This document shows positions 1 to 64,000 of a stretch of DNA of 64,000 nucleotides, piece after piece. The position numbers and the translations under genes are program-made. The DNA is taken from the NCBI GenBank assembly GCA_944363785.1, contig CALVVF010000005.1:1-64000 (forward strand). The letters are read 5' to 3'. The notes beneath the pieces are model-generated. The model ran no database searches, had not been told where the DNA came from, and was given only the letters and a program-made list of their open reading frames with translations. Within the stretch, counting starts at the first letter, position 1; each line of letters opens with the position of its first letter. This DNA comes from an uncultured Bacilli bacterium. GTDB taxonomy: Bacteria > Bacillota_I > Bacilli_A > RF39 > UBA660.

Positions 1-242
1 AAAATTAACATTTTAACTATATCATATCGATTTTTTATTTTTACTTTTTTAGTCTCACATCATTGACAACTACACATGTTTTAACTTTTTTCTATTAAAT
101 TATATGAGAAATAGAAAAAAGAAAGTACCTGTAATAAAAAATATTTAAAAAAAATAATGGAAAATGCTCTCTTGCTTAATATAGTGTGATAAAATTAAAA
201 CAAAAGATACAAGTGTAATACGATCTGAGAAAGAAGGTGTAG

Positions 243-258
243 GGAATAATATTATTCC
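243..258. promoter_or_regulatory. Perfect 16-bp palindrome next to a start codon
   Basis: GGAATAAT/ATTATTCC is an uninterrupted inverted repeat ending six bases before the ATG at 265, lying between a good Shine-Dalgarno-like AAGAAGGTG (about 231-239) and the start. It could be an operator or a translation-blocking hairpin. The core resembles AT-rich PerR/Fur-type boxes but lacks their 7-1-7 spacing. The rest of 1-264 is AT-rich, with no gene that I can support. Confidence 0.35.
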
Positions 259-264
259 TGAGAA

Positions 265-588
265 ATGAAAGAGAAAATAGAAGAATATTTAAAACAAATA
301 AATGAGATCAAGGGTACTGAACGTGAGCAATTAAAAGAAGATCTTTTAATCCATATTTCCTTTTATCAACATGAACGGTTAATCCATCTTCTAGTCACGA
401 TAACTTTCGCTCTTCTTACTTTTTTTAGTTTATTCTTTTTAGTTACTATGCCAAGTATTGCGGTTGGTATTTTGTTCGTTATCTTTTTAATCATGCTAGC
501 ATTCTATATTAAACATTATTACTTTTTAGAAAATAATGTTCAAAAACTTTACAAAATTTATGACGACTTAATCAAACCAAAACACTAA
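265..588 (+). CDS. Small two-helix membrane protein (paralogue at 26039-26374)
   Basis: 107-residue protein of unknown function. A charged, helix-prone N-terminus (residues 1-30) is followed by the motif QHERLIHLLVT (about 35-45), two closely spaced hydrophobic segments (about 42-62 and 66-84), the motif HYYFLEN, and a short cytoplasmic tail. A second gene at 26039 has the same layout and keeps QHERLIHLLVT and HYFFLEN, so the pair is one family. I do not recognise a named domain. It stands alone in front of the PerR gene. The SD directly upstream of this ATG is weak and a palindrome precedes it, so regulated translation is possible but unproven. Confidence 0.75.
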   Translation: MKEKIEEYLKQINEIKGTEREQLKEDLLIHISFYQHERLIHLLVTITFALLTFFSLFFLVTMPSIAVGILFVIFLIMLAFYIKHYYFLENNVQKLYKIYDDLIKPKH

Positions 589-629
589 AAAACACTTGCT
601 TTTCTTTTCTACAATGATATAATAATAAC

Positions 630-644
630 TGATAATCATTATCA
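630..644. promoter_or_regulatory. Fur/PerR-family operator (perfect 7-1-7 box)
   Basis: TGATAATCATTATCA is a perfect 7-1-7 inverted repeat 12 bases before the ATG of the Fur-family gene. It matches the Bacillus Fur-box consensus TGATAATnATTATCA. PerR boxes differ mainly by TTA at the edges. An upstream GATATAAT-like -10 (about 615-622) puts the box at or just past the transcription start, so autorepression is likely. Confidence 0.8.
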
Positions 645-656
645 ATAAGGAGTGTT

Positions 657-1052
657 ATGAAATACCGAAACACTAAACAAAAAGAATTGATTTTAGACAT
701 CATCAAAAATAATCACGATCATCCAACAATTTACGAAATTTATGATGAAGTCAAAAAGGCAGACGCCAGTATTGGCCAAGCAACAGTCTATCGCAATGTG
801 AAACAATTCGTAAAAGAAGGAAAAATTAGTCTGTTAAAAACAAAACAAGGAGTAGACCGTTATGATTTTTATCAAGACCATTTTCATCTTGAATGTTTAA
901 CCTGTGGTAAGCTATTTGATTTCTATGACTCGAAATTACTCAATCAACTAAAGAGTAAGAATTATCTAGATGACTTTCAAGCGAGAAACTATAATTTAAC
1001 GATTGAAGGATATTGCCTAGAATGTAATGGAGGAAAACGTGAAGAAGTTTAG
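657..1052 (+). CDS. perR: PerR-like Fur-family peroxide/metal regulator
   Basis: 131-residue Fur-family repressor. The N-terminal winged helix includes [10 protein letters not shown] (recognition helix). The C-terminal half has the four-cysteine structural zinc site (CLTC and CLEC). Metal-sensing residues fit PerR better than Fur: RYDF (PerR Asp85 region), DHFH (His91/His93) and an aspartate in LFDF where PerR has Asp104 and Fur usually has Glu. It overlaps the hydrogenase-rubrerythrin gene by 14 bases, so the two are co-translated. PerR oxidised by peroxide would derepress its own operon through the box at 630-644. The box looks more Fur-like than PerR-like, so the PerR assignment rests on the protein residues and the neighbour. 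Confidence 0.85.
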
Positions 1053-3249
1053 ATGTAAAATATGTGGTTATATTGAAGAAATGGAAGAGTTACCAGATGG
1101 GTATACTTGCCCTCTTTGCGGAGTAGGCAAAGAAATGATGGAAGAGGTAATCGAAGAGCAACGCCCAAAGAAGAAGTACCGCTGTAAGCTATGCGGCTAT
1201 ATCGAAGAAAATGGCGATTTAGTTGAACAAGGAGATTATCGTTGTCCAATTTGTGGAGTTCATCAAGAGTTTATGGAAGAAGTTACTTTAGAAGAGGCTC
1301 CGCCTGAAAAAGAAGGCAAAAGAATTCCTATCGATGAAGACAATCCAGGAATCGCTAGAATCATGGAAAAGTGCATTAATTGTGGCCGTTGTAAAGATAT
1401 CTGTCAAAACGTAGTTGGCATAAAATACCAAGACAAGGTAACGGGACACCCAGCCTGTGTTTCTTGTGGCCAATGTATCTTGAATTGTCCAATGGGAGCA
1501 ATTGTCCCTAAATATAACTACAAGAAAGTAGCTCAAGAAATTGAAAATCAAGATAAAATCGTCATCGCTTTAACTTCTCCTGCTGTCAGGGTTGCCTTAG
1601 GTGAAGAATTTAAGGAAGAAGCAGGTACCAATGTTGAAGGCAGAATGGTAGGAGCTTTAAAAGAATTAGGGTTTGATTATGTATTCGATACCACTTTTGG
1701 CGCTGATTTGACTATCATGGAAGAAGCAAGTGAGTTGGTCTCTAGAATAAAAGAAAACAAGAACTTACCTCAATTAACTAGTTGTTGCCCGGCTTGGGTG
1801 AAATATCTAGAAATTTACCACCCTGATTGGATAAAAAATTTATCTACTTGTAAAAGTCCAATTGGTATGCAAACAACAATGATTAAAACCTATTTTGCAC
1901 AAATAAAAAATTTGGATCCAACCAAAATAATTACGGTAGCAATAACTCCATGTACAGCAAAGAAGGGTGAAGCGTTACGTGAAGAACTAAAATCAAGTAG
2001 CACTTTTTGGCACAAAGAAATTACAAGAGATAATGATTATGTCATCACGACTAGTGAACTAGGCTTAATGTTACGAGAAAAAGGTATAGATTTTACGAAA
2101 ATTTCTGAGCAACACTTCGATTCTTTGTTAGAAAGAGGAAGTGGGGCAGGTGTCTTATTTGGTAACAGTGGAGGGGTAATGGAAGCAGCTATTCGAACTG
2201 CTCATTATCTACTAACAGGAAAAGACCAAGAAGCATTATTAAACTATACACCAGTTCGTGGCTTAGAAGAAGTAAAAGAAGCAACGGTTACTATCGGAGA
2301 TGTTGTACTTCAAGTAGCTGTCGTATACGGCTTGCCTAACTGGGAACGCCTCTTAGAGAAAATGAAGCAAGAACATAAAAAGTATCATTTTATCGAAGTG
2401 ATGAATTGTCCAGGTGGCTGTATCGGTGGAGGAGGACAACCGCTAACCGCAATTAATAAGCAAAAAGAGATCCTAGAAAAAAGAATGGCTGGAATTTATC
2501 AAAGTGATAAAGAAAGTCGTATTCGTTATTCTTATCGAAATCCCGATATCGAAAAAATTTATCGTGATTTCTTAGGAGAACCATTAAGCCCAATTAGTGA
2601 GGAACTCTTACATACGAGTTACCAAGATAAAAGTAAGTTATTAAAAGAGCAATCTTTTAATATAGATAAAAAACAAGAAAAGGAAGGAATGAAAAAAATG
2701 GATTACGCAAAATTAAAAGGTTCTAAAACAGAACAAAATTTGATGACCGCTTTTGCTGGAGAAAGTCAAGCGAGAAACAAATATTCATACTATGCTTCAA
2801 AAGCTAAAAAGGATGGTTATGAACAAATCGCTGCTATTTTCGAAGAAACAGCAAATAACGAAAAAGAACATGCTAAATTATGGTTCAAATACCTACATGG
2901 TGGCGACATCCCATCTACAATGGAAAACTTAGAAGATGCTGCTCAAGGTGAAAACTACGAATGGACAGATATGTATGCTGGATTCGCAAAAGAAGCTAAA
3001 GAAGAAGGTTTCGATGAATTAGCTTACTTATTCGATGCAGTAGCAAAAATCGAAAAAGAGCATGAAGAAAGATATTTAACCCTATTAAAGAATGTTAAAG
3101 ATGACCGTGTATTCCATAAAGATGGAGACAAAATTTGGATCTGCCGTAACTGTGGACATGTTTATGTTGGAAAAGATGCTTTAGATGTATGTCCAGTTTG
3201 TAAACATCCAAAATCATTTATGGAAGTAAAAGCAGATAACTATCAATAA
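1039..3249 (+). CDS. Rubredoxin-[FeFe] hydrogenase-rubrerythrin fusion protein
   Basis: 736 residues, about twice a normal hydrogenase. Order: two rubredoxin-like CxxCG/CPxCG modules (about 4-38 and 47-85), two [4Fe-4S] motifs ([22 protein letters not shown]; about 110-155), an H-cluster domain with TSCCPAW (about 247), TPCTAKK (about 302) and EVMNCPGGC (about 453), then a ferritin-like diiron rubrerythrin (554-700; FAGESQ, EKEH, KIEKEH ligands) and a final rubredoxin (CRNCG, CPVC). Thr replaces the usual Met of the MPC motif, as in some group B enzymes. The predicted role is to pass electrons from H2 or a carrier through rubredoxins to peroxide or O2. The chosen start is GTG 1039, because GGAGG at 1029-1033 serves it. 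ATG 1027 lacks an SD. An internal SD-ATG lies at 2681-2700. Confidence 0.88.
2681..2700 (+). promoter_or_regulatory. Internal ribosome binding site and ATG inside the fusion gene
   Basis: AGGAAGGA (2681-2688) precedes an in-frame ATG at 2698 by nine bases, exactly where a normal stand-alone rubrerythrin would begin ([14 protein letters not shown]). Translation from here would give a separate 183-residue rubrerythrin from the same mRNA. Confidence 0.5.
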
Positions 3250-3279
3250 GCATTACTAGTCATTAATGCTAAAGAAGAG

Positions 3280-3310
3280 GAGTACTGATAAAATATCGGT
3301 ACTCTTTTTT
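3280..3310 (+). terminator. Rho-independent terminator of the perR-hydrogenase operon
   Basis: The stem GAGTACTGATA pairs with TATCGGTACTC (one G-U) around an AAA loop and is followed by six T. Confidence 0.9.
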
Positions 3311-3450
3311 ATGGAAATTCCTTTAAATGTTGGATATAATAGTAAAAATAAAGGACAAAATATTGGTAATTTTCCCCAAACAAAAGCTCTATAATCCACA
3401 TAAAATAAGGGTATATGAGAAAACTAAAGTACAAATTAACCCTTACGAAT

Positions 3451-3479
3451 TTGCAAAACGAGTTCCTCTATGTTATAAT
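3451..3479 (+). promoter_or_regulatory. Promoter of the 3D-domain gene
   Basis: TTGCAA (3451-3456), 17-bp spacer, TATAAT (3474-3479) with an extended TGT. Because it lies downstream of ATG 3415, it rules out that in-frame start and supports ATG 3505. Confidence 0.8.
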
Positions 3480-3504
3480 GGTAACTGTTCGAAAGAGAGG
3501 AATT

Positions 3505-4158
3505 ATGAAAAAAATTTGTAATTGTGCTTTCAGAATAGTATGTGTTTATGTTATTGCTTTGACATTGTTTAGTCTAGCTAATGTTGATATTACGATCGAG
3601 AAAAAAGATTATGCAGTGTCAAATGAGAATATAACAAAGCAATTAAATAGTAAATTAATTGCTAGTACAGTAGATCAACAAGAGATCAAAGAACAATTAG
3701 AAATCCCTCAATCTGTTTATGAACAACCTAAGATTGAGAAAAAGGAAGAAGCTACTGCTTCATTTCCTAATTATGTTCCCCCAATAGACACAACTAATTT
3801 TCCAGTACTTTCTACAAATGCTGGAACTGTAAGCCACTATGGACATGACTGTTACGGATGTACATCAGGAAGAACAGCATCAGGGTATTATATTGGTGAT
3901 GGTCGTATTTATTATACTGATCCTGTCTATGGAAGTGTACGTATTGTTGCTGCGGGACAAGAATATCCCTTAGGAACGATTATGCGTTTAACTAATATAG
4001 GTGAAGATCCAATGCTAGCTATTGTATTAGATAGAGGTGGTGCAATCGGATCAGGTAAGGGTCGTATTTTGGACTTACTAACAGAAAGTAATGCTGTTGC
4101 CTATCAACAGGGACTAAAGTATAATGTCAAAATAGAAGTATTAAGATTGGGTTACTAA
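3505..4158 (+). CDS. Exported 3D-domain (double-psi barrel) protein
   Basis: 217 residues from ATG 3505 (SD GAGAGGA). A basic N-terminus and hydrophobic segment (about 8-24) form a signal peptide or anchor. A low-complexity linker (about 45-90) precedes a C-terminal barrel (about 100-217) with YPLGTIMRLTN, VLDRGGAIG and GRILDLL, the aspartate pattern of the 3D/YuiC-like domain related to MltA/RlpA barrels. Family members act on or bind peptidoglycan, often in germination or resuscitation. The insert HDCYGCTSGRT carries two cysteines. It is a monocistronic gene with its own promoter and terminator. Wall-remodelling is the likely role, but whether it has lytic activity cannot be told from the sequence. 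Confidence 0.75.
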   Translation: MKKICNCAFRIVCVYVIALTLFSLANVDITIEKKDYAVSNENITKQLNSKLIASTVDQQEIKEQLEIPQSVYEQPKIEKKEEATASFPNYVPPIDTTNFPVLSTNAGTVSHYGHDCYGCTSGRTASGYYIGDGRIYYTDPVYGSVRIVAAGQEYPLGTIMRLTNIGEDPMLAIVLDRGGAIGSGKGRILDLLTESNAVAYQQGLKYNVKIEVLRLGY

Positions 4159-4174
4159 TTTTAATACTTTTTTT
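4136..4174 (+). terminator. Probable terminator of the 3D-domain gene
   Basis: AAGTATTAA pairs with TTAATACTT across a 16-base loop containing the stop codon, followed by a T-run. Confidence 0.6.
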
Positions 4175-4194
4175 CTGGAATTTTAAGAGGAATA

Positions 4195-4203
4195 TGGTAT
4201 AAT
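4195..4203 (+). promoter_or_regulatory. Extended -10 promoter element
   Basis: TGGTATAAT lies 27 bases before ATG 4230. No clear -35 is visible. The TGnTATAAT form recurs in front of many genes in this window. Confidence 0.6.
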
Positions 4204-4229
4204 GAAAATAAGATAAGAAAAGGTATAAA

Positions 4230-5399
4230 ATGGGTGGTTCTATGAGACAAGAAAAAAAATTATTTAAGCATCAAACAACGATTACTATAATCGCTGTGGT
4301 AATTACAGTAGTAGCAGCAATTGGCGGTAGTTACCTTTTATTCCATAATCAGGATAAAAATAAAGAATATAATGTCTTTAAAGAAGAGGCTTTTGAAATT
4401 AGCTATGTCGATAATGGTAGGGGAAATGGAGATGTATTATCTTTAGTTAATGCTACTACTATGTCTGATGAAGAAGGAGCTAAGCAACAGCCATATCGCT
4501 TTAATGTGACAAATACGGGAAAAGAAAAAGCAAAATTTGTGATTAAACTTTCTTCTGATCAAGCATTGATTCAAGAAGATGATTGTCAGTCAAAACAACT
4601 TTCTACTTACTATATAAAATATAAAATAGATAATGAGGAACCTAAGGTGTTAAGTACTATAGAAACTAAAGATTATGAAATTTATATTAGTACTCATGAA
4701 TTAATGCCAGAAAGTAGTGAAATTCACGAACTTCGTATTTGGTTAGCTGAGGGTAGCCCAGAGCAGGCAAGTAAACAACATTTTCATGGTCGCTTAGAAA
4801 TAGAGGAATTAACTGAAGATAAAACATGGCCAGAATATCATATGGGGGATGCTGTGACTTTGCCTAATGGAGATAAGTATCATGTATTAGAGGATAGCGA
4901 TAGTACAACAGCAAAAGTAAAATTGTTGAGTGATTATAATTTGATTCCTACGGGTGTTCAGGATAGTACTTGTGTAATGAGTGAATTTATTCAAGGAAAA
5001 ATCAATGAAGGATTGATTAGTGAACAATCTGAAAAATATTACTGTAGTACTGGTAAATACCAAGAGTTAGAAACAATTCTATTTGATCGCTATTTTGTCA
5101 ATTTACAAAAAGCAGAAATTCTAACAGGATATGATGAATTACGTTTAATTACAGTTCCGGAAATCGAAGCAGTAGTTAACGATCAAGTGGGTTCTTCTAC
5201 TTTTTCTGATCATTTAAAACAAGTAACTTGGTTGGCAAATACTAATTATTGGACTTCGACACCTAATCTTAAAGACGGTAATTTTTTGTGGGCAGTTAGT
5301 GTGGATGAAACCCAAGCAGAAGTTCAAGAATTTGAAAATGCATCGGAATATTTTGGAATTAGACCGGTTATTATCGTCGATAAAGAAGTGTTACAATAG
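4230..5399 (+). CDS. Membrane-anchored extracellular protein, DUF6273-like C-terminus
   Basis: 389 residues. An N-terminal membrane anchor (about 16-38) is followed by a long extracellular part. The first half (about 50-190) looks like a beta-sandwich (YRFNVTNTGKEKAKFVIKL). The C-terminal part (about 205-389) has GDAVTLPNGDKYHVLED, YWTSTPN and FGIRPVI, a pattern I associate with DUF6273/FGE-like surface domains. No catalytic residues are recognised. ATG 4230 has AAAAGG six bases upstream; ATG 4242 behind GGGTGG is an alternative. It is a single-gene unit between its own promoter and a terminator that overlaps the stop codon. Function unknown. Confidence 0.6.
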   Translation: MGGSMRQEKKLFKHQTTITIIAVVITVVAAIGGSYLLFHNQDKNKEYNVFKEEAFEISYVDNGRGNGDVLSLVNATTMSDEEGAKQQPYRFNVTNTGKEKAKFVIKLSSDQALIQEDDCQSKQLSTYYIKYKIDNEEPKVLSTIETKDYEIYISTHELMPESSEIHELRIWLAEGSPEQASKQHFHGRLEIEELTEDKTWPEYHMGDAVTLPNGDKYHVLEDSDSTTAKVKLLSDYNLIPTGVQDSTCVMSEFIQGKINEGLISEQSEKYYCSTGKYQELETILFDRYFVNLQKAEILTGYDELRLITVPEIEAVVNDQVGSSTFSDHLKQVTWLANTNYWTSTPNLKDGNFLWAVSVDETQAEVQEFENASEYFGIRPVIIVDKEVLQ

Positions 5400-5421
5400 C
5401 GAGTGAAAAAACTCGCTTTTT
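5398..5421 (+). terminator. Rho-independent terminator
   Basis: AGCGAGT/ACTCGCT stem, six-base loop, TTTT. The left arm overlaps the stop codon at 5397-5399. Confidence 0.9.
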
Positions 5422-5433
5422 CTGTTTGATTGT

Positions 5434-5441
5434 GGTATAAT
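5434..5441 (+). promoter_or_regulatory. Extended -10 promoter element
   Basis: Extended TG followed by TATAAT (5436-5441), 32 bases before ATG 5473. The -35 region would lie in the preceding terminator. Confidence 0.6.
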
Positions 5442-5472
5442 AAAGCCACTATTGAAAAGAGGAGTGGTTAAA

Positions 5473-6237
5473 ATGAAGAATTTAAGCAAAATAATTCCAA
5501 TAACGACTACGGCGATTGGTTTTATAGTTCCTTTTACCTTTTTTTCAGCACCAAGTATAATAGCTATTTTAGCTGGGGGAGCGCTTGGATTATTAAGTGG
5601 GTCAGTTATTGTGAATGCGGTTGATCTTTTATTTGAGGATAATAAAGATATCGATTATACAAAAAAGAAGCGAAAAAGAAAACCAAAAAAGCATAAATTC
5701 AATCATAAAAAACGTAATGCAATGTTATTAGGTAAGAAAAAGACTTCAACTAGATCTAGGTATAGAGATTATCCAGTTTCTAATATTTTAACATTGGATG
5801 ATGAAGATGAGTTAACTAATAGAAAAACGGTAAGTAACACAGAAGAAGAGTCTGTTTCTAATATTCTAACATTAGATGAAGAAGAGTTAACTAATCAAGA
5901 AACAGCAAGTAATTTAAATGAGGAGCCAGTTTCTAATATTTTGACATTAGAAGAGAATGACGAGGTTGTTAATCAGGATAGAACATATAGTCTTAAACCA
6001 CTTTCTACTAGAAAACAGGTAGTGTTCGATGATAAATATACTCGTATTCCAGAAAAAGGACAAAATAGTTTGCGCGTTAATGAAGAAAAAATTATTCAAG
6101 ATGTTAGTCTACATTTAGAACAGTTACAGAAGATTTTGGTTGAAACGCAAAGACAAATGGAGGAACTTCAAAAAGTTATTGATGAGTTGATGGTAAATCA
6201 GAAAAGTACTCTTCCTAAAGTAAAAAGAATTTCTTAA
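5473..6237 (+). CDS. Unknown membrane protein with VSNILTL repeats and coiled coil
   Basis: 254 residues from ATG 5473 (SD AAGAGGAG at 5457-5464). Two adjacent hydrophobic segments (about 6-24 and 29-50) are followed by a very basic patch (KKKRKRKPKKHK), three copies of VSNILTLD/E with acidic linkers (about 102-170), the motif VVFDDKY and SLRVNEEKIIQDV, and a C-terminal coiled coil. The next gene (6401-7300) shares the two helices, the FDDxY and SLRxNxEKxIxD motifs and the coiled coil, so they are tandem paralogues with diverged middles. No known domain is recognised. The long charged region probably faces the cytoplasm. Confidence 0.65.
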   Translation: MKNLSKIIPITTTAIGFIVPFTFFSAPSIIAILAGGALGLLSGSVIVNAVDLLFEDNKDIDYTKKKRKRKPKKHKFNHKKRNAMLLGKKKTSTRSRYRDYPVSNILTLDDEDELTNRKTVSNTEEESVSNILTLDEEELTNQETASNLNEEPVSNILTLEENDEVVNQDRTYSLKPLSTRKQVVFDDKYTRIPEKGQNSLRVNEEKIIQDVSLHLEQLQKILVETQRQMEELQKVIDELMVNQKSTLPKVKRIS

Positions 6238-6272
6238 TGATGAAGAGTGCGGTATTTAAAACAAAGAAAAAG

Positions 6273-6310
6273 TCTCGTTTTGGTTCATTAGTTAGAACGA
6301 GATTTTTTTT
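6273..6310 (+). terminator. Rho-independent terminator
   Basis: TCTCGTT/AACGAGA stem with a 16-base loop and eight T. Confidence 0.8.
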
Positions 6311-6343
6311 GTGGGAAAATTGTACATAAGAACAGCTAGAAAA

Positions 6344-6372
6344 TTGCGATTTTTTATTCATTGTGGTATAAT
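6344..6372 (+). promoter_or_regulatory. Promoter of the second coiled-coil membrane protein
   Basis: TTGCGA, 17-bp spacer, TGG then TATAAT (6367-6372). It lies 28 bases before ATG 6401 and excludes the longer reading-frame start at 6311. Confidence 0.8.
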
Positions 6373-6400
6373 AAGTAACATTAGTGAAGGGGAGATAGAG

Positions 6401-7300
6401 ATGGAAAAAACAGAGTTAAAAAAAGCTAAACGTCATCCAGTAAGACGTCTATTTATTTATACATTGGTAGGATTAGGTTTATTTTCAATAATGGCTACTT
6501 CAGGGTTAATTTTAACAGGAATTCCGACTAGTATGACTCTTTTATATGGTGGAATTCCTGGAGCGGTTTTTGGTGGATTATTTGGTATGGGAGCTGGTGG
6601 AATCAGCAATATCCGAGAAAAACAAAAATTAGAAGAGTATGAAGATGAATATGAAGAAGAAGAAATTACTCAAGAAGAGAAGAATAGTGATAAAGATAAG
6701 AAGTCACGTAAAGGGAAGAAGAAAACAAAAAATGCAAACCGTGAAGTAAAAAAGGCTTTACGTGAAGAAAAGAAAGAAGAAAAAAGACAACAAAAATTAA
6801 TCAAAAGACAAGAAAATGAAGGAAGAAAAAGAACTAAAGAAGAAAGTACTAGAAAACGTGATACTGAGGGGAAAAGTAGTATAACACCTCCACCATTACC
6901 TCCTAGAAGAAAAGAAAATCCTGTTCATCAAGAAGTAAAATCATCTTCTTCTTTATCAGACAAGAACACAAATGTTCCTTCTTTACCAGGCAAGGACACA
7001 AATGTTTCTTCTTTGCTAGACAAGAACAAAAATACAAATGTTTCAGATTTTACTACGTATCGACTAAAAAAAGATTCTGTAAAACCTAAAACAGTTTTAT
7101 TTGATGATGCTTATAATCAAAATTATCGAAGTGAGGCTTCGTCATTAAGAATTAACGATGAGAAAATGATTATGGATATTAAAAATCGTTTGTTAGAATT
7201 AAATCGTCAGTTAATACAAACGCAACAAGAAATATATGCTTTACAAAAACAATTGTCTTTGTTAAATGAAGACACTGAAGAATTTCAAAAAGTAAAATAA
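6401..7300 (+). CDS. Unknown membrane protein, paralogue of the preceding gene
   Basis: 299 residues from ATG 6401 (SD AAGGGGAG). Two hydrophobic, glycine-rich helices (about 18-40 and 46-66) are followed by a highly charged helix-prone Lys/Glu stretch (about 70-155), a proline run (PPPLPPRR), three DKNTNV-like repeats, then VLFDDAY, SLRINDEKMIMDI and a terminal coiled coil. It shares its ends with the 5473 gene while the middle is rewritten by repeats. Low complexity makes functional assignment impossible; a scaffold or division-associated protein is one guess. Confidence 0.65.
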   Translation: MEKTELKKAKRHPVRRLFIYTLVGLGLFSIMATSGLILTGIPTSMTLLYGGIPGAVFGGLFGMGAGGISNIREKQKLEEYEDEYEEEEITQEEKNSDKDKKSRKGKKKTKNANREVKKALREEKKEEKRQQKLIKRQENEGRKRTKEESTRKRDTEGKSSITPPPLPPRRKENPVHQEVKSSSSLSDKNTNVPSLPGKDTNVSSLLDKNKNTNVSDFTTYRLKKDSVKPKTVLFDDAYNQNYRSEASSLRINDEKMIMDIKNRLLELNRQLIQTQQEIYALQKQLSLLNEDTEEFQKVK

Positions 7301-7307
7301 TCTAATA

Positions 7308-7337
7308 GAATCTGTTCTTAAAACGGATTCTTTTTTT
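7308..7337 (+). terminator. Rho-independent terminator
   Basis: GAATCTGTT pairs with AACGGATTC (one G-U), followed by seven T. Confidence 0.9.
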
Positions 7338-7604
7338 GTTTCTTCATCAAAGATGTGAATTTTCTTTTGATCGATAATTAGAAAATTTTATATACTTAGT
7401 TATATATTGTTTGAAGAAGTAAAGAGAACTGTGATATTCTTAATATATGGAAAGGAAAGATAGAACAAAGAATAAAAAAAAGGATATTACTCTAAAATAG
7501 ATGTCAAAATTAATAGGAGTTTTAGTTTGACACAAGTCTTTTATCAAAATAGCATGGTAAATATCCTATTTTGTTTACTTAGTTCTACGGTTTGTGGTGA
7601 TCAT

Positions 7605-8141
7605 ATGGAATTTAAAGAAGTATTAGAAAAAAGAAGAAGTATTCGTAAATATACTAAACAATCAGTGGAGAGGGAAAAAGTAAATGCTATAATCGAAGCC
7701 GGTCTACTAGCCCCATCTGCGCATAATACACAGCCTTGGCAGTTTATTATCGTAAGAAAAAGTATTCCTGAAATCGTTAAATTATTAAAAGAAGAAGGCG
7801 AAAAACATCCAGAAGATGAAAGTATCAGTAAGACGGCCGATACAATTTCTAGAGGGGATACCTTGATATTAGTATACAGTGATCGTTTAGAAAGTCCTGA
7901 TTTTACTTTATTATCGATGGGAGCGATGATTGAAAATATGCTTTTAAAGGCAACGGATTTAGGATTAGGTTCTTTGTGGATTGGTAATATTTTAAAAATT
8001 AGTAGTCAAGTAGCTGGTTATTTTGGGGTTGATGATACCAAACATCTAGTAAGTGCTGTTCTTCTAGGATATAAAGAGAAGGATCCTAAACCATTAGAAA
8101 GAAAAACTTTGGCTAATGCGATTATTAAAGAAGAAAAATAG
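7605..8141 (+). CDS. Nitroreductase-family FMN oxidoreductase
   Basis: 178 residues from ATG 7605, chosen because GGTGATC (7597-7602), a near-perfect anti-SD match, precedes it. The in-frame extension to 7527 looks non-coding. Conserved family elements: RRSIRKY (FMN phosphate contacts, about 10-16), APSAHNTQPW (about 36-45) and the glycine-rich GAMIENMLLKATDLGLGSLW near residue 110-130. Such enzymes are dimeric NAD(P)H:flavin oxidoreductases acting on nitroaromatics or quinones in the cytoplasm. The substrate is unknown here. It is a single-gene unit closed by a terminator. Confidence 0.88.
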   Translation: MEFKEVLEKRRSIRKYTKQSVEREKVNAIIEAGLLAPSAHNTQPWQFIIVRKSIPEIVKLLKEEGEKHPEDESISKTADTISRGDTLILVYSDRLESPDFTLLSMGAMIENMLLKATDLGLGSLWIGNILKISSQVAGYFGVDDTKHLVSAVLLGYKEKDPKPLERKTLANAIIKEEK

Positions 8142-8159
8142 AGGATATTTCTTTTCAGT

Positions 8160-8190
8160 AAAGTTTAGTAAAAAGACTAAACTTTTTTTC
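8160..8190 (+). terminator. Rho-independent terminator
   Basis: AAGTTTAGT/ACTAAACTT stem followed by T-run. Confidence 0.9.
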
Positions 8191-8227
8191 TTTAGTTTGT
8201 TACAATAAAAAAGGAGGTACATACTAG

Positions 8228-10372
8228 ATGAATCAAGAAATTATTAACGAAATTAGTGAACAATTAGCAATAAAAAATAAACAAGTAGAAGCAGTTTTAA
8301 AACTATTACAAGAAGGAAATACGATTCCATTTATCGCTCGTTATCGAAAAGAAGTAACGGGGGCTTTAGACGAAGAACAAATTAGAAAGATTAACGAGGT
8401 TTATGAATACCAAGAGAATCTTTTAAAACGAAAAGAAGATGTTATTCGTTTGATCGATGAGAAAGGATTATTAACAGAAGAATTAAGAAACTCGATCATG
8501 GCTTGTCAAAAGTTAGTCGAAGTAGAGGATTTATATCGACCATATAAAGAGAAAAAGAAAACCAAGGCAACGGAAGCAATTAAAAATGGTTTAGAACCGT
8601 TAGCTAAGATGATGATGGCTTTTCCTACTACGGGTAGTCTAACTCAGATGGCAGAAAAATTTATTACCGATAAAGTACCAACTGTTGAAAAGGCTATTCA
8701 AGGGGCTAAGTATATTATTGCGGAATGGATCAGTGATAATGCCAGCTACCGAAAAGAATTACGTCGTCGAATGTTTAAAGAGGGGTTACTAACGGCCAAG
8801 AAAAAGAAAAATGCAATCGATGAGAAAAAAGTATATGAAATGTATTATGAGTATAGTGAACCAGTCAAGAGGATTAAGGCTCATCGTATTTTAGCAGTAA
8901 ATCGTGGCGAAAAAGAAGATGTTTTAAGTGTTAGTATCTCTGTTAACGAAGAAGAAATGTTGGGCTTTTTAGAAGCAAAGATTATCAAAAATAAGTCTTC
9001 GTTTGTAGTACCGGAAGTTAAAGAGGCGATTAAGGATAGTTATAAACGTTTAATTTTTCCTAGTCTTGAACGAGAAATTCGTGCTGAGTTAAAAGAAGAT
9101 GGTGAAGTGGTCGCCATTGAAAACTTTGCGAAGAACGTGGAAAGCTTATTATTAACTCCGCCAATGCGTGAGAAAACAGTATTAGGATTTGATCCGGCTT
9201 TTCGTACAGGGTGTAAACTTGCGGCACTTGATCCAACCGGGAAAGTACTAGCGATCGAAGTGATCTATCCTACTGAGCCTCATCATAAGGTCGAAGAGAG
9301 TAAGAAGACCGTTCTCGATTTGATTAAACGTTACAACATTGATATCATAGCGATTGGAAATGGTACTGCTTCTCGTGAGAGTGAAGCTTTTATTGCCGAG
9401 GCGATTAAAGAGTCTTCACGACCTGTTGAATATGTTATTGTCAGTGAAGCAGGAGCTTCGGTTTATTCTGCATCCCCACTTGCTATCGAAGAGTTTCCGG
9501 ATTTAACTGTCGAAAAGCGAAGTGCAATTTCTATAGGGAGAAGATTGCAGGACTCTCTTTCTGAACTTGTCAAAATTGATCCGAAAAGTATCGGGGTAGG
9601 TCTTTATCAACATGATGTACAGGGTAAAAAATTAGATGATTCTTTAGAGTTTGTGGTAACTAAGGCCGTTAATCAAGTAGGGGTAAACATTAATACCGCT
9701 TCAGCTTCATTATTAAAATATGTATCCGGGTTAACTAAGAAGGCAATTGATGCGCTACTTCAATATCGTGAAGTTAATGGTAAAATTGCTTCACGTGAAG
9801 AAATTCATAAAATTCGTGGAATTAGTGATAAAGTCTATGAGCAATCGATCGGTTTCATTCGTATTCAAGAAGGAACTAATCCATTAGATCGAACTTCTAT
9901 CCATCCTGAGAGCTATCCTATCGCTGAACAATTATTAGCTTCACTTGGGTTTACTCCTAATGATGTTGGTTCTACTGAGTTAAAAGAAAAACTAGCTACT
10001 TATGATGTACAAAATACTAGTTTGGATGTAGATAGTTATACTTTACAAGATATTATTGATGCTTTACAAAAACCAAATCGTGATCCTCGTGATGAACTTC
10101 CTAAACCTCTTTTAAAAAGTGATGTTCTTCATATCGAAGATCTTCATATAGGGGATAAATTACAAGGAACTGTTCGTAATGTTGTCGATTTTGGTTTATT
10201 TATTGATATTGGTCTTCATCAGGATGGATTAGCCCATATTTCTAAATTAACAGATCAATATATTAAACATCCATCTGAGTTATTTTCAGTTGGAGATATT
10301 GTTGATTGTTGGGTAGTGGACATTAAAAAAGAGCAAGAAAAAGTTTCGTTGAGTTTGATAGAAGGAAAATAA
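8228..10372 (+). CDS. tex: Tex, S1-domain transcription accessory protein
   Basis: 714 residues, normal for Tex/YhgF. N-terminal helical region with the signature NTIPFIARYRKEVTGALDE (about 31-49), a central YqgF/RNase H-like fold (VLGFDPAFRTGCKLAALD, about 318-335), a helix-hairpin-helix pair (VNINTASASLLKYVSGL; IRGISDKVYEQ) and a C-terminal S1 RNA-binding domain (about 640-710; GTVRNVVDFGLFIDIG). Tex binds nucleic acid and associates with transcribing polymerase. The SD AAGGAGG is at 8211-8217. The GNAT gene follows three bases after the stop, so they form one operon. Confidence 0.95.
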   Translation: MNQEIINEISEQLAIKNKQVEAVLKLLQEGNTIPFIARYRKEVTGALDEEQIRKINEVYEYQENLLKRKEDVIRLIDEKGLLTEELRNSIMACQKLVEVEDLYRPYKEKKKTKATEAIKNGLEPLAKMMMAFPTTGSLTQMAEKFITDKVPTVEKAIQGAKYIIAEWISDNASYRKELRRRMFKEGLLTAKKKKNAIDEKKVYEMYYEYSEPVKRIKAHRILAVNRGEKEDVLSVSISVNEEEMLGFLEAKIIKNKSSFVVPEVKEAIKDSYKRLIFPSLEREIRAELKEDGEVVAIENFAKNVESLLLTPPMREKTVLGFDPAFRTGCKLAALDPTGKVLAIEVIYPTEPHHKVEESKKTVLDLIKRYNIDIIAIGNGTASRESEAFIAEAIKESSRPVEYVIVSEAGASVYSASPLAIEEFPDLTVEKRSAISIGRRLQDSLSELVKIDPKSIGVGLYQHDVQGKKLDDSLEFVVTKAVNQVGVNINTASASLLKYVSGLTKKAIDALLQYREVNGKIASREEIHKIRGISDKVYEQSIGFIRIQEGTNPLDRTSIHPESYPIAEQLLASLGFTPNDVGSTELKEKLATYDVQNTSLDVDSYTLQDIIDALQKPNRDPRDELPKPLLKSDVLHIEDLHIGDKLQGTVRNVVDFGLFIDIGLHQDGLAHISKLTDQYIKHPSELFSVGDIVDCWVVDIKKEQEKVSLSLIEGK

Positions 10373-10375
10373 AAA

Positions 10376-10945
10376 ATGACTAAAGAAGAGATGTTGAGAG
10401 AAATCGAGAAAACTGAAAAAGAAATTGAAGAGATATGCAAAGCAGAGGAATATGGTTTTTCTGAATCTTTATCACAGAGGTTATTGATATTGCATCAATA
10501 TCTTGATACGTTGAAGATGCGTATTCCTTTTGCGGATGGACCAACTTATTCTGGTACTAAAGTGGATCTTTATTTAAACGATGAAGAAAAGCAAAGTTTA
10601 TCAGGAAAATATTATACGATTACACTTCATGATACTGTTAAACGAATTGGGATGCTTCGTGTTAGCTTAGAAGATGTAGTTCCTTTCTTTGCTAATATCG
10701 GCTGTGAGATTATGCCTTCATATCGAGGTCATCATTATGCTTTAGAGGCGTTAGAAACTATTCGAAATCATATTTTAGAACAAGGAGTTTCTAAGATCAA
10801 AATTACAGTATATCCTGATAATATCGCTTCAATTAAAACGATTGAAGCATTTGGGGGAAAATTACAACCTGTATTAGAGGGAGAGACTTGGAATACTTAT
10901 GAAGTAGATCTTGATCAATTCAAAAAACAAAAAATGTATCATTAG
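10376..10945 (+). CDS. GNAT-family N-acetyltransferase
   Basis: 189 residues. A predicted N-terminal helical extension (1-50, mostly charged) precedes a GNAT fold. The acetyl-CoA loop is seen as PSYRGHHYALEAL (about 120-132), and the later YPDNIASIKTIEAFGG is the typical motif B/C region. Substrate unknown. It is translated from the tex transcript (three-base gap) and closed by a terminator. RimJ/RimL-like protein or small-molecule acetylation are both possible. Confidence 0.8.
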   Translation: MTKEEMLREIEKTEKEIEEICKAEEYGFSESLSQRLLILHQYLDTLKMRIPFADGPTYSGTKVDLYLNDEEKQSLSGKYYTITLHDTVKRIGMLRVSLEDVVPFFANIGCEIMPSYRGHHYALEALETIRNHILEQGVSKIKITVYPDNIASIKTIEAFGGKLQPVLEGETWNTYEVDLDQFKKQKMYH

Positions 10946-10962
10946 GACAAAAAAGGAAAAAA

Positions 10963-10989
10963 GGCACTTGTAAACTGAGTGTCTTTTTT
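10963..10989 (+). terminator. Rho-independent terminator of tex operon
   Basis: GGCACT pairs with AGTGTC (one G-U) around an eight- to nine-base loop, followed by six T. Confidence 0.75.
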
Positions 10990-11251
10990 CTTATGTCTCA
11001 TGTAAATCGAACAAGACAAAAATGATGAAAAAATGAAAAAAAGAAAAAATTGAAAAACGCGATTTTATGAAAAAAGTAAGAAAATGAAAAAAGTCAAGAA
11101 AAAAATATTTTTTTTAAAACCTAGATAGAATATAAGAAAAAACCGATGTTGACATAATTTTTAAATGTGATAAAAAAGTCAAAAAAATAAGAAAAATGAA
11201 AAAATGAAAAATGTAAAATTTGAAAAAATGAGGAAAAAAATTTAAAAAACG
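10990..11251. other. A-rich leader region before nrdD, no gene
   Basis: No ORF is supported. The plus strand is extremely purine-rich, with many GAAAAA/TGAAAAA stretches. A TTGACA at 11149-11154 has no correctly spaced -10. The region may influence promoter bending or simply be low-complexity DNA. Confidence 0.4.
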
Positions 11252-11279
11252 TTGACCGGTTAACCGATATAGTTATACA
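11252..11279 (+). promoter_or_regulatory. nrdD promoter with palindrome in the spacer
   Basis: TTGACC (11252-11257), 16-bp spacer, TATACA (11274-11279). The perfect palindrome CGGTTAACCG (11257-11266) sits directly behind the -35, a typical repressor position. It does not match the NrdR box that I know. Confidence 0.65.
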
Positions 11280-11317
11280 ATCGAATTAACAAAAGATAGG
11301 AGTGGAGATGAAGTAAG

Positions 11318-13630
11318 ATGACAGATACAGTAGAAGAAGTAAAAGAACTGATGGTAGTTAAACGAAACGGAAAAAAGGTAGAGTTTGACGGCTCAAAGAT
11401 CGCATTAGCGATAAAAAAAGGTTTCGATAGTATCGTTAGTTCTGATCAAGAAGAAAAAGGCGAAAGAAAATACAGTGAAAAAGATATTCAAAAAGTATAT
11501 CAATCAGTACTTAATCGTATTGATAAAGAATATCATGAAGCTGGAAAAATTAAAATAGAAGAAATTCAAGATATGATTGAAGAAGAATTAGAGAAAAAAG
11601 GCTATGGAGATGTCTATCGTTCTTTCTCTGAATATCGTGATCGTAGAAATCAGTCACGTCTAAATTTTGCTGATGATAAAAAGATGCATAAGTTCTTAAA
11701 ATCATTAGAAAATTTAGGATTAAAATCAGCTAATGAAGAAGATGCTAAACGTGAAAATGCCAATATCGATGGTAATAGTCCAATGGGAACGATGCTTCAA
11801 TATGGAGCGACCGTATCAAAAGAATTTGCTAAAGCTTATTTGATGAAGTCAAAATATGCAGACGCACATGATAGTGGTGAAATTCACATTCATGATATGG
11901 ATTTCTTTGCAATGGGTACGACAACATGTTGTCAAATCGATCTAGGTCGTTTATTTAAAAATGGCTTTGATACTGGGCATGGATATATTCGCCCACCACA
12001 AGATATTAGTACATATGGTTCTTTAGCTGCGATTGCGATTCAAGCGAATCAAAATGATCAACATGGTGGTCAATCAGTGCCAGCCTTTGATTATTATATG
12101 GCTCCAGGTGTATTAAAGACATTCAAAAGACAATTTAAACAAGCTATCTATGATGGACTTGATTTAGAAGGTTTTCTTCCTTTTATTAATATGGATAGGA
12201 TAGCTAGAGAAATTGACAAGTTAGAGTCTATTGAATTTGCCCGTGATTTATTTTATCCATTTGCTAAGGGCTCAAGAGAAATTGAAAAGATTCTCGATAT
12301 GTGTTATGACAAGGCATTACAGAAGACGAATCGTGCTACGCAACAAGCGATGGAAGCTTTTATTCATAACTTAAATACGATGCATTCTCGAGCTGGTGCA
12401 CAGGTTCCATTCTCATCAGTAAATTTAGGAACGGATACTTCTCCAGAAGGTAGAATGGTAATTAGAAATTTCTTAGAGGCAACTGATGCTGGATTAGGTC
12501 ATGGTGAAACACCAATTTTCCCTGTATCTATCTTTAAGATAAAAGAAGGAGTTAATTATAATCCAGAGGATCCTAACTATGATCTATTTAAATTAGCTTG
12601 TAAAGTATCGGCTAAGAGATTGTTCCCTAACTTTTCTTTTGTAGATGCTCCATTCAATCTACAATTTTATAAACCAGGTGATGTAAATACAGAAATTGCT
12701 TATATGGGATGTAGAACGAGAGTAATTTCTGATGTGACAGATCCTAATCATCAAGTAGTAACCGGTAGAGGAAACTTATCATGGACGACAATTAATTTAC
12801 CACGTTTAGGAATTAAACATGGAATTTGTTTAAAAGAGCGTGATAAAGCAGATATGAAAGGTTTCTATCAAGAGTTAGAAGAATTGATGGATATGGTTAA
12901 AGATCAGTTACTAGAACGTTTTGAGATTCAATGTAATAAGCATAACTACAATTTCCCTTTCCTTTTAGGACAAGGAGTTTGGAATGATGGAGAAAAGTTA
13001 AAACCTAGTGACCGTCTTCGTAAGGTATGGAAACATGGTAGTTTATCGATTGGATTCATCGGTTTGGCCGAATGCTTAAAAGCATTGATTGGTAAACATC
13101 AAGGAGAAAGTGATGAAGCTCAAAAATTAGGATTAGAAATTGTCGGCTTTATGCGAAAAAAATGTGATGAATATGCAGAAAAATACAATTTAAACTTTGC
13201 TTGCTTAGCTACTCCAGCTGAAGGTTTATCTGGTCGATTCACTAATATCGATAAAGCAATTTACGGAAAAATAAAAGGGGTAACGGATCGTGAATATTAT
13301 ACGAATTCGTTCCATGTACCAGTTTATTACAACACGAGTATCACTCATAAAATAAAAACAGAAGCTCCATATCATGATTTGACGAATGGTGGTCATATTT
13401 CTTATATCGAGTTAGACGGAGATGCAGCTCAAAATGTTGAAGCTTTTGAAAAAATCATTCGTTTGATGAAAGAATCAGGAATTGGTTATGGTGCTGTTAA
13501 CCATCCAGTTGACCGTGATCCAGTTTGTGGATATATTGGTGTCATTGGTGATGTTTGCCCAGGTTGTGGTAGACGTGAGTTTGAAAGTATTCCAATCGAG
13601 CGCTTACATGGCAGTGATTGTGAATGCTAG
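11318..13630 (+). CDS. nrdD: Class III ribonucleotide reductase large chain lacking its glycyl-radical tail
   Basis: 770 residues. N-terminal ATP-cone (VVKRNGKKVEFDG, about 13-100), then the ten-stranded barrel with TTTCCQIDL (thiyl-radical cysteine region), QNDQHGGQSVPAFD and YMGCRTRV (second active-site cysteine). The C-terminal zinc module is present (PVCGYIGVIGDVCPGCGRRE) but the protein ends 16 residues later in HGSDCEC. Ordinary NrdD continues here with the RRVxGYL glycyl-radical segment. That segment is encoded by a separate gene 47 bases downstream (13678-13851). The enzyme makes dNTPs from NTPs anaerobically. SD AGGAGTGGAG precedes ATG 11318. Confidence 0.93.
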   Translation: MTDTVEEVKELMVVKRNGKKVEFDGSKIALAIKKGFDSIVSSDQEEKGERKYSEKDIQKVYQSVLNRIDKEYHEAGKIKIEEIQDMIEEELEKKGYGDVYRSFSEYRDRRNQSRLNFADDKKMHKFLKSLENLGLKSANEEDAKRENANIDGNSPMGTMLQYGATVSKEFAKAYLMKSKYADAHDSGEIHIHDMDFFAMGTTTCCQIDLGRLFKNGFDTGHGYIRPPQDISTYGSLAAIAIQANQNDQHGGQSVPAFDYYMAPGVLKTFKRQFKQAIYDGLDLEGFLPFINMDRIAREIDKLESIEFARDLFYPFAKGSREIEKILDMCYDKALQKTNRATQQAMEAFIHNLNTMHSRAGAQVPFSSVNLGTDTSPEGRMVIRNFLEATDAGLGHGETPIFPVSIFKIKEGVNYNPEDPNYDLFKLACKVSAKRLFPNFSFVDAPFNLQFYKPGDVNTEIAYMGCRTRVISDVTDPNHQVVTGRGNLSWTTINLPRLGIKHGICLKERDKADMKGFYQELEELMDMVKDQLLERFEIQCNKHNYNFPFLLGQGVWNDGEKLKPSDRLRKVWKHGSLSIGFIGLAECLKALIGKHQGESDEAQKLGLEIVGFMRKKCDEYAEKYNLNFACLATPAEGLSGRFTNIDKAIYGKIKGVTDREYYTNSFHVPVYYNTSITHKIKTEAPYHDLTNGGHISYIELDGDAAQNVEAFEKIIRLMKESGIGYGAVNHPVDRDPVCGYIGVIGDVCPGCGRREFESIPIERLHGSDCEC

Positions 13631-13677
13631 ATGAATAAAAATTAAGAGAATAGAAAGTAATAAAGGAGGAAAAAATA

Positions 13678-13851
13678 ATGGAAAGAACAGTAGGAGAAGG
13701 AGTAAAATTTGAAAGGATTAGAAGAGTAACCGGATATCTTGCCGGAGATGTAAGTCGTTTTAATAACGGTAAGAGAGCTGAAGAAAGAGACCGTGTAAAA
13801 CATAGTGGTTTAAAAGAATTAATGAACCAAAAGACAGCGAAAGATGAGTAA
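13678..13851 (+). CDS. Stand-alone glycyl-radical peptide of NrdD (split subunit)
   Basis: 57 codons, too short for usual gene callers. It contains FERIRRVTGYLAG, RFNNGKRAEE and DRVKH, the complete C-terminal glycyl-radical domain of class III ribonucleotide reductase. Gly19 in RVTGYL is the predicted radical site. A very strong SD (AAAGGAGGA, 13662-13670) lies seven bases before ATG 13678. Its frame differs from nrdD and has a TAG at 13651-13653, so it is not a readthrough or single-frameshift product. It overlaps nrdG by eight bases. Inference: the peptide docks onto the large chain, like the spare-part protein GrcA/YfiD on pyruvate formate-lyase, and is activated by NrdG. Confidence 0.9.
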   Translation: MERTVGEGVKFERIRRVTGYLAGDVSRFNNGKRAEERDRVKHSGLKELMNQKTAKDE

Positions 13852-14416
13852 ACAGATGAAAATCAGATTAGCGGCTAGTGTACAAGCAGATAGTATTGTG
13901 GATGGTGAGGGAATTAGAACAGTGATTTGGACTCAAGGTTGCCCTCATCATTGCCCTGGATGTCATAATCCTGGAACTCATGATTTTTCAGGAGGAAGGG
14001 ATTTTGATGTTGAAGAGGTCATTGCCGAACTTGAACTTTTGGAAAATCAGGATGGATTAACATTCTCTGGCGGTGATCCTTTTGTTCAGCCAGGTGCTTG
14101 TGCAGCTATTAGTCAATATGCCAAATCGAGGAATTGGAATATATGGTGCTATACAGGCTATCTTTTCGAAGATTTATTAAAACTGTCACATACTAATCGT
14201 GATATCACCAACTTCCTAAACCATATCGATGTATTAGTTGATGGAAAATTTATTCTAGCAAAAAGAAGCCTAAGCACCGCCTATCGTGGAAGTACTAATC
14301 AAAGAATTATAGATGTACAAAAGAGTTTAGCCACTCACCAAGTGGTTACTATCGATAAGTATGATCAAAAAGTAGAAATGAATCAAAAAGCTAAACCAGC
14401 AGGGTTGTATATTTAG
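13844..14416 (+). CDS. nrdG: Anaerobic ribonucleotide reductase activase (radical SAM)
   Basis: 190 residues. Radical SAM signature CPHHCPGC (CxxxCxxC, about 30-37) in the context TQGCPHHCPGCHNPGTHDF is diagnostic of NrdG. GGDPF and the later strands complete a short TIM-like barrel. It reductively cleaves S-adenosylmethionine to place the glycyl radical, here presumably on the separate 57-residue peptide. The ATG lies inside the end of that small gene (eight-base overlap), indicating translational coupling and tight stoichiometry. Terminator follows at once. Confidence 0.95.
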   Translation: MSKQMKIRLAASVQADSIVDGEGIRTVIWTQGCPHHCPGCHNPGTHDFSGGRDFDVEEVIAELELLENQDGLTFSGGDPFVQPGACAAISQYAKSRNWNIWCYTGYLFEDLLKLSHTNRDITNFLNHIDVLVDGKFILAKRSLSTAYRGSTNQRIIDVQKSLATHQVVTIDKYDQKVEMNQKAKPAGLYI

Positions 14417-14425
14417 AACAGGAAT

Positions 14426-14444
14426 GAGGCAAAGCCTCTTTTTG
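14426..14444 (+). terminator. Rho-independent terminator of nrd operon
   Basis: GAGGC-AAA-GCCTC followed by five T. Confidence 0.9.
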
Positions 14445-14549
14445 TTTTGGTTACCTATCTTTTCTGATAAAAAGTTACAGAAAAATACAGACAAAGAAGA
14501 AAATGTTTGTTAAAATAGAAATAGTAAAAAGATAAAAGGGTGTGGGAAG

Positions 14550-15005
14550 ATGTTTAGCCAAAAACGAATAGTAATCATTAGTGCTTTAATTGGTGTTATT
14601 CTAATCGTTGTTGGAATTTTATTCATGCTAAATAATAAAAAGTCAGATCAGGAAGATAAGACAGGTATGGATTTAGCTAAGGAATATATCTGTAGTCGTG
14701 AATTGGCAACCGATGAATACAATATGAAAAGTGAATATCATATTTATGCTGATGATAATGGAAATCTAATTCGTAATCAATTTAAAATGGTAACAACGTA
14801 TTTGACTGATGAGTTATATCAACTTTATACTGAAGATAGTGATCAGTATGAAGATCCGATGACAACTTATGATCCAGAGAGTAGAACAGTAACCGTATCG
14901 TCAGATTATCAATATGATGTAGAACAAGAAACCGCAAAGGTTAATTTTAAAGACTTTAAAGAAGATATTGAAAAAAATGAATTCACTTGTAGGAGTGTGG
15001 AATAA
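14550..15005 (+). CDS. Membrane-anchored extracellular protein of unknown function
   Basis: 151 residues. One N-terminal transmembrane segment (about 7-27, rich in Ile/Val/Leu) is followed by an acidic extracellular domain with only two cysteines (YICSRE, FTCRSVE near the ends), possibly disulphide-bonded. No lipobox is visible. The remainder (HIYADDNGNLIRNQ, TVTVSSDYQYDV) suggests a small beta-rich domain. It is monocistronic, with an extended -10-like TGTTAAAAT upstream and a terminator immediately after. Confidence 0.6.
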   Translation: MFSQKRIVIISALIGVILIVVGILFMLNNKKSDQEDKTGMDLAKEYICSRELATDEYNMKSEYHIYADDNGNLIRNQFKMVTTYLTDELYQLYTEDSDQYEDPMTTYDPESRTVTVSSDYQYDVEQETAKVNFKDFKEDIEKNEFTCRSVE

Positions 15006-15030
15006 AAAGATCAGATTAATTGATCTTTTT
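15005..15030 (+). terminator. Rho-independent terminator
   Basis: AAAAGATCA/TGATCTTTT stem, seven-base loop, T-run. It may work in both directions. Confidence 0.85.
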
Positions 15031-15148
15031 CTATGAACTAGAAAAAGAAGTTAAACGAAGAAAATACAAATAGAAAGATGATTTACTGGTATCTAAAAAT
15101 GAAAAAAGAGGACTGGTAAAAAAATCAGCTAAGGAAAGGAAATAAGTG

Positions 15149-15979
15149 ATGGAAGAAAAGATATTATTCGCTAAGCCGATAAAAGAACACTTAATTACTC
15201 AGTTAAGTATGAAACTATCAGAAATTAAACAACCATTAAAATTAGTTATTTTTCAGATTGATCCTACTCCAGAGAGTCAAATCTTTCTAGCTAGTAAACA
15301 ACGGTTGGCTAAACAACTTGGTATTTTATGTGAAGTAATCAATTGTTCTATGGCTATATCTGAAGAGAAGATTATCAAGATGATAGAAAAAGCAAATAAA
15401 GATCCTAATGTGACTGGTATTATGATTCAAAAACCGGTTCCTTCTAAGTACGATTATCAAAATTTGATTGATCATATCCAACCAAAAAAGGATGTTGAAG
15501 GTGTGACAAAAAGCCAACAACAAACCCGAAATTTAATCTCTCCAACCGCACGTAGTGTCTTAGCTTTTATCGAATATTATCATATTCCAATCAAGGATCA
15601 AACCATCGTAATTATTGGTAGAAGTAATATAGTCGGTATGCCACTTTATCAGATACTCCAGAACCAAACTCAGGTATATTTATGTGGTCGTAATACTCCG
15701 AATATTAAAGAAATAATCCAAAAAGGGAATCTCATTATCATCGCAATTGGAGAAAAAGAGTGGTTACGAGGAGAAATGATTAATTCTAATTGTGCCATAA
15801 TCGATGTTGGAACCAATTACGAAAATAATAGAATTTATGGCGATGTCTGTTGGGAAGAAGTCTATCCAAAGGCTCAGAAAATTACGCCAGTTCCTAAAGG
15901 AGTAGGGGCTTTAACTTCCCTCATGTTAATGGATAACGTCGTAAGAGCTTACTTTCTACAACAAGAAAGTGGAAAGTGA
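15149..15979 (+). CDS. folD: Divergent FolD-family methylene-THF dehydrogenase/cyclohydrolase
   Basis: 276 residues, normal FolD length. The NADP site is intact (GRSNIVGMP). The substrate side departs from the family: SQIFLASK has Phe46 where the catalytic Tyr of YxxxK stands (Lys50 kept); GIMIQKPVP keeps Gln but has Lys for Leu; KDVEG replaces KDVDG; the PCTP motif reads SPTA; GVGPMT reads GVGALT. FolD interconverts methylene- and formyl-THF for purine and formyl-Met synthesis. Loss of the Tyr would be expected to weaken the cyclohydrolase step, so this may be a monofunctional or neofunctionalised enzyme, or its partner lies elsewhere. The SD AAGGAAAGGA supports ATG 15149; GTG 15146 is adjacent. 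Confidence 0.8.
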   Translation: MEEKILFAKPIKEHLITQLSMKLSEIKQPLKLVIFQIDPTPESQIFLASKQRLAKQLGILCEVINCSMAISEEKIIKMIEKANKDPNVTGIMIQKPVPSKYDYQNLIDHIQPKKDVEGVTKSQQQTRNLISPTARSVLAFIEYYHIPIKDQTIVIIGRSNIVGMPLYQILQNQTQVYLCGRNTPNIKEIIQKGNLIIIAIGEKEWLRGEMINSNCAIIDVGTNYENNRIYGDVCWEEVYPKAQKITPVPKGVGALTSLMLMDNVVRAYFLQQESGK

Positions 15980-16002
15980 GGATAGAAATATCGATAAAGA
16001 CG

Positions 16003-16011
16003 TGTTATAAT
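16003..16011 (+). promoter_or_regulatory. Extended -10 promoter of the PAP2-dgkA pair
   Basis: TGTTATAAT; the -35 is weak. Confidence 0.55.
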
Positions 16012-16058
16012 CTATAAATAAGAAAATAAAACAATAAAGAAGCGGTGAAATATGAAAT

Positions 16059-16700
16059 ATGAAACAAAAAAATATCAGTATCAGTAAATTTTTATATAAA
16101 AATATTCGGTGGATTTTCCTCGTAATCGCTTTACTTATTTTCTTTCTCTTAGCTATAACGGTACTTAATCAGGGAGAGTTTTCCTTCGATGAACGGGCAT
16201 TTGAAGTACTGAAGAATTGGGAAAGCCCAGGTTTGACCGCTTTCTTCAAAACAGTTACTGCTTTAGCGAGTGCCCCGGTATTAATTCTATTTTGTTTTTT
16301 GATTTTTATTTTTATCAAAAAAAGAACTTATTTTTATCTAGTTGGAATTAACCTAATTAATACTGTAGTATTAAATACCGCACTAAAATTTGTGTTTAGA
16401 AGAGAAAGACCGATAGAATCGATAATCGAAGAAAGTGGGTACAGTTTTCCCTCAGGACACTCCATGGCGGCTCTTGCTTTTTATGGGTTTCTAATTTATT
16501 TACTATATAAAAGTTCTATTCAAAAGAAATTAAAAATATTTTTAATTACCGTTTTAGTGATAATTATTATCCTAATTGGTACTTCTAGGATTTACTTAGG
16601 TGTACATTATCTAAGTGATGTGCTAGCTGGGTTTAGTTTTACCCTTGCTTACTTAATCATCTTTACCAAATTAATTACCAATTATATGAAGGAGAAGTAA
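16059..16700 (+). CDS. PAP2-superfamily membrane phosphatase
   Basis: 213 residues with about six transmembrane helices. All three PAP2 phosphatase motifs are intact: KFVFRRERP (KxxxxxxRP), PSGHS, and SRIYLGVHYLSD (SRxxxxxHxxxD). The family includes undecaprenyl-pyrophosphate phosphatases (BcrC/PgpB type) that recycle the wall lipid carrier and give bacitracin tolerance. The adjacent lipid kinase gene (one base away) supports a lipid-carrier salvage role. An out-of-frame ATG at 16052 opens only an 11-codon ORF, so ATG 16059 is preferred. Confidence 0.88.
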   Translation: MKQKNISISKFLYKNIRWIFLVIALLIFFLLAITVLNQGEFSFDERAFEVLKNWESPGLTAFFKTVTALASAPVLILFCFLIFIFIKKRTYFYLVGINLINTVVLNTALKFVFRRERPIESIIEESGYSFPSGHSMAALAFYGFLIYLLYKSSIQKKLKIFLITVLVIIIILIGTSRIYLGVHYLSDVLAGFSFTLAYLIIFTKLITNYMKEK

Positions 16701-16701
16701 C

Positions 16702-17097
16702 ATGAAAAAGAAGTTTAAAAAAATAGCTAATGAACCCCTATGGAGAAGTTTCTATTATGCCTTTCAGGGGATGAGACATTGTATTGAAACAGAAAGAAAT
16801 ATGTTGATTCATTTTTGTGCTTTTTGTTTAGTCATTTTCTGCGGGTTTTTCTTCCAGATTTCTAGTAGTGAATGGATTGTTTGTCTTTTACTTTGTGGTT
16901 CAGTGATGTCAGCAGAACTGATCAATACAGCAGTAGAAACGACGATTGATTTGTGTATGCCAGATATTCATCCCAAAGCTAAATTAGCCAAAGATACTGC
17001 TGCAGGAGCAGTCTTAGTCATTGCTATTGCTGCTTTTATTATCGGATTGATTATCTTTTTACCTAAAGTGATTGGGTTCATAGAATCTTTGCTTTAA
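16702..17097 (+). CDS. dgkA: DgkA-type undecaprenol/diacylglycerol kinase
   Basis: 131 residues, with the conserved N-terminal SFYYAFQGMRH, the catalytic signature ELINTAVETTIDL (about 73-85), KLAKDTAAGAVL, and three transmembrane helices, as in the trimeric DgkA fold. In Gram-positives this enzyme phosphorylates undecaprenol. The preceding PAP2 phosphatase is one base away, so the two probably manage the undecaprenyl-phosphate pool together. SD AAGGAGAAG lies in the end of the upstream gene. Confidence 0.92.
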   Translation: MKKKFKKIANEPLWRSFYYAFQGMRHCIETERNMLIHFCAFCLVIFCGFFFQISSSEWIVCLLLCGSVMSAELINTAVETTIDLCMPDIHPKAKLAKDTAAGAVLVIAIAAFIIGLIIFLPKVIGFIESLL

Positions 17098-17112
17098 TAC
17101 AAAAAGTGATGA

Positions 17113-17147
17113 AATATCGTTCCTTTATTGGAGCGGTATTTTCTTTT
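17113..17147 (+). terminator. Rho-independent terminator
   Basis: AATATCGTTCC pairs with GGAGCGGTATT (G-U pairs included), six-base loop, T-rich tail. Confidence 0.8.
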
Positions 17148-17250
17148 TCCTTAATTTTTAGTAGTAAAATTGAAGGGATAATTTCTTCTGTTAAAAATTC
17201 TTTTGTTCCCTTTAGAGTTATGATATACTAATGGAGAAAAAGGAGTAATT

Positions 17251-17961
17251 ATGAAATTAGTAATTAAAAATTTGAAAAAAAGTTTCGAAAAGAAGCAAGT
17301 ATTAAAAGATATCAATTTCTCCTTTGAAAAGGGGAAAATCTATGGCCTATTAGGTCGAAATGGAGCTGGTAAGACCACTTTATTCAACTGTATTAATGAA
17401 GATCTTCCAGTTGATGGTGGAAGTTTCTTGATTGAAGAAGATGGAAGTTTACGAACGATCGAAGCAGAGGATATTGGTTATATTCTATCGACGCCAGTAG
17501 TTCCAGAGTTTTTAACCGCTAGAGAATTCTTAAAGTTCTTTATCGAAATCAATCAAAAGCGAATAAAAAATCCTAAGACGATCGATGAATATTTCGACTT
17601 TATGAAAATTGAAGTAGAAGATAGAGATAAACTATTAAAAGATTATTCTCATGGAATGAAAAATAAGATTCAAATGTTAGTGAATATTATTGCGAGTCCG
17701 AATATTTTACTTTTAGATGAACCATTAACTTCTTTTGACGTCGTTGTTGCGGAAGAAATGAAACAGATGTTAAAGGAAATCAAAAAAGATCACATCATTA
17801 TATTTTCGACTCATATCATGGAACTTGCTTTAGATTTATGTGATGAGATTGTGATTTTAAACAAAGGGGTATTAAAAGAAATGCCACGTGAATCGAAAAA
17901 GTTAGACGAGTGGAAAAAAGAAATTATCGAAGAATTAAAAGGTGAAAACGAAGATGAATGA
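17251..17961 (+). CDS. ABC transporter ATP-binding protein
   Basis: 236 residues. Walker A GRNGAGKTT (about 35-43), Walker B ILLLDEP (about 150-156), a diverged signature YSHGMK in place of LSGGQ (about 130-135), and H-loop FSTHIMEL. The YSHGM variant is common in bacitracin/lantibiotic exporter-like and multidrug ATPases (BcrA/YtrB type). It overlaps the downstream membrane protein by eight bases, and the two should form one exporter. An extended -10 (TGATATACT) precedes the gene. Confidence 0.9.
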   Translation: MKLVIKNLKKSFEKKQVLKDINFSFEKGKIYGLLGRNGAGKTTLFNCINEDLPVDGGSFLIEEDGSLRTIEAEDIGYILSTPVVPEFLTAREFLKFFIEINQKRIKNPKTIDEYFDFMKIEVEDRDKLLKDYSHGMKNKIQMLVNIIASPNILLLDEPLTSFDVVVAEEMKQMLKEIKKDHIIIFSTHIMELALDLCDEIVILNKGVLKEMPRESKKLDEWKKEIIEELKGENEDE

Positions 17962-19528
17962 TTTTATTTTTTCTTTTCGCTTGCGAAATGCCTACAAAGT
18001 AAACAGTATTCTGTACTCTCTACGTCAATTGCCATTCGTAAAGAAAATTTTACCACAGAGTCTTTATAGTAATCGTGCTTTAAAAATACTAGGGAATGTA
18101 ATTAGTATATTATTGGAAATCGGTTCGATTTTCATAGGTAAATTTTTATACATTGCATTGATGATTGTCACGGTTGCGAGTGTTTCTAAAACAAATTCTG
18201 CTAATTGGTTTGTCCATATTTTTGTCTTCTTAACTTTTGTTGGTGCGCTATTGAATACCCAGATGTTTAATCCGACGAAAGATAAATATTATGCTTTAGT
18301 TCTGATGAGAATGGATGCCAAAAGATATACATTAACGAATTATCTTTACTTTCTATTAAAGATGGTGATTGGCTTTCTACCATTTACCATTATCTTTGGA
18401 TTAACTTTGAAAGTTCCTCTTATCGTTTGTCTTTCAATGCCTTTATTTGTTGTTTCTTGTAAATTAATCTACAGTGCAATTTGTCTGTATAAATTTACCA
18501 AAGAAGAAAAAATTGTCAATGAAAATTTACCGACACCACTCGTTTGGAGTTTAGTTGCTGTTTTCCTTCTTTTAGGATATGTTTTACCATTCTTAGGATT
18601 TGTCATGAATGGATTAATTTACAGTGGAATCTTTTTACTTACGTTTACTCTAGCTGGAGTTGCTACTTATAAAATCGTTACCTTTGATCAATATGGGCGT
18701 ATTTATAAGTCACTTCTTAAAAAAGATGTTGTAATTTTTGATGCGAAAGAAGTCAGTAAAAAGACGGTTCAAAAAACAGTACTTGATCAAATTGATAATC
18801 AAGTAATGGTCACCAGTCAAAAAAGTGGCTATGCCTATTTAAATGAAATCTTTACTAAACGTCATCGCAAGATTTTAACAGAATCAGCGAAAAAGATTGC
18901 GACTATTGCTTTCTTTATCATTATAGCTGTGATTTTAATTCTTGTACTTTTCGAACAATCACATCCGACTATTAACCGTATGATGCTTACTTATTTACCA
19001 TATTTTCTATTTATTATGTATTTTATCAATCGGGGAACAGTAGTTACTCAAGCGATGTTTATGAATTGTGATCATAGTATGTTAAGTTATCGCTTTTATC
19101 GTCAACCTAAAACGATTCTAGGATTATTCAAAGAACGATTAAAAACATTAATCAAAATTAATTTGATTCCTACAGTAGTAATCGCTACCGGTTTACCATT
19201 AATTCTTTTCTTAAGTGGTGGTACTAATAATCCATTAAATTATCTATTTTTAGCGATTACCATTCTTGCTATGTCTATCTTCTTTTCTGTACATTATCTA
19301 ACGATGTATTATCTATTACAGCCTTATAATATAAATTTAGAAATGAAGAGTACGACTTATAGTGTGATTAGTTTATTGACTTATGTTGTCTGTTATATGG
19401 GAATAGATATTCATTTACCTACGATATTGTTTGGTGCAGTGATGACATTATTTTCTATCATCTATGTGATTGTTGCTTTGATTTTAGTCTATCGCTATGC
19501 TCCAAAAACGTTTAAAATACGTCCATAA
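17954..19528 (+). CDS. ABC exporter membrane subunit
   Basis: 524 residues from ATG 17954 (SD AAAGGTGA in the ATPase gene). About twelve hydrophobic segments in two groups (about 40-225 and 315-520), separated by a soluble stretch around 235-300. No FtsX or MacB motif; it resembles the large permeases paired with BcrA-like ATPases. Its overlap with the ATPase gene fixes the partnership; the exported substrate cannot be inferred. Terminator follows directly. Confidence 0.8.
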   Translation: MNDFIFSFRLRNAYKVNSILYSLRQLPFVKKILPQSLYSNRALKILGNVISILLEIGSIFIGKFLYIALMIVTVASVSKTNSANWFVHIFVFLTFVGALLNTQMFNPTKDKYYALVLMRMDAKRYTLTNYLYFLLKMVIGFLPFTIIFGLTLKVPLIVCLSMPLFVVSCKLIYSAICLYKFTKEEKIVNENLPTPLVWSLVAVFLLLGYVLPFLGFVMNGLIYSGIFLLTFTLAGVATYKIVTFDQYGRIYKSLLKKDVVIFDAKEVSKKTVQKTVLDQIDNQVMVTSQKSGYAYLNEIFTKRHRKILTESAKKIATIAFFIIIAVILILVLFEQSHPTINRMMLTYLPYFLFIMYFINRGTVVTQAMFMNCDHSMLSYRFYRQPKTILGLFKERLKTLIKINLIPTVVIATGLPLILFLSGGTNNPLNYLFLAITILAMSIFFSVHYLTMYYLLQPYNINLEMKSTTYSVISLLTYVVCYMGIDIHLPTILFGAVMTLFSIIYVIVALILVYRYAPKTFKIRP

Positions 19529-19552
19529 AAGAGTTTAATTAACTCTTTTTTT
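19527..19552 (+). terminator. Rho-independent terminator
   Basis: AAAAGAGTT/AACTCTTTT stem, five-base loop, seven T. Confidence 0.85.
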
Positions 19553-19608
19553 GTTGACCTAAAGCAGACTTTAAGTGATATGATAGAAAAGTAGAAGGAG
19601 GAATAAAA

Positions 19609-19935
19609 ATGGAAAAACAAACCGCTGGAAGAACACAATTAGGAGATTTTGCTCCTAAATTTGCGGAACTTAATGATGATGTATTATTTGGAGAAGTATG
19701 GAGTAGGGAGGAACAACTATCTTTACGAGATAGATCACTAGTTACTGTTGTTGCTCTAATGAGTAAAGGAATTTTAGATTCTAGTCTAAAAGCGCATTTA
19801 ATTAATGCTAAAAAGAATGGAATTACTAAAGAAGAAATGGCAGAAATCATTACTCATGCTGCTTTCTATGCTGGATGGCCAAATGCTTGGGCAGTATTTA
19901 GAATGGCTAAAGAAGTCTATGAAGAAGAGAATTAA
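19609..19935 (+). CDS. Carboxymuconolactone decarboxylase-family protein
   Basis: 108 residues, all-helical CMD fold. LRDRSLVTVVALMSKG (about 43-58) and EIITHAAFYAGWPNAW (about 84-99) are family signatures. The AhpD-type CxxC pair is absent, so peroxiredoxin-reductase activity is unlikely. It begins a three-gene redox operon with a flavodoxin and a cupin (gaps 23 and 11 bases). A common arrangement in gut Firmicutes, where it is thought to act on small electrophiles; the true substrate is unknown. SD AAGGAGGA precedes ATG 19609. Confidence 0.85.
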   Translation: MEKQTAGRTQLGDFAPKFAELNDDVLFGEVWSREEQLSLRDRSLVTVVALMSKGILDSSLKAHLINAKKNGITKEEMAEIITHAAFYAGWPNAWAVFRMAKEVYEEEN

Positions 19936-19958
19936 TTTTAAATAGAAAGGAGATTTTT

Positions 19959-20447
19959 ATGACAGATACGTTAGTTATTTATTACAGTTTTACCGGAAAT
20001 AGTAAAAAAATCGCCAATTATGTAAAGGAAAAATGTCAAGCAGATAGTTTAGAACTAGAACCACTCGTTCCTTTTTCTAGTGATTATGATGAAGTAGTGG
20101 CTGAGTGGCAGAATAATGAGATTAAGCGCGATGTCGAAATTAAGAAAATTGATAAGGATTTATCTCAATATAAAAAGATAGTACTAATTACATGTACTTG
20201 GTGGTATGGAATTAGTCCAGTAATGAAGAAATTCTTAAAAGAATATGATTTAGCCGGTAAAGAAATTATTGTAGCGAGTGCGAATGCTGGGTGGCTTGGG
20301 CATTCATTTAAAGACTATGAAACATTATTACCAAATTCTAAAATCAAAGGAGAATTAGATTTAGTATTTTCTGCAGAAGAAGATAAAAGAGATGAATTAT
20401 TAACTTCAAAAGAAGAAATCGATGCTTGGATAGAAAAATTGAATTAG
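19959..20447 (+). CDS. Flavodoxin-family protein
   Basis: 162 residues. The FMN phosphate loop YYSFTGNSKKIA (about 8-19) and the isoalloxazine-contact region TCTWWYGISPVM (about 75-86) are clear, so this is a flavodoxin/WrbA-like FMN electron carrier or small oxidoreductase. It has a strong SD (AAAGGAG). It is the second gene of the CMD-flavodoxin-cupin operon. Confidence 0.88.
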   Translation: MTDTLVIYYSFTGNSKKIANYVKEKCQADSLELEPLVPFSSDYDEVVAEWQNNEIKRDVEIKKIDKDLSQYKKIVLITCTWWYGISPVMKKFLKEYDLAGKEIIVASANAGWLGHSFKDYETLLPNSKIKGELDLVFSAEEDKRDELLTSKEEIDAWIEKLN

Positions 20448-20458
20448 GAGGATTTTAA

Positions 20459-20890
20459 ATGAAAGATAAAAATGAATTTAATAAAATTAATGTATTTGGG
20501 TTAGGACAACCTAATGATGCATTTGCTGAGTATTTTACAGGATCAAGTTATTTAAATCCCTTAACGGATCCGAAAACATGTAATCTTTTCTTAGCCAATG
20601 TTACTTTTGAACCGAGTGTGAGAAATAATTGGCATATTCATCATGCAAAAAGTGGTGGAGGGCAGATTTTAATTTGTACAGCAGGATATGGATGGTACCA
20701 AGAAGAAGGAAAGGATGCAGTTAGTTTGGAACCAGGTAAAGTTATTGTGATACCAGCAGGTGTAAAACATTGGCATGGAGCGAAAAAAGATTCTTGGTTT
20801 AGTCATATCGCTATCGAAGTTCCAGGTGAAGAAACACAAAATGAATGGTGCGAGCCTGTCAGTGATGAAGAATATAATCAATTAGGATAG
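20459..20890 (+). CDS. Cupin-domain protein
   Basis: 143 residues. Cupin motif 1 NWHIHHAKSGGGQIL (about 59-73; His ligands and Gln/Glu) and motif 2 PGKVIVIPAGVKHWHG (about 96-111) indicate a single-barrel metal cupin of the type found fused or linked to CMD proteins. It is the third gene of the redox operon. Two decayed partial copies lie downstream at 21727-21831 and 22581-22700, showing past duplication. The ATP-grasp gene starts six bases after its stop. Confidence 0.88.
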   Translation: MKDKNEFNKINVFGLGQPNDAFAEYFTGSSYLNPLTDPKTCNLFLANVTFEPSVRNNWHIHHAKSGGGQILICTAGYGWYQEEGKDAVSLEPGKVIVIPAGVKHWHGAKKDSWFSHIAIEVPGEETQNEWCEPVSDEEYNQLG

Positions 20891-20895
20891 ATGTT

Positions 20896-21726
20896 ATGAA
20901 TATATTGATGATTAGTAATTTAGATAATGATGAAAAGCTAGAAGATATTTGGTTAGCAAGGGCTTTTCAAAAAGATGGACATCAAATAGCTATTGTCGAT
21001 AAAAGTTATGATGAGAGATTGGAAGATATATTTGATATTTTTTTAAGAAGAAACACTTGGAGTTCCGAAACTACGGAAAAAGAAGTTGGAGGAAAATACG
21101 AGTTTTCTGAAAGAATTGTAAAAAAAAATTTAGCACGCATTAATTTTGATGGTAAATTTGATGGGAAGGGTAAAACTTATTTAGTAGACTTGTTTGAAAA
21201 AGGATATCCAGTCATACCTACAGTTGATAAATTGAGTGACATCAATAAATTGGGAGATTGTGAGAAATATCTTTTAAAGCTTAAAGATAGTCATGATGGT
21301 ATAGGCCAGATAGTGGTTGATAAACAGTCTTTAATAAGTAAATTTAATAGTAACTATATAATTCAACCATTCATGCATTTTGAATCGGAAGTGCAATTTT
21401 ACTATGTAAAAGATAAATTTGAATATGCTTTGGAATTCAAACCAAGTAAAGTTCCTGTTTATCCTGATCCTATTATTTATGAATATGATAGTAGAGAGTT
21501 AATTATCGCAAATGAATTTATGAAATTAAATGAAAACTATTACGGAATTCAAAGAATTGATTTTATTAAATTATCCGATGGTACTTTGTTATTGACTGAA
21601 ATCGAAGATATTGCTCCTTATTTAGACTTGGACTGTGTAGATGAAAAGACGAAAAATAGATTTATTAAGGATTATAAAAAGATGGTGTATGAATATATAA
21701 AAAATAGAGGTTTGCATAAATTTTAG
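20896..21726 (+). CDS. ATP-grasp-like protein
   Basis: 276 residues. N-terminal MNILMISNLDN with DGHQIAIVD resembles a pre-ATP-grasp Rossmann domain. The central and C-terminal parts have LLKLKDSHDGIG (phosphate-loop region), YIIQPF, and the Mg-binding tail TEIEDIAPYLDL, like the RimK/glutathione-synthetase group. Such enzymes ligate an amine to a carboxylate through an acyl-phosphate. Substrates are unknown and several canonical positions are diverged. It sits six bases after the cupin but may be a later insertion, because a decayed cupin copy starts directly after its stop codon. Confidence 0.65.
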   Translation: MNILMISNLDNDEKLEDIWLARAFQKDGHQIAIVDKSYDERLEDIFDIFLRRNTWSSETTEKEVGGKYEFSERIVKKNLARINFDGKFDGKGKTYLVDLFEKGYPVIPTVDKLSDINKLGDCEKYLLKLKDSHDGIGQIVVDKQSLISKFNSNYIIQPFMHFESEVQFYYVKDKFEYALEFKPSKVPVYPDPIIYEYDSRELIIANEFMKLNENYYGIQRIDFIKLSDGTLLLTEIEDIAPYLDLDCVDEKTKNRFIKDYKKMVYEYIKNRGLHKF

Positions 21727-21831
21727 TTTTCTATCATGAAGAGAAAAAAATGTCGTATCCTTAGAGCTGGACACAGTCATTACGATTTCAACAAGCGTAA
21801 AACATTGGTATGGGGTAAAAAAAGATTCTTG
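21727..21831 (+). pseudogene. Decayed partial copy of the cupin gene (middle part)
   Basis: With one frameshift, this stretch reads YHEEKK then VSLELDTVITIS and SVKHWYGVKKDS, matching YQEEGKD, VSLEPGKVIVIP and GVKHWHGAKKDS of the intact cupin at 20459. Bases 21795-21831 match 20761-20797 almost throughout. It has no start and stops abruptly after the KKDS codons. Confidence 0.8.
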
Positions 21832-21882
21832 CCTACCACTTACATAATAGTGCCAATATAGTGTTATAAATAATTATGTGCA

Positions 21883-21912
21883 TTGACTCACTTAGAAAAC
21901 AAATAGTATAAT
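21883..21912 (+). promoter_or_regulatory. Promoter of the 21940 gene
   Basis: TTGACT (21883-21888), 18-bp spacer, TATAAT (21907-21912). It lies 27 bases before ATG 21940. Confidence 0.75.
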
Positions 21913-21939
21913 ATATCTAATTTTCTGGAGGATTATGGT

Positions 21940-22503
21940 ATGAAAGAGATAATTAAAAACAATATTATAAATTATGAATTAATAAGAATTAGACAAAACA
22001 CACCTGTATTAGAGTATTTAAAAAGACATAATTTTTCTTTTAGGTTAAAGCAAGTTTCACCTGAATTATTAGAACAATTAAAAATTTCTGATCATCTTAT
22101 TGATATGAAATATGGAGACTTTATTGCTGGATATGGAAGATTAAAAGGGGATGATTTTAGATCTAGTGGGGGTTTAAAAATCTCTGATTCTAAAGAAAAT
22201 ATTCTTGGTTCATTTATAATTGAAGATAAAAGAATAATATATGATGCATTGAAACCTTTTTACAAAGAAAGAGACTCATATGTATACATGTATGGAACAG
22301 AATTTTATACTGATATGTCAATGTTAGATGTATTAAAAGAAGAATTAAATCGAAAAAGACAATATTTAATTTATATGGGTGAAAAAGTAAATGGTTGTAT
22401 ATCGGAATTTCAATTTCATGAAGTATCTAAAGAAGAATTATTAGAATATGCTCAAAATCCTGAAAAAGGTGAATATTCTTTAAAGAAAAGAAGATATTAT
22501 TAA
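21940..22503 (+). CDS. Orphan protein of unknown function between cupin remnants
   Basis: 187 residues, soluble, no signal peptide or membrane segment, no domain recognised. Lys/Tyr-rich with a basic C-terminus (SLKKRRYY). It has its own promoter, a good SD (CTGGAGGA) and no terminator that I can see. It lies exactly between two fragments of decayed cupin copies and is AT-rich, which suggests a recent insertion. It could be a mobile or defence-type cargo gene, but nothing in the sequence proves that. Confidence 0.6.
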   Translation: MKEIIKNNIINYELIRIRQNTPVLEYLKRHNFSFRLKQVSPELLEQLKISDHLIDMKYGDFIAGYGRLKGDDFRSSGGLKISDSKENILGSFIIEDKRIIYDALKPFYKERDSYVYMYGTEFYTDMSMLDVLKEELNRKRQYLIYMGEKVNGCISEFQFHEVSKEELLEYAQNPEKGEYSLKKRRYY

Positions 22504-22580
22504 TGTTCACATTGACATTTAATGACATACTGCTAAGTGTCAAAAATAACTTAGATTTGTGCTAAGGGACTTTTTGGGAG

Positions 22581-22700
22581 TCTGTAAAATATTGGTGCCA
22601 TTATATACTAGATGGCTACTTTAATCATATCGCTATTGAAGTTTCAGGTGAGGAAACACAAAATGAATGGTAGTGTTCAGATGAGCCCATAAATTCAATA
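22581..22700 (+). pseudogene. Second decayed copy of the cupin gene (3' part)
   Basis: Reads SVKYW, DGYFNHIAIEVSGEETQNEW, then a TAG (22671-22673) and CSDEP. The intact cupin has GVKHW, DSWFSHIAIEVPGEETQNEW and CEP-SDEE. It overlaps the segment held by the first remnant (VKHW to KDS), so this is a third copy rather than the other half of the second. Confidence 0.8.
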
Positions 22701-22736
22701 TCAAAGATATAGTTAATTACTATAAGGAGAAAAAAT

Positions 22737-23519
22737 ATGTATAATGAATATTTAGAATTTGCGAAAGAAATTGCCTTATATGCAGGTAAAGTAATGATGG
22801 ATGCTTATCAACAGGATATCGATTTAAATTATAAAACCGATAAGACAGTTGTTACCGCTGTAGATAAAAAGATAAATCGTTATTTAATTGAACGAGTAAA
22901 AGAAAAATATAAAGATCATGCTGTAAATGGGGAAGAAGAAAACTATATTAAAGATAGTGAATATGTATGGGTATGTGATCCATTAGACGGAACAGGTATG
23001 TTTGTTAATCAAATTCCTGTATTTGTTTTTTCTCTTGCTTTAGTTTATCGCGGTGAACCTATCGTTGGTGTGGTATACAATGCCAATGAAGATAAAATAT
23101 ATACTTCTATAAAAGGTGAAGGAGCTTATTGTAATAATCGTAAAATATCTGTTAATAATAAAAAATTAGGCGATTTAGGATATAGAACGAATATTGAAAT
23201 ATTTAATAATGACATTGTTGATGAAGTATTATTAATCAAAGAATTAAAGAAACTATCAAAAATCTCAAGTATAGGTAGTGTAGCTAGAAGTGCTATGGCT
23301 ATTGCAACAGGAAATTTCTCTTGTGATATATTTCCAGGAACTGCACATGGTAATTGTGACATAGCGGCCTCATATCTTATTGTTAAAGAGGCAGGAGGTA
23401 AAGTGACTGATTTATATGGTAATGAGCAACGATATGATAGAGAAATTAAAGGGGCTATTATTACCAATGGAATCTCCCATAATCAAATATTAGAAATAGT
23501 TAAAAAGTATGTTATATAA
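22737..23519 (+). CDS. Inositol monophosphatase-family phosphatase
   Basis: 260 residues. Metal ligands are seen as NGEEEN (Glu of motif 1), CDPLDGTGMF (DPLDGT motif, about 80-90) and HGNCDIAASYLIVKEAGG (motif 2 Asp, about 210-227). This Li-sensitive phosphatase family covers inositol phosphate, 3'(2')-phosphoadenosine (CysQ) and fructose-bisphosphate. Motif 2 reads CDIAAS where inositol phosphatases usually have WDIAAG, so a nucleotide or other sugar substrate is possible. SD AAGGAG lies 9 bases upstream. Confidence 0.88.
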   Translation: MYNEYLEFAKEIALYAGKVMMDAYQQDIDLNYKTDKTVVTAVDKKINRYLIERVKEKYKDHAVNGEEENYIKDSEYVWVCDPLDGTGMFVNQIPVFVFSLALVYRGEPIVGVVYNANEDKIYTSIKGEGAYCNNRKISVNNKKLGDLGYRTNIEIFNNDIVDEVLLIKELKKLSKISSIGSVARSAMAIATGNFSCDIFPGTAHGNCDIAASYLIVKEAGGKVTDLYGNEQRYDREIKGAIITNGISHNQILEIVKKYVI

Positions 23520-23685
23520 AGAGTTCAGCATAGTAAATTAATGATCATCTTTTTGAAAATAAGATGGTAGCTTATATTTTTATAGACATCTTTATCAACC
23601 ATGATGGTTATTCATAGATAATATCTTTTTGACCGAATAATCCCTGTATTTAGATAAATTGTGATATAAGAGTAGTTTTTATTGT

Positions 23686-23713
23686 TTGAATTACTCTTTC
23701 TTTTTGATATAAT
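23686..23713 (+). promoter_or_regulatory. Promoter of the transglutaminase-like gene
   Basis: TTGAAT (23686-23691), 16-bp spacer, TATAAT (23708-23713). It places the start downstream, at TTG 23742 (SD GGGAGGA 23728-23734). Confidence 0.7.
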
Positions 23714-23741
23714 AGGTAAATGTGAATGGGAGGAATCAACT

Positions 23742-24842
23742 TTGGATAAAACAGAATTAGATAAAATTACATTACGAAAAGAAGAAATAGCCAAACAATT
23801 ACAAGATTTAGCGGATATTCAAAAAAAGTATTATGTTTGCGAGAGGATAAGCGAGTTAGGTTTAAATGCCAATCATAACCAATTTAAAGAATCAATAGGG
23901 AATGATTGGACACAAGCTGATGAGGTGTTAGCTTTGATATCAACATTATCAGATTTAGAATCTAAAGAAAAAATTAATTTACTTCAAGGTGGCACTCTTT
24001 TAGCCATAAAAGAGGAAGAAGTAAAAAATCAAGTTTTGTATCAAGAAGAGATTACTCTTTTTCAGAGCGTATTAGAAAATTATAAAAAATTAGCTGAAGA
24101 ATTACACCTTGAAAATGCGATAGAAAAATGTAATTTATTTACTTATCTTTTATGGAATGGCTATTTTTCCTATAATAAAGAACATTTTTATGATTTGAAT
24201 GATCGTCATCCTATAATAGGAATGTACTTTTTAGATATTATTTTTGGCCATGGAGTTTGCCTAAATTACGCAGATGCTTTAAATAGATATTTACAAGTCT
24301 GTGAAATCGAAAGTGCTCCTTTGGCTTGTAAAGTGAATGCTTTTAAAAGACAGGATTTAGAATACTATCCAACAATTACACGTAATAGTAAGAAAGTTAG
24401 GTTTAGCTTTTCAAACACTATACTTTCTCGTTTAACATTTCTTATAGAAAAAGTTGGAAATCATGCAATTACTTTAGTAAAAGATCATGATCATTATTTT
24501 GCCTATGATCCAACTAATCTAATTGTATAAAATGTAAATGATGATAAAACGTCATCGATAGTTACCGGACCTTTTCAATTTGATTTAAAACTTTTTTCTA
24601 GTTTTCTGATTACTAATGATAGCGGGCAACTTTATAATGAAATGTTATCTCATCCTGTTATTCAGGGTGTCTCTAAGGAGCAAGTGATTACTAGTTTTGA
24701 AACTACACTTTCTATTGTTAATGAGAATAGACAACTTTTGGATTCTGCTTATGATAATATCCAACCAACTTTAGAGAAGATTACACAAACATGTATAGAA
24801 AAAAGAAAAGAAAAAAATTGTGTTAGAAAGAAGCTAATATAA
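23742..24842 (+). pseudogene. Transglutaminase-like cysteine peptidase gene broken by an in-frame TAA
   Basis: The reading frame runs 262 codons from TTG 23742, hits TAA at 24528-24530 (after DPTNLIV) and continues open in the same frame for 103 more codons to 24842. The first part has a long helical N-terminus and a Cys-His-Asp triad: GVCLNYADAL (Cys173), NHAITLV (His241), YDPTN (Asp256). The tail after the stop (VTGPFQFDLKL; GQLYNEM; later a coiled region) looks like genuine coding sequence. A Tyr codon (TAT/TAC) to TAA change would explain it. The triad precedes the stop, so a truncated active protein or readthrough remains possible. Confidence 0.75.
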
Positions 24843-24891
24843 AACAACAAATAGCTTAAATGAGTAATCATTAACTAGTGTTGTTTTTTTT
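24841..24891 (+). terminator. Probable terminator
   Basis: AACAAC pairs with GTTGTT across a long, partly paired interior, followed by a T-run. Confidence 0.55.
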
Positions 24892-25056
24892 GTGTGATAG
24901 AAAATTTTGTAATTTGTACGAAATAACTTGACTATAGAACAAATGTATTATATAGTTGGCTTGTTAGCAAAATTAATAGTCAATGTATGAAGAATAAACT
25001 AGAGGTTATTGAATACCTTAGGTTTGACAACTATGACTAATGAATAGGGGGAATAT

Positions 25057-25938
25057 ATGAACGATATTATAGTAAAAGATGAAGTGATAATTGAAAAGTT
25101 GATTTATGAAATAAGAGGAAAACAAGTGATGCTCGATTCGGATTTAGCAAAACTTTATGGTTGTGCGAATGGAACCAAAACAATAAATTTGGCAGTTAAA
25201 AGACATCTAAATAGATTTCCTGAAAGATTTATGTTTAGATTAACGCAAGAAGAATATGACCATTTGCGGTTTCAATTTGAAACCACAAAAAGAGATAATA
25301 TGTCAAGAAGTTTACCTTATGCTTTTACTGAACAAGGAGTAGCGATGCTTGCAACTATACTTAGAACAAAAGTAGCCGAGATAGTAAGTATAAGGATTAT
25401 GGATGCCTTTGTATCTATGCGCAAGTATATCTCCAATAATTTAATAGAACAAAAATACATTAATAACATGGTAATAGAACATGATTCACAAATTAAGTTG
25501 CTACAAGAATCGTTAGATAAATTAGAAGAAAAAAGAAAGGTCAATGAAATATATTTTAATGGCCAAATATATGATGCCTATTCTAAAATATTAGAAATAT
25601 TTAAACGGGCGACGAAAACCTTGATAATTATTGATGCTTATGCAGATACTACAATCTTGGATATGATTAAGAGATTGAGTGTAGAAGTAGTGATAATAAC
25701 TAAGGATAATCACTTATTAACACAACAAGACATAACAAAATATAACGAGCAATATCATAATCTGAAGGTTTACTATGATCATACTTTTCATGATAGATAT
25801 TTTATATTAGATGAAAAGGAAGTTTATCATTGTGGAGCTAGTATAAATAGAATTGGCTATAAAACTTTTTCTATTACTCTAATAGGAGATAATGATGTAG
25901 GTAAATCATTGATAGAAAAACTGGAAAAAATTATATAA
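25057..25938 (+). CDS. ORF6N-domain DNA-binding protein with PLD-like C-terminus
   Basis: 293 residues. The N-terminus is a clear ORF6N domain (IRGKQVMLDSDLAKLYG, about 19-35; VKRHLNRFPERFMFRL; YAFTEQGVAMLATIL), the DNA-binding module of phage antirepressor-like proteins. The C-terminal half (about 165-293) has AYSKILEIF, LIIIDAYAD, TFHDRYFILD and HCGASINRIG, resembling the phospholipase D-like fold used as a sensing or nuclease-like domain, though with only one HxD-type motif. It stands alone, with no other phage genes nearby, so it may be a domesticated phage or defence-related gene. The SD TAGGGGG (about 25047) is good. Confidence 0.85.
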   Translation: MNDIIVKDEVIIEKLIYEIRGKQVMLDSDLAKLYGCANGTKTINLAVKRHLNRFPERFMFRLTQEEYDHLRFQFETTKRDNMSRSLPYAFTEQGVAMLATILRTKVAEIVSIRIMDAFVSMRKYISNNLIEQKYINNMVIEHDSQIKLLQESLDKLEEKRKVNEIYFNGQIYDAYSKILEIFKRATKTLIIIDAYADTTILDMIKRLSVEVVIITKDNHLLTQQDITKYNEQYHNLKVYYDHTFHDRYFILDEKEVYHCGASINRIGYKTFSITLIGDNDVGKSLIEKLEKII

Positions 25939-26038
25939 ATAGTTTGAAAATAAAATTCTGAAGTTTAATGCTCTTTGACCAAATAAATGATTATCAGGTA
26001 TAATAATTATATAAGTAAAAAGTAAGTGAGGGATATAT

Positions 26039-26374
26039 ATGCGTAAATATTTAGGAGAATATGTTAAAGAAATCGATAAAAAACTAGAAGAGAAAAAAAT
26101 TACGAACCAAGATATAGAAGAACATTTAACCAAAATAAAGTTTTTTCAACATGAAAGGCTTATTCATCTACTAGTGACCTTATTTTATGGATTGTTTCTA
26201 TTTTTATCCTTAATTATCTCTTTTAAAGTATGGCCATTTCTTCTTGTATTCTATACGATTTTAGTTGTTTTGATTTTCTATGTAAGACATTATTTCTTCT
26301 TAGAAAATGCGGTTCAGTATCTTTACAAACAATATGATAGGATGAAAAACCTAAATAAAGAAAACGAACAATAA
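26039..26374 (+). CDS. Small two-helix membrane protein (paralogue of 265-588)
   Basis: 111 residues. A charged N-terminus (about 1-35), then FQHERLIHLLVT, two hydrophobic segments (about 44-64 and 68-84), YVRHYFFLEN and a hydrophilic tail. Same architecture and signature motifs as the protein at 265-588. Unlike that copy it has a clean SD (GAGGGA) and no palindrome. Function unknown. It lies in the accessory stretch with orphan genes on both sides. Confidence 0.75.
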   Translation: MRKYLGEYVKEIDKKLEEKKITNQDIEEHLTKIKFFQHERLIHLLVTLFYGLFLFLSLIISFKVWPFLLVFYTILVVLIFYVRHYFFLENAVQYLYKQYDRMKNLNKENEQ

Positions 26375-26700
26375 ACAAAAAATTTAATTTATGTATTTCG
26401 TCACGATTATTTTCTCAACTGATTGGTTAAAATGATAAAGATATATAATTCTATTTTTCAAAATGTTATTGATTTTTAGAAAATATTTTAGATAATAAAA
26501 GTTCATAGGGAGAATAATGGCAGAGATTTCTATTTAATAATGTAAGTATAGGGAAGATAATAATATATGGGAGTAGTAGTAGAAAAACTAAAAAGGAATT
26601 TAAAGTAAACAATATTTGTCTATGATGGTTATTATTGAATTAAGAGTAATCATGTAAAAATTGACAATCTAATTTGAATAATAAATATTTTGAGGTGAAA
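26375..26700. other. Gene-poor AT-rich region
   Basis: No ORF, RNA or terminator is supported. A short SD-ATG (about 26510-26518) opens only six codons. It may be decayed coding sequence. Confidence 0.35.
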
Positions 26701-27186
26701 ATGATGATAAAAGAACTAATGATAGAAGATAGAAAATATCTTGAGGAATCTATTGAACTTAGGTACGAAATGCAATTTGAAGAGAAAAGGGTAGATGAAG
26801 AACAATTACTACGCAACAAGTCAGAGATAAAAGAGAATATTAGAAATTTTATTGATTCTCATCTCGGTAAAGATCTATTTATTGTTGGTATGATCGAGGA
26901 TGGGCATCTAGTGGCGACTTGTTGTTTACAAGTACTAGAATATTATCCAGAATGGAAATGCTTAAATGGGAAAAAAGGCTATATTACAAATGTTTATACT
27001 CTCCCAAAATATCGTAAACGGGGTTACCAAAGACAATTGATGATGATGGTATTGGATATTGCTCAAAAAAATCAAATCGAATATATAAAACTTTCTAGTC
27101 AAAATCCTAATGCAATTCATTTGTATGAATCATTAGGTTTTATCAGCGATAAAAATGCTTTTAAAATTAAATTAACCATAGAGTAA
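26701..27186 (+). CDS. GNAT-family N-acetyltransferase
   Basis: 161 residues from ATG 26701 (SD GAGGTG 26692-26697; the longer frame from TTG 26674 is rejected). GNAT motif A is seen as YITNVYTLPKYRKRGYQRQL (about 99-118) and motif B as NAIHLYESLGF. The N-terminal half resembles the general GNAT fold. Substrate unknown. It is monocistronic. Confidence 0.82.
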   Translation: MMIKELMIEDRKYLEESIELRYEMQFEEKRVDEEQLLRNKSEIKENIRNFIDSHLGKDLFIVGMIEDGHLVATCCLQVLEYYPEWKCLNGKKGYITNVYTLPKYRKRGYQRQLMMMVLDIAQKNQIEYIKLSSQNPNAIHLYESLGFISDKNAFKIKLTIE

Positions 27187-27261
27187 AATATTCAAGAAAA
27201 TTATTGATAGTAAATAAAATAGTTGATGTTGAAAAAAATTAAATAAAAAAAATGCGAAAAA

Positions 27262-27294
27262 GTCACTTACTTGTCACTTTCCTTATTGTATACT
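27262..27294 (+). promoter_or_regulatory. Promoter with 11-bp-spaced direct repeat (response-regulator box)
   Basis: GTCACTT occurs at 27262-27268 and again at 27273-27279, one helical turn apart, overlapping the -35 region of a TATACT (27289-27294). Such repeats are typical OmpR-family operators. The response regulator at 30605, in the same cluster, is the obvious candidate. Confidence 0.5.
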
Positions 27295-27315
27295 AGCAGT
27301 AAGAAAGGAAAGAAA

Positions 27316-27993
27316 ATGACTATGGAAATTTTAAGAGTGGAAAATTTAACTAAAGTATATGGAAAAGGATCAACTAAAGTAGTCGCTTTAGACCAAGTTT
27401 CTTTTTCCGTTAACAAAGGAGAATTTGTGGCGATTGTTGGTGCCAGTGGAAGTGGAAAAAGTACCTTGCTTCATATTATTGGTGGTGTTGATCGCCCAAC
27501 TAAAGGTAAAGTTTACATTGCTGGAGAAAATATTTACGATTTAAACGATGATAATCTAGCTATTTTTAGAAGGAGACAAGTTGGACTCATTTATCAATTT
27601 TATAATTTAATTCCGATATTGAACGTTGAGGAAAATATCACTTTACCATTAGAATTAGACAATCGTAAAGTAGATAAGGAACAATTAAATGAATTACTTA
27701 CTTTACTAGGCTTAGAATCAAGAAGAAAGCATTTGCCTAATCAACTATCTGGTGGTCAGCAACAGCGTACCTCTATCGGTAGAGCGCTAATTACCCATCC
27801 AGCGATCGTTTTAGCCGATGAACCGACAGGAAACTTAGATACCAAAGCGAGTGATGAAATTGTTGCCTTGTTAAAAAAATCCAACAAAGAATATAACCAG
27901 ACTATCATTATGATTACCCACAATTTAGAAATTGCGAAAGAAGCCGATCGAATTATTCAAATTGAAGATGGAAAAATTAAAGTGGGGGATTAA
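27316..27993 (+). CDS. ABC transporter ATPase (MacB/LolD-like)
   Basis: 225 residues from ATG 27316 (SD AAGGAAAG). Walker A GASGSGKST (about 40-48), Q-loop YQFYN, signature LSGGQQQRTSIGRAL (about 142-156), Walker B VLADEPTGNLD, and H-loop MITHN. This belongs to the MacB/LolD/Bce branch that drives FtsX-fold permeases by mechanotransmission. It is followed one base later by the permease, then by a two-component system. Probable role: peptide-antibiotic or cell-envelope stress export. Confidence 0.93.
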   Translation: MTMEILRVENLTKVYGKGSTKVVALDQVSFSVNKGEFVAIVGASGSGKSTLLHIIGGVDRPTKGKVYIAGENIYDLNDDNLAIFRRRQVGLIYQFYNLIPILNVEENITLPLELDNRKVDKEQLNELLTLLGLESRRKHLPNQLSGGQQQRTSIGRALITHPAIVLADEPTGNLDTKASDEIVALLKKSNKEYNQTIIMITHNLEIAKEADRIIQIEDGKIKVGD

Positions 27994-27994
27994 A

Positions 27995-30550
27995 ATGAAT
28001 ATATTAAACAAAATCTCGAAAAAAAATCTCCTTCTCAATAAAAAAAGAAGTATCGGAACTTTAATAGGAATTATCCTATCTACTGCTTTAATCTGCGCAA
28101 CCGCAGGATTATTAACTAGTTTTCAACACACCTTAATTCAAGTTACTCTGAAAGATAGAGGAAACTATCATATCGCTTTATCCGAGTATAGTGCCAAACA
28201 AGTAGACACCTTAGAAAATAATCGTGATATTGCAGCAATTGACATTCTCGATGAAATTGGCTATGCCGAATATGATAATCAAAACGAGGTTCCTCCTTAT
28301 CTTCATCTGTATTCCTTAGCTAGCCAAAAAAGTTTCGAACATCTCTCTTATTCCTTAATTAAAGGAAACTTTCCTAAAGATCAAACAGAATTAGTCATCA
28401 GTGAAGACCTGTACTTAATAGATAAAGACAAGTACAAAATTGGAAATAAAATAACACTCGAAGTAGGAATAAGAACAACCTTAGATGGAGAGAAACTTAA
28501 TGAAAACAATCCATACCAAGAAAATGATGAACAACTTATCGATAAAACGACAAGAGAATTTACGATTGTGGGAATCATGGAAAACAACTATGAACTTGAT
28601 TCCTATGGAGGAGTAGGAATAACAACCGCCCTTCCAAGTGAAGATGAATCTACTTATCATCATACTGTCTATGTAGAGTTGAAAAATCCTAAAGATTACG
28701 AACAATCATTTTCTGAAATACTAGGGACTACGTTTACTGAAGATAGTCCCGTCTCAACAGATGAATATCATTTAAATACCGAACTATTAAGATGGCAAGC
28801 GTTTAAATTTAGTGATAGTACAGTATCGATGTTGTTTACCGTCGTTGCCATTGTAATTTTAATTATCGTTGTAACCAGTATTTTTTGTATCAAAAATTCT
28901 TTTGATATTTCTGTGACAGAAAAAAGTAGAATGTATGGAATGTTAGCAAGTATTGGTGCAACCAAGAAACAAATTAAGAAGAATGTTATACTAGAAGGCT
29001 TGTTTTTAGCCTTAATTGGTATTCCCCTAGGTATTTTAGGTGGCTTCTTAGCTGTGTTTGTCTTAGTAAATATTGTTAATTTTTTACTAAAAGATTTTAT
29101 TAGTGATGAAGCAGTAATAGAGTGTACCGTTAGTTTAGCGCCCATCCTTTTATCCGTTGTTTTAGGAATAATTACTGTTTATCTTTCCAGTATGAAAGCC
29201 GCTAAAAAAGCAAGTAGAGTTAGTCCTATCGAATCCATTAGAAACCTATCTGATGTGAAAATAACTTCCCGTAAGCTCAAAGTACCTAAACTAATTCAAA
29301 AGATTTTTCCTATTGGGGGAGTGATTGCTTATAAGAACTTAAAGCGAAGTAAGAAGAAATATCGAACGACAGTCATTTCATTAGTAATCAGTATCTTTGT
29401 TTTCGTTAGTTTAAATTCCTTTTTGCACTATACTTTTAAAACAACAAATACGTATTACAAAGATTATGACTACAATGTATTGATCACTAGCACATTTGAA
29501 GACAAGAATAAACTCCTAGAAGTATTGAACACTCCTGGGACGGAAGATTATACTTTACTATATGAAAGTAGTTATACAGTAAATGGTTATCTAGAAATTA
29601 CGGATTTATCTAATTTAACTTCCTTTGGCAAAGACTTGTTAAAAGATAAACTTTGTTTTTATGATGAAACCAAAGACGAGTATGCCTGTCAAGACGAGAC
29701 CGTAAGTCGAATTACCCTAATGGCAATGGATGATGAAGCTTATCAAGAATACCTAAAAGAACTTAACGTTAAAGATACTAGTAAAACCGCTATTTTACTA
29801 GATAATTATGCCGTAGAAGAAGAAACAGGTAAACGAATAGAGAAAAGAATCTATCGTTACGAAGCTGGCGATACGATAACAGGAACATATAACCAACAAC
29901 CACTTTCTATTCCGGTTAGTAAAGTAACCACCGCTCGTCCAAGAGGAATAGAAAACAGTTACACTGATGGTGGCTATTTAATCGTATCGGAAAAAGATTA
30001 TCGTAATCTTAACTTTGTTCCGTATCTCGTAACCATTAATGCCGAAGATGCGAGTCAAGTAGTTCAAGAAATCAAAAATCAATTCCCTGAGTTATACATA
30101 GTAAATTTCGATCAAAATGCCAAAAGTGATAAAGCAGTTAATCAGATTGTCTCGATCTTCTTATATGGGTTTATCACCGTCATTACTTTAATTGGTGTGA
30201 CTAATATTTTTAATACCATTACCTCTAACTTAGAACTTCGTCAGCGAGAATTTGCGACATTAAAAAGTATTGGAATGACAAAAAAAGAATTTGATCACAT
30301 GATTAACCTAGAGACGATATTCTATTGTACAAAAGCATTAGTACTAGGCACAATATTCGGTATAATTGGTTCTTATGCTATCTATTTGGCTTATGCCAAG
30401 AAATTAGATTTTGGCTATTATTTACCAGTTAAAGCGATACTTCTAAGTGCGATTGCTATCTTCCTTCTAGTGTTTATCATCATGAAGTATACGATGAAAA
30501 GAATCAATAAACAGAATATAATCGATACGATTAGAAAGGAAAACATTTAA
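27995..30550 (+). CDS. FtsX-fold ABC permease (tandem MacB-like)
   Basis: 851 residues from ATG 27995 (SD GGGGGAT). Two FtsX/MacB permease units in tandem: TM about 22-44, an extracellular domain about 60-270, three TMs about 275-415, TM about 455-475, a second extracellular domain about 480-690, and three final TMs about 700-840. Cytoplasmic EKSRMYGMLASIGATK and LRQREFATLKSIGMTK are the paired coupling motifs. This two-domain layout differs from the single-domain BceB at 35865. Substrate unknown. Confidence 0.88.
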   Translation: MNILNKISKKNLLLNKKRSIGTLIGIILSTALICATAGLLTSFQHTLIQVTLKDRGNYHIALSEYSAKQVDTLENNRDIAAIDILDEIGYAEYDNQNEVPPYLHLYSLASQKSFEHLSYSLIKGNFPKDQTELVISEDLYLIDKDKYKIGNKITLEVGIRTTLDGEKLNENNPYQENDEQLIDKTTREFTIVGIMENNYELDSYGGVGITTALPSEDESTYHHTVYVELKNPKDYEQSFSEILGTTFTEDSPVSTDEYHLNTELLRWQAFKFSDSTVSMLFTVVAIVILIIVVTSIFCIKNSFDISVTEKSRMYGMLASIGATKKQIKKNVILEGLFLALIGIPLGILGGFLAVFVLVNIVNFLLKDFISDEAVIECTVSLAPILLSVVLGIITVYLSSMKAAKKASRVSPIESIRNLSDVKITSRKLKVPKLIQKIFPIGGVIAYKNLKRSKKKYRTTVISLVISIFVFVSLNSFLHYTFKTTNTYYKDYDYNVLITSTFEDKNKLLEVLNTPGTEDYTLLYESSYTVNGYLEITDLSNLTSFGKDLLKDKLCFYDETKDEYACQDETVSRITLMAMDDEAYQEYLKELNVKDTSKTAILLDNYAVEEETGKRIEKRIYRYEAGDTITGTYNQQPLSIPVSKVTTARPRGIENSYTDGGYLIVSEKDYRNLNFVPYLVTINAEDASQVVQEIKNQFPELYIVNFDQNAKSDKAVNQIVSIFLYGFITVITLIGVTNIFNTITSNLELRQREFATLKSIGMTKKEFDHMINLETIFYCTKALVLGTIFGIIGSYAIYLAYAKKLDFGYYLPVKAILLSAIAIFLLVFIIMKYTMKRINKQNIIDTIRKENI

Positions 30551-30573
30551 AAGGAGACACTTGTCTCTTTTTC
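30551..30573 (+). terminator. Attenuator/terminator between permease and response regulator
   Basis: AAGGAGAC pairs with GTCTCTTT (one G-U), ACTT loop, T-run. It overlaps the -35 region of the next promoter. Confidence 0.7.
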
Positions 30574-30582
30574 TGTTATACT
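30574..30582 (+). promoter_or_regulatory. Extended -10 of the response-regulator gene
   Basis: TGTTATACT, followed by AAGCATAAAGAAAGG. The stretch from ACTTGTC to AAGAAAGG resembles the promoter at 27268-27310, so the two units may be co-regulated. Confidence 0.5.
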
Positions 30583-30604
30583 AAGCATAAAGAAAGGAGT
30601 AGTC

Positions 30605-31276
30605 ATGAATATTTTACTAGTTGAAGATAATGAATCTATTGCGTTAGGACTTCTTTATTCCTTAAAACAACAAAACTATTTAGTAACGATAAAAGATAAT
30701 TTTTCGGATGCTAAATCTTATCTAGAAGAAAATCCCAATATCGTTCTTGCGATTATCGATATATCTCTTCCCGATGGGGATGGCTTTACTTTGTATCAAG
30801 AAGTGTTGAAAGAAAGACAAATTCCTACCATCTTTTTAACCGCTAAGGATAGCGAAGATGACATTGTAAAAGGATTAGAACTTGGAGCCGAAGATTATAT
30901 CACAAAACCCTTTTCTACCAGAGAGTTAATCGCTAGAATGAATCGAATTATTCAAAAAAATGAACATCACTCCAAATCATCCATCATTACCATTCAAAAT
31001 ATTCGTTTTGATTTTGACAAAATGGAAGTATACCGAGATCAAAAATTACTGTCATTAAGTCGTCTGGAACTAAAGATTCTTCACTTGCTACTCACTAACC
31101 TTAATCGAGTGACTACTAGAGAAGAGATTATCGAGAAAATCTGGGAATGGACGGGAAATGATGTCAATGATAATACCGTCACTGTCTATTTGAAAAGAAT
31201 AAGAGAAAAACTAAAAACCGATATTATTATTACAATCAAAGGAATAGGGTACCGTATCGATGAAGTTAGAAAATAA
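30605..31276 (+). CDS. OmpR-family response regulator
   Basis: 223 residues. Receiver domain with acidic pocket VEDNE, phospho-acceptor in IIDISLPDGDG (about Asp52), LTAKD, and ITKPFS. The winged-helix effector (about 125-223) has the usual RLELKILHLLL, TREEIIEKIW and TVTVYLKRIREKL. It is overlapped by the kinase gene by 17 bases. It probably controls the adjacent ABC transporter through the direct repeat at 27262-27279. Confidence 0.93.
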   Translation: MNILLVEDNESIALGLLYSLKQQNYLVTIKDNFSDAKSYLEENPNIVLAIIDISLPDGDGFTLYQEVLKERQIPTIFLTAKDSEDDIVKGLELGAEDYITKPFSTRELIARMNRIIQKNEHHSKSSIITIQNIRFDFDKMEVYRDQKLLSLSRLELKILHLLLTNLNRVTTREEIIEKIWEWTGNDVNDNTVTVYLKRIREKLKTDIIITIKGIGYRIDEVRK

Positions 31277-32480
31277 AATCTATGTAAAAAAATATTTCTT
31301 TCTTTCTCTTATTGTTTTTCTTTGTTTCCTAGTCATTGGTAACCTTTTTTTCGCGTTTCAGTATCAGAGCTACACCAAAAATTATAATCAAAAAATCAAT
31401 GCCATCCTTGTCCATCTTCAAGAAAAGTATCCTGAAATCGATATGAATGAGTGGATGAAGATTTTGAACGATTCTTCTCCTACTAATCAAGAGCCACTGA
31501 AAGCATATGGTATCGACATCATGGAAGATGCGGTAATCTTAGAAAACGAACATGCTTTTATCCAAAATGTCGTTATCTATAATCTTTTATTTATTCTCTT
31601 TTTTCTTCTTTTGATTCTATTTATGTATGGCTACGAGCGTAAGAAAACAAGAGAAATTCAAGAAATTATTCATACCCTAGAACAAATCAATCGTAAGAAC
31701 TATACCATAACCATTTCCGATAACAACGAAGATGAATTATCACAATTAAAAAATGAACTTTATAAAACTACTGTGATGTTAAAAGAAAGTGCTGAACAGG
31801 CTACTATCGCCAAAACCAAATTAAAAGATTCTTTATCGGACATTTCCCATCAGTTAAAAACACCGTTAACATCATTAAATATCATGTTAGATAATATTTT
31901 AGATAATCCAGAAATGGATAAAAAAACACGTGAAGTTTTTCTACAGAGTATGAAACGAGAAGTGAGAAATATCCATTTTTTGGTTCAAGCAATTTTGAAA
32001 TTATCAGAGTTTGATGCAGATGTGGTTATTTTTGAAAATAAAAATGTCAAGGTAGAAGAATTGATCGTAGAAGCAATGCAGAATGTCGAGATGTTATGTG
32101 AGTTAAAAAATGTAGAAATCATATATGAAGAACAACCTTCTTTTACCGTGTTCTGTGACAAAAAATGGCAAGTAGAAGCTTTGACTAATATTTTAAAAAA
32201 CTGTATAGAACATGCTCCTGAAAAAACAAAAATAGAAGTATCCACCAAGACGAATACCGTCTATAGTACAATAAAAATTATTGACCAAGGAGAAGGCATA
32301 CCGAAAAGTGACTTGCCCCATATCTTCGAACGTTTCTATAAAGGAAAAAATGCTAGGAAAGATAGTATCGGTATCGGTTTAGCTCTAGCCAAGGCAATAA
32401 TCGAGAAGAACGATGGGCTGATTAAAGTAGATTCTACTTTAGGAAAAGGAACAATCTTTGAAATAAGATATTATCGATAA
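31260..32480 (+). CDS. Sensor histidine kinase
   Basis: 406 residues. TM1 about 13-35, extracellular sensor about 36-100, TM2 about 103-122, HAMP-like linker, HisKA with SDISHQLKTPLTSLN (phospho-His about 199), then the ATPase domain with N-box ILKNCIEHAP, DQGEGIP and IGIGLALAK. It pairs with the overlapping response regulator. The short extracellular loop suggests envelope or peptide sensing together with the ABC partner. Confidence 0.93.
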   Translation: MKLENKIYVKKYFFLSLIVFLCFLVIGNLFFAFQYQSYTKNYNQKINAILVHLQEKYPEIDMNEWMKILNDSSPTNQEPLKAYGIDIMEDAVILENEHAFIQNVVIYNLLFILFFLLLILFMYGYERKKTREIQEIIHTLEQINRKNYTITISDNNEDELSQLKNELYKTTVMLKESAEQATIAKTKLKDSLSDISHQLKTPLTSLNIMLDNILDNPEMDKKTREVFLQSMKREVRNIHFLVQAILKLSEFDADVVIFENKNVKVEELIVEAMQNVEMLCELKNVEIIYEEQPSFTVFCDKKWQVEALTNILKNCIEHAPEKTKIEVSTKTNTVYSTIKIIDQGEGIPKSDLPHIFERFYKGKNARKDSIGIGLALAKAIIEKNDGLIKVDSTLGKGTIFEIRYYR

Positions 32481-32614
32481 CTTTTTTTACAAGATATTTC
32501 GCTATTCACAGAGATTAATAGCAAAAATAACTACCTGAAAATAAGAAAATGATATATGATGGATATAAAGCACAAATGAAAAAAGTGATGGTTGGTAGAA
32601 AAGTGAGGGATAAC

Positions 32615-32851
32615 ATGAAAAAACAATATCGTCATAAATTAGTCGAAAAAGAAGACTACACTGCTTTAGGAATATCTTTAGGTATGTGTCTTGGATGCGT
32701 GGTAGGAATAATTGTAGGAATGTTTATCCACGAGATTCCACTTAGTATGACTTTTGGTATTGCGATCGGTCTTGCACTTGGTAGTGGGATTGGAAGTATA
32801 ATGAAGCATTCGAAGACAGAGCCAAGTAAGAAAAGAGGAAGTAAAGAATGA
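32615..32851 (+). CDS. Small glycine-zipper membrane protein
   Basis: 78 residues from ATG 32615 (SD GTGAGGGA). Two hydrophobic, glycine-rich segments (about 19-40 and 45-65; GISLGMCLGCVVG, GIAIGLALGSGIG) flanked by basic tails, suggesting a tightly packed hairpin. Family unknown. Its stop overlaps the GNAT start by four bases (ATGA), so it opens the operon that continues into the Bce-type regulator genes. It may be an accessory membrane peptide of the envelope-stress response. Confidence 0.65.
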   Translation: MKKQYRHKLVEKEDYTALGISLGMCLGCVVGIIVGMFIHEIPLSMTFGIAIGLALGSGIGSIMKHSKTEPSKKRGSKE

Positions 32852-33348
32852 TTGTTGAATATGAAGAAAAATATTTAGAAAACGTGCGCGATTTACTCGT
32901 CGAACTAGAAGAATATATCCTAGAAATTGATCATGATCATTTAGATCAACTTCATCCAGATTACCGTGAAAAAATGGCTTTATATGACTTAAAGGAATTA
33001 GAAAAAAATGAAGGCAAATGTTTCTTAGCTATGGATGAAGGAAAAGTGGTAGGGCTAATCATGGGGATGATCCGTTCTTATGAAGAACAAGATTATCTAG
33101 ATTATACTTGTCCCAAGTCTGGTATCATTACTGAATTAATTATCAGTAAAAAATCTAGGGGAAAAGCTTTAGGTAAACAGTTAATGACTAAGATGGAAGA
33201 GTATTTTCTTCAAAAAGACTGTGAATACATGTTTGTCGATGTATTTGCCTACAATAATCAGGCCATAAAATTTTATGAACACGAAGGCTACCATACTAGA
33301 ATGCAAACCATGATGAAAAAAATCGTAGAAGGAGAAGAAAACGTATGA
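32848..33348 (+). CDS. GNAT-family N-acetyltransferase
   Basis: 166 residues. Motif A ELIISKKSRGKALGKQLM (about 92-109) and motif B DVFAYNNQAIKFYEHEGY (about 131-148) are clear. It overlaps its neighbours on both sides by four bases, so it is part of the same operon as the Bce-type sensor system. Such acetyltransferases can modify antibiotics or proteins, and the context makes a resistance role plausible but unproven. Confidence 0.85.
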   Translation: MIVEYEEKYLENVRDLLVELEEYILEIDHDHLDQLHPDYREKMALYDLKELEKNEGKCFLAMDEGKVVGLIMGMIRSYEEQDYLDYTCPKSGIITELIISKKSRGKALGKQLMTKMEEYFLQKDCEYMFVDVFAYNNQAIKFYEHEGYHTRMQTMMKKIVEGEENV

Positions 33349-34007
33349 AAAAGATATTAATTGTAGAAGACGATATTGAACTAAGTAAAGAATTAAAGCT
33401 ATTATTAGAACAAAATGGCTATCAGGCAGAAGCCGTTAGTGACTTTTCTAATACCAAACAACAAATCTTAGAAAGTAATAGTGATCTTGTTCTATTAGAT
33501 ATCAATATTCCTAATGAAAATGGAGAATATCTATTAAAAGAAGTTCGGAAAGTAAGTAATGTACCTATCATTATGGTCACTAGTCGAAATACCGAGTTAG
33601 ATGAAGTCGTTAGTATGAGCTATGGAGCCGATGATTATATTACCAAACCCTATAATCCCACCATTCTCCTTCTTCATATTGAAGCGTTATTCAAACGAAT
33701 AGAAAAAAATAGTCCTCGTCTAAGATATCGCCATATTCAATTAAACTTAGAGAAGGGGACCATAGAAACAGAAAACGAAGAAATTACCCTTTCTAAAAAT
33801 GAATTGATGATATTTACCTATTTATTAAAAAATCAAGGGAAAATAGTTACTCGTGAGGATATTATGAATTATCTATGGGATACAGAAGAATTTATTGATG
33901 ATAATACGTTGACTGTAAACATTAATCGGCTTCGTAAACGCCTTTCAGATGTCGGCTTAGGAGACTGCATTGAAACGAGAAGGGGACAAGGATATATTCT
34001 ATTATGA
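33345..34007 (+). CDS. BceR-type response regulator
   Basis: 220 residues, OmpR family. Receiver with VEDDIE, LLDINIPNENG (phospho-Asp about 51), VTSRN and ITKPYNP; winged helix with KNELMIFTYLLKN, TREDIMNYLW and TVNINRLRKRL. It overlaps the kinase gene by four bases. Together with the BceS-like kinase and BceAB-like transporter downstream it forms a standard antimicrobial-peptide sensing and detoxification module. Confidence 0.93.
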   Translation: MKKILIVEDDIELSKELKLLLEQNGYQAEAVSDFSNTKQQILESNSDLVLLDINIPNENGEYLLKEVRKVSNVPIIMVTSRNTELDEVVSMSYGADDYITKPYNPTILLLHIEALFKRIEKNSPRLRYRHIQLNLEKGTIETENEEITLSKNELMIFTYLLKNQGKIVTREDIMNYLWDTEEFIDDNTLTVNINRLRKRLSDVGLGDCIETRRGQGYILL

Positions 34008-35017
34008 AATTCCGTGAGTTTATTCAAGACTATCTTTTATGGATAGTAAGTGCTGTTATTGTCGGTATTTTTCTCGTATTATTCGCATTAGCGTTCAAGT
34101 GTCCCATGCCATTCATCCTTCTCCTTTCCATCACTTGGATTCTTTTTCCAACTATCTTTCTTCTTAGTCAATATCATAAAAAGAAAGTTTTCTATTCTTC
34201 ACTTCATCAAAATCTAGAACAACTTGATCATAAATATTTACTCAGTGAGTTAGTACCTGAAGCTTACTTTTTAGATGCCAAAATTTTTAAAGAAGTATTA
34301 TGGGAAATCACCAAATCCTATCAGGAAGAAATCAATCAATATAAATACAGTGTAGAAGACTTTAAAGAGTATGTTGAATTATGGATTCACGAAGTAAAAG
34401 TACCTATTGCGAGTAGTCTACTCATTATCCATAATCATAAAAATAAAGATCCTCAAAAAATCGTCGAACAAATTGGTCGAATTGAAAACTATGTAGAACA
34501 AATTCTTTATTATGTAAGAAGTGAAAATGCCGAAAAAGATTATCTCATCAAACCATGTAATCCTCGCGATATCGTAAACAAAGTCATCGTCAAAAATAAA
34601 GAGCGTTTTATTTACGATAAAATTAAATTAGAGATAGAGTCTTTTGAACAAGAAGTATTAACGGATAGTAAGTGGTTAGAATTTATCCTCAGTCAGATTT
34701 TCCAAAACAGTATGAAATATCGAAGTGAAGAGTCAAAAATTAAAGTCAGTTTCCTCTGGCAGAATAACGAAGTTCAACTAAAGATTTGGGATAATGGTAT
34801 CGGTATTTCGAAAAGTGATTTACCTAGGGTTTTTGATAAATCCTTTACTGGTCAAAACGGAAGAAAAGTGACGACATCTACTGGAATGGGTCTTTATATA
34901 GCTAAAAAACTATGCCAAAAATTAGGCCATAAAATAGAAATAGCTTCGAAAGAAAACACTTTTACCGAAGTTACCATTACCTTCTATCAAAATGAATTCT
35001 ATGATGTAGTACGCTAA
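34004..35017 (+). CDS. BceS-type intramembrane-sensing histidine kinase
   Basis: 337 residues. Two transmembrane helices (about 13-34 and 38-56) with almost no extracellular loop, then a cytoplasmic DHp with ELWIHEVKVPIASSL (phospho-His about 129) instead of HxxKTP, and an ATPase domain (SQIFQNSMKY; WDNGIGI; GMGLYIAKKL). This architecture is typical of BceS kinases, which receive the signal from the ABC transporter rather than sensing directly. No terminator before bceA-like gene, but a promoter is present. Confidence 0.92.
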   Translation: MKFREFIQDYLLWIVSAVIVGIFLVLFALAFKCPMPFILLLSITWILFPTIFLLSQYHKKKVFYSSLHQNLEQLDHKYLLSELVPEAYFLDAKIFKEVLWEITKSYQEEINQYKYSVEDFKEYVELWIHEVKVPIASSLLIIHNHKNKDPQKIVEQIGRIENYVEQILYYVRSENAEKDYLIKPCNPRDIVNKVIVKNKERFIYDKIKLEIESFEQEVLTDSKWLEFILSQIFQNSMKYRSEESKIKVSFLWQNNEVQLKIWDNGIGISKSDLPRVFDKSFTGQNGRKVTTSTGMGLYIAKKLCQKLGHKIEIASKENTFTEVTITFYQNEFYDVVR

Positions 35018-35020
35018 TTC

Positions 35021-35083
35021 TTACAAAATTGTAAGCTTTTGTAAGGAAAATGAATGGCACCACTTTGTGAATTTTTCTATAAT
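35021..35083 (+). promoter_or_regulatory. BceA promoter with TTGTAAG repeats and TTACAAAATTGTAA palindrome
   Basis: TTACAAAATTGTAA (35021-35034) is an inverted repeat and TTGTAAG recurs at 35029 and 35039, ten bases apart. They lie upstream of TATAAT (35078-35083) with a poor -35 (TGGCAC). This is the layout of an activator-dependent Bce-type target promoter. Confidence 0.6.
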
Positions 35084-35107
35084 AGCTACTGAAAGGAAGG
35101 GAAAAGT

Positions 35108-35875
35108 ATGCCCAATATTTTAAAAATAGAAAAGATTGAAAAGTACTATGGAACACGTGCTAGCTTAACTAAAGCAATCAATAATATTTCTTTTGAAGTA
35201 GAAAAAGGAGAATTCGTTGCGATCATGGGTGCAAGTGGTTCTGGTAAAACAACACTCCTAAATTGTATTTCAACAATTGATAAAGTAACGAGTGGTCATA
35301 TCTATGTAGAAGGAGAGGATATTACTCGTTTAAAGGGAAACAACCTAAATAAATTCCGCCGAGAACAATTAGGATTTATCTTTCAAGACTTTAACTTATT
35401 AGATACCCTAACTGCCTTTGAAAATATTGCCTTAGCGCTTACCATTCAAGGAGTAAAAGCAAGTGAAATAGAGACAAAGGTAAATGATGTAGCGAAAAAG
35501 TTAAACATCAAAGATATTTTACCTAAATATCCTTATCAAATGTCTGGTGGTCAGAAACAACGAGTCGCATCAGCTAGAGCGATCATTACGAACCCAAAAT
35601 TAATCTTAGCCGATGAACCAACTGGAGCGTTAGATTCAAAAAGTGCCAAGATGTTACTAGAAAATTTCATCTTTATGAACAAAGAACTAAATGCTACCAT
35701 TTTAATGGTAACTCACGATGCTTTCACCGCTAGTTACGCATCTCGTGTAATTTTCATCAAAGATGGTAAACTTTTTAATGAATTAGTACGTGGTAATGAT
35801 TCTAGAAAAGAATTTTTTGATAAAATCATCGATGTAGTAACCTTGTTAGGGGGCGACTTAAACGATGTTGTTTAA
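35108..35875 (+). CDS. BceA-type ABC transporter ATPase
   Basis: 255 residues. Walker A GASGSGKTT (about 40-48), Q-loop FQDFN, signature MSGGQKQRVASARA (about 143-156), Walker B ILADEPTGALDS, H-loop VTHDAF. The sequence class matches BceA/YtsC ATPases. It overlaps the permease by 11 bases. The operon behind the TTGTAAG-repeat promoter should be induced by the adjacent regulator pair when peptides such as bacitracin-like lipid-binding antibiotics are present. Confidence 0.94.
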   Translation: MPNILKIEKIEKYYGTRASLTKAINNISFEVEKGEFVAIMGASGSGKTTLLNCISTIDKVTSGHIYVEGEDITRLKGNNLNKFRREQLGFIFQDFNLLDTLTAFENIALALTIQGVKASEIETKVNDVAKKLNIKDILPKYPYQMSGGQKQRVASARAIITNPKLILADEPTGALDSKSAKMLLENFIFMNKELNATILMVTHDAFTASYASRVIFIKDGKLFNELVRGNDSRKEFFDKIIDVVTLLGGDLNDVV

Positions 35876-37922
35876 GCTTTCGATTAAGAATATCAAAAAA
35901 AGTTTCAAAGATTATGCCATCTACTTTTTTACCCTTATCTTAGGCGTTGCCATCTTCTATGTGTTTAATGCCTTAGATAGTCAAACAGTCATGCTAGATG
36001 TTTCTAAATCCACTCATGACTTAATCGATTTAATGAATCAAGTATTATCAGGGGTCAGTGTTTTTGTTTCTTTCATTTTAGGATTTTTAATCATCTATGC
36101 TAGTCGCTTTCTAATGAAACGACGAAAACAAGAATTTGGAATCTATATGACTCTAGGAATGAGTAAAGGAAAAATTTCTAAGATTTTATTGATGGAGACA
36201 CTCCTCATCGGTTTAGTTTCCTTAGGTGCTGGTTTAATCTTAGGCGTTTGCTTATCCCAATTGATGTCAGTATTAGTAGCCAACATGTTTGAAGCGGATA
36301 TGACAAAATTTACCTTTACTTTCTCTAGTAGTTCAATGATAAAAACTTGTATTTATTTTGGTATTATGTATTTACTCGTCATGATCTTTAATACTTTTTC
36401 TGTCAGCAAATGTAAATTAATTGACTTGTTAAATGCCAAGAAAAAAAGTGAAACGGTTAAATTAAAAAATCCAATCCTTTGTGTCATTGTCTTTATTATC
36501 GCAGTAGCGATGCTATCGTATGCTTACTATAATGTAACAGTAGGAGTAAATAATCTCCAATATTTTAGCGACGTCTTATTTCAAATGGCTTTAGGCGCAA
36601 TAGGAACCTTTCTTATTTTCTGGTCCTTATCGGGTTTAATTTTACGTCTAGTTCAATCGATGAAAAAAGTTTACTTAAAGGGATTAAATCTCTTTACCAT
36701 TCGTCAAATCAACAGTAAAATCAATACAACAGTATTCTCGATGACCGTAATTTGTTTAATGTTATTCTTGACGATTTGTATCTTTTCAAGTGCTCTATCA
36801 TTAAAAAATTCTATGTCAGCAAACTTAAAAGAATTAGTACCGATCGATATTGAATTCTATAAGCCATTAAATGCCAGAGAAACTTACCATATGGTAGTAA
36901 ATGATAGCGAAAATGAAGATTCTAAAGTATCTATTTGGGAGACCCTAGAAAAGTATAATTTAGATATAAAAGATGATCTAAAAGATATCACTGAATTAAC
37001 TTCTTACCAACAAGCTGATCTAACTTTTGCCAAGACTTTAGGTAATACATTAGATGAAGTGAAAAAAGACTATCCATTTTTATTAGTGGACAGTAAAGAA
37101 GAAATTGTCAAATTAAGCGATTATAATCGAGTAGCTAAGCTTTATGACAATCCAACCTATACTTTAGAAGATGATCAATATTTAATTTTAGCTGACTATG
37201 ATTCCATGGTGGAACTTAGAAACAAGGCACTCGAAGAAAATACCATCATCACGATAAATGGAAAAGACTTTCATCCTAAATATAAAGAATGTCAAGACGG
37301 TTTTATCGATATTGCCACTAACCATATCAATGCCGGAATCATTGTTGTTCCTGATGAAGCCGTGGAGAATTTGATCGAAGCTAAAGCCTATGTCTTAGCC
37401 AATTATAAAGCAGAAACCAAAGAAGGTAAACGAGAAGTTGAAGACAAAATCAATGCCTTAGAACAAAACTATCCAAATATAGACCAAGAAACGTTACTAT
37501 CCGCATCAAGTAAAATTTCTTTATATGATGCCAGTATTGGATTAAGTGCTATGGCTACCTTCATTGGTCTTTATCTAGGACTTATCTTTCTAATGGCTTC
37601 GGCCGCAATCTTAGCTTTAAAAGAATTATCTGAATCATCGGATAATAAGGAAAAATTTATTGCGCTAAGAAAAATCGGAGTAGACGAAAAAATGTTAAAT
37701 CGTGCTTTGTTTAATCAGATTGCTATTTTCTTCGCACTACCATTAATCCTTGCCATCATCCATTCCATTTTTGGTATTCAAGTATGCAATTTTATCTTAG
37801 AGACTTTCGGTAACGAAAAATTATTACTCTCGATTGTTATGACTGCATGTTTCTTAGGCGTAATCTACGGTGGCTATTTCCTAATTACATACTTCTGTAG
37901 TAAAAATATTATTAAAGAGTAA
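35865..37922 (+). CDS. BceB-type ABC permease
   Basis: 685 residues, close to typical BceB length (about 650). About ten transmembrane helices, with one large extracellular domain between helices 7 and 8 (about 320-545) that recognises the peptide-lipid target, and RRKQEFGIYMTLGMSKGKI as the cytoplasmic coupling loop. It forms the sensing and detoxification complex with the BceA-like ATPase and the BceS-like kinase. Spacing to the VanZ-RDD gene is 18 bases. Confidence 0.93.
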   Translation: MLFKLSIKNIKKSFKDYAIYFFTLILGVAIFYVFNALDSQTVMLDVSKSTHDLIDLMNQVLSGVSVFVSFILGFLIIYASRFLMKRRKQEFGIYMTLGMSKGKISKILLMETLLIGLVSLGAGLILGVCLSQLMSVLVANMFEADMTKFTFTFSSSSMIKTCIYFGIMYLLVMIFNTFSVSKCKLIDLLNAKKKSETVKLKNPILCVIVFIIAVAMLSYAYYNVTVGVNNLQYFSDVLFQMALGAIGTFLIFWSLSGLILRLVQSMKKVYLKGLNLFTIRQINSKINTTVFSMTVICLMLFLTICIFSSALSLKNSMSANLKELVPIDIEFYKPLNARETYHMVVNDSENEDSKVSIWETLEKYNLDIKDDLKDITELTSYQQADLTFAKTLGNTLDEVKKDYPFLLVDSKEEIVKLSDYNRVAKLYDNPTYTLEDDQYLILADYDSMVELRNKALEENTIITINGKDFHPKYKECQDGFIDIATNHINAGIIVVPDEAVENLIEAKAYVLANYKAETKEGKREVEDKINALEQNYPNIDQETLLSASSKISLYDASIGLSAMATFIGLYLGLIFLMASAAILALKELSESSDNKEKFIALRKIGVDEKMLNRALFNQIAIFFALPLILAIIHSIFGIQVCNFILETFGNEKLLLSIVMTACFLGVIYGGYFLITYFCSKNIIKE

Positions 37923-37940
37923 AAGAAAGTAGGGGATAAT

Positions 37941-39092
37941 ATGGAAAATTATATAGAGCCAATAAAATATGCGATAATCTTATTTCCGTTTATCGCTTTT
38001 CTATTTACTCTTCCTTATATTCTCCATCAATATCATAAATATGGTTCAATCTATTATTTACGTGTATTCATTGTCTATTCTTTTATTCTTTATTTAATCA
38101 GTGCTTATTTCTTAGTTATCTTGCCACTGCCATCCTTTGAAGAAGTTAGTCAAATGACTAGCCCAACTACCCAGTTAGTCCCATTTTCTTTCGTTCGTGA
38201 TTTTATAGAACATAGTAGTTTTCAAATTCAAGACTTTTCTACTTATGTAAAAGCATTGATGGAACCATACTGTTACGTGGAACTCTATAACATATTACTA
38301 ACGATACCATTTGGTATTTACCTCGGCTATTACTTTAAATATAGTTTAAAGAAATGTGTCTTTTATACTTTCTGCCTCAGTTTGTTTTTTGAACTTACGC
38401 AATTAAGTGGGCTATATGGAATTTATCCTCGAGGATATCGGTTGTTTGACGTCGACGATTTAATCTTAAATACATTGGGTGGTTTAATCGGTTATCTATG
38501 TTCAATTGGAATTAGAAAAATTCTTCCTAGTCGCGAAAAGATCGATCAAAAAGCCTACGAACTAGGAAAGAAAGTTTCTTGGTTAAAAAGAACAACCCTC
38601 TTTTTCCTTGATTTATTTTTCTTTACCATTTTCGCTTCTTTCGTTCAAGAGTTCGTATCTGGCAACTTATCGTTATATCTTACTTTTCTTTTCTACTATG
38701 TCTTATGCCCATATTGGCGGAAAGGAAAAACTCTTGCTGGTAGCTTTCTCAATGTAAAAATCGAAGTAGAATCTGCTCGGTCTACACTTCTTGCATTATT
38801 TCTTAGACAACACTTATTTTATATTGGCTATTTTGTTCTTCCCTTTTATATTTTAATTTTAGGTGGAGGAATCACGGCTAGCTTGCCATTACCAAGAAGT
38901 ATCCGTGCTGTAGCTTCTTTACTTGTTATTCTGATCGTATTTGGTTATCTGTTTGGTAGTTTCTTACGATTAATTAGAAAGAAAAAACCATATTATGAAT
39001 GTTTAAGCAAAACAAAATTAGTTAGTACTATTGGAACTTCTGATCATAATGAGAATATACCTAACAATTTTGTAAGGCAAAATAAAGATTAG
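37941..39092 (+). CDS. VanZ-like / RDD fusion membrane protein
   Basis: 383 residues, eight to nine transmembrane helices. The N-terminal part (about 1-185) is VanZ-like (QLVPFSFVRDF; NILLTIPFGIYLGYYF; FCLSLFFELTQL; FDVDDLILNTLGG). The C-terminal part (about 210-345) is an RDD domain (TTLFFLDLFFFTIF; GKTLAGSFLNVKI; LRQHLFYIGYF). VanZ proteins lower susceptibility to lipoglycopeptides such as teicoplanin. The gene follows the BceAB-like pair, so it belongs to the same antibiotic-stress unit. SD AAGTAGGGG is acceptable. Confidence 0.85.
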   Translation: MENYIEPIKYAIILFPFIAFLFTLPYILHQYHKYGSIYYLRVFIVYSFILYLISAYFLVILPLPSFEEVSQMTSPTTQLVPFSFVRDFIEHSSFQIQDFSTYVKALMEPYCYVELYNILLTIPFGIYLGYYFKYSLKKCVFYTFCLSLFFELTQLSGLYGIYPRGYRLFDVDDLILNTLGGLIGYLCSIGIRKILPSREKIDQKAYELGKKVSWLKRTTLFFLDLFFFTIFASFVQEFVSGNLSLYLTFLFYYVLCPYWRKGKTLAGSFLNVKIEVESARSTLLALFLRQHLFYIGYFVLPFYILILGGGITASLPLPRSIRAVASLLVILIVFGYLFGSFLRLIRKKKPYYECLSKTKLVSTIGTSDHNENIPNNFVRQNKD

Positions 39093-39095
39093 TTA

Positions 39096-39104
39096 TGTTA
39101 TAAT
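39096..39104 (+). promoter_or_regulatory. Extended -10 promoter element
   Basis: TGTTATAAT, 24 bases before ATG 39129, overlapping little more than the end of the VanZ-RDD gene. Confidence 0.5.
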
Positions 39105-39128
39105 AATAAAAAGAAAAGGAAGAGATAA

Positions 39129-39350
39129 ATGAAAAAATTAAGTTTGAAAACAATTTGTATAGCGATTATCGGAATTATTTTATCCGTTGTATGTTTTGTT
39201 GTTGTTGCTCCAATTTTACTTATTTTCTTAATTAGTAAATTTGTTCGTCATCGAAAGAAAGTAACTCCTACCAATACCAGTAATGAACCATTTAATTCTC
39301 CAAAGAGAAAAAGAGAAAAAGAAGTAGTAGAAGGTGAACTAATCGTCTAA
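39129..39350 (+). CDS. Small single-pass membrane protein
   Basis: 73 residues. One long hydrophobic helix (about 9-36) and a basic, Pro/Asn/Lys-rich cytoplasmic or extracellular tail (NTSNEPFNSPKRKRE). No family recognised. It has its own promoter and a strong terminator, so it is a small independent transcription unit rather than a simple extension of the resistance operon. Confidence 0.65.
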   Translation: MKKLSLKTICIAIIGIILSVVCFVVVAPILLIFLISKFVRHRKKVTPTNTSNEPFNSPKRKREKEVVEGELIV

Positions 39351-39353
39351 TCA

Positions 39354-39381
39354 AAAAAAGAATCATTGTGATTCTTTTTTT
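39354..39381. terminator. Bidirectional terminator
   Basis: AAAAAGAATCA-TTG-TGATTCTTTTT. It serves the plus-strand gene at 39129 and the minus-strand repressor gene at 39393. Confidence 0.85.
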
Positions 39382-39392
39382 AGTTTTATTTA

Positions 39393-39869
39393 TTATTGAG
39401 AAACAGTTTCTTTATCCTTTTCTCTAGCACAAAGAATATCGGCAGAAACTCCATACTTTCTAGCAATTTGATAGACAAAAGCAGTTAGTATCATCGTCTT
39501 ACCATTTTCATAAGCACTGATTGTCGATTGAGTAGTATTTAAAATCTGTGCCAATTGTAATTGAGTTAAATTATTGTTTTCTCTAAATTCGATTAATTGT
39601 TTTCCTATTTTCTTTTTATCTAAAGTAGGGGAAATAAGATCAGGACAATGATTCTTTTTCTTTAAACCAAGGGCATAATCCATACTGCATTCTGTGATTA
39701 GACAAAACTTATGTAACATATTTAGAGGAATGATTTCCTTTCCGGTTTCCCATTTTGAATAAGTAGCTTGATTAACTTGGAGTAAGCAAGCTAATTGATA
39801 TTGACTGAGATTTTTGTCTTGACGTATATCACTTAATCTCTTAAATATAATATTATTATTCGCAATCAC
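39393..39869 (-). CDS. Tandem XRE-type helix-turn-helix protein
   Basis: 158 residues, made of two Cro/C1-type HTH domains in series: residues about 8-65 (LSQYQLACLLQVNQATYSKWE) and about 88-145 (LTQLQLAQILNTTQSTISAYE). No effector domain. Each half is a full recognition module, so the monomer could bind a two-half-site operator without dimerising. Target unknown. The gene is divergent from the small coiled-coil gene at 39976, and control of that gap is the simplest hypothesis. Confidence 0.88.
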   Translation of the reverse strand: MIANNNIIFKRLSDIRQDKNLSQYQLACLLQVNQATYSKWETGKEIIPLNMLHKFCLITECSMDYALGLKKKNHCPDLISPTLDKKKIGKQLIEFRENNNLTQLQLAQILNTTQSTISAYENGKTMILTAFVYQIARKYGVSADILCAREKDKETVSQ

Positions 39870-39975
39870 ATTATCACCTAGTACTATTTTCCCAGTTTAT
39901 GAAAATAAGTTTAGAAAATAATGCGTAAATACGATATTTTTATGTTATACTACTAATGAAAATGTAGAGAGGATT

Positions 39976-40182
39976 ATGAAAATGGAGGATAAAAGTATAG
40001 AGTTATATTGCCAATATGTGATTAAACCATTAGAAGTAAGGATGAGGAGTTTAGAAGAAAAATTAGCCCATAAACATTTTTTTCGTCGTAAAAAAGAAAT
40101 GGAATTGCGAATTGTGAAAGAATTATTGACAGAAAAATTGTTAGATCTAAATAAAATGATGGAGAGTAGTCAAAGCCAATAA
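39976..40182 (+). CDS. Small coiled-coil protein of unknown function
   Basis: 68 residues, highly charged and helical (MRSLEEKLAHK; MELRIVKELLTEKLLDL), without membrane segment. An extended -10 (TGTTATACT, 39943-39951) and SD GAGAGGA precede it. ATG 39982 is a second possible start. A bidirectional terminator follows. It is divergent from the tandem-HTH gene and may be its target or partner. Not recognised. Confidence 0.55.
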   Translation: MKMEDKSIELYCQYVIKPLEVRMRSLEEKLAHKHFFRRKKEMELRIVKELLTEKLLDLNKMMESSQSQ

Positions 40183-40184
40183 TG

Positions 40185-40220
40185 AAAACAAAGTAATTAT
40201 GATTCGATTACTTTGTTTTT
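40185..40220. terminator. Bidirectional terminator
   Basis: AAAACAAAGTAAT pairs with ATTACTTTGTTTT around a nine-base loop between convergent genes. Confidence 0.85.
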
Positions 40221-41090
40221 AAATTCAGGAATAAAACTTTCTAATTGTGTTTCTCCTTCTTGCTGATAGGCTTGAGTAATTCCAATATCCAAAGCATAAT
40301 CGATTATCTCGTCGTAATCATCTTCTGATAAAGTTTGATTTAAATTAGAAAAATGTTTAAAGTGACGAATTGGTGTATACTGATTCATAATACTAATATA
40401 AATTTGATTATGATAGGTTGTGTAGAGATAGTTTAACACTTTCTTAGAATCCTCTTTTAAACCTGGTAAACATAAGTGTCTAACAATTACTCCACGTTCT
40501 AAAATACCTTGTTCATTAAAAACAGGTTCTCCAACTTGTTTAACCATTTCTTTAATTGCCTCGGTTGCACAGGAAAAATAATTAGGTGCATGCGAATACA
40601 AAATACTATATTGATCATCAAAATATTTTAAATCCGGTAAATAAATGTCGACAATACCATCTAACATTCGGATTGTTTCAACATTCTCATAACCACTAGT
40701 ATTATAAACAATAGGTAAGTGAAGACCACGTTTTTTCGCTAGCTTGATTCCTTCTATGATCCAAGGAACATAATGGGTAGGTGTTACCAAATTAATATTA
40801 TTTGCTCCTTGTTTTTGTAAATCTAAACAGATATCTGCTAATTGATCGATAGTAATTTCTTGACCGATATGCTCATGACTAAGGGCATAATTTTGGCAAA
40901 AGACACATTGTAACGTACAATAAGAAAAGAAGATAGTACCTGATCCTTTTTCTCCGGATAGACAGGGTTCTTCCCAAAAATGAAGAGCAGCTCGAGCAAT
41001 TTTTAAAGTAGCTGGTGCTCCACAAAACCCACGATTAGTTGTACGATTCACATTACATTTTCTAGGACAGAGGTTACAATTTCCTTCCAT
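40197..41090 (-). CDS. Radical SAM protein (PflX/COG1313-like)
   Basis: 297 residues from the ATG at 41088-41090, selected for its SD (GGGAGTGATC on the coding strand); the longer frame to 41159 has only hydrophobic noise. An N-terminal four-Cys segment (CNLCPRKCNVNR and GFCG) precedes the radical SAM triad CTLQCVFC (about 60-67). The remaining barrel includes VTPTHYVPWI and YLPDLKYFD. This COG1313 group resembles pyruvate formate-lyase activases, but its target is unknown. No glycyl radical enzyme other than NrdD lies in this window. Confidence 0.85.
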   Translation of the reverse strand: MEGNCNLCPRKCNVNRTTNRGFCGAPATLKIARAALHFWEEPCLSGEKGSGTIFFSYCTLQCVFCQNYALSHEHIGQEITIDQLADICLDLQKQGANNINLVTPTHYVPWIIEGIKLAKKRGLHLPIVYNTSGYENVETIRMLDGIVDIYLPDLKYFDDQYSILYSHAPNYFSCATEAIKEMVKQVGEPVFNEQGILERGVIVRHLCLPGLKEDSKKVLNYLYTTYHNQIYISIMNQYTPIRHFKHFSNLNQTLSEDDYDEIIDYALDIGITQAYQQEGETQLESFIPEFKNKVIES

Positions 41091-41179
41091 ATAGATCACT
41101 CCCATACTACATACTGTTTTTATATTATAATATATAGAAAAGAAAAAGAAAACCAACAAAAAACACTAAAAAGGATATA

Positions 41180-41208
41180 TATACAATTATTAAAACATAT
41201 GCTATAAT
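41180..41208 (+). promoter_or_regulatory. Promoter with long leader
   Basis: TATACA (41180-41185), 17-bp spacer, extended TGC and TATAAT (41203-41208). It leaves an untranslated leader of about 125 bases before ATG 41339. Confidence 0.6.
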
Positions 41209-41338
41209 GTAAGTGTGATGAGCAGTCACAGATCTTTATTATAAAACTATTATTTGATTTCCTTCTTTAAATATTTAAATAAAGGATAGATAACCAGTCA
41301 TATAAAAAGATCCAAAGATAGTTAAAGGAGGAAAAAGT

Positions 41339-41533
41339 ATGCCAGAATACAAAGATAAAACAATTAAGTGTCTTGATTGTGGAAAAGAATTTATTTTTTC
41401 TGTTAGGGATCAAGAATTCTATGCAGAAAAAGGATTTAACAACGAACCAAAACGATGCAAAGAATGTCGCGACAAGAGAAAAATCGAAAGAAATAATCGC
41501 CTTCAAACAACAAACACAAGTAATAATGAATAA
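41339..41533 (+). CDS. Small zinc-ribbon protein
   Basis: 64 residues. Two CxxC pairs, CLDCGKEF and CKECRDK, spaced as in the zinc-ribbon (zf-trcl-like) proteins of Firmicutes, with a basic tail. A very strong SD (AAAGGAGG) suggests high expression. A long leader follows its promoter. The role is unknown; cold-shock-associated and ribosome-linked roles have been proposed for relatives, which the sequence cannot test. Confidence 0.75.
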   Translation: MPEYKDKTIKCLDCGKEFIFSVRDQEFYAEKGFNNEPKRCKECRDKRKIERNNRLQTTNTSNNE

Positions 41534-41537
41534 CTGA

Positions 41538-41570
41538 AATAGCACTGTCATTAGACGGTGTTATTTTTTT
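41538..41570 (+). terminator. Rho-independent terminator
   Basis: AATAGCACTGTC pairs with GACGGTGTTATT (G-U allowed), ATTA loop, T-run. Confidence 0.88.
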
Positions 41571-41930
41571 GTTGATCATTTTACTTTAAACTTACCACTA
41601 TATCTTTTATTAGTGGGTATAGTTTTTAATAAAGTATTAAACAGCATGATAAACCTTATTTATATAAGACATCATATAATTGACTTTTCCCATAATTTCC
41701 CATATTTTTCTAATAATTCTTCTATATTTGTCTACTATACTGGATATCAAGAAAGGAAGTGATAGACGAAAAGTTAAGAAGTAAAAAAGTTGTATAATGT
41801 GATAATTATTCTTTTCAAGTTAAAATAAATATATTAAATTACTCCTACATAAAAGAATGTGAGGTGATGAATACAAATAGATTAGAAAAAATAGATATTT
41901 AGTGTTATACTAATTCATGGTGGTGATCAT
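41571..41930. other. Regulatory region before a two-component system
   Basis: No convincing gene. It holds a short hairpin (CCACTA/TAGTGG, about 41597-41621), a TGTATAAT (about 41791-41798), an 11-codon ORF after GAGGTG near 41869, and the TGTTATACT that is probably the -10 of the next operon (about 41904-41912). Confidence 0.4.
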
Positions 41931-42590
41931 ATGTTAAATATTTGCTTAGTAGAAGATGAAGTTGATTTATCTAATTTAATTAAAACGTATTTAACAAATG
42001 CTGGTTATAATGTCATACAGTTTACAAAAGGTGCTGATGCAGTTGCATATATTGGTAAACAAGCAGATCTTTGGATATTAGATATCATGTTAGGAGATGA
42101 TGTAAATGGTTATGATATAATCAGAGCTATTCGTGAAGTAGAAAAGGATGTTCCCGTGATCTTTACTTCCGCAAGGGACCAAGATCTTGATAAGATTATT
42201 GGTTTAGAACTTGGTAGCGATGATTATATAACAAAGCCTTATTCACCAAAAGAACTCGTACTTAGAGTTAACAATATTATTAAAAGAGTATACAAAGAAA
42301 AAGAAACCAATAAAGTTGCATATAAAGAATATCTAATCGATATTGATAAACGTATCGTATTAGAAAAAGATAAAGAAATAAAGCTAACCACACTCGAATT
42401 TGATTTGTTATTATTATTAGTTTCTAATAAAAATAAAAGTTTCTCCCGCGAAGAAATTTTAAACTTAGTATGGGGAGAGGATTACTTTGGAAGCGATCGA
42501 GTTGTCGATGACTTGATCAGAAGGATCCGCAAAAAAATGCCTAGTCTTAATGTTTCAACAATCTATGGATATGGGTACCGATTGTTATGA
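41931..42590 (+). CDS. OmpR-family response regulator
   Basis: 219 residues. Receiver: VEDEVD, ILDIMLGDDVNG (phospho-Asp about 52), FTSARD, ITKPYSP. Effector: TTLEFDLLLLLVSN, SREEILNLVWG, DDLIRRIRKKM. SD GGTGGTGATCAT is near perfect. Overlaps its kinase by four bases. This pair has no transporter next to it, unlike the other two systems in the window. Confidence 0.93.
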   Translation: MLNICLVEDEVDLSNLIKTYLTNAGYNVIQFTKGADAVAYIGKQADLWILDIMLGDDVNGYDIIRAIREVEKDVPVIFTSARDQDLDKIIGLELGSDDYITKPYSPKELVLRVNNIIKRVYKEKETNKVAYKEYLIDIDKRIVLEKDKEIKLTTLEFDLLLLLVSNKNKSFSREEILNLVWGEDYFGSDRVVDDLIRRIRKKMPSLNVSTIYGYGYRLL

Positions 42591-43867
42591 AATATATTCG
42601 AAATAAATTAAGCCGGCAGCTTTTTGTAGTAATTGCTCTTTCCTTTAGTATTATACTGATCTCCTTAGGTATTGTCTTACCTAAAAGTATGTTACCTGTA
42701 TATGAAAAAAATCTGTATAACTATTTAAAACAACCATTAGAATTAGTAAACGAAGACATAGAAGAAAACCCCATTTCAGAAGAAATTGGCTATATTTATA
42801 TGTATGGTGATTTGATTTCTTATAGTGATAATGTTAGTGATATTATCGATATTGATAGTATTCATAAAATTACCAAGTTCTTTACCCAAAGATATGGAAA
42901 ATTTGTTTATAAAGGACAGGTATATTATTACTATTCAAATCAGACAGATTCTATCAAAAGAGTGGCTTTTACAAATGACTCCTATATAATAGAAGCCCAA
43001 GAAGACTCGATTCATAGTGTTTTTCCTATCGTTTTTATCACTTTGACTATCGTAGCTTTACTTTTGATATTCTGGAGTTCGTTTGTCGTAAGAAGAATTG
43101 AAAAGCTGAAAACGAAAATTGATCATATTGATGATGATAATTTCGATCACCGCATAGATGATCAAAACAACGATGAAATCAAATCCTTAGAACTCGCAAT
43201 TGAAGATATGCGTGTTTCCCTAAAAAATCAAGAAGAATATAGAAATCAAATGTATCAAAATATTTCTCATGATTTTAAAACTCCTCTTACTGTCATTAAA
43301 TCCTATGTAGAAGCAGTAGAAGATCATGTAGAAGATAGTGATAACGCTATCGCAGTAATTAAAGAACAAACTCTCAAACTAGAGAATAAAGTTCACTCCT
43401 TACTTTACCTAAATAAGCTTGATTATATAAAAGACATGAATTTAGTTAATATAGAAGAGGTGAATATTCAAGCGATTCTAGACTCTTCTATAGAAAAATT
43501 TAAACACCGTAATAAGAACCTAGAATTTAAAGTAATCAAGAGTTCGAACGGAAAATTTTATGGAACTGTTGACTCTTGGGAAACTGTGATTGATAATATT
43601 TTAAATAACTTTATTCGCTATGCGGAAAAAGAAATAAAAGTCACAGTAAAGAAAAATCAAATTATTTTTTACAATGATGGACCTAATATTGACTCTGATT
43701 TATTAGAGGTAATCTTTATTCCTTTTCGAAAGGGAATTAAAGGTGAATTTGGACTAGGATTATCGATTGTAAAGAAAACTTTAAGTTATATGGGTTATAA
43801 AGTAACGGTAAAAAATCATACCAAAAAAGGTGTATCATTTATTATTACAAAAGAGAATTCTAAATAA
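42587..43867 (+). CDS. Sensor histidine kinase with extracellular domain
   Basis: 426 residues. TM1 about 12-32, extracellular domain about 33-143, TM2 about 145-166, HAMP (about 168-218), HisKA with NISHDFKTPLTVIK (phospho-His about 228), and HATPase with ILNNFIRYA and FGLGLSIVKK. A classical membrane sensor. The extracellular domain (YGKFVYKGQVYYYYSN) may be a small PAS/Cache-like fold, but ligand unknown. Confidence 0.93.
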   Translation: MKYIRNKLSRQLFVVIALSFSIILISLGIVLPKSMLPVYEKNLYNYLKQPLELVNEDIEENPISEEIGYIYMYGDLISYSDNVSDIIDIDSIHKITKFFTQRYGKFVYKGQVYYYYSNQTDSIKRVAFTNDSYIIEAQEDSIHSVFPIVFITLTIVALLLIFWSSFVVRRIEKLKTKIDHIDDDNFDHRIDDQNNDEIKSLELAIEDMRVSLKNQEEYRNQMYQNISHDFKTPLTVIKSYVEAVEDHVEDSDNAIAVIKEQTLKLENKVHSLLYLNKLDYIKDMNLVNIEEVNIQAILDSSIEKFKHRNKNLEFKVIKSSNGKFYGTVDSWETVIDNILNNFIRYAEKEIKVTVKKNQIIFYNDGPNIDSDLLEVIFIPFRKGIKGEFGLGLSIVKKTLSYMGYKVTVKNHTKKGVSFIITKENSK

Positions 43868-43879
43868 GAGTTCTTTTTT
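43854..43879 (+). terminator. Rho-independent terminator
   Basis: AGAATTCT pairs with AGAGTTCT (one G-U), AAATA loop containing the stop, T-run. Confidence 0.8.
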
Positions 43880-43881
43880 CT

Positions 43882-43909
43882 TTGCAAGAAAGAAGAAAAT
43901 GGGTATAAT
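43882..43909 (+). promoter_or_regulatory. Promoter of the divergent sigma-factor gene
   Basis: TTGCAA (43882-43887), 16-bp spacer, TATAAT (43904-43909). It places the transcription start at about 43916, so ATG 43913 is not used. Confidence 0.75.
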
Positions 43910-43933
43910 AGAATGGCAAAAGAGGAAGGGGGA

Positions 43934-44671
43934 TTGAGAACATTGATGCAATCAACATGGGAAGAAATAGTGCGTTTAGAACCATATATTAGAAAAAAAG
44001 CTGAACAGTATGTAACTACAGGGGTAGAAGTAGATGATCTTGTTCAAGAAGGAATGATTATTTTATCTAAGAAACTTTCTCAATACGATAAAGATTTGTC
44101 TAATGGGTATATCAGATATATTGATTATTATCTTCATTTTGGGTTTCTATCTTATTGTAATACTATTCGCTATTTAGTTCCTATTCCTAAAAAATATCGA
44201 TTACTAGGATATAAAATAGAAAGATTACAGAAAACTTCAGAAGAGCATTATGGAAGAAAACTTAGCTTAGAAGAATTAGAAAAAACTTTACAAGTCCCTA
44301 TTCATTTAATTCAAGAGGTACAAGCATTAAATGAACAATGGATGAGAAAATTTCACTATTCATTCGAAGAAGTAAGAGAAATAGAAATAACTAAGGAAGA
44401 GGATGAGAGTGTTTATAGACAGTTAGAAAACCAGTTAGAGACGACAGTTTTAAACCGTATTGAAGCTCAAGAATTATTGAGCCGTTTAACTAGATTTTCT
44501 GTAAAAGAACAGGAAACTTTTCTTAGAAGATTAGGTTTTATTCATGGATATCCTGAAACTTATCAAGAAATTGCTGCATATTTTGGGGAAAGTTTTCAAA
44601 ATACACAGCGACGTTATAAAAAAGTAGAAAAACAATTACGAGATTACTATCAGAAAAGAAAAAAATCCTGA
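43934..44671 (+). CDS. Divergent sigma-70-family factor
   Basis: 245 residues from TTG 43934, downstream of the promoter and behind the purine-rich SD AGAGGAAGGGGG; ATG 43946 is the alternative. Region 2 is seen as VEVDDLVQEGMIILSKKLSQYD (split here: VEVDDLVQEG, then KKLSQYD), region 3 as GRKLSLEELEKTLQVP, and a region 4-like helix-turn-helix as YQEIAAYFGESFQNTQRRYK. Length and spacing fit group 3-like sigma factors, but the region 2.4 residues are not those of SigA, SigK or SigH. No anti-sigma gene is adjacent. Regulon unknown. Confidence 0.75.
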   Translation: MRTLMQSTWEEIVRLEPYIRKKAEQYVTTGVEVDDLVQEGMIILSKKLSQYDKDLSNGYIRYIDYYLHFGFLSYCNTIRYLVPIPKKYRLLGYKIERLQKTSEEHYGRKLSLEELEKTLQVPIHLIQEVQALNEQWMRKFHYSFEEVREIEITKEEDESVYRQLENQLETTVLNRIEAQELLSRLTRFSVKEQETFLRRLGFIHGYPETYQEIAAYFGESFQNTQRRYKKVEKQLRDYYQKRKKS

Positions 44672-44727
44672 AATTTATTCTTTTTTATTATGAAATATTG
44701 TATACTAAAAGTGAGGATGTGAACAAA

Positions 44728-46041
44728 ATGAAATATTATTGTATAGGAATCAAAGGCTCTGGAATGGCTACACTAGCTAATATTTTATATGATTTAGGAA
44801 ATACAGTAAGTGGGTATGATGATGTTAAGGAATGGAAATTTACTCAAGCAGGGTTAGAAGAAAGACATATTCCTATTTATACAGATAGTACACATAGTAT
44901 TGATCCGGATACTATTGTAACGTATTCAAAAGCATTTAGTGAAGATCATAAGGAGTTAAAACGAGTAAAAGAATTGGGCTTAACGATTAAAGCCTACAAT
45001 GAAATTATTGGAGAACTAACTGATCAATTTCAGACGATATCCGTTTGTGGAACTCATGGGAAAACGACGACAAGTTCTTTGATTAAGCATGTGTTAGAAG
45101 CGGTATATGGATGTAATTATTTTATCGGTGATGGATCTGGTTATGCTAATTCTAAAAACGAATTATTTGTCATCGAGAGTGATGAATTTAATCGTCATTT
45201 TTTAGCCTATCATCCTACATATACAGTAATTACCAATATTGAATTAGAACATACGGAGTGTTACCGAGATATCGATGATATTATTCAAACTTTTACTCAA
45301 TTTGCGAATCGTACGAAAAAATTAATTGTTGCTTGTGGAGATAATGAAAATATTAGAAAAATTGCTTTTCAACTCGATGTTATTTACTATGGTTTTTCTG
45401 AAGACAATGATATCGTGATTAAGAACCTCGTTCATAACCAAAAGGGAAGTAGTTTTGACTTATATGAAAAAGATGATTTTTATGGTCACTATGATTTACC
45501 ATTATTTGGGGATCATATGGTATTAAATGCAGCAGCTTGTATTATACTTTGTCGTTATTTGAATATAAAAGATGAAAATATTCATGATTTAATCCAGAAA
45601 TTTAAAGGAGCTAAACGACGTTTTGCGGAAGAAAAAGTAGGAAGTAATATTATTATTGATGATTATGCCCATCATCCAACTGAAATAAAAATGACATTGT
45701 TAGCAGCTCGTCAAAAATATCCTGATCGTAAATTAATTGCTCTTTTCAAACCTAATACTTATTCTAGAACTGAAGCTTTCTACCATGAATTTGCTGAAGC
45801 ACTAAATATGGCAGATTGTGCTTATCTAACAGAAATTGATTGTAATCGCGAGAAACAAGAGGAGTATCCTGGTGTTAGTTCACAATTGATTTTAGAACTT
45901 TTAAAAAATGGAAAAATGATTAATGAGCAAACAATCGATCAATTAAAAGATGAAGAAAATGCAGTGATCTGTATGATGAGTTGTGCTAGTATTGAACATT
46001 TGAAACAAGCTTATAAAGATCTAAAAAAAGAGAGGGAATAG
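44728..46041 (+). CDS. murC: UDP-N-acetylmuramate-L-alanine ligase
   Basis: 437 residues from ATG 44728 (SD GTGAGGATG). Nucleotide motif IGIKGSGMATLA, ATP-binding VCGTHGKTTTSSL, ESDEFNRHF, TNIELEHTE, DDYAHHPTE and FKPNTYSR: all MurC/Mpl ligase signatures. It adds L-Ala to UDP-MurNAc in peptidoglycan synthesis. The first motif has Lys in place of the usual Gly of GIGGxGM. Mpl is an alternative, but the lone gene and its length favour MurC. Confidence 0.9.
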   Translation: MKYYCIGIKGSGMATLANILYDLGNTVSGYDDVKEWKFTQAGLEERHIPIYTDSTHSIDPDTIVTYSKAFSEDHKELKRVKELGLTIKAYNEIIGELTDQFQTISVCGTHGKTTTSSLIKHVLEAVYGCNYFIGDGSGYANSKNELFVIESDEFNRHFLAYHPTYTVITNIELEHTECYRDIDDIIQTFTQFANRTKKLIVACGDNENIRKIAFQLDVIYYGFSEDNDIVIKNLVHNQKGSSFDLYEKDDFYGHYDLPLFGDHMVLNAAACIILCRYLNIKDENIHDLIQKFKGAKRRFAEEKVGSNIIIDDYAHHPTEIKMTLLAARQKYPDRKLIALFKPNTYSRTEAFYHEFAEALNMADCAYLTEIDCNREKQEEYPGVSSQLILELLKNGKMINEQTIDQLKDEENAVICMMSCASIEHLKQAYKDLKKERE

Positions 46042-46063
46042 TTTTTTATTCTTTCTCTTTTTC
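46023..46063. terminator. Bidirectional terminator between murC and yqeK
   Basis: AAAAAGAGAGGGAAT pairs imperfectly with ATTCTTTCTCTTTTT around a T-rich loop, with T-runs on both strands. Confidence 0.7.
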
Positions 46064-46624
46064 TAATTGTTGAACGAGAAGATCATTCCTTGCCTCGATT
46101 GTTAGAGGATGTAGCACTGAATCTTTTCTAATTGCTTTTTCTATTGCTGTCGTATAAAAATATTTCAATACGATATCGATATTTTTTGTCGCTAATTCCT
46201 TAAGCTCAACCGGAATATTTTTTCTACCATCTTCTATTTTATCGGCAACATAAATAATCTTATCTAACATTGTCATATTTTTTCTACCTGTTGTATGAAA
46301 TTCAACTGCATCTTGCATCTCTTTTGTAAAGCCATATTTTTCTTTTAAAATGATCGCACCAACTTTTCCATGAAGTAAAGTCGGCTTAGCTTTTTCTACT
46401 TGACTAATGTCCAAATGATGATTTTTCGCAAAAAGGAGTAATTCTTGATCATTCATTTCCTTGGCTATATCATGTGCTAATCCTGTCAACATGGCAGTTT
46501 TAATATCGATTTGATAGGATGATGCTAATTCTTTTGCTTTCTCCATTACATTTAAACTATGTTGAAATCGAGAGGGAGAAAGCACTTGTTCTAATTCTTT
46601 TTTTAATTCTTCAATATTAGTCAT
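46046..46624 (-). CDS. yqeK: YqeK-type HD-domain Ap4A hydrolase
   Basis: 192 residues. HD-domain metal ligands: RFQHSLNVM (His), GLAHDIAKE (HD), LLHGKVGA (His), EFHTTG (His), and YVADKIEDGRK (Asp). This matches the YqeK family, symmetrical diadenosine tetraphosphate hydrolases, usually next to nadD. Here its partner is a 156-residue unknown protein 12 bases upstream in the same transcript. Ends against murC with a shared terminator. Confidence 0.9.
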   Translation of the reverse strand: MTNIEELKKELEQVLSPSRFQHSLNVMEKAKELASSYQIDIKTAMLTGLAHDIAKEMNDQELLLFAKNHHLDISQVEKAKPTLLHGKVGAIILKEKYGFTKEMQDAVEFHTTGRKNMTMLDKIIYVADKIEDGRKNIPVELKELATKNIDIVLKYFYTTAIEKAIRKDSVLHPLTIEARNDLLVQQLEKEKE

Positions 46625-46636
46625 GATAATCTCCTC

Positions 46637-47107
46637 TTAAATGATTAATTTCTTTTCTAAGATTTTAGGAATTGTAATTTCTTGATTATTTAACCTAAGT
46701 TGATATAGTTTACTTAAACAGTCTAATTGATAAGCAAGACAGTCATGCTGTTGTCTCATAGCCAAAGAATTTATTCTACTTTTCTCATCCATTTGATTAA
46801 AAGTAGAGGTAATTACTTCTACTTGAGCATATAACTTCTGTGCTTGTTCTTCTATTTCAGAATTGCTTGTGTCTATAAACTCTTGAAAATCAATAATACA
46901 ATCTAAATTCTTAAAAAAATTTATTTCTTCTACCCGCCAAAAAACAAAAAAATCAGACTCTTTATTTGTGTCATTACTAATTGGACTTGTCAATAAACGA
47001 GCTGTAATCGATTCTGGAATCGGGTAGTGAATCGCATATAAAAATTCTAAATCTGCGCGCTGCACGTAGATTATTTCACTATCATTTTCCTGATGGGTTA
47101 CTTTCAT
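46637..47107 (-). CDS. Unknown protein in operon with yqeK
   Basis: 156 residues, soluble, no recognised domain. A mixed first half (IIYVQRADLEFLYAIHYPIP; FFVFWRVEEINFF) and an alpha-helical second half (MDEKSRINSLAMRQQHDCL). It has a strong SD (GGAGGA on the minus strand) and lies 12 bases upstream of yqeK, so the two are co-transcribed. Its lack of homologues known to me means the function cannot be given. Confidence 0.6.
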   Translation of the reverse strand: MKVTHQENDSEIIYVQRADLEFLYAIHYPIPESITARLLTSPISNDTNKESDFFVFWRVEEINFFKNLDCIIDFQEFIDTSNSEIEEQAQKLYAQVEVITSTFNQMDEKSRINSLAMRQQHDCLAYQLDCLSKLYQLRLNNQEITIPKILEKKLII

Positions 47108-47352
47108 GACATTCCTCCTTTCATTTTAAATTATAACACACTAAGAAAGCTAAAAAAAATTTTTTGATCAGAATAGAAAAATATTTCGTAGTGTTTATCA
47201 TATTGTATGATCTATTTTTTGATATGGTAATGAACAATTTATTTTGTTATTTTTATATGCTTCACTTAATTTTCTTATTATTTTATTCATTATGGATTAA
47301 ATATTGAGAAATACACTCTTAAATATAGAATAATAGTAATGAGGTGAAGAAA

Positions 47353-48120
47353 ATGGTTTTTAATAAAAATATTAATGGTTTTGAAAATGAAAGAGAGATT
47401 GCTGCTGATTTACATGATAAATTTATTTATGAATTAAATCCACTATATAGATGGTTTATTGAAGATTTGTATCCAGAAGTTCAGGGAGATGAAAAAATAA
47501 AATGTTGGGTTGATGAAACTAGAAAGAAATATGATATTGTTATTTCTATTTGTCAGATGAATTGTTATGTCAGTATAAAAAAAGGAGTAAAAAATTCGGT
47601 TCATATGGAAGGAATATCTAGCTTTATTCATTTTTTAATTGAAAATCATGTGAAAAGGGAAGTAGTGATAGAGTATTTAAAATATCATTATGGAGATGGA
47701 ACAACAAATGGTACTGGAATTACTAGGATGTCAGCAGCAGAGTATAAACAGAAGTATCAACATCAGATTGATATGATTAATGAGGAGTTTAATAAGGAAG
47801 AACTGCTTTTAAAAGCCGTTGATCGTTTTGTGTTGTCGGGAAGTTATAGTAATATTGGTATTGATGTATTATTGTTTGGAGTAAGAAATGATTTTATTTG
47901 GATAAAAAGAGAAGATATTGTGAAAGTAATTTTATCTAAGAAAGACTCTTATTCTACTGGTGTTCACTTTGGACCTTTAACTGTTCAACCCTTAGATCGC
48001 TGTTTAAATCGTAATCCCAAATATGAAAAACAAAGATTTTGTGTACAAATAAAATGGTATAATTTGGCGGATGATATTATTGAAATGATGAATGAACACT
48101 ATATGAGCAGTAATGTCTAA
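47353..48120 (+). CDS. Orphan protein of unknown function
   Basis: 255 residues from ATG 47353 (SD GAGGTGA). Soluble, no signal peptide. Segments include DKFIYELNPLYRWFIEDLYP, GDGTTNGTGITRMSAAEYKQ and HFGPLTVQPLDRCLNRNPKY (a conserved-looking C-terminal block). I do not recognise the family. It is monocistronic and precedes the tRNA-Gly locus. An accessory or defence-type gene is possible. Confidence 0.6.
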   Translation: MVFNKNINGFENEREIAADLHDKFIYELNPLYRWFIEDLYPEVQGDEKIKCWVDETRKKYDIVISICQMNCYVSIKKGVKNSVHMEGISSFIHFLIENHVKREVVIEYLKYHYGDGTTNGTGITRMSAAEYKQKYQHQIDMINEEFNKEELLLKAVDRFVLSGSYSNIGIDVLLFGVRNDFIWIKREDIVKVILSKKDSYSTGVHFGPLTVQPLDRCLNRNPKYEKQRFCVQIKWYNLADDIIEMMNEHYMSSNV

Positions 48121-48220
48121 GTTTTTTGAAGAAAGGGATAAAAGAGAAAATTACCGAGGTTAGATTTTGATGTTTAAAATATTGAAAAATAGTAATTCTA
48201 TTAAACTGATTGGATCCTAT

Positions 48221-48272
48221 TTTTCAAGACTGAATATGAGAAATAAAAAAAGCAGGCTTTTTCAAGTCTGCT
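48221..48272 (-). repeat. tRNA-Gly-like fragment A with hairpin terminator
   Basis: TTTTCAAGACTGAATATGAG (48221-48240) followed by AAATAAAAAA and the hairpin AGCAGGCTT/AAGTCTGCT (48251-48272). On the minus strand this is a terminator with a T-run. It is a diverged copy of fragment B (48389-48448). Confidence 0.65.
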
Positions 48273-48388
48273 TAGCGCTTTTTAAGATATAGCTATTAAG
48301 TAATCCCAAAGTTGTAGATGAGGGTAGTCTATAGGAAGAAAAGCAAGTTTTATTGAACAATATATAAGAAAACCAAATACTGGTTGGG

Positions 48389-48420
48389 CACCCCGCCTTT
48401 CAAGACTGAATACGGGGAAT
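48389..48420 (+). repeat. Inverted partial copy of the tRNA-Gly anticodon arm (fragment B)
   Basis: CACCCCGCCTTTCAAGACTG then AATACGGGGAAT closely matches the tRNA-Gly segment AACCCCAGCCTTCCAAGCTG then AATACGGGGG, but on the opposite strand to the tRNA gene. CCCCG/CGGGG can close it as a hairpin. Confidence 0.75.
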
Positions 48421-48448
48421 AAAAAAACAGACTTATTTAAGTCTGTTT
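48421..48448 (-). terminator. Terminator of the tRNA-Gly gene
   Basis: On the minus strand AAACAGACTT-AAAT-AAGTCTGTTT is a perfect ten-base stem followed by a T-run, nine bases past the tRNA 3' end. Confidence 0.88.
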
Positions 48449-48456
48449 AAGTCATC

Positions 48457-48530
48457 TGGAGCGGATGAGGGGAATCGGACCCCCGTATTCAGCTTGGAAG
48501 GCTGGGGTTCTACCATTAAACTACATCCGC
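48457..48530 (-). tRNA. tRNA-Gly(UCC) with encoded CCA and atypical T-loop
   Basis: 74 bases fold into a cloverleaf. Acceptor GCGGATG/CATCCGC, D-arm GTTT...GAAC with AATGGTA loop, anticodon loop CTTCCAA (anticodon TCC), T-stem GGGGG/CCCCT, discriminator T, CCA encoded. Two oddities: position 27-43 is a C-A mismatch, and the T-loop reads TCCGATT, so the universal U55 (pseudouridine site) is C. It is transcribed from the TTGACA/TATAAT promoter at 48644-48671. It could be a functional isoacceptor or a specialised/decaying copy. Confidence 0.85.
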
Positions 48531-48572
48531 AATTATTATGCCAACTTCTTTTAAATTGACTAACTCAAGGAA

Positions 48573-48587
48573 AGCCTTCCCAAGCTG
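48573..48587 (+). repeat. Inverted anticodon-arm fragment C in the tRNA leader
   Basis: AGCCTTCCCAAGCTG differs from the tRNA-Gly anticodon arm (AGCCTTCCAAGCTG) by one inserted C, and is on the opposite strand. The precursor RNA would therefore carry a sequence complementary to its own tRNA anticodon arm. Confidence 0.6.
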
Positions 48588-48643
48588 CCAATTTATACTG
48601 ATTTAAACTCTAAACAATTGCTTTTGAGCTGTTGACAATATCC

Positions 48644-48671
48644 ATTATATCATAACTATATGATCTGTCAA
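48644..48671 (-). promoter_or_regulatory. Promoter of the tRNA-Gly gene
   Basis: On the minus strand TTGACA (48671-48666), 16-bp spacer, TATAAT (48649-48644). It leaves a leader of about 105 bases before the tRNA. The remaining bases of 48121-48779 outside the tRNA and its fragments hold no gene that I can support. Confidence 0.8.
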
Positions 48672-48779
48672 TAAAAAAGTGAAAAAAAATTATTTTTTTG
48701 AATATGAGGGGATATTTTGTTAAAGCTAGCACTATAATCAGGATGGTGATGCTATTGATAATTTGCCTATTTTCCTTAT

Positions 48780-50267
48780 CTAAGTCTGTTTATGCTCAAC
48801 ATCATTTGAACTTATTTTCTTTTTCATTTTTACATCCACTTTACTTGGACCTTCAAGTAGATTTCCATCGATATCAAATCTGGAACCGTGACATGGACAA
48901 TCCCAAGTCTTTTCATTTTTATTAAATGCCAAGTTGCATTTCATATGTGGGCAGACAATATCAACAATATGTTTCTCCTTATTCTCATCTATATATACTC
49001 CATATTTTTTCCCTTTTACGGGAATGATGTAGACATTATCAGGATAAAAGTAAGGACTTGGTTGTACTTTTGTTTGCCAATATGCCTTTAGATAATGAAG
49101 ACTAGTCGTGAGGCTTTCTTTAATTCCTGCAGCACTAAAACGATGGGGACTAAATAGTTGAGTATAAGGACTGTTATTGTCTAGTATTAAATCACTAATT
49201 ATTTTCCCCGCAATTGTTCCATTTGTAATTCCCCATGCTTGATATGCTGTAGCAATAAACATATTTGGTTTTACTTTACCAATAAATGGTAATCCATCAT
49301 TACTCATGATATCTTGGTTAATCCAAGTATACTCGGGTTTTTTTTCCCATAGCTTTTTGAATTCTTGTTGACTTTTTTGAAAATTTTGTTGAAATGGAAG
49401 TTTGTCTGTTGAACGATGCTGATTAGACCCATATATGACATATTGATGAAAAAATCTAATGGATTGTAGATCTTGATCAATATTAATAGCAGTAAAATTT
49501 GAAGGACCATCCCATTTACTAGCATTGACATATTCTCTTTTTATGTAACTTTTTATCGGAATAAAGCTTGGTTTGAGAAAGAAGGGGAAGTGAGAAGCAA
49601 TTACAACTGTATTGGCTTGGATTAAGCCCTCTTCTGTATTCACATAATATGGTCCTGTTCCTGTAATGTTGGTTGCTGTACAGTTTTCTCTAATTTTAAC
49701 TTTATTTCTTATGATTTGGTGTAGGGCTCGAAGATATTTTACAGGTTGAAACACATAGGTATCGCTAACACCAATACCATAGAGCATTGGTATTGGAATA
49801 GGAAGGTGTTGAATTTCTTTACATTTGATATCCCAACTTGTTAATAGTTCTTCTTCTTTTTTGATTTTCGTGATGTTATTTTTTTCATTAGTAAAGATAA
49901 AAGCATCTACTTGTTCTAGATCACAATCTATTTTATGTTTTTTCACGATACTTTTAATGATATTAGTTGCTTCTATTTGAGACTTGAAATAAAGTTGACT
50001 CGCTTTTTTAGAAAAATTTTTCTCAATTGTTTGATAGCAGATTCCTTGTAGAAAATTAATTTTGGCTGTTGCTTTAGCTGTGATCCCGTTTCCTATTTTT
50101 CCTTGATCAATTAAGGTAATATCTTGCTTTTTATCCATTAAAAAATATGCTGTTGTAAGTCCTGTAATCCCACCGCCAATTATCAAAACATCCGTTTGCT
50201 TAACAATCGCGGAATTTTCGTATTTTTCTTTTTCCTTTTCTTGATTCCATAGTGTTTGTATTTCCAT
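48780..50267 (-). CDS. FAD-dependent oxidoreductase with C-terminal Rieske domain
   Basis: 495 residues from the ATG at 50265-50267 (coding-strand SD GGTGAGGA). DAO-type FAD motif VLIIGGGITGLTTAYFL (about 26-42), ATAKINFLQGI, a central substrate domain, and a C-terminal Rieske [2Fe-2S] site CPHMKC (CxH) and CPCHGSRF (CxxH). This architecture is that of putative glycine oxidase-like/Rieske proteins of Bacilli (YhfW-type). It probably oxidises an amine or similar substrate and transfers electrons through the Rieske centre. It lies beside tRNA-Gly and is otherwise alone. Confidence 0.88.
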   Translation of the reverse strand: MEIQTLWNQEKEKEKYENSAIVKQTDVLIIGGGITGLTTAYFLMDKKQDITLIDQGKIGNGITAKATAKINFLQGICYQTIEKNFSKKASQLYFKSQIEATNIIKSIVKKHKIDCDLEQVDAFIFTNEKNNITKIKKEEELLTSWDIKCKEIQHLPIPIPMLYGIGVSDTYVFQPVKYLRALHQIIRNKVKIRENCTATNITGTGPYYVNTEEGLIQANTVVIASHFPFFLKPSFIPIKSYIKREYVNASKWDGPSNFTAINIDQDLQSIRFFHQYVIYGSNQHRSTDKLPFQQNFQKSQQEFKKLWEKKPEYTWINQDIMSNDGLPFIGKVKPNMFIATAYQAWGITNGTIAGKIISDLILDNNSPYTQLFSPHRFSAAGIKESLTTSLHYLKAYWQTKVQPSPYFYPDNVYIIPVKGKKYGVYIDENKEKHIVDIVCPHMKCNLAFNKNEKTWDCPCHGSRFDIDGNLLEGPSKVDVKMKKKISSNDVEHKQT

Positions 50268-50632
50268 TTTCCTCACCATTTTTAGTTTGGTGCTTTTTTA
50301 CTTAAACATACATTATTTTAAAATAGTCAAATTTTGGAAATAATACCTTGTCTTGTTTTTTTTATAAACGTAGTTTAAAATTGGCATACAATATAGCTGT
50401 ATATCTTCCTAACTATATATTGAATTTCATTTTAATTAGTCATGCAAGAATTAGTTTTAAAAATGTAAAATAGTTGAATATCGCTAATTCAAGTGTTTAG
50501 GAAGAACAAAGAAAGAAAATAATGCCTATCTTTTTCAAATTTAGATGAGAAATATTTTTTAAATATACTTTTTCCTGTTTGGCTTCTTTTCTTATTCCAT
50601 GATATACTATTCTTAGAAAAGAGGAGATTAAT
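50268..50632. other. Divergent intergenic region
   Basis: Promoters for the minus-strand oxidoreductase and the plus-strand truB must lie here. A TGATATACT (-10 type, about 50601-50609) precedes truB. Nothing else is recognisable. Confidence 0.4.
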
Positions 50633-51517
50633 ATGGCAGATGGTATTTTAGTTGTTAATAAGCCAAGTGGTGTGACCAGCCGTGATATTGTAAATCAAGC
50701 ATGTAAGATTTTTTCTACAAGGAAGATAGGTCATACTGGGACATTAGATCCTCTAGCTAGTGGTGTTTTAGTTTTAGGAATTGGTGATGGAACAAAAGTA
50801 ATTGATTTATTGACCAGTCAGGATAAAGAATATATTGCTGAAGTAATAGTCGGTGTTTCTACAGATACTTTAGATATTACAGGAAATATATTAAAAACAG
50901 AGTCGAAAGAATTCTCTTCCTCTCAGATTGAAAAAACTTTGACATCTTTTTTAGGTGAATATGAACAAGAAGTACCGCTTTATTCAGCTATTCATGTCCA
51001 AGGTAAACGATTGTACGAGTATGCAAGAAATAATGAAACAGTAGTTTTACCAAAAAGAAAAGTCAAAATACAAGCTATTCATCTTTTAGAAGAACCGTAC
51101 ATCGATCAAGAAGGTAGACAATGTTTTCGCTTTTGTGTTCAAGTAAGTAAGGGAACGTATATTCGGAGTTTAATTCGAGATATTGGCCATCGTTTAGGAA
51201 CAGTTTGTACAATGACTAATTTGATCCGTACTAAGCAGGGACAATTTACTCTTGAACAGGCAGTTGAACTTTCAGAACCGGATGCTTGTTTAAAAATTTT
51301 AAAGATAGAAGAGGCTCTTAGTGAATATGATAGAATAGTAGTAGAAGATGATAGACGAGAAAAAATTCTTAATGCTTGTATTTTAGATAAGAATTTTACT
51401 ACTGAATACGGACTTTTCTTTGATTCTAATTTACAATTATTAGCTATTTATCAAGAGTATTCTAAAATGGCGGGTAAGGCAAAACCATATCGTGTATTTA
51501 ATAAAAATGGGAGGTAA
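50633..51517 (+). CDS. truB: tRNA pseudouridine-55 synthase
   Basis: 294 residues. Catalytic motif GHTGTLDPLASGVL (Asp about 41), N-terminal LVVNKPSGVTS and a C-terminal extension. It isomerises U55 in the T-loop of most tRNAs. Notably, the tRNA-Gly 2 kb upstream has C at position 55 and could not be a substrate. murE begins one base after its stop, so they share a transcript. SD AGAGGAG precedes ATG 50633. Confidence 0.95.
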   Translation: MADGILVVNKPSGVTSRDIVNQACKIFSTRKIGHTGTLDPLASGVLVLGIGDGTKVIDLLTSQDKEYIAEVIVGVSTDTLDITGNILKTESKEFSSSQIEKTLTSFLGEYEQEVPLYSAIHVQGKRLYEYARNNETVVLPKRKVKIQAIHLLEEPYIDQEGRQCFRFCVQVSKGTYIRSLIRDIGHRLGTVCTMTNLIRTKQGQFTLEQAVELSEPDACLKILKIEEALSEYDRIVVEDDRREKILNACILDKNFTTEYGLFFDSNLQLLAIYQEYSKMAGKAKPYRVFNKNGR

Positions 51518-51518
51518 T

Positions 51519-52943
51519 ATGAAAAAATTAAGTGAGTTGTATCCTGGGTATCCGGATATAGAAATAAAGGGAATTAAGATTAACTCTAAGGAAGTTAAAC
51601 CTGGTGATATTTTTGTATGTACATCGGGAGTAACCGCTGATCGACATGACTTTATTGATGAAGCAATTCAAAATGGAGCAGCTGCTATTGTTGTTAGTAA
51701 AGATATTCAAAGTAGTGTTCCTACGATAAAAGTAGAAAATACCAATCAAGAACTCCCTTTACTTGCTAGTCGTTTTTATGATTATCCTGAGCGAGAGCTA
51801 AAATTATTGGCAGTAACTGGGACTAACGGTAAGACAACTGTGGCTTCTATTACCCAAACCTTAATCGGTAATGACATTAGTGGATATTTAGGGACGAATG
51901 GTATAATCTGTGCTAAATTTAATGAGCCTATTGTTAATACGACACCAGATAGTGATCGACTCTATGGCTACTTTCGGCGCTTTGTTGATAGTGGGTGCAA
52001 GTACTTAAGTATCGAGACTTCTTCAGAAGCTTATTATCGTCATCGCTTAGATCAATTGGAGTTTGAAGTTGGAGTAATTACTAATATTACAGAAGATCAT
52101 TTAAATATCCATCAAACAATCGAAAATTATGTTGCATGTAAACAGCAATTGTTACGACAAGTACGAGTAGGTGGAACATGTATTTTAAATACTGAAGATC
52201 GTTATTTTGCTTCATGCAAAGAGTTGGTACCATCCAATCGGAAGTTATATACATTTGGAAAAAGTTCCGAAGCTACTTTACAGATTATCGATTATCGTTT
52301 AGAGGAGTCTAAAACGACGATTACCGTGCGATATCAGAATCAAAATTATACATTTGATAGTCCACTTTTAGGGGAGTTTAACATTTATAATTTATGTGCT
52401 TCTATGTTAACTTTGATTGCTTTAGGATATTCGATTGATACAATTATAGAAAGAATTCCTAATATTCAAGTTCCTGAAGGACGTGTACAGTTTCTACATT
52501 TTGGTCAACCATATACAATAGTTTTAGATTATGCACATACCCCAGATGCTTTTATTAAGCTTTATGAATTATTACATGCTATCCAAAAGGGTAAGATTAT
52601 TACTGTTACAGGTTCAGCGGGTGGAAGAGAAAAAGAAAAACGTCCATATATGGGAAAAATTGTTTTAGAAAATTCGGATGATGTTATTTTTACTATGGAT
52701 GACCCTCGTAATGAGGAGGTAGATGAAATTATTGATCAATTGGTCAGTATTTCTCCGAATATCCCTTATGAGCGAATAATCAATCGCAAGGAAGCTATTT
52801 TTCATGCTTTAGAAAGAGCAGAGAGCAAGGATATTGTTTTAATTGCTGGAAAGGGAATTGATAATTATATGGCAGTTAAAGGACAATATTTACCGTATAG
52901 TGATTTAGAAGTAATCAAGGAATATTTTCAATTGAAGAAATGA
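51519..52943 (+). CDS. murE: MurE-type UDP-MurNAc-tripeptide ligase
   Basis: 474 residues from ATG 51519 (SD GGGAGG). ATP loop VTGTNGKTTVASI, TTPDSDRLYG (carbamylated Lys/UDP region), ETSSEAYYRHRL, TEDHLNIH and LDYAHTPDAFIKL. The third-residue specificity motif reads DDPRNE: the Arg is the residue that binds the acid group of diaminopimelate in DNPRxE enzymes, while Lys-adding enzymes lack it, so meso-DAP is suggested but not certain. Co-transcribed with truB. Confidence 0.9.
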   Translation: MKKLSELYPGYPDIEIKGIKINSKEVKPGDIFVCTSGVTADRHDFIDEAIQNGAAAIVVSKDIQSSVPTIKVENTNQELPLLASRFYDYPERELKLLAVTGTNGKTTVASITQTLIGNDISGYLGTNGIICAKFNEPIVNTTPDSDRLYGYFRRFVDSGCKYLSIETSSEAYYRHRLDQLEFEVGVITNITEDHLNIHQTIENYVACKQQLLRQVRVGGTCILNTEDRYFASCKELVPSNRKLYTFGKSSEATLQIIDYRLEESKTTITVRYQNQNYTFDSPLLGEFNIYNLCASMLTLIALGYSIDTIIERIPNIQVPEGRVQFLHFGQPYTIVLDYAHTPDAFIKLYELLHAIQKGKIITVTGSAGGREKEKRPYMGKIVLENSDDVIFTMDDPRNEEVDEIIDQLVSISPNIPYERIINRKEAIFHALERAESKDIVLIAGKGIDNYMAVKGQYLPYSDLEVIKEYFQLKK

Positions 52944-52964
52944 AAATAAGAAAGAGGTGAGTTG

Positions 52965-53711
52965 ATGAGAGCTTTTGGTAAGAGAAAACAGGATTATTTA
53001 ATCTTGACATTAATTCTGATTGTTATTATTGTTGGGTGTATTTGTTATCAAATGTATTCTAACCATATTACTTTTGAAGTTACTGAAGAAGAAAATTGCC
53101 AAACAGATAAACAGCTCTATTATACAGGCAATGATGGTCAGAAATATTATACATCTTGTTTAAAGGAAATAGATGTGCATTTCAAAAATGGTGAAGTATT
53201 AACTTTAAAGGATGCGTTAAAGCAGGGAGAGTTGACACTTAAACAATTATTTTCTTTAGCAGATAAAAAAGAAGAACTACAGGAGGAAAATACAACTCTT
53301 TATTACTATTCTGATTTTTCTATTATTTATCGTACCCATGATTCTGATACTGATTCAGTTGTTAATGACATTATATTTGTACCAAAGGATTATCGAGTAG
53401 GAGAAGAGATATACGAAACTTATATTGAACAAGCAACTATAGAAAAGGAAAAAGTTGCGGAAGCAGAGATTATTTTACTTGCCCAAAAAGCAATAAAAAA
53501 AGAGCGCCAAGAGATAATTACTAATTGGGATGAACCAGAAGTAAAAATTGTACAATTTCAAGAAGAACCAGCTCTTGATGAAAAAGAAAAAGACACTAGC
53601 TTAGTAGGAATGGACCTTTATCAAGTTACTTTTTCTAAAGCGGATCAAGAGGTTCTAGTTGTCTATCTTGATTGCTATGATGGAACCGTTTATGGAATGG
53701 ACTACAAGTAG
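52965..53711 (+). CDS. Membrane-anchored extracellular protein of unknown function
   Basis: 248 residues from ATG 52965 (SD AAGAGGTGAG). One N-terminal membrane helix (about 12-30), then an extracellular domain with a cysteine pair (ENCQTDKQLYYTGNDGQ; YYTSCLKE) and a C-terminal beta-rich segment (LYQVTFSKADQEVLVVYLD). It follows murE by 21 bases and probably belongs to that operon. No family recognised; an envelope role is inferred from location only. Confidence 0.65.
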   Translation: MRAFGKRKQDYLILTLILIVIIVGCICYQMYSNHITFEVTEEENCQTDKQLYYTGNDGQKYYTSCLKEIDVHFKNGEVLTLKDALKQGELTLKQLFSLADKKEELQEENTTLYYYSDFSIIYRTHDSDTDSVVNDIIFVPKDYRVGEEIYETYIEQATIEKEKVAEAEIILLAQKAIKKERQEIITNWDEPEVKIVQFQEEPALDEKEKDTSLVGMDLYQVTFSKADQEVLVVYLDCYDGTVYGMDYK

Positions 53712-53732
53712 TAAATTTTGATGGATAGAGGA

Positions 53733-54446
53733 TTACTCATAATAACTTTTAGAACTACTTGTTACTTTGTTTTTAATAAACTCTCTCAAGATTTTAGTTA
53801 GAGCTCTTTTTTCGATTCTTGATACGTAACTTCTTGAAATGTGTAATTCTTTCGCAATGTTTTTTTGCGTTTGTTCTTTTTGATTATTTAAACCATAGCG
53901 ACGAATAATGATTTCCTTTTCCCGAGGATTAAGAATAGCTAAATATTGAAGCAATAATTTGATATTATCCTTTTTATCAATCTCTTCAATAAAATCTGGC
54001 TTTGGTGTTTTAAGTACATCTAATATGGTGATTTCGTTTCCTTCTTTATCGAATCCAACTGATTCATTGAGTGAAACATTTTTGGTATTTTTATTGTTTG
54101 AACGAAAATGCATTAGGATTTCGTTTTCGATACAACGGGCACAGTAGGTAGTAATCTTGGTGCCCTTTTTATTTGAGTAGGAGTCGATTCCTTTAATTAA
54201 GCCAATCGTTCCAATACTAATTAAGTCATCTTGTTCTTTAGAATTGTATTTTTTGGCAATATGAGCGACTAATCGTAAATTATGTTCGATTAATTTACTT
54301 CTTGCTTCTTTATCTCCATTTTGACTACGTTCGATATATTCTTGTTCTTCTTCTTTAGAAAGGGGTTCAGGAAAAACATTATTGGAGTAGGAAGTCGTAA
54401 AAATGGAGAGATTATTAAGTAATAATTTTAATAATTTTTTAAACAT
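53733..54446 (-). CDS. sigK: Sigma-K-like sporulation sigma factor with pro-sequence
   Basis: 237 residues. Regions 2-4 match SigK closely: HNLRLVAHIAKKYN, DLISIGTIGLIKGIDSY, YCARCIENEILMHFR, DKEGNEITILDVLK and IAKELHISRSYVSRIEKRAL. The N-terminus (1-20, hydrophobic: KKLLKLLLNNLSIF) precedes TTSYSNNVFPEPLS, parallel to the SpoIVFB cleavage site of B. subtilis pro-SigK before Tyr-Val-Lys-Asn-Asn. The gene is intact, not split by a skin element. SD AAGGTGAT is good. SigK acts late in the mother cell. SigE-like factors are the alternative. Confidence 0.85.
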   Translation of the reverse strand: MFKKLLKLLLNNLSIFTTSYSNNVFPEPLSKEEEQEYIERSQNGDKEARSKLIEHNLRLVAHIAKKYNSKEQDDLISIGTIGLIKGIDSYSNKKGTKITTYCARCIENEILMHFRSNNKNTKNVSLNESVGFDKEGNEITILDVLKTPKPDFIEEIDKKDNIKLLLQYLAILNPREKEIIIRRYGLNNQKEQTQKNIAKELHISRSYVSRIEKRALTKILREFIKNKVTSSSKSYYE

Positions 54447-54520
54447 ATCATCACCTTACTAAATTTTATGCATTTCATTATGATTTAACTGTAATTCTTG
54501 TTTATCTTCTATAAAATTAT

Positions 54521-54598
54521 AATTTCTAGACGGAAACAACAAAAAATATGAACTATAAAATCTTAATTCCTAGATGAAAACAACAAAAGTATGAACTA
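54521..54598. repeat. Two imperfect 34-bp direct repeats
   Basis: AATTTCTAGACGGAAACAAC (54521) and AATTCCTAGATGAAAACAAC (54565) each continue into a near-identical AAAA-TATGAACTA; period 44. They lie in the 305-base gap between the divergently oriented sigK and polysaccharide deacetylase genes. No gene is visible in that gap. Possible operator pair. Confidence 0.6.
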
Positions 54599-54717
54599 GA
54601 TGACAGCTTAAAATATATGGGAGGATAGGCGAAAAGAAAATAGAATATTTTTCTTGACATCGCATGAGTAAAATCTAGAAATTTTTCTTCTTTTTTAGCT
54701 TTAATTTTAAGGTTTTG

Positions 54718-54726
54718 TGGTAGAAT
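54718..54726 (+). promoter_or_regulatory. Extended -10 promoter of the deacetylase
   Basis: TGGTAGAAT, 25 bases before ATG 54752. Confidence 0.5.
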
Positions 54727-54751
54727 AAGGAAAGGATGGGGAGTGACGGTA

Positions 54752-56578
54752 ATGGCAAAAAAAAATAAAGCAAAATCAAGACAAAACAGAAAAAATAATT
54801 ATAAAAAAGAAAAAAATATAGCTTCTAGGAATCATAATGTTAAATTAGAAAGTTCACCTTCAAAGGATATGACATTAGATGAGTTAGAACAGGAAATTAA
54901 AGTGGATATTGGTAAGAAGACACCACAAACAAAAAAAAGGAATTTTTCCTATAATCAGAATATGTTACTTGAATATTCATATGAAAGAAATAAAACTCGT
55001 TCCTCTTCTTTAAAGACTTCTGTTCGTGATCTTTCAGAAGAGAAGAAAATTTTAGAAAATATTTTAACAGATAAAAAAAATGATGAAGAAACAACGATGG
55101 ATTTTTCTCAAAAAAATGGGAGAATGAAAAAAAGAACAGCTAGAACATCTCGTCGTAATCGCTTAGGTGCGTTATTAAAAGTATTTCTTTTTTTATTCGT
55201 TGTGATTATAATTTCTCTTTTTTTTGTTGTTTCTCCTAAAATAGATCTTAATGGTGATAAACAAGTAGTATTAACTTATAATCAAAAGTACGAAGAGTCA
55301 GGAGCTACAGCTACTTATTTAGGTAAAGATATTACGGATGAGATAAAAGTAAGTGGCAAGGTAGATACTTCTAAAGTAGGTGAGTATAAGGTTACTTATG
55401 AAGTTGACCGGTTTATTTTCCATATCAAAGAAAAAAGGACAGTAAAAGTCATTGATCAAGAAAATCCCGTTTTAGAATTAGAAGGAGATCAAGAGGTTAA
55501 TATTTGTCCGAATGGCGAGTATCAAGATGCTGGCTATCGTGCTTACGATGAATATGATGGTGATTTAACTTCCCAAGTTCAAGTAGAAAAAAAAGAGGAT
55601 CGCTATATTTATACTGTAGTTGATTCATCTGGAAATCAAACTCAAAAAGAACGACTAATCAAACAGGTGGATCAAGAAGCCCCAGTTATTACGTTAAAAG
55701 GTGGGCAGACAATTTATATTACTCCAAATCAGGCTTTCCAAGAACCAGGCTTTACGGCTAATGATAACTGTGCGGGCGATATTACGGATCAAGTAAAAGT
55801 GAGCGGGCAAGTTAGTCCTAATCAATTAGGAACGTATACACTTACTTATACAGTTAGTGACCAAGCTGGAAATAAAGCTTCAGTCAGTAGAAAAGTTGTA
55901 GTTTCTGAACGAACTGATCCGAATAGTGGGGTAAGTAAAGCGGGAGTAATTTATTTGACCTTTGATGATGGACCTAATGCTGCGACTACTAGTGCGATTT
56001 TAGATGTTTTGAAAGAAGAAGGAGTAAAAGCTACTTTCTTCGTAACCAATAATGGACCTGATGAGTTGATTAAACGTGCTTATGATGAAGGACATACTAT
56101 AGGATTACATACTGCTTCTCATCGTTATGATATTGTTTATTCGTCAGTAGATAATTACTTTAATGATTTGAAAACTGTTTCTGATCGTGTTAAAAGAATT
56201 ACAGGACACGAATCGAAGATTATCCGTTTTCCTGGTGGTAGTAGTAATACGATCAGCCGTAAATATAAGCAAGGAATAATGACGGAGTTAACGGAAGCAG
56301 TATTGAATCAGGGATATCGCTATTACGACTGGAATGTCGATGCTAGTGATGCTTGGCAGTGTACCAAAAGTAGTGTTAGTAATAAGAAAGACTGTGTTTA
56401 TCAAAACGTAGTGAAAGGTTTATCAAAATCGAGAGCGAATATTGTGTTGATGCACGATGTTAAACCACATACTAGAGATGCTTTACGAGATATTATCCGT
56501 TACGGTAAAGAAAATGGTTATACTTTCGAGGCGATCGATATGGACACTAAAATGGTCCGTTTTTCAGTAAATAATTAA
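54752..56578 (+). CDS. Membrane-bound polysaccharide deacetylase with Ig-like repeats
   Basis: 608 residues. A very basic cytoplasmic N-terminus (1-130), one membrane helix (about 142-163), three Ig-like/DUF5011 domains (about 165-390; DITDEIKVSGKVDTSKVGEY, AYDEYDGDLTSQVQV, GDITDQVKVSGQVSPNQLGT), then a NodB domain (about 398-600) with TFDDGP, HTASH (HxxxH zinc), RFPGGS, YDWNVDASD and IVLMHD: a complete active site. It probably N-deacetylates peptidoglycan or another wall polymer on the outer face. ATG 54752 is preferred; GTG 54743 is possible. Terminator is at 56713. Confidence 0.9.
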   Translation: MAKKNKAKSRQNRKNNYKKEKNIASRNHNVKLESSPSKDMTLDELEQEIKVDIGKKTPQTKKRNFSYNQNMLLEYSYERNKTRSSSLKTSVRDLSEEKKILENILTDKKNDEETTMDFSQKNGRMKKRTARTSRRNRLGALLKVFLFLFVVIIISLFFVVSPKIDLNGDKQVVLTYNQKYEESGATATYLGKDITDEIKVSGKVDTSKVGEYKVTYEVDRFIFHIKEKRTVKVIDQENPVLELEGDQEVNICPNGEYQDAGYRAYDEYDGDLTSQVQVEKKEDRYIYTVVDSSGNQTQKERLIKQVDQEAPVITLKGGQTIYITPNQAFQEPGFTANDNCAGDITDQVKVSGQVSPNQLGTYTLTYTVSDQAGNKASVSRKVVVSERTDPNSGVSKAGVIYLTFDDGPNAATTSAILDVLKEEGVKATFFVTNNGPDELIKRAYDEGHTIGLHTASHRYDIVYSSVDNYFNDLKTVSDRVKRITGHESKIIRFPGGSSNTISRKYKQGIMTELTEAVLNQGYRYYDWNVDASDAWQCTKSSVSNKKDCVYQNVVKGLSKSRANIVLMHDVKPHTRDALRDIIRYGKENGYTFEAIDMDTKMVRFSVNN

Positions 56579-56712
56579 ACTTATATGGTATTTACTATAG
56601 GAAGTATAAGAGATAGATAGTCAAAAACATTATCGTCGTATCGAGAAAAATTTATTCTAAAATCATGATGAAAACTTGTTGTTTTCACAAATTATGGAGT
56701 TAGTTATCTTTT

Positions 56713-56740
56713 AAAAGTGATGGTAAAACATCACTTTTTC
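56713..56740 (+). terminator. Rho-independent terminator
   Basis: AAAAGTGATG/CATCACTTTT stem, GTAAAA loop, T-run. Confidence 0.88.
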
Positions 56741-56786
56741 TGTACTTTCTATTTAAATTTTTATATAATGGATACAGGTGATTACT

Positions 56787-57311
56787 TTGAGGAGCTACTA
56801 TCCTAATATGTATGTAAAAAATATTTTTGATATCGATTATGATCTATTGAAGAAAAGAAAAATCCGCTGTTTGATTTTTGATTTAGATAATACGATTGCT
56901 CTTATTGATCAAGAAAAGGTAGATAAACGAACAAAAACTCTTTTTAGAAAGTTGAAGAAAGATTTTCATCTTGTGATTATTTCTAATAATTATCGAAAAC
57001 GAGTGGAAAAGTATGCTACCTTTTTAGAATGTGATTTTGTCTCATTTGCGATGAAGCCACTTCCTTTTGGGTATATGAAAATTAAAAGAAAGTTTCACTA
57101 CCAAAAAGAAGAAATGGCGATGATCGGGGATCAACTAGTTACGGATATCTTTGTAGGAAACAAGATGACAGGATACACTATACTTGTTGACCCACTTGGG
57201 AAAAAAGATTTAAAAATTACATCAATTAATCGATTTTTAGAAAATAAAATTTTTCGTTACTACGAGAAAAAGGCAATAATGAAAAGAGGAAGATATTATG
57301 GTGAAAAATAA
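56787..57311 (+). CDS. yqeG: YqeG-family HAD phosphatase
   Basis: 174 residues starting at TTG 56787 (SD AGGTGAT; the start LRSYYPNMYVKNIFDID fits the family's usual beginning). HAD motif I FDLDNT (about 36-41), motif II VIISNN, motif III MAMKPLPFG-like lysine and motif IV MIGDQLVTD. Cytoplasmic phosphatase related to PGP phosphatases. It overlaps yqeH by 14 bases, the conserved yqeG-yqeH order of Bacilli. Confidence 0.9.
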   Translation: MRSYYPNMYVKNIFDIDYDLLKKRKIRCLIFDLDNTIALIDQEKVDKRTKTLFRKLKKDFHLVIISNNYRKRVEKYATFLECDFVSFAMKPLPFGYMKIKRKFHYQKEEMAMIGDQLVTDIFVGNKMTGYTILVDPLGKKDLKITSINRFLENKIFRYYEKKAIMKRGRYYGEK

Positions 57312-58302
57312 AAAGTGTATCGGGTGTGGGGTTGTCCTTCAGGATGAAAATATCACTCAAGAAGGCTATGTAACCTCATTAGAAAATAATATTTGTCAGC
57401 GTTGTTTTCGAATGAAGAATTATGGAGAGTATCAAGTATCTACTAAATCGAATGATGAATACATTGAAATTCTAAAGTCAGTAGGAAAAACCAATGATTT
57501 GGTTTTACATATCGTCGATTTATTAAATATTGATAAAGATCTTTCTATTATTCGACAATATGTTCCAAATAAAATGATTTTAGTATTGAACAAGCGAGAT
57601 GTTCTTCCAAAGAGTATACCTGATACTAAGATTATTGAGTATTTTCAACAACTCGATCTTCAATATGAAGATATCATAGTCATTAGTGTAAATAAAAATT
57701 ATCAAATTGATGCTCTTTTAGATAAAATTAAAAAGTTAAAAACGAGTAATCAAGTTTATGTAGTAGGACATACGAATACGGGAAAAAGTAGTTTGATTAA
57801 TAAGTTAATCCAAAATTATTCTGAGAATACAAGTGATTTAACGATTTCACCACTTCCTAGTACGACATTGAATAAAATAGAAATTAAATTAAGTGATCAA
57901 TTAACATTAATCGATACTCCAGGATTGGTCGATCGTGGGAATTTAATTCATTATATCGATTCTAGTCTACTAAAGAAAATTAGTCCTAAGAAAGAAATTA
58001 AACCTAAAACATATCAATTGAAGAAAAATCAGTGTTTATTAATTGGTAATTTTGCTCGTCTTGACTATGTCGAAGGAGAGAAAAATAGCTTTACGGTGTT
58101 TACTTCTAATGATGTTAAAGTAAGACGTGTTTCTAGTAAACAAGCTACATTAAAAGATTTAGCTAAAATTACTTACGAGATAAAATATCATGAGGATTTA
58201 GTCATCAATGGGTTAGGCTGGATTAAAGTTGTTGAAAAAGGAACGGTTGACTTATACTTACATCGAGATGTTGAATCATTTACTAGAAAATCACTTATTT
58301 GA
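57298..58302 (+). CDS. yqeH: YqeH-type circularly permuted GTPase
   Basis: 334 residues. An N-terminal zinc finger (CIGCGVVLQ, CQRCFRMKNY), then the permuted GTPase order: G4 LNKRD (about 100) before G1 GHTNTGKSS (about 160) and G3 DTPG (about 206), and a C-terminal domain with RVSSKQATL. YqeH assembles the 30S ribosomal subunit. Length is a little under the usual 366. It overlaps yqeG and ends eight bases into the convergent membrane gene. Confidence 0.94.
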   Translation: MVKNKKCIGCGVVLQDENITQEGYVTSLENNICQRCFRMKNYGEYQVSTKSNDEYIEILKSVGKTNDLVLHIVDLLNIDKDLSIIRQYVPNKMILVLNKRDVLPKSIPDTKIIEYFQQLDLQYEDIIVISVNKNYQIDALLDKIKKLKTSNQVYVVGHTNTGKSSLINKLIQNYSENTSDLTISPLPSTTLNKIEIKLSDQLTLIDTPGLVDRGNLIHYIDSSLLKKISPKKEIKPKTYQLKKNQCLLIGNFARLDYVEGEKNSFTVFTSNDVKVRRVSSKQATLKDLAKITYEIKYHEDLVINGLGWIKVVEKGTVDLYLHRDVESFTRKSLI

Positions 58303-58816
58303 TGCCATAGATTTTTTCTATCGGGTCAAAGAAAAAAGGATGTTCTATTGGTTCGAAAGTAAAATAGCCAAGTACAAGAAAAAATAGGGGAACAAGAATG
58401 ATACTGATTGTTTCTACTTCCTTTTTCTCTTTCTTTTTTAGAAGAGGGGATACTATTTTTTCGGTTACTAGAATAGTCAAAAAGTAAAGAAGTAGAGTAA
58501 TTAATAAGTGTTCGCCAAGAAAATAGTATATAGGAAGATATATTCCAAAAAATAAAATAATATTGAAACAACTAGCTAATAACATCGTAGTATACAAATT
58601 ATTTAAATGTAGTGGTTTTTTGAAGATGAAAAGAATACTATAGAAGATAAAGTAATTTGTAAATATCATTTTTAAGTGTTCCATTAGACTTTCATTGACG
58701 GGAAAGAAAATGGCAGTGATCTGATTTGGAAACCATTCATAAAAGAAATGAGTAGGAAAAGCGAGTAGAAAGAGAATTGTCGCTTTAATGATAATTGTTT
58801 TTCTATTTTTTTTCAT
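58295..58816 (-). CDS. DUF6512-like polytopic membrane protein
   Basis: 173 residues, five hydrophobic segments. The motif FFYEWFPN (about 24-31), PVNESLMEHLKM (about 39-50) and the later PIYYFLGEHLL resemble the DUF6512 family of small integral membrane proteins. Function unknown. It is convergent with yqeH (eight-base overlap of ends). Confidence 0.7.
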   Translation of the reverse strand: MKKNRKTIIIKATILFLLAFPTHFFYEWFPNQITAIFFPVNESLMEHLKMIFTNYFIFYSILFIFKKPLHLNNLYTTMLLASCFNIILFFGIYLPIYYFLGEHLLITLLLYFLTILVTEKIVSPLLKKKEKKEVETISIILVPLFFLVLGYFTFEPIEHPFFFDPIEKIYGIK

Positions 58817-58861
58817 ATTTTCACTATATCAAAAAACAACTAGAAAAAGATGTCGAAATGG

Positions 58862-58870
58862 TGTTATAAT
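58862..58870 (+). promoter_or_regulatory. Extended -10 promoter of dnaG operon
   Basis: TGTTATAAT; -35 not clear. Drives dnaG and probably sigA. Confidence 0.55.
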
Positions 58871-58902
58871 ATTTAATGTTTTAAAAAAAGAAGGTGACGA
58901 GA

Positions 58903-60645
58903 TTGAACGAACAACAAGAAATGAATGTAATTCAAGAAATTCGTAGTAAAGTTGATATCGTCGATATCGTTAGTGGATATATTCCTCTTACCCAAAAAGG
59001 AAAGAACTTTTTTGGGGTTTGTCCTTTTCACGATGATACTAATCCATCGATGAGTGTTTCTAGGGAAAAACAAATTTATCGTTGTTTTTCTTGTGGAGCG
59101 AGTGGTAATGTTTTTCAATTTGTTCAGGATTATGAACATATTTCTTTTAAAGAAGCTCTTCGTATACTAGCGGATAAAGCAGGAGTTGAATTAAAAGGTT
59201 TTTCTTATACTAAGGCGCATTCTAAACAGGATAAGCTTTATGAGATTTACGAAATAGCCCAAAAGTATTATCAAAATAATTTACAAACGAATTACGGGAA
59301 AAAGGCTAAAGAGTATTTAAGTGGACGTAAAATAGATGAAGAGATGATCAAAACATTTGGGATCGGATTAAGCTTAGATACTCCAAGTGATTTGGTTCAA
59401 CTGTTGACTAAGAAGGGGTATGATTTAAATACTTTAAATCAAATCGGGTTGGCTTCTTATGATAAAGATCTTTATAATTCTCGGATTATGTTCCCCCTAC
59501 AGGATTTAAGTGGGCGTATTGTTGGTTTTTCTGGTAGACGTTATGATGGGATTAAAGAAAATAAATATGTAAATACTAAAGGAACACCTATTTTTCAAAA
59601 AGGGAATACATTATATCATTATTTTGATGCTCGTGATGAAGTGCGAAAGAAGAAATGCGTTATTGTCATGGAAGGATTTATGGCAGCTATTCGTTCTATT
59701 TCTATTGGAATTGGTAACGTAGTTAGTTTAATGGGAACAGCCATGACAAAGGAGCAAGCTGAACTAATTAAGCGCTTATCCGAACATGTCATATTATGTT
59801 TTGATGGGGATGAAGCTGGTAGAAAAGCCACCTTGACAAACGGTGAAGAATTAGAAAAATTGGGTTGTGAAGTAAAAGTTGTAGAATTAACTGATGATTT
59901 AGATCCTGATGATTATATTCTTCAAAAAGGGGAAGAAGCATTTTATCGCTTAGTTCAAAATGCTGTTTTCTTTAGTGACTACAAGATTAAATCTCTAAAA
60001 AAAGGAATAAACTTGAATAGTGATGAAGAACTTGCTCATTATATCAATAGTGTAATCGTAGAAACTAGTAAGATAAAAGATGAAATTCGTCGGGAATTAA
60101 TACTAAAAACACTTGCCAAAGAGTTTGATATAGGGTATAATACCCTAGAAAAAAGATTATTGGTATTATTAGAAAAAGAGAAAACAACCCTTCCAGTAGA
60201 GACAATAGTTTCTAAAGAGAAGAAAGAAAAGAAAATGGACAAGTATACATTAGCTTCCCTTTCTCTATTATATTATATGTTAGTTAATGATACAGCTAGA
60301 CGACTATTCGAAGCTGGTGAAATCTTTTTTTTAACCGAGAAGCAACGGTTTTTAGCATCAGAAATTATCTATTATAATAAAATATACGGTATGATTCAAA
60401 TCGCAGATTTTTATACTTATCTACAAGATAAGCCTGAACTTTTAGCAATTTTACATCAAGTTTTATGCTTAGAATTAAGTGATGATGTGGAAGATAGTGT
60501 TATTTTAGACTATGTTAAAGTGACAAGAGAAAATAGTGTTAACCAAGAGTGTAAACGGTTACAGAAGATGATGAGAGAAATAGTTGATCCTTTAGAACAA
60601 GCTAAAATAGCAGAAAAAATTAGAAAGTTAAAAATGGGGAGTTGA
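58903..60645 (+). CDS. dnaG: DNA primase
   Basis: 580 residues from TTG 58903 (SD AAGGTGA; GTG 58894 is a weaker choice). Zinc-binding CPFHDDTNPS / CFSCGASGN (about 39-65), a TOPRIM domain with MEGFMAAIRSI and CFDGDEAGRKAT (about 250-310), and a C-terminal helicase-binding region. Makes RNA primers at the replication fork. Followed six bases later by sigA, the classical macromolecular synthesis operon. Confidence 0.95.
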   Translation: MNEQQEMNVIQEIRSKVDIVDIVSGYIPLTQKGKNFFGVCPFHDDTNPSMSVSREKQIYRCFSCGASGNVFQFVQDYEHISFKEALRILADKAGVELKGFSYTKAHSKQDKLYEIYEIAQKYYQNNLQTNYGKKAKEYLSGRKIDEEMIKTFGIGLSLDTPSDLVQLLTKKGYDLNTLNQIGLASYDKDLYNSRIMFPLQDLSGRIVGFSGRRYDGIKENKYVNTKGTPIFQKGNTLYHYFDARDEVRKKKCVIVMEGFMAAIRSISIGIGNVVSLMGTAMTKEQAELIKRLSEHVILCFDGDEAGRKATLTNGEELEKLGCEVKVVELTDDLDPDDYILQKGEEAFYRLVQNAVFFSDYKIKSLKKGINLNSDEELAHYINSVIVETSKIKDEIRRELILKTLAKEFDIGYNTLEKRLLVLLEKEKTTLPVETIVSKEKKEKKMDKYTLASLSLLYYMLVNDTARRLFEAGEIFFLTEKQRFLASEIIYYNKIYGMIQIADFYTYLQDKPELLAILHQVLCLELSDDVEDSVILDYVKVTRENSVNQECKRLQKMMREIVDPLEQAKIAEKIRKLKMGS

Positions 60646-60651
60646 TCAAAA

Positions 60652-61749
60652 ATGGCAAAAGAGATTAAAACGTTTGAGGAAAGAAAAAATGCATTATTAG
60701 AAAAGGGAAAACAAAAGGGGTTTATTACTTATGAAGAGTTGGCTGATGAATTACGAGGATTAGATGTCGATAGTGATTCATTAGATGATTTATACAATAC
60801 TTTAGTAGATAATCATATTGAGATTACCTCGGATGAGGGAATAGAAGAAGAGGATGAAGATGCAGCTAGTGGTGATGGCTTTTTAGATATCGAAGATTTA
60901 ACTTTATCTAAAGATATTAAGATCAACGATCCCGTTAGGATGTATTTAAAAGAGATTGGACGCATTAATCTATTGACTTCTGATGAAGAGTTTGAATACG
61001 CAAAACGTGCGGAACAAGGGGATGAGTATGCTAAACGAATGTTAGCAGAATCAAATCTTCGTCTTGTTGTATCGATTGCTAAACGTTATGTTGGACGTGG
61101 TATGTTATTTTTGGATTTAATCCAAGAAGGAAATATCGGTTTGATGAAAGCAGTAGATAAGTTTGATCCAACGAAAGGATATAAATTTTCTACTTATGCC
61201 ACTTGGTGGATTCGTCAAGCCATTACTAGAGCGATAGCTGATCAAGCTCGTACGATTCGTGTACCAGTTCATATGGTAGAGACAATCAATAAATTAGCTC
61301 GTGTACAAAGACAGTTGACACAAGAGTTAAATCGTGAACCAACCGATGAAGAAATTGCTAAAAAGTTAGGTATTTCGATCGAAAAGGTTAGAGAAGTTTA
61401 TAAGATCAGTCAAGATCCAGTTTCTTTAGAGACCCCAATCGGTGAAGAAGACGATTCTCATTTAGGAGATTTTATTAAAGATGAACGTACAATGTCACCT
61501 GAAGAGTATGCAACAGTTGAGTTGTTGAAAGAGGAATTAAGTGGGGTATTGCTTACTCTTACCGATCGTGAAGAAAGAGTACTTCGTCTTCGTTTCGGTT
61601 TAGATGATGGTCAGTGTCGAACACTAGAAGAAGTAGGACAAATCTTTGGTGTTACCCGAGAAAGAATTCGTCAAATCGAAGCCAAAGCTCTTCGTAAATT
61701 ACGTCATCCATCACGAAGTAGAAAGTTGAAAGATTTCTTAACTAACTAA
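60652..61749 (+). CDS. sigA: Primary sigma factor SigA (RpoD)
   Basis: 365 residues. Region 1.1 remnant (about 1-60), an acidic linker ([12 protein letters not shown]), region 1.2 ([16 protein letters not shown]), regions 2.1-2.4 with [19 protein letters not shown] and [20 protein letters not shown], region 3 and region 4 ([20 protein letters not shown]). Housekeeping sigma recognising the TTGACA/TATAAT promoters found here. Third gene-order partner is trmK. Its stop lies inside the terminator hairpin. Confidence 0.98.
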
Positions 61750-61767
61750 GAAGTCTTTTTCTTTTTT
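61729..61767 (+). terminator. Terminator overlapping the sigA stop codon
   Basis: AAAGATTTCTTA pairs with TAAGAAGTCTTT (one G-U), ACTAAC loop, T-rich tail. Confidence 0.85.
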
Positions 61768-61776
61768 GCATGATAA

Positions 61777-61785
61777 TGGTATAAT
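61777..61785 (+). promoter_or_regulatory. Extended -10 promoter of trmK
   Basis: TGGTATAAT, about 44 bases before ATG 61829. Confidence 0.6.
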
Positions 61786-61828
61786 GAATACAGGTACCTA
61801 AGTATAAAAATTAGAATAGAGGTAGAAA

Positions 61829-62497
61829 ATGAAATTAAAAATTAATCATCGTCTTACAGAACTTGCGACATTTATTGAAGATGGGTCCCATATTATCGAT
61901 GTAGGTTGTGATCATGCTTTGTTGGATATTTATTTAGTACAAAATAAAAAGAACATTCGAGCTATTGCTTCAGATGCTAAGGAAGGCCCTCTTAAACAGG
62001 CTCAAGAAAACGTCAAAAAATATCAATTACAAAAACAAATTACCCTTAAACTTGGAAATGGAGTTGAACCGATCGAAGAAGATATCGATACTGTTGTTAT
62101 CTCTGGAATGGGTGGGGCTTTGATGGTAGGTATCTTGAAATATCAAACCCATCTATTAAAATCCGTTAAAACAATCGTATTATCTCCAAATAGTGATGTT
62201 GAGTTTGTAAGAAGAGAAATTGTAAAGTTAGGGTATATGATCGATAATGAAAAATTGGTTTTAGATCATGGCTTTATTTATCCGATTATTCGCTTTGTAA
62301 AGGGGAAAAAGCACTATTCGAAACAAGAATATCTATTTGGACCAATTTTATTACGTGAAAAAGATGATTTATTTATTCGTTATTTAACTAAGCAAAAAGA
62401 AGCAACTATCCAGTTACTTTCGATTTTGCCTAAAAAATATCTAAAGAAAAGATATCAATTAAAACAAAAATTAAAAATGATTACAGAAATACTCTAA
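61829..62497 (+). CDS. trmK: tRNA (adenine-22-N1)-methyltransferase
   Basis: 222 residues. SAM-binding HIIDVGCDHALLDIYLV (about 25-41), ASDAKEGPLKQAQENV and the diagnostic VISGMGGALM (about 91-100) identify TrmK/YqfN. It methylates A22 in Ser and Tyr tRNAs. Its position after sigA matches Bacillus synteny, although yqfO is not next to it here. SD GAGGTAG is adequate. Confidence 0.93.
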   Translation: MKLKINHRLTELATFIEDGSHIIDVGCDHALLDIYLVQNKKNIRAIASDAKEGPLKQAQENVKKYQLQKQITLKLGNGVEPIEEDIDTVVISGMGGALMVGILKYQTHLLKSVKTIVLSPNSDVEFVRREIVKLGYMIDNEKLVLDHGFIYPIIRFVKGKKHYSKQEYLFGPILLREKDDLFIRYLTKQKEATIQLLSILPKKYLKKRYQLKQKLKMITEIL

Positions 62498-62499
62498 TT

Positions 62500-62871
62500 T
62501 TATAAGAAAAAGGTAGGCCCATTATCTTCAATATTTGATTTATTTTCTTGAGTTAATGGTTTTTCGACTTTTTGGTTTGGAATGGTTGCTTTTACTGTAT
62601 TGGGTGAAGAAGTTACCTGTTGTTTTTGATCAGAGGTTTTTACTGCGCCAAGAACACGAAACATTGTTTTGGCATTATGAATAATTGGACGAACTTGATA
62701 AAAGATCGGGATCGCTTGATTGATGACATTTAGTGTTTTTCCGGCCGTAGTTAAAAAACCATTCCAGCTAGCTCCTTTTAGTAGGCCCTTAGAAAGTAAC
62801 CCGCCTGCAGACCTAAACATGGGAGTGCTTGCTGTATATAAATAGGGATTATAGAAATTTCCTGGGTTCAT
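62500..62871 (-). CDS. yqfQ: VrrA/YqfQ-family protein
   Basis: 123 residues. An N-terminus rich in Asn/Tyr/Pro (NPGNFYNPYLY), a central helix GKTLNVINQAIPIFYQVRP (about 43-61) and an acidic low-complexity tail. This is the pattern of YqfQ/VrrA proteins, sporulation-associated in Bacillus, and the gene lies in the same neighbourhood as in Bacillus (sigA-trmK). A strong SD (AAAGGAGGAG) precedes it. It is convergent with trmK, two bases apart. Confidence 0.75.
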   Translation of the reverse strand: MNPGNFYNPYLYTASTPMFRSAGGLLSKGLLKGASWNGFLTTAGKTLNVINQAIPIFYQVRPIIHNAKTMFRVLGAVKTSDQKQQVTSSPNTVKATIPNQKVEKPLTQENKSNIEDNGPTFFL

Positions 62872-62918
62872 TTCGTACTCCTCCTTTTACAATATTATAT
62901 GTTTTTACTTAAAAAAGT

Positions 62919-62947
62919 TTTCCAAAATTTTAGGAATGTGATATACT
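62919..62947 (+). promoter_or_regulatory. Promoter of the GspF/PilC gene
   Basis: TTTCCA (62919-62924), 17-bp spacer, TGA then TATACT (62942-62947). Confidence 0.6.
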
Positions 62948-62980
62948 GTTGTAAGAAAGATAAAGAATAAAGTGGGTGTA

Positions 62981-64000
62981 ATGATGAATATTTTTATATC
63001 TGTGTATCATGCTATCTTGAAGGCGTTTACTTTTCCAGCTAGATTATTTAAGAAAAAAGATGGCAGTAGTCAAAAGGATGAAAAAAAGAAAAAGAATGAT
63101 GAACAAGACTTAATGACAGAAGCTATAAAGAATTCTGCTTCATTCGAGGGAGAAACTAGTAAAGTTTTAGAAGAGGATAAGGATAAGTCTGACCTTTTCA
63201 CTTTTAATTATGTGGTCAAAAACGATGCTGGGCAGACAATTAAAAGCTCTTTTGATGCTAAATCCCGTAGTGAGGTAGAAGCTTTTTTAACTGGTGAGGG
63301 ATATACGATTGTCAGTATCGAAGCTCAAAAGAAGAATATTTTTAATACGGATATTCCATTGTTTAATCCAAAAATGACCGCTGGTGAGTTAAGTTTTGCC
63401 TTAACACAGTTGTCTACCTATATTAAAGCTGGTATTCCGTTGATTGATTCGGTTCGTATTTTAGCTAAACAAACAGTAAAACCGGCGAAGAGAAAAATTT
63501 ATGAGCGAATTATTTATGATTTAGTGGCTGGAGAAGATTTCAGTAAGGCTTTAGAAAATCAGAAAGATGTTTTTCCACGGTTACTAATCAACATGGTCAA
63601 AGCATCAGAGATGACAGGTGATTTGCCGGCTACCTTGGATGAAATGAGTGATTATTATACAACGATCGAGGATACGAAAAAGCAGATGATTTCGGCACTT
63701 ACTTATCCAACGATTGTATTCATCATGTCGATTGTCGTTATTGCCTTTGTTTTGATTTGGGTAGTTCCGTCTTTTATCGAGATGTTCCAAGATGCCGAAG
63801 CAGGATTACCAGTCATTACTCAGATTACGGTGGCTGCTAGTAATTTCTTATCTCAGAATTATTTGTGGATACTTGCTGTTTTAGCTGTTATTGTTATCGT
63901 ATTTATCGTTTCTTATAAAAACATCAAATCCTTTAGGCGAAATGTTCAAGTATTCTTGATGAAGATGCCAGTCATTGGTAAAATTATGATCTATAATGAA
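62981..64000 (+). CDS. Type II secretion/type IV pilus inner-membrane protein (5' part)
   Basis: Open from ATG 62981 (or 62984) to the window edge, 340 codons seen, so the gene is truncated by the window only. A basic, charged N-terminal extension (about 1-75) precedes a GspF/PilC domain: SELS-like FALTQLSTYIKAGIPLI (about 142-158), LPATLDEMSDYY, then the membrane segment TYPTIVFIMSIVVIAFVLIW (about 246-265) and VVPSFIEMF. GspF is the platform of the pilus or competence pseudopilus machine. Further pil/com genes should follow. Confidence 0.88.
   Translation, partial: MMNIFISVYHAILKAFTFPARLFKKKDGSSQKDEKKKKNDEQDLMTEAIKNSASFEGETSKVLEEDKDKSDLFTFNYVVKNDAGQTIKSSFDAKSRSEVEAFLTGEGYTIVSIEAQKKNIFNTDIPLFNPKMTAGELSFALTQLSTYIKAGIPLIDSVRILAKQTVKPAKRKIYERIIYDLVAGEDFSKALENQKDVFPRLLINMVKASEMTGDLPATLDEMSDYYTTIEDTKKQMISALTYPTIVFIMSIVVIAFVLIWVVPSFIEMFQDAEAGLPVITQITVAASNFLSQNYLWILAVLAVIVIVFIVSYKNIKSFRRNVQVFLMKMPVIGKIMIYNE

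Follow-up and report, generated by a model that had tools for sequence, protein, structure and literature searches.

A predicted two-chain class III ribonucleotide reductase with a separately encoded glycyl-radical domain in Bacilli and phages

The window, the whole 64,000-nucleotide stretch of an uncultured Bacilli bacterium analysed here (contig CALVVF010000005.1), contains a class III ribonucleotide reductase locus in which nrdD, a small gene for a glycyl-radical domain and the activase gene nrdG follow one another (Table 1). In the usual NrdD architecture the radical domain forms the C-terminal part of the one chain, although the chemistry does not demand it; this architecture is absent here, since nrdD stops at 13630. 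The nrdD product covers positions 1-534 of the 562 in PF13597 (634 bits, above the Pfam cut-off) and includes an ATP-cone (PF03477, 56.5 bits, above the cut-off); the nearest solved structure is the P. copri NrdD (8p23). The small ORF matches positions 532-562 of the same 562-position model (30.8 bits, above the curated cut-off), and the entire radical loop and tail, FERIRRVTGYLAGDVSRFNNGKRAEERDRVKH, lies inside it. The R-V-x-G-Y-L and R-V-K-H motifs of class III NrdD are therefore present, on a separate chain of 57 residues. The two genes are separated by a gap of 47 nt and differ in frame by +2. No dedicated model of the small gene alone was found in NCBIfam, Pfam or PHROGs. The nrdG product matched TIGR02491 with 146.5 bits (cut-off 126.1). 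It had been predicted from the letters alone that nrdD ends 16 residues past CPGCGRRE without a radical motif, which is borne out by the sequence and the PF13597 match; the coordinates also agree with the predicted 57-codon radical gene, with its own Shine-Dalgarno sequence, in another frame, behind a TAG and overlapping nrdG by 8 bases.

Table 1. Features of the split nrdD locus in the window, and the longer solo radical proteins of other chromosomes
Feature	Position	Strand	Description
nrdD large chain	11318..13630	+	770 aa, TAG stop; ATP-cone, barrel, zinc module and short C-terminal tail; without glycyl-radical domain
Met463-Gly464-Cys465	12704..12712	+	Expected thiyl-radical cysteine, from sequence; M-G-C-R invariant in alignments
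Zinc module CPGCGRRE	13556..13579	+	Near the nrdD C-terminus
C-terminal tail FESIPIERLHGSDCEC	13580..13627	+	Specific to the split large chain; exactly the 16 residues that follow CPGCGRRE
TAG in the small-gene frame	13651..13653	+	Upstream of the small-gene start, from sequence
Shine-Dalgarno AAAGGAGGA of the small gene	13662..13670	+	From sequence
Separate glycyl-radical-domain gene	13678..13851	+	57 codons, 57 aa; begins MERTVGEGVKFERIRRVTGYLAGDVSRFNNGKRAEERDRVKH
Gly19 codon (RRVTGYL)	13732..13734	+	Predicted radical glycine; invariant in 77/77; role inferred from NrdD
nrdG, radical-SAM activase	13844..14416	+	190 aa; 8-base overlap with the small gene
~95-aa chromosomal proteins	L163 269-556; L164 3714-4007; L165 2062-2361; L166 3642-3926; L118 2486-2773		Conserved N-terminal domain of unknown fold and NrdD radical domain

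Cys465 of the large chain is presumably the thiyl-radical cysteine, as assigned through general knowledge of class III enzymes, and the Met two residues ahead of it (Met463) gives what we take to be the pattern of the formate-type class III enzymes. Gly19 of the small chain is the counterpart of Gly711 in the P. copri NrdD. The zinc module has three cysteines (DRDPVCGY...CPGC), and an Asp is aligned at the position of the first Cys of the P. copri enzyme.

Relatives were collected by scanning 84,980 species genomes with the small protein, and the best 80 of at least 493 were compared. A separate radical gene follows nrdD in 77 of these 80, all loci from independent genomes; the remaining three lie on contigs with too little upstream sequence. 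A simple motif search recognised nrdG behind the radical gene in 63 of the 77 loci. The original prediction had proposed a search for a conserved split, and these 77 loci have the same order and junction, independently of the frame. All 77 small genes share an invariant radical motif (R-x-T-G-Y-L, F-N, K-R, E-E, R, K-H). The large chains all carry a tail motif E-F/S-E/D-x-V/I-P or similar, and the tail ends in a CxC or CC pair in 74 of the 77 loci. The split phage enzymes do not contain this terminal Cys pair, which therefore cannot be a general requirement. A class I-like redox tail was considered for the pair and rejected, in view of the Met-x-Cys pattern of the formate-type class III enzymes and the missing pair in the split phages.

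The 77 loci were picked by similarity of the small gene, and therefore give no share of split genomes. A separate survey of the window's family, sampled at roughly one genome for each genus, yielded 109 genomes with any match. Counted from the match rows, without individual inspection of the loci, 42 large chains end at profile position 530-538; the same row count gave 8 further large chains where the search ran through in-frame stops, and one partial chain. Fused NrdD relatives within this family were found in G018, G032, G105 and G246.

The small gene is, judged from codon substitutions, under strongly purifying selection. The median pairwise dN/dS of its 32-codon core is 0.08, and its codons differ between the window and the nearest relative by 10 synonymous and 0 non-synonymous changes. 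The window genome is a draft of 36 contigs with 94.7% completeness, in which PF13597 matches only nrdD and the small gene and no second NrdD was found. The class I/II reductase model PF02867 gave no match in this genome or in the 19 other family genomes searched. The split enzyme should consequently be the sole ribonucleotide reductase and must work in trans; nearly all the bacterial genomes are drafts, so that a missed second reductase is not fully excludable. Gene content thus suggests that dNTP synthesis in the window bacterium should rest on the split enzyme, with a small doubt left by the draft.

The window comes from a single contig of a draft assembly, but an assembly or sequencing error or a decaying pseudogene, with a true nrdD that is continuous, can be considered refuted already by the relatives, since 77 independent contigs have the same junction with start codons and Shine-Dalgarno sequences of their own, the dN/dS of the small gene is low, and the gene belongs to the only ribonucleotide reductase found. 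Two observations that would have overturned the original prediction were also looked for: the relatives that belong to the split clade show no continuous nrdD frame, and the window genome yielded no second nrdD.

The two parts could also be fused by recoding, through readthrough, programmed frameshifting or splicing, to give a whole NrdD. In favour of this, some relatives have both parts in the same frame with a single stop between them; however, the relative frames 0, 1 and 2 are about equally common (30, 24 and 23 of the 77 loci; chi-square p 0.57), and the gap holds 2-4 in-frame stops in several of the relatives with both parts in frame. The gaps of 10-59 nt across the 77 loci are below the size of known self-splicing introns, and the small gene has a conserved start and its own SD-like sequence (76 of 77 loci). 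The gaps, the ribosome-binding sequences, the mixed frames and the several stops in in-frame cases together show that the two parts are translated separately, and recoding is very improbable.

The position of the radical domain was examined in a read-through model of L071, a same-genus relative with both parts in one frame, in which the stops were read as Gln, so that nature itself supplies the two parts as a tethered pair. AlphaFold did not place the tail with an alignment of 55 mostly close sequences containing few fused homologues. With diverse fused viral NrdDs in the alignment, the mean pLDDT was 87 and that of the radical domain about 77-85, whereas the linker was disordered. In VIA-align, residues 119-836 of this model superposed on residues 87-735 of the P. 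copri NrdD (8p2s) with an rmsd of 2.0 A over 634/651 residues and a Z-score of 47.9. The radical domain of the P. copri enzyme comprises residues 676-739 and includes Gly711 (PMC11226230), so the small domain occupies the canonical pocket in the L071 model. The fused homologues in the alignment partly build the docking in, and the model therefore indicates compatibility, not binding. As an intramolecular prediction without binding data, it suggests only that the tail of the split enzyme may fit the usual NrdD position.

It is highly probable that nrdD, the radical-domain gene and nrdG encode a two-chain class III ribonucleotide reductase, with docking, radical formation and catalysis inferred. 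The large chain would provide the ATP-cone, the zinc module and a catalytic barrel that bears the thiyl Cys465. Its partner, the small chain of 57 residues with Gly19, would dock non-covalently in the barrel, at the site of the fused tail, and NrdG would install the glycyl radical on it. The radical might then move to Cys465 for nucleotide reduction, and catalysis would proceed as in the formate-type NrdD, as inferred from the motif with Met463 and Cys465. The original prediction of a reductase with its radical peptide in trans is strongly supported by the 77 loci, the purifying selection, the lack of another reductase and the read-through model. Comparison of the genomes establishes, as far as sequences can, the split, its conservation, the independent translation of the parts, the selection on the small gene and the absence of another reductase from the draft genome. 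Docking of the small chain is inferred from the model only, and radical formation and catalysis are also inferences; the two-chain enzyme is without biochemical or proteomic data.

A tree built from the large chains places the split rows of the window's family together in one old group, with fused genera branching at its base; one fused row (G018) is nested among the split rows with weak support. A wider quick tree has up to 8 state changes, at least 4 of which are forced by well-supported branches, and from this wider tree it appears that the split arose several times at the one junction. In Subdoligranulum variabile (Clostridia; OY725842.1, L243), nrdD ends CPRCGRREGEAVSPERIKELRKLYPGTFTYCGCE; then come a gap of 70 nt that includes GGAGG, a radical gene of 53 codons and nrdG. 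The same junction occurs in phages: the radical gene comes first and then nrdD in phage contig L220, nrdD comes first in L227/L326, L265, L267 and L276, and the two parts are 1-2 kb apart in L270-L275. By gene content, the split nrdD occurs in many phages and throughout a large group of gut bacteria. Phage L228 (4800-5100) and L229-L233 contain an nrdD that lacks the radical domain, together with nrdG, and then, behind an ORF that may encode a homing endonuclease, a truncated radical-domain frame; this arrangement is likely an intron interrupting the small gene. In genome G057 of another family, an nrdD without the radical domain (L119 1587-3833) adjoins nrdG, and the only solo radical gene, of about 95 aa, is unlinked and more than 1 Mb away from nrdD. 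This genome also has a second NrdD elsewhere, fused and of a different subtype, and its sisters G172 and G203 have a fused nrdD and a solo radical gene of about 95 aa. The nrdD of G057 is inferred to have lost its radical domain independently.

Radical domains of the NrdD type also occur alone. All of the 25 IMG/VR contigs found with the small protein encode a free radical-domain ORF, and no large chain was found in these 25 records, which may be fragments. A second viral scan revealed about 40 more free forms (a few of them exon or contig-end fragments) and a few fused ones. The viral free forms are either short (~50 aa) or long, the latter having ~92 aa and an additional N-terminal domain whose fold is unknown; this long type also occurs as a solo form in 5 of 97 broadly sampled NrdD-positive genomes. 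The large phage contigs L217 and L214 have the radical domain behind a different, longer N-terminal region, with 162-198 aa in total. Extra solo domains in G015:C3 (L112 3195-3368), whose genome also has a chromosomal split pair, and in G025:C6 (L113 3144-3299) adjoin genes for the terminase small subunit and RusA, which indicates prophage regions. In phages L223 (4475-5159) and L224 (262-970), a solo radical domain comes immediately behind nrdG, and these 48-49 kb records contain no nrdD large chain at any position. The chromosomal proteins of about 95 aa (Table 1) occur with a fused nrdD (G144, G172, G203 and G145) or with the domain-less nrdD (G057), and are candidate spare parts.

Two accounts of why the chains are separate survive. 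The split might be neutral: a fission that became entrenched without bringing any benefit in replacement or repair, the chains staying together for life. In the window's family the split has one old origin, as expected of a single fission that is rarely or never undone, and among class II enzymes the split NrdJa/NrdJb has no tie to oxygen repair (PMC4520616). However, several splits seem to have arisen at this one junction, and solo domains are found repeatedly in phages, with no large chain beside them, and in bacteria with an intact nrdD, which suggests the use of a detachable part. Neutrality is a serious possibility that falls somewhat short of even. Alternatively, the two chains might be selected for repair or control: an oxygen-cut subunit could be exchanged, or the amount of the small chain could set the active fraction. 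The repair of oxygen-cut pyruvate formate-lyase by GrcA/YfiD is an analogy for this (PMC8683613), and G015, with a split pair and an extra prophage-borne radical domain, and the spare radical proteins in genomes with a fused nrdD point in the same direction; but there are no exchange, stoichiometry or oxygen-response data, and in the window genome the radical domain is encoded as a normal part of the operon and not as an additional copy. Selection for repair or control is given nearly an even chance. A neutral origin and a cheap replacement of the oxygen-cleaved part, for which there are no test data, remain about equally open.

In a two-chain reductase with its radical on a separate chain, a fresh radical subunit could hypothetically take the place of one that is damaged or cut by oxygen. 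More tentatively, and with the odds slightly against it, the NrdD-type radical domains might be a mobile, interchangeable subunit of bacteria and phages. Bacteria with the split enzyme would renew it by resynthesis; phages without nrdD would bring the subunit, sometimes with nrdG (L223 and L224), to restart or take over the anaerobic reductase of the host. As the split enzyme is apparently the sole one, it should be essential in a large bacterial group, which would depend on a separate radical chain. It also offers a natural system in which docking, the installation of a radical in trans and subunit exchange following oxygen damage could be measured, and an approach to the question of why lone radical domains exist in phages.

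No description of a class III reductase with a separate radical chain was found in the literature searched, which left out subscription papers and ribonucleotide reductase databases; the original prediction had likewise named no described family with a split NrdD. The class III NrdD/NrdG systems of E. coli, P. copri and T4 share with the window locus the ATP-cone, the barrel, the MGCR thiyl motif, the zinc module, RVxGYL...RVKH and an nrdG in the operon; whereas the radical tail of the window is a separate gene product, and the large chain has a new C-terminal tail, with a Cys pair usual in split large chains. Glycyl radical enzymes have as a rule been taken to carry the radical on their own chain. 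The validated exception, as a repair part only, is GrcA/YfiD of E. coli and Y06I of phage T4, autonomous glycyl radical cofactors of pyruvate formate-lyase, and those who studied GrcA/YfiD have speculated on further spare parts (PMC8683613). These are, like the small chain of the window, small proteins that supply a glycyl radical domain in trans and also occur in phages. The predicted likeness to GrcA/YfiD is thus fair for the way of working, but it does not extend to the family, since GrcA/YfiD belongs to PF01228 and the small gene matches only PF13597 in Pfam. Nor does it extend to the role of a spare: GrcA replaces the damaged domain of pyruvate formate-lyase, whereas the small chain would be an obligate subunit of a domain-less large chain. 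Coexistence with a domain-bearing parent enzyme, a trait of GrcA, is absent from the window genome, whose only NrdD lacks the domain, but is seen with other solo domains, for example those of G144, G172, G203 and G145. The window genome has one glycyl radical enzyme of the pyruvate formate-lyase type (PF01228, 759-aa frame, G000:C10:15557-15880, L246), and no free-standing GrcA-type match was found in it.

NrdJa/NrdJb of Pseudomonas aeruginosa, a split class II reductase, has been described as the one case of a split reductase among non-viral organisms (PMC4520616). It resembles the window enzyme in its two co-operonic chains, both of which are needed; however, it belongs to class II, and its small chain performs thiol exchange, not radical storage. 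Phage nrdD and nrdA genes can be broken by introns, inteins or homing endonucleases, and the split NrdA of phage Aeh1 works (PMC3653736). Those interruptions are mostly scars of mobile elements at various sites; whereas the window type has one recurrent junction, between the zinc module and the radical loop, and a conserved small gene. The split enzyme counts as a class III ribonucleotide reductase of variant, not standard, architecture.
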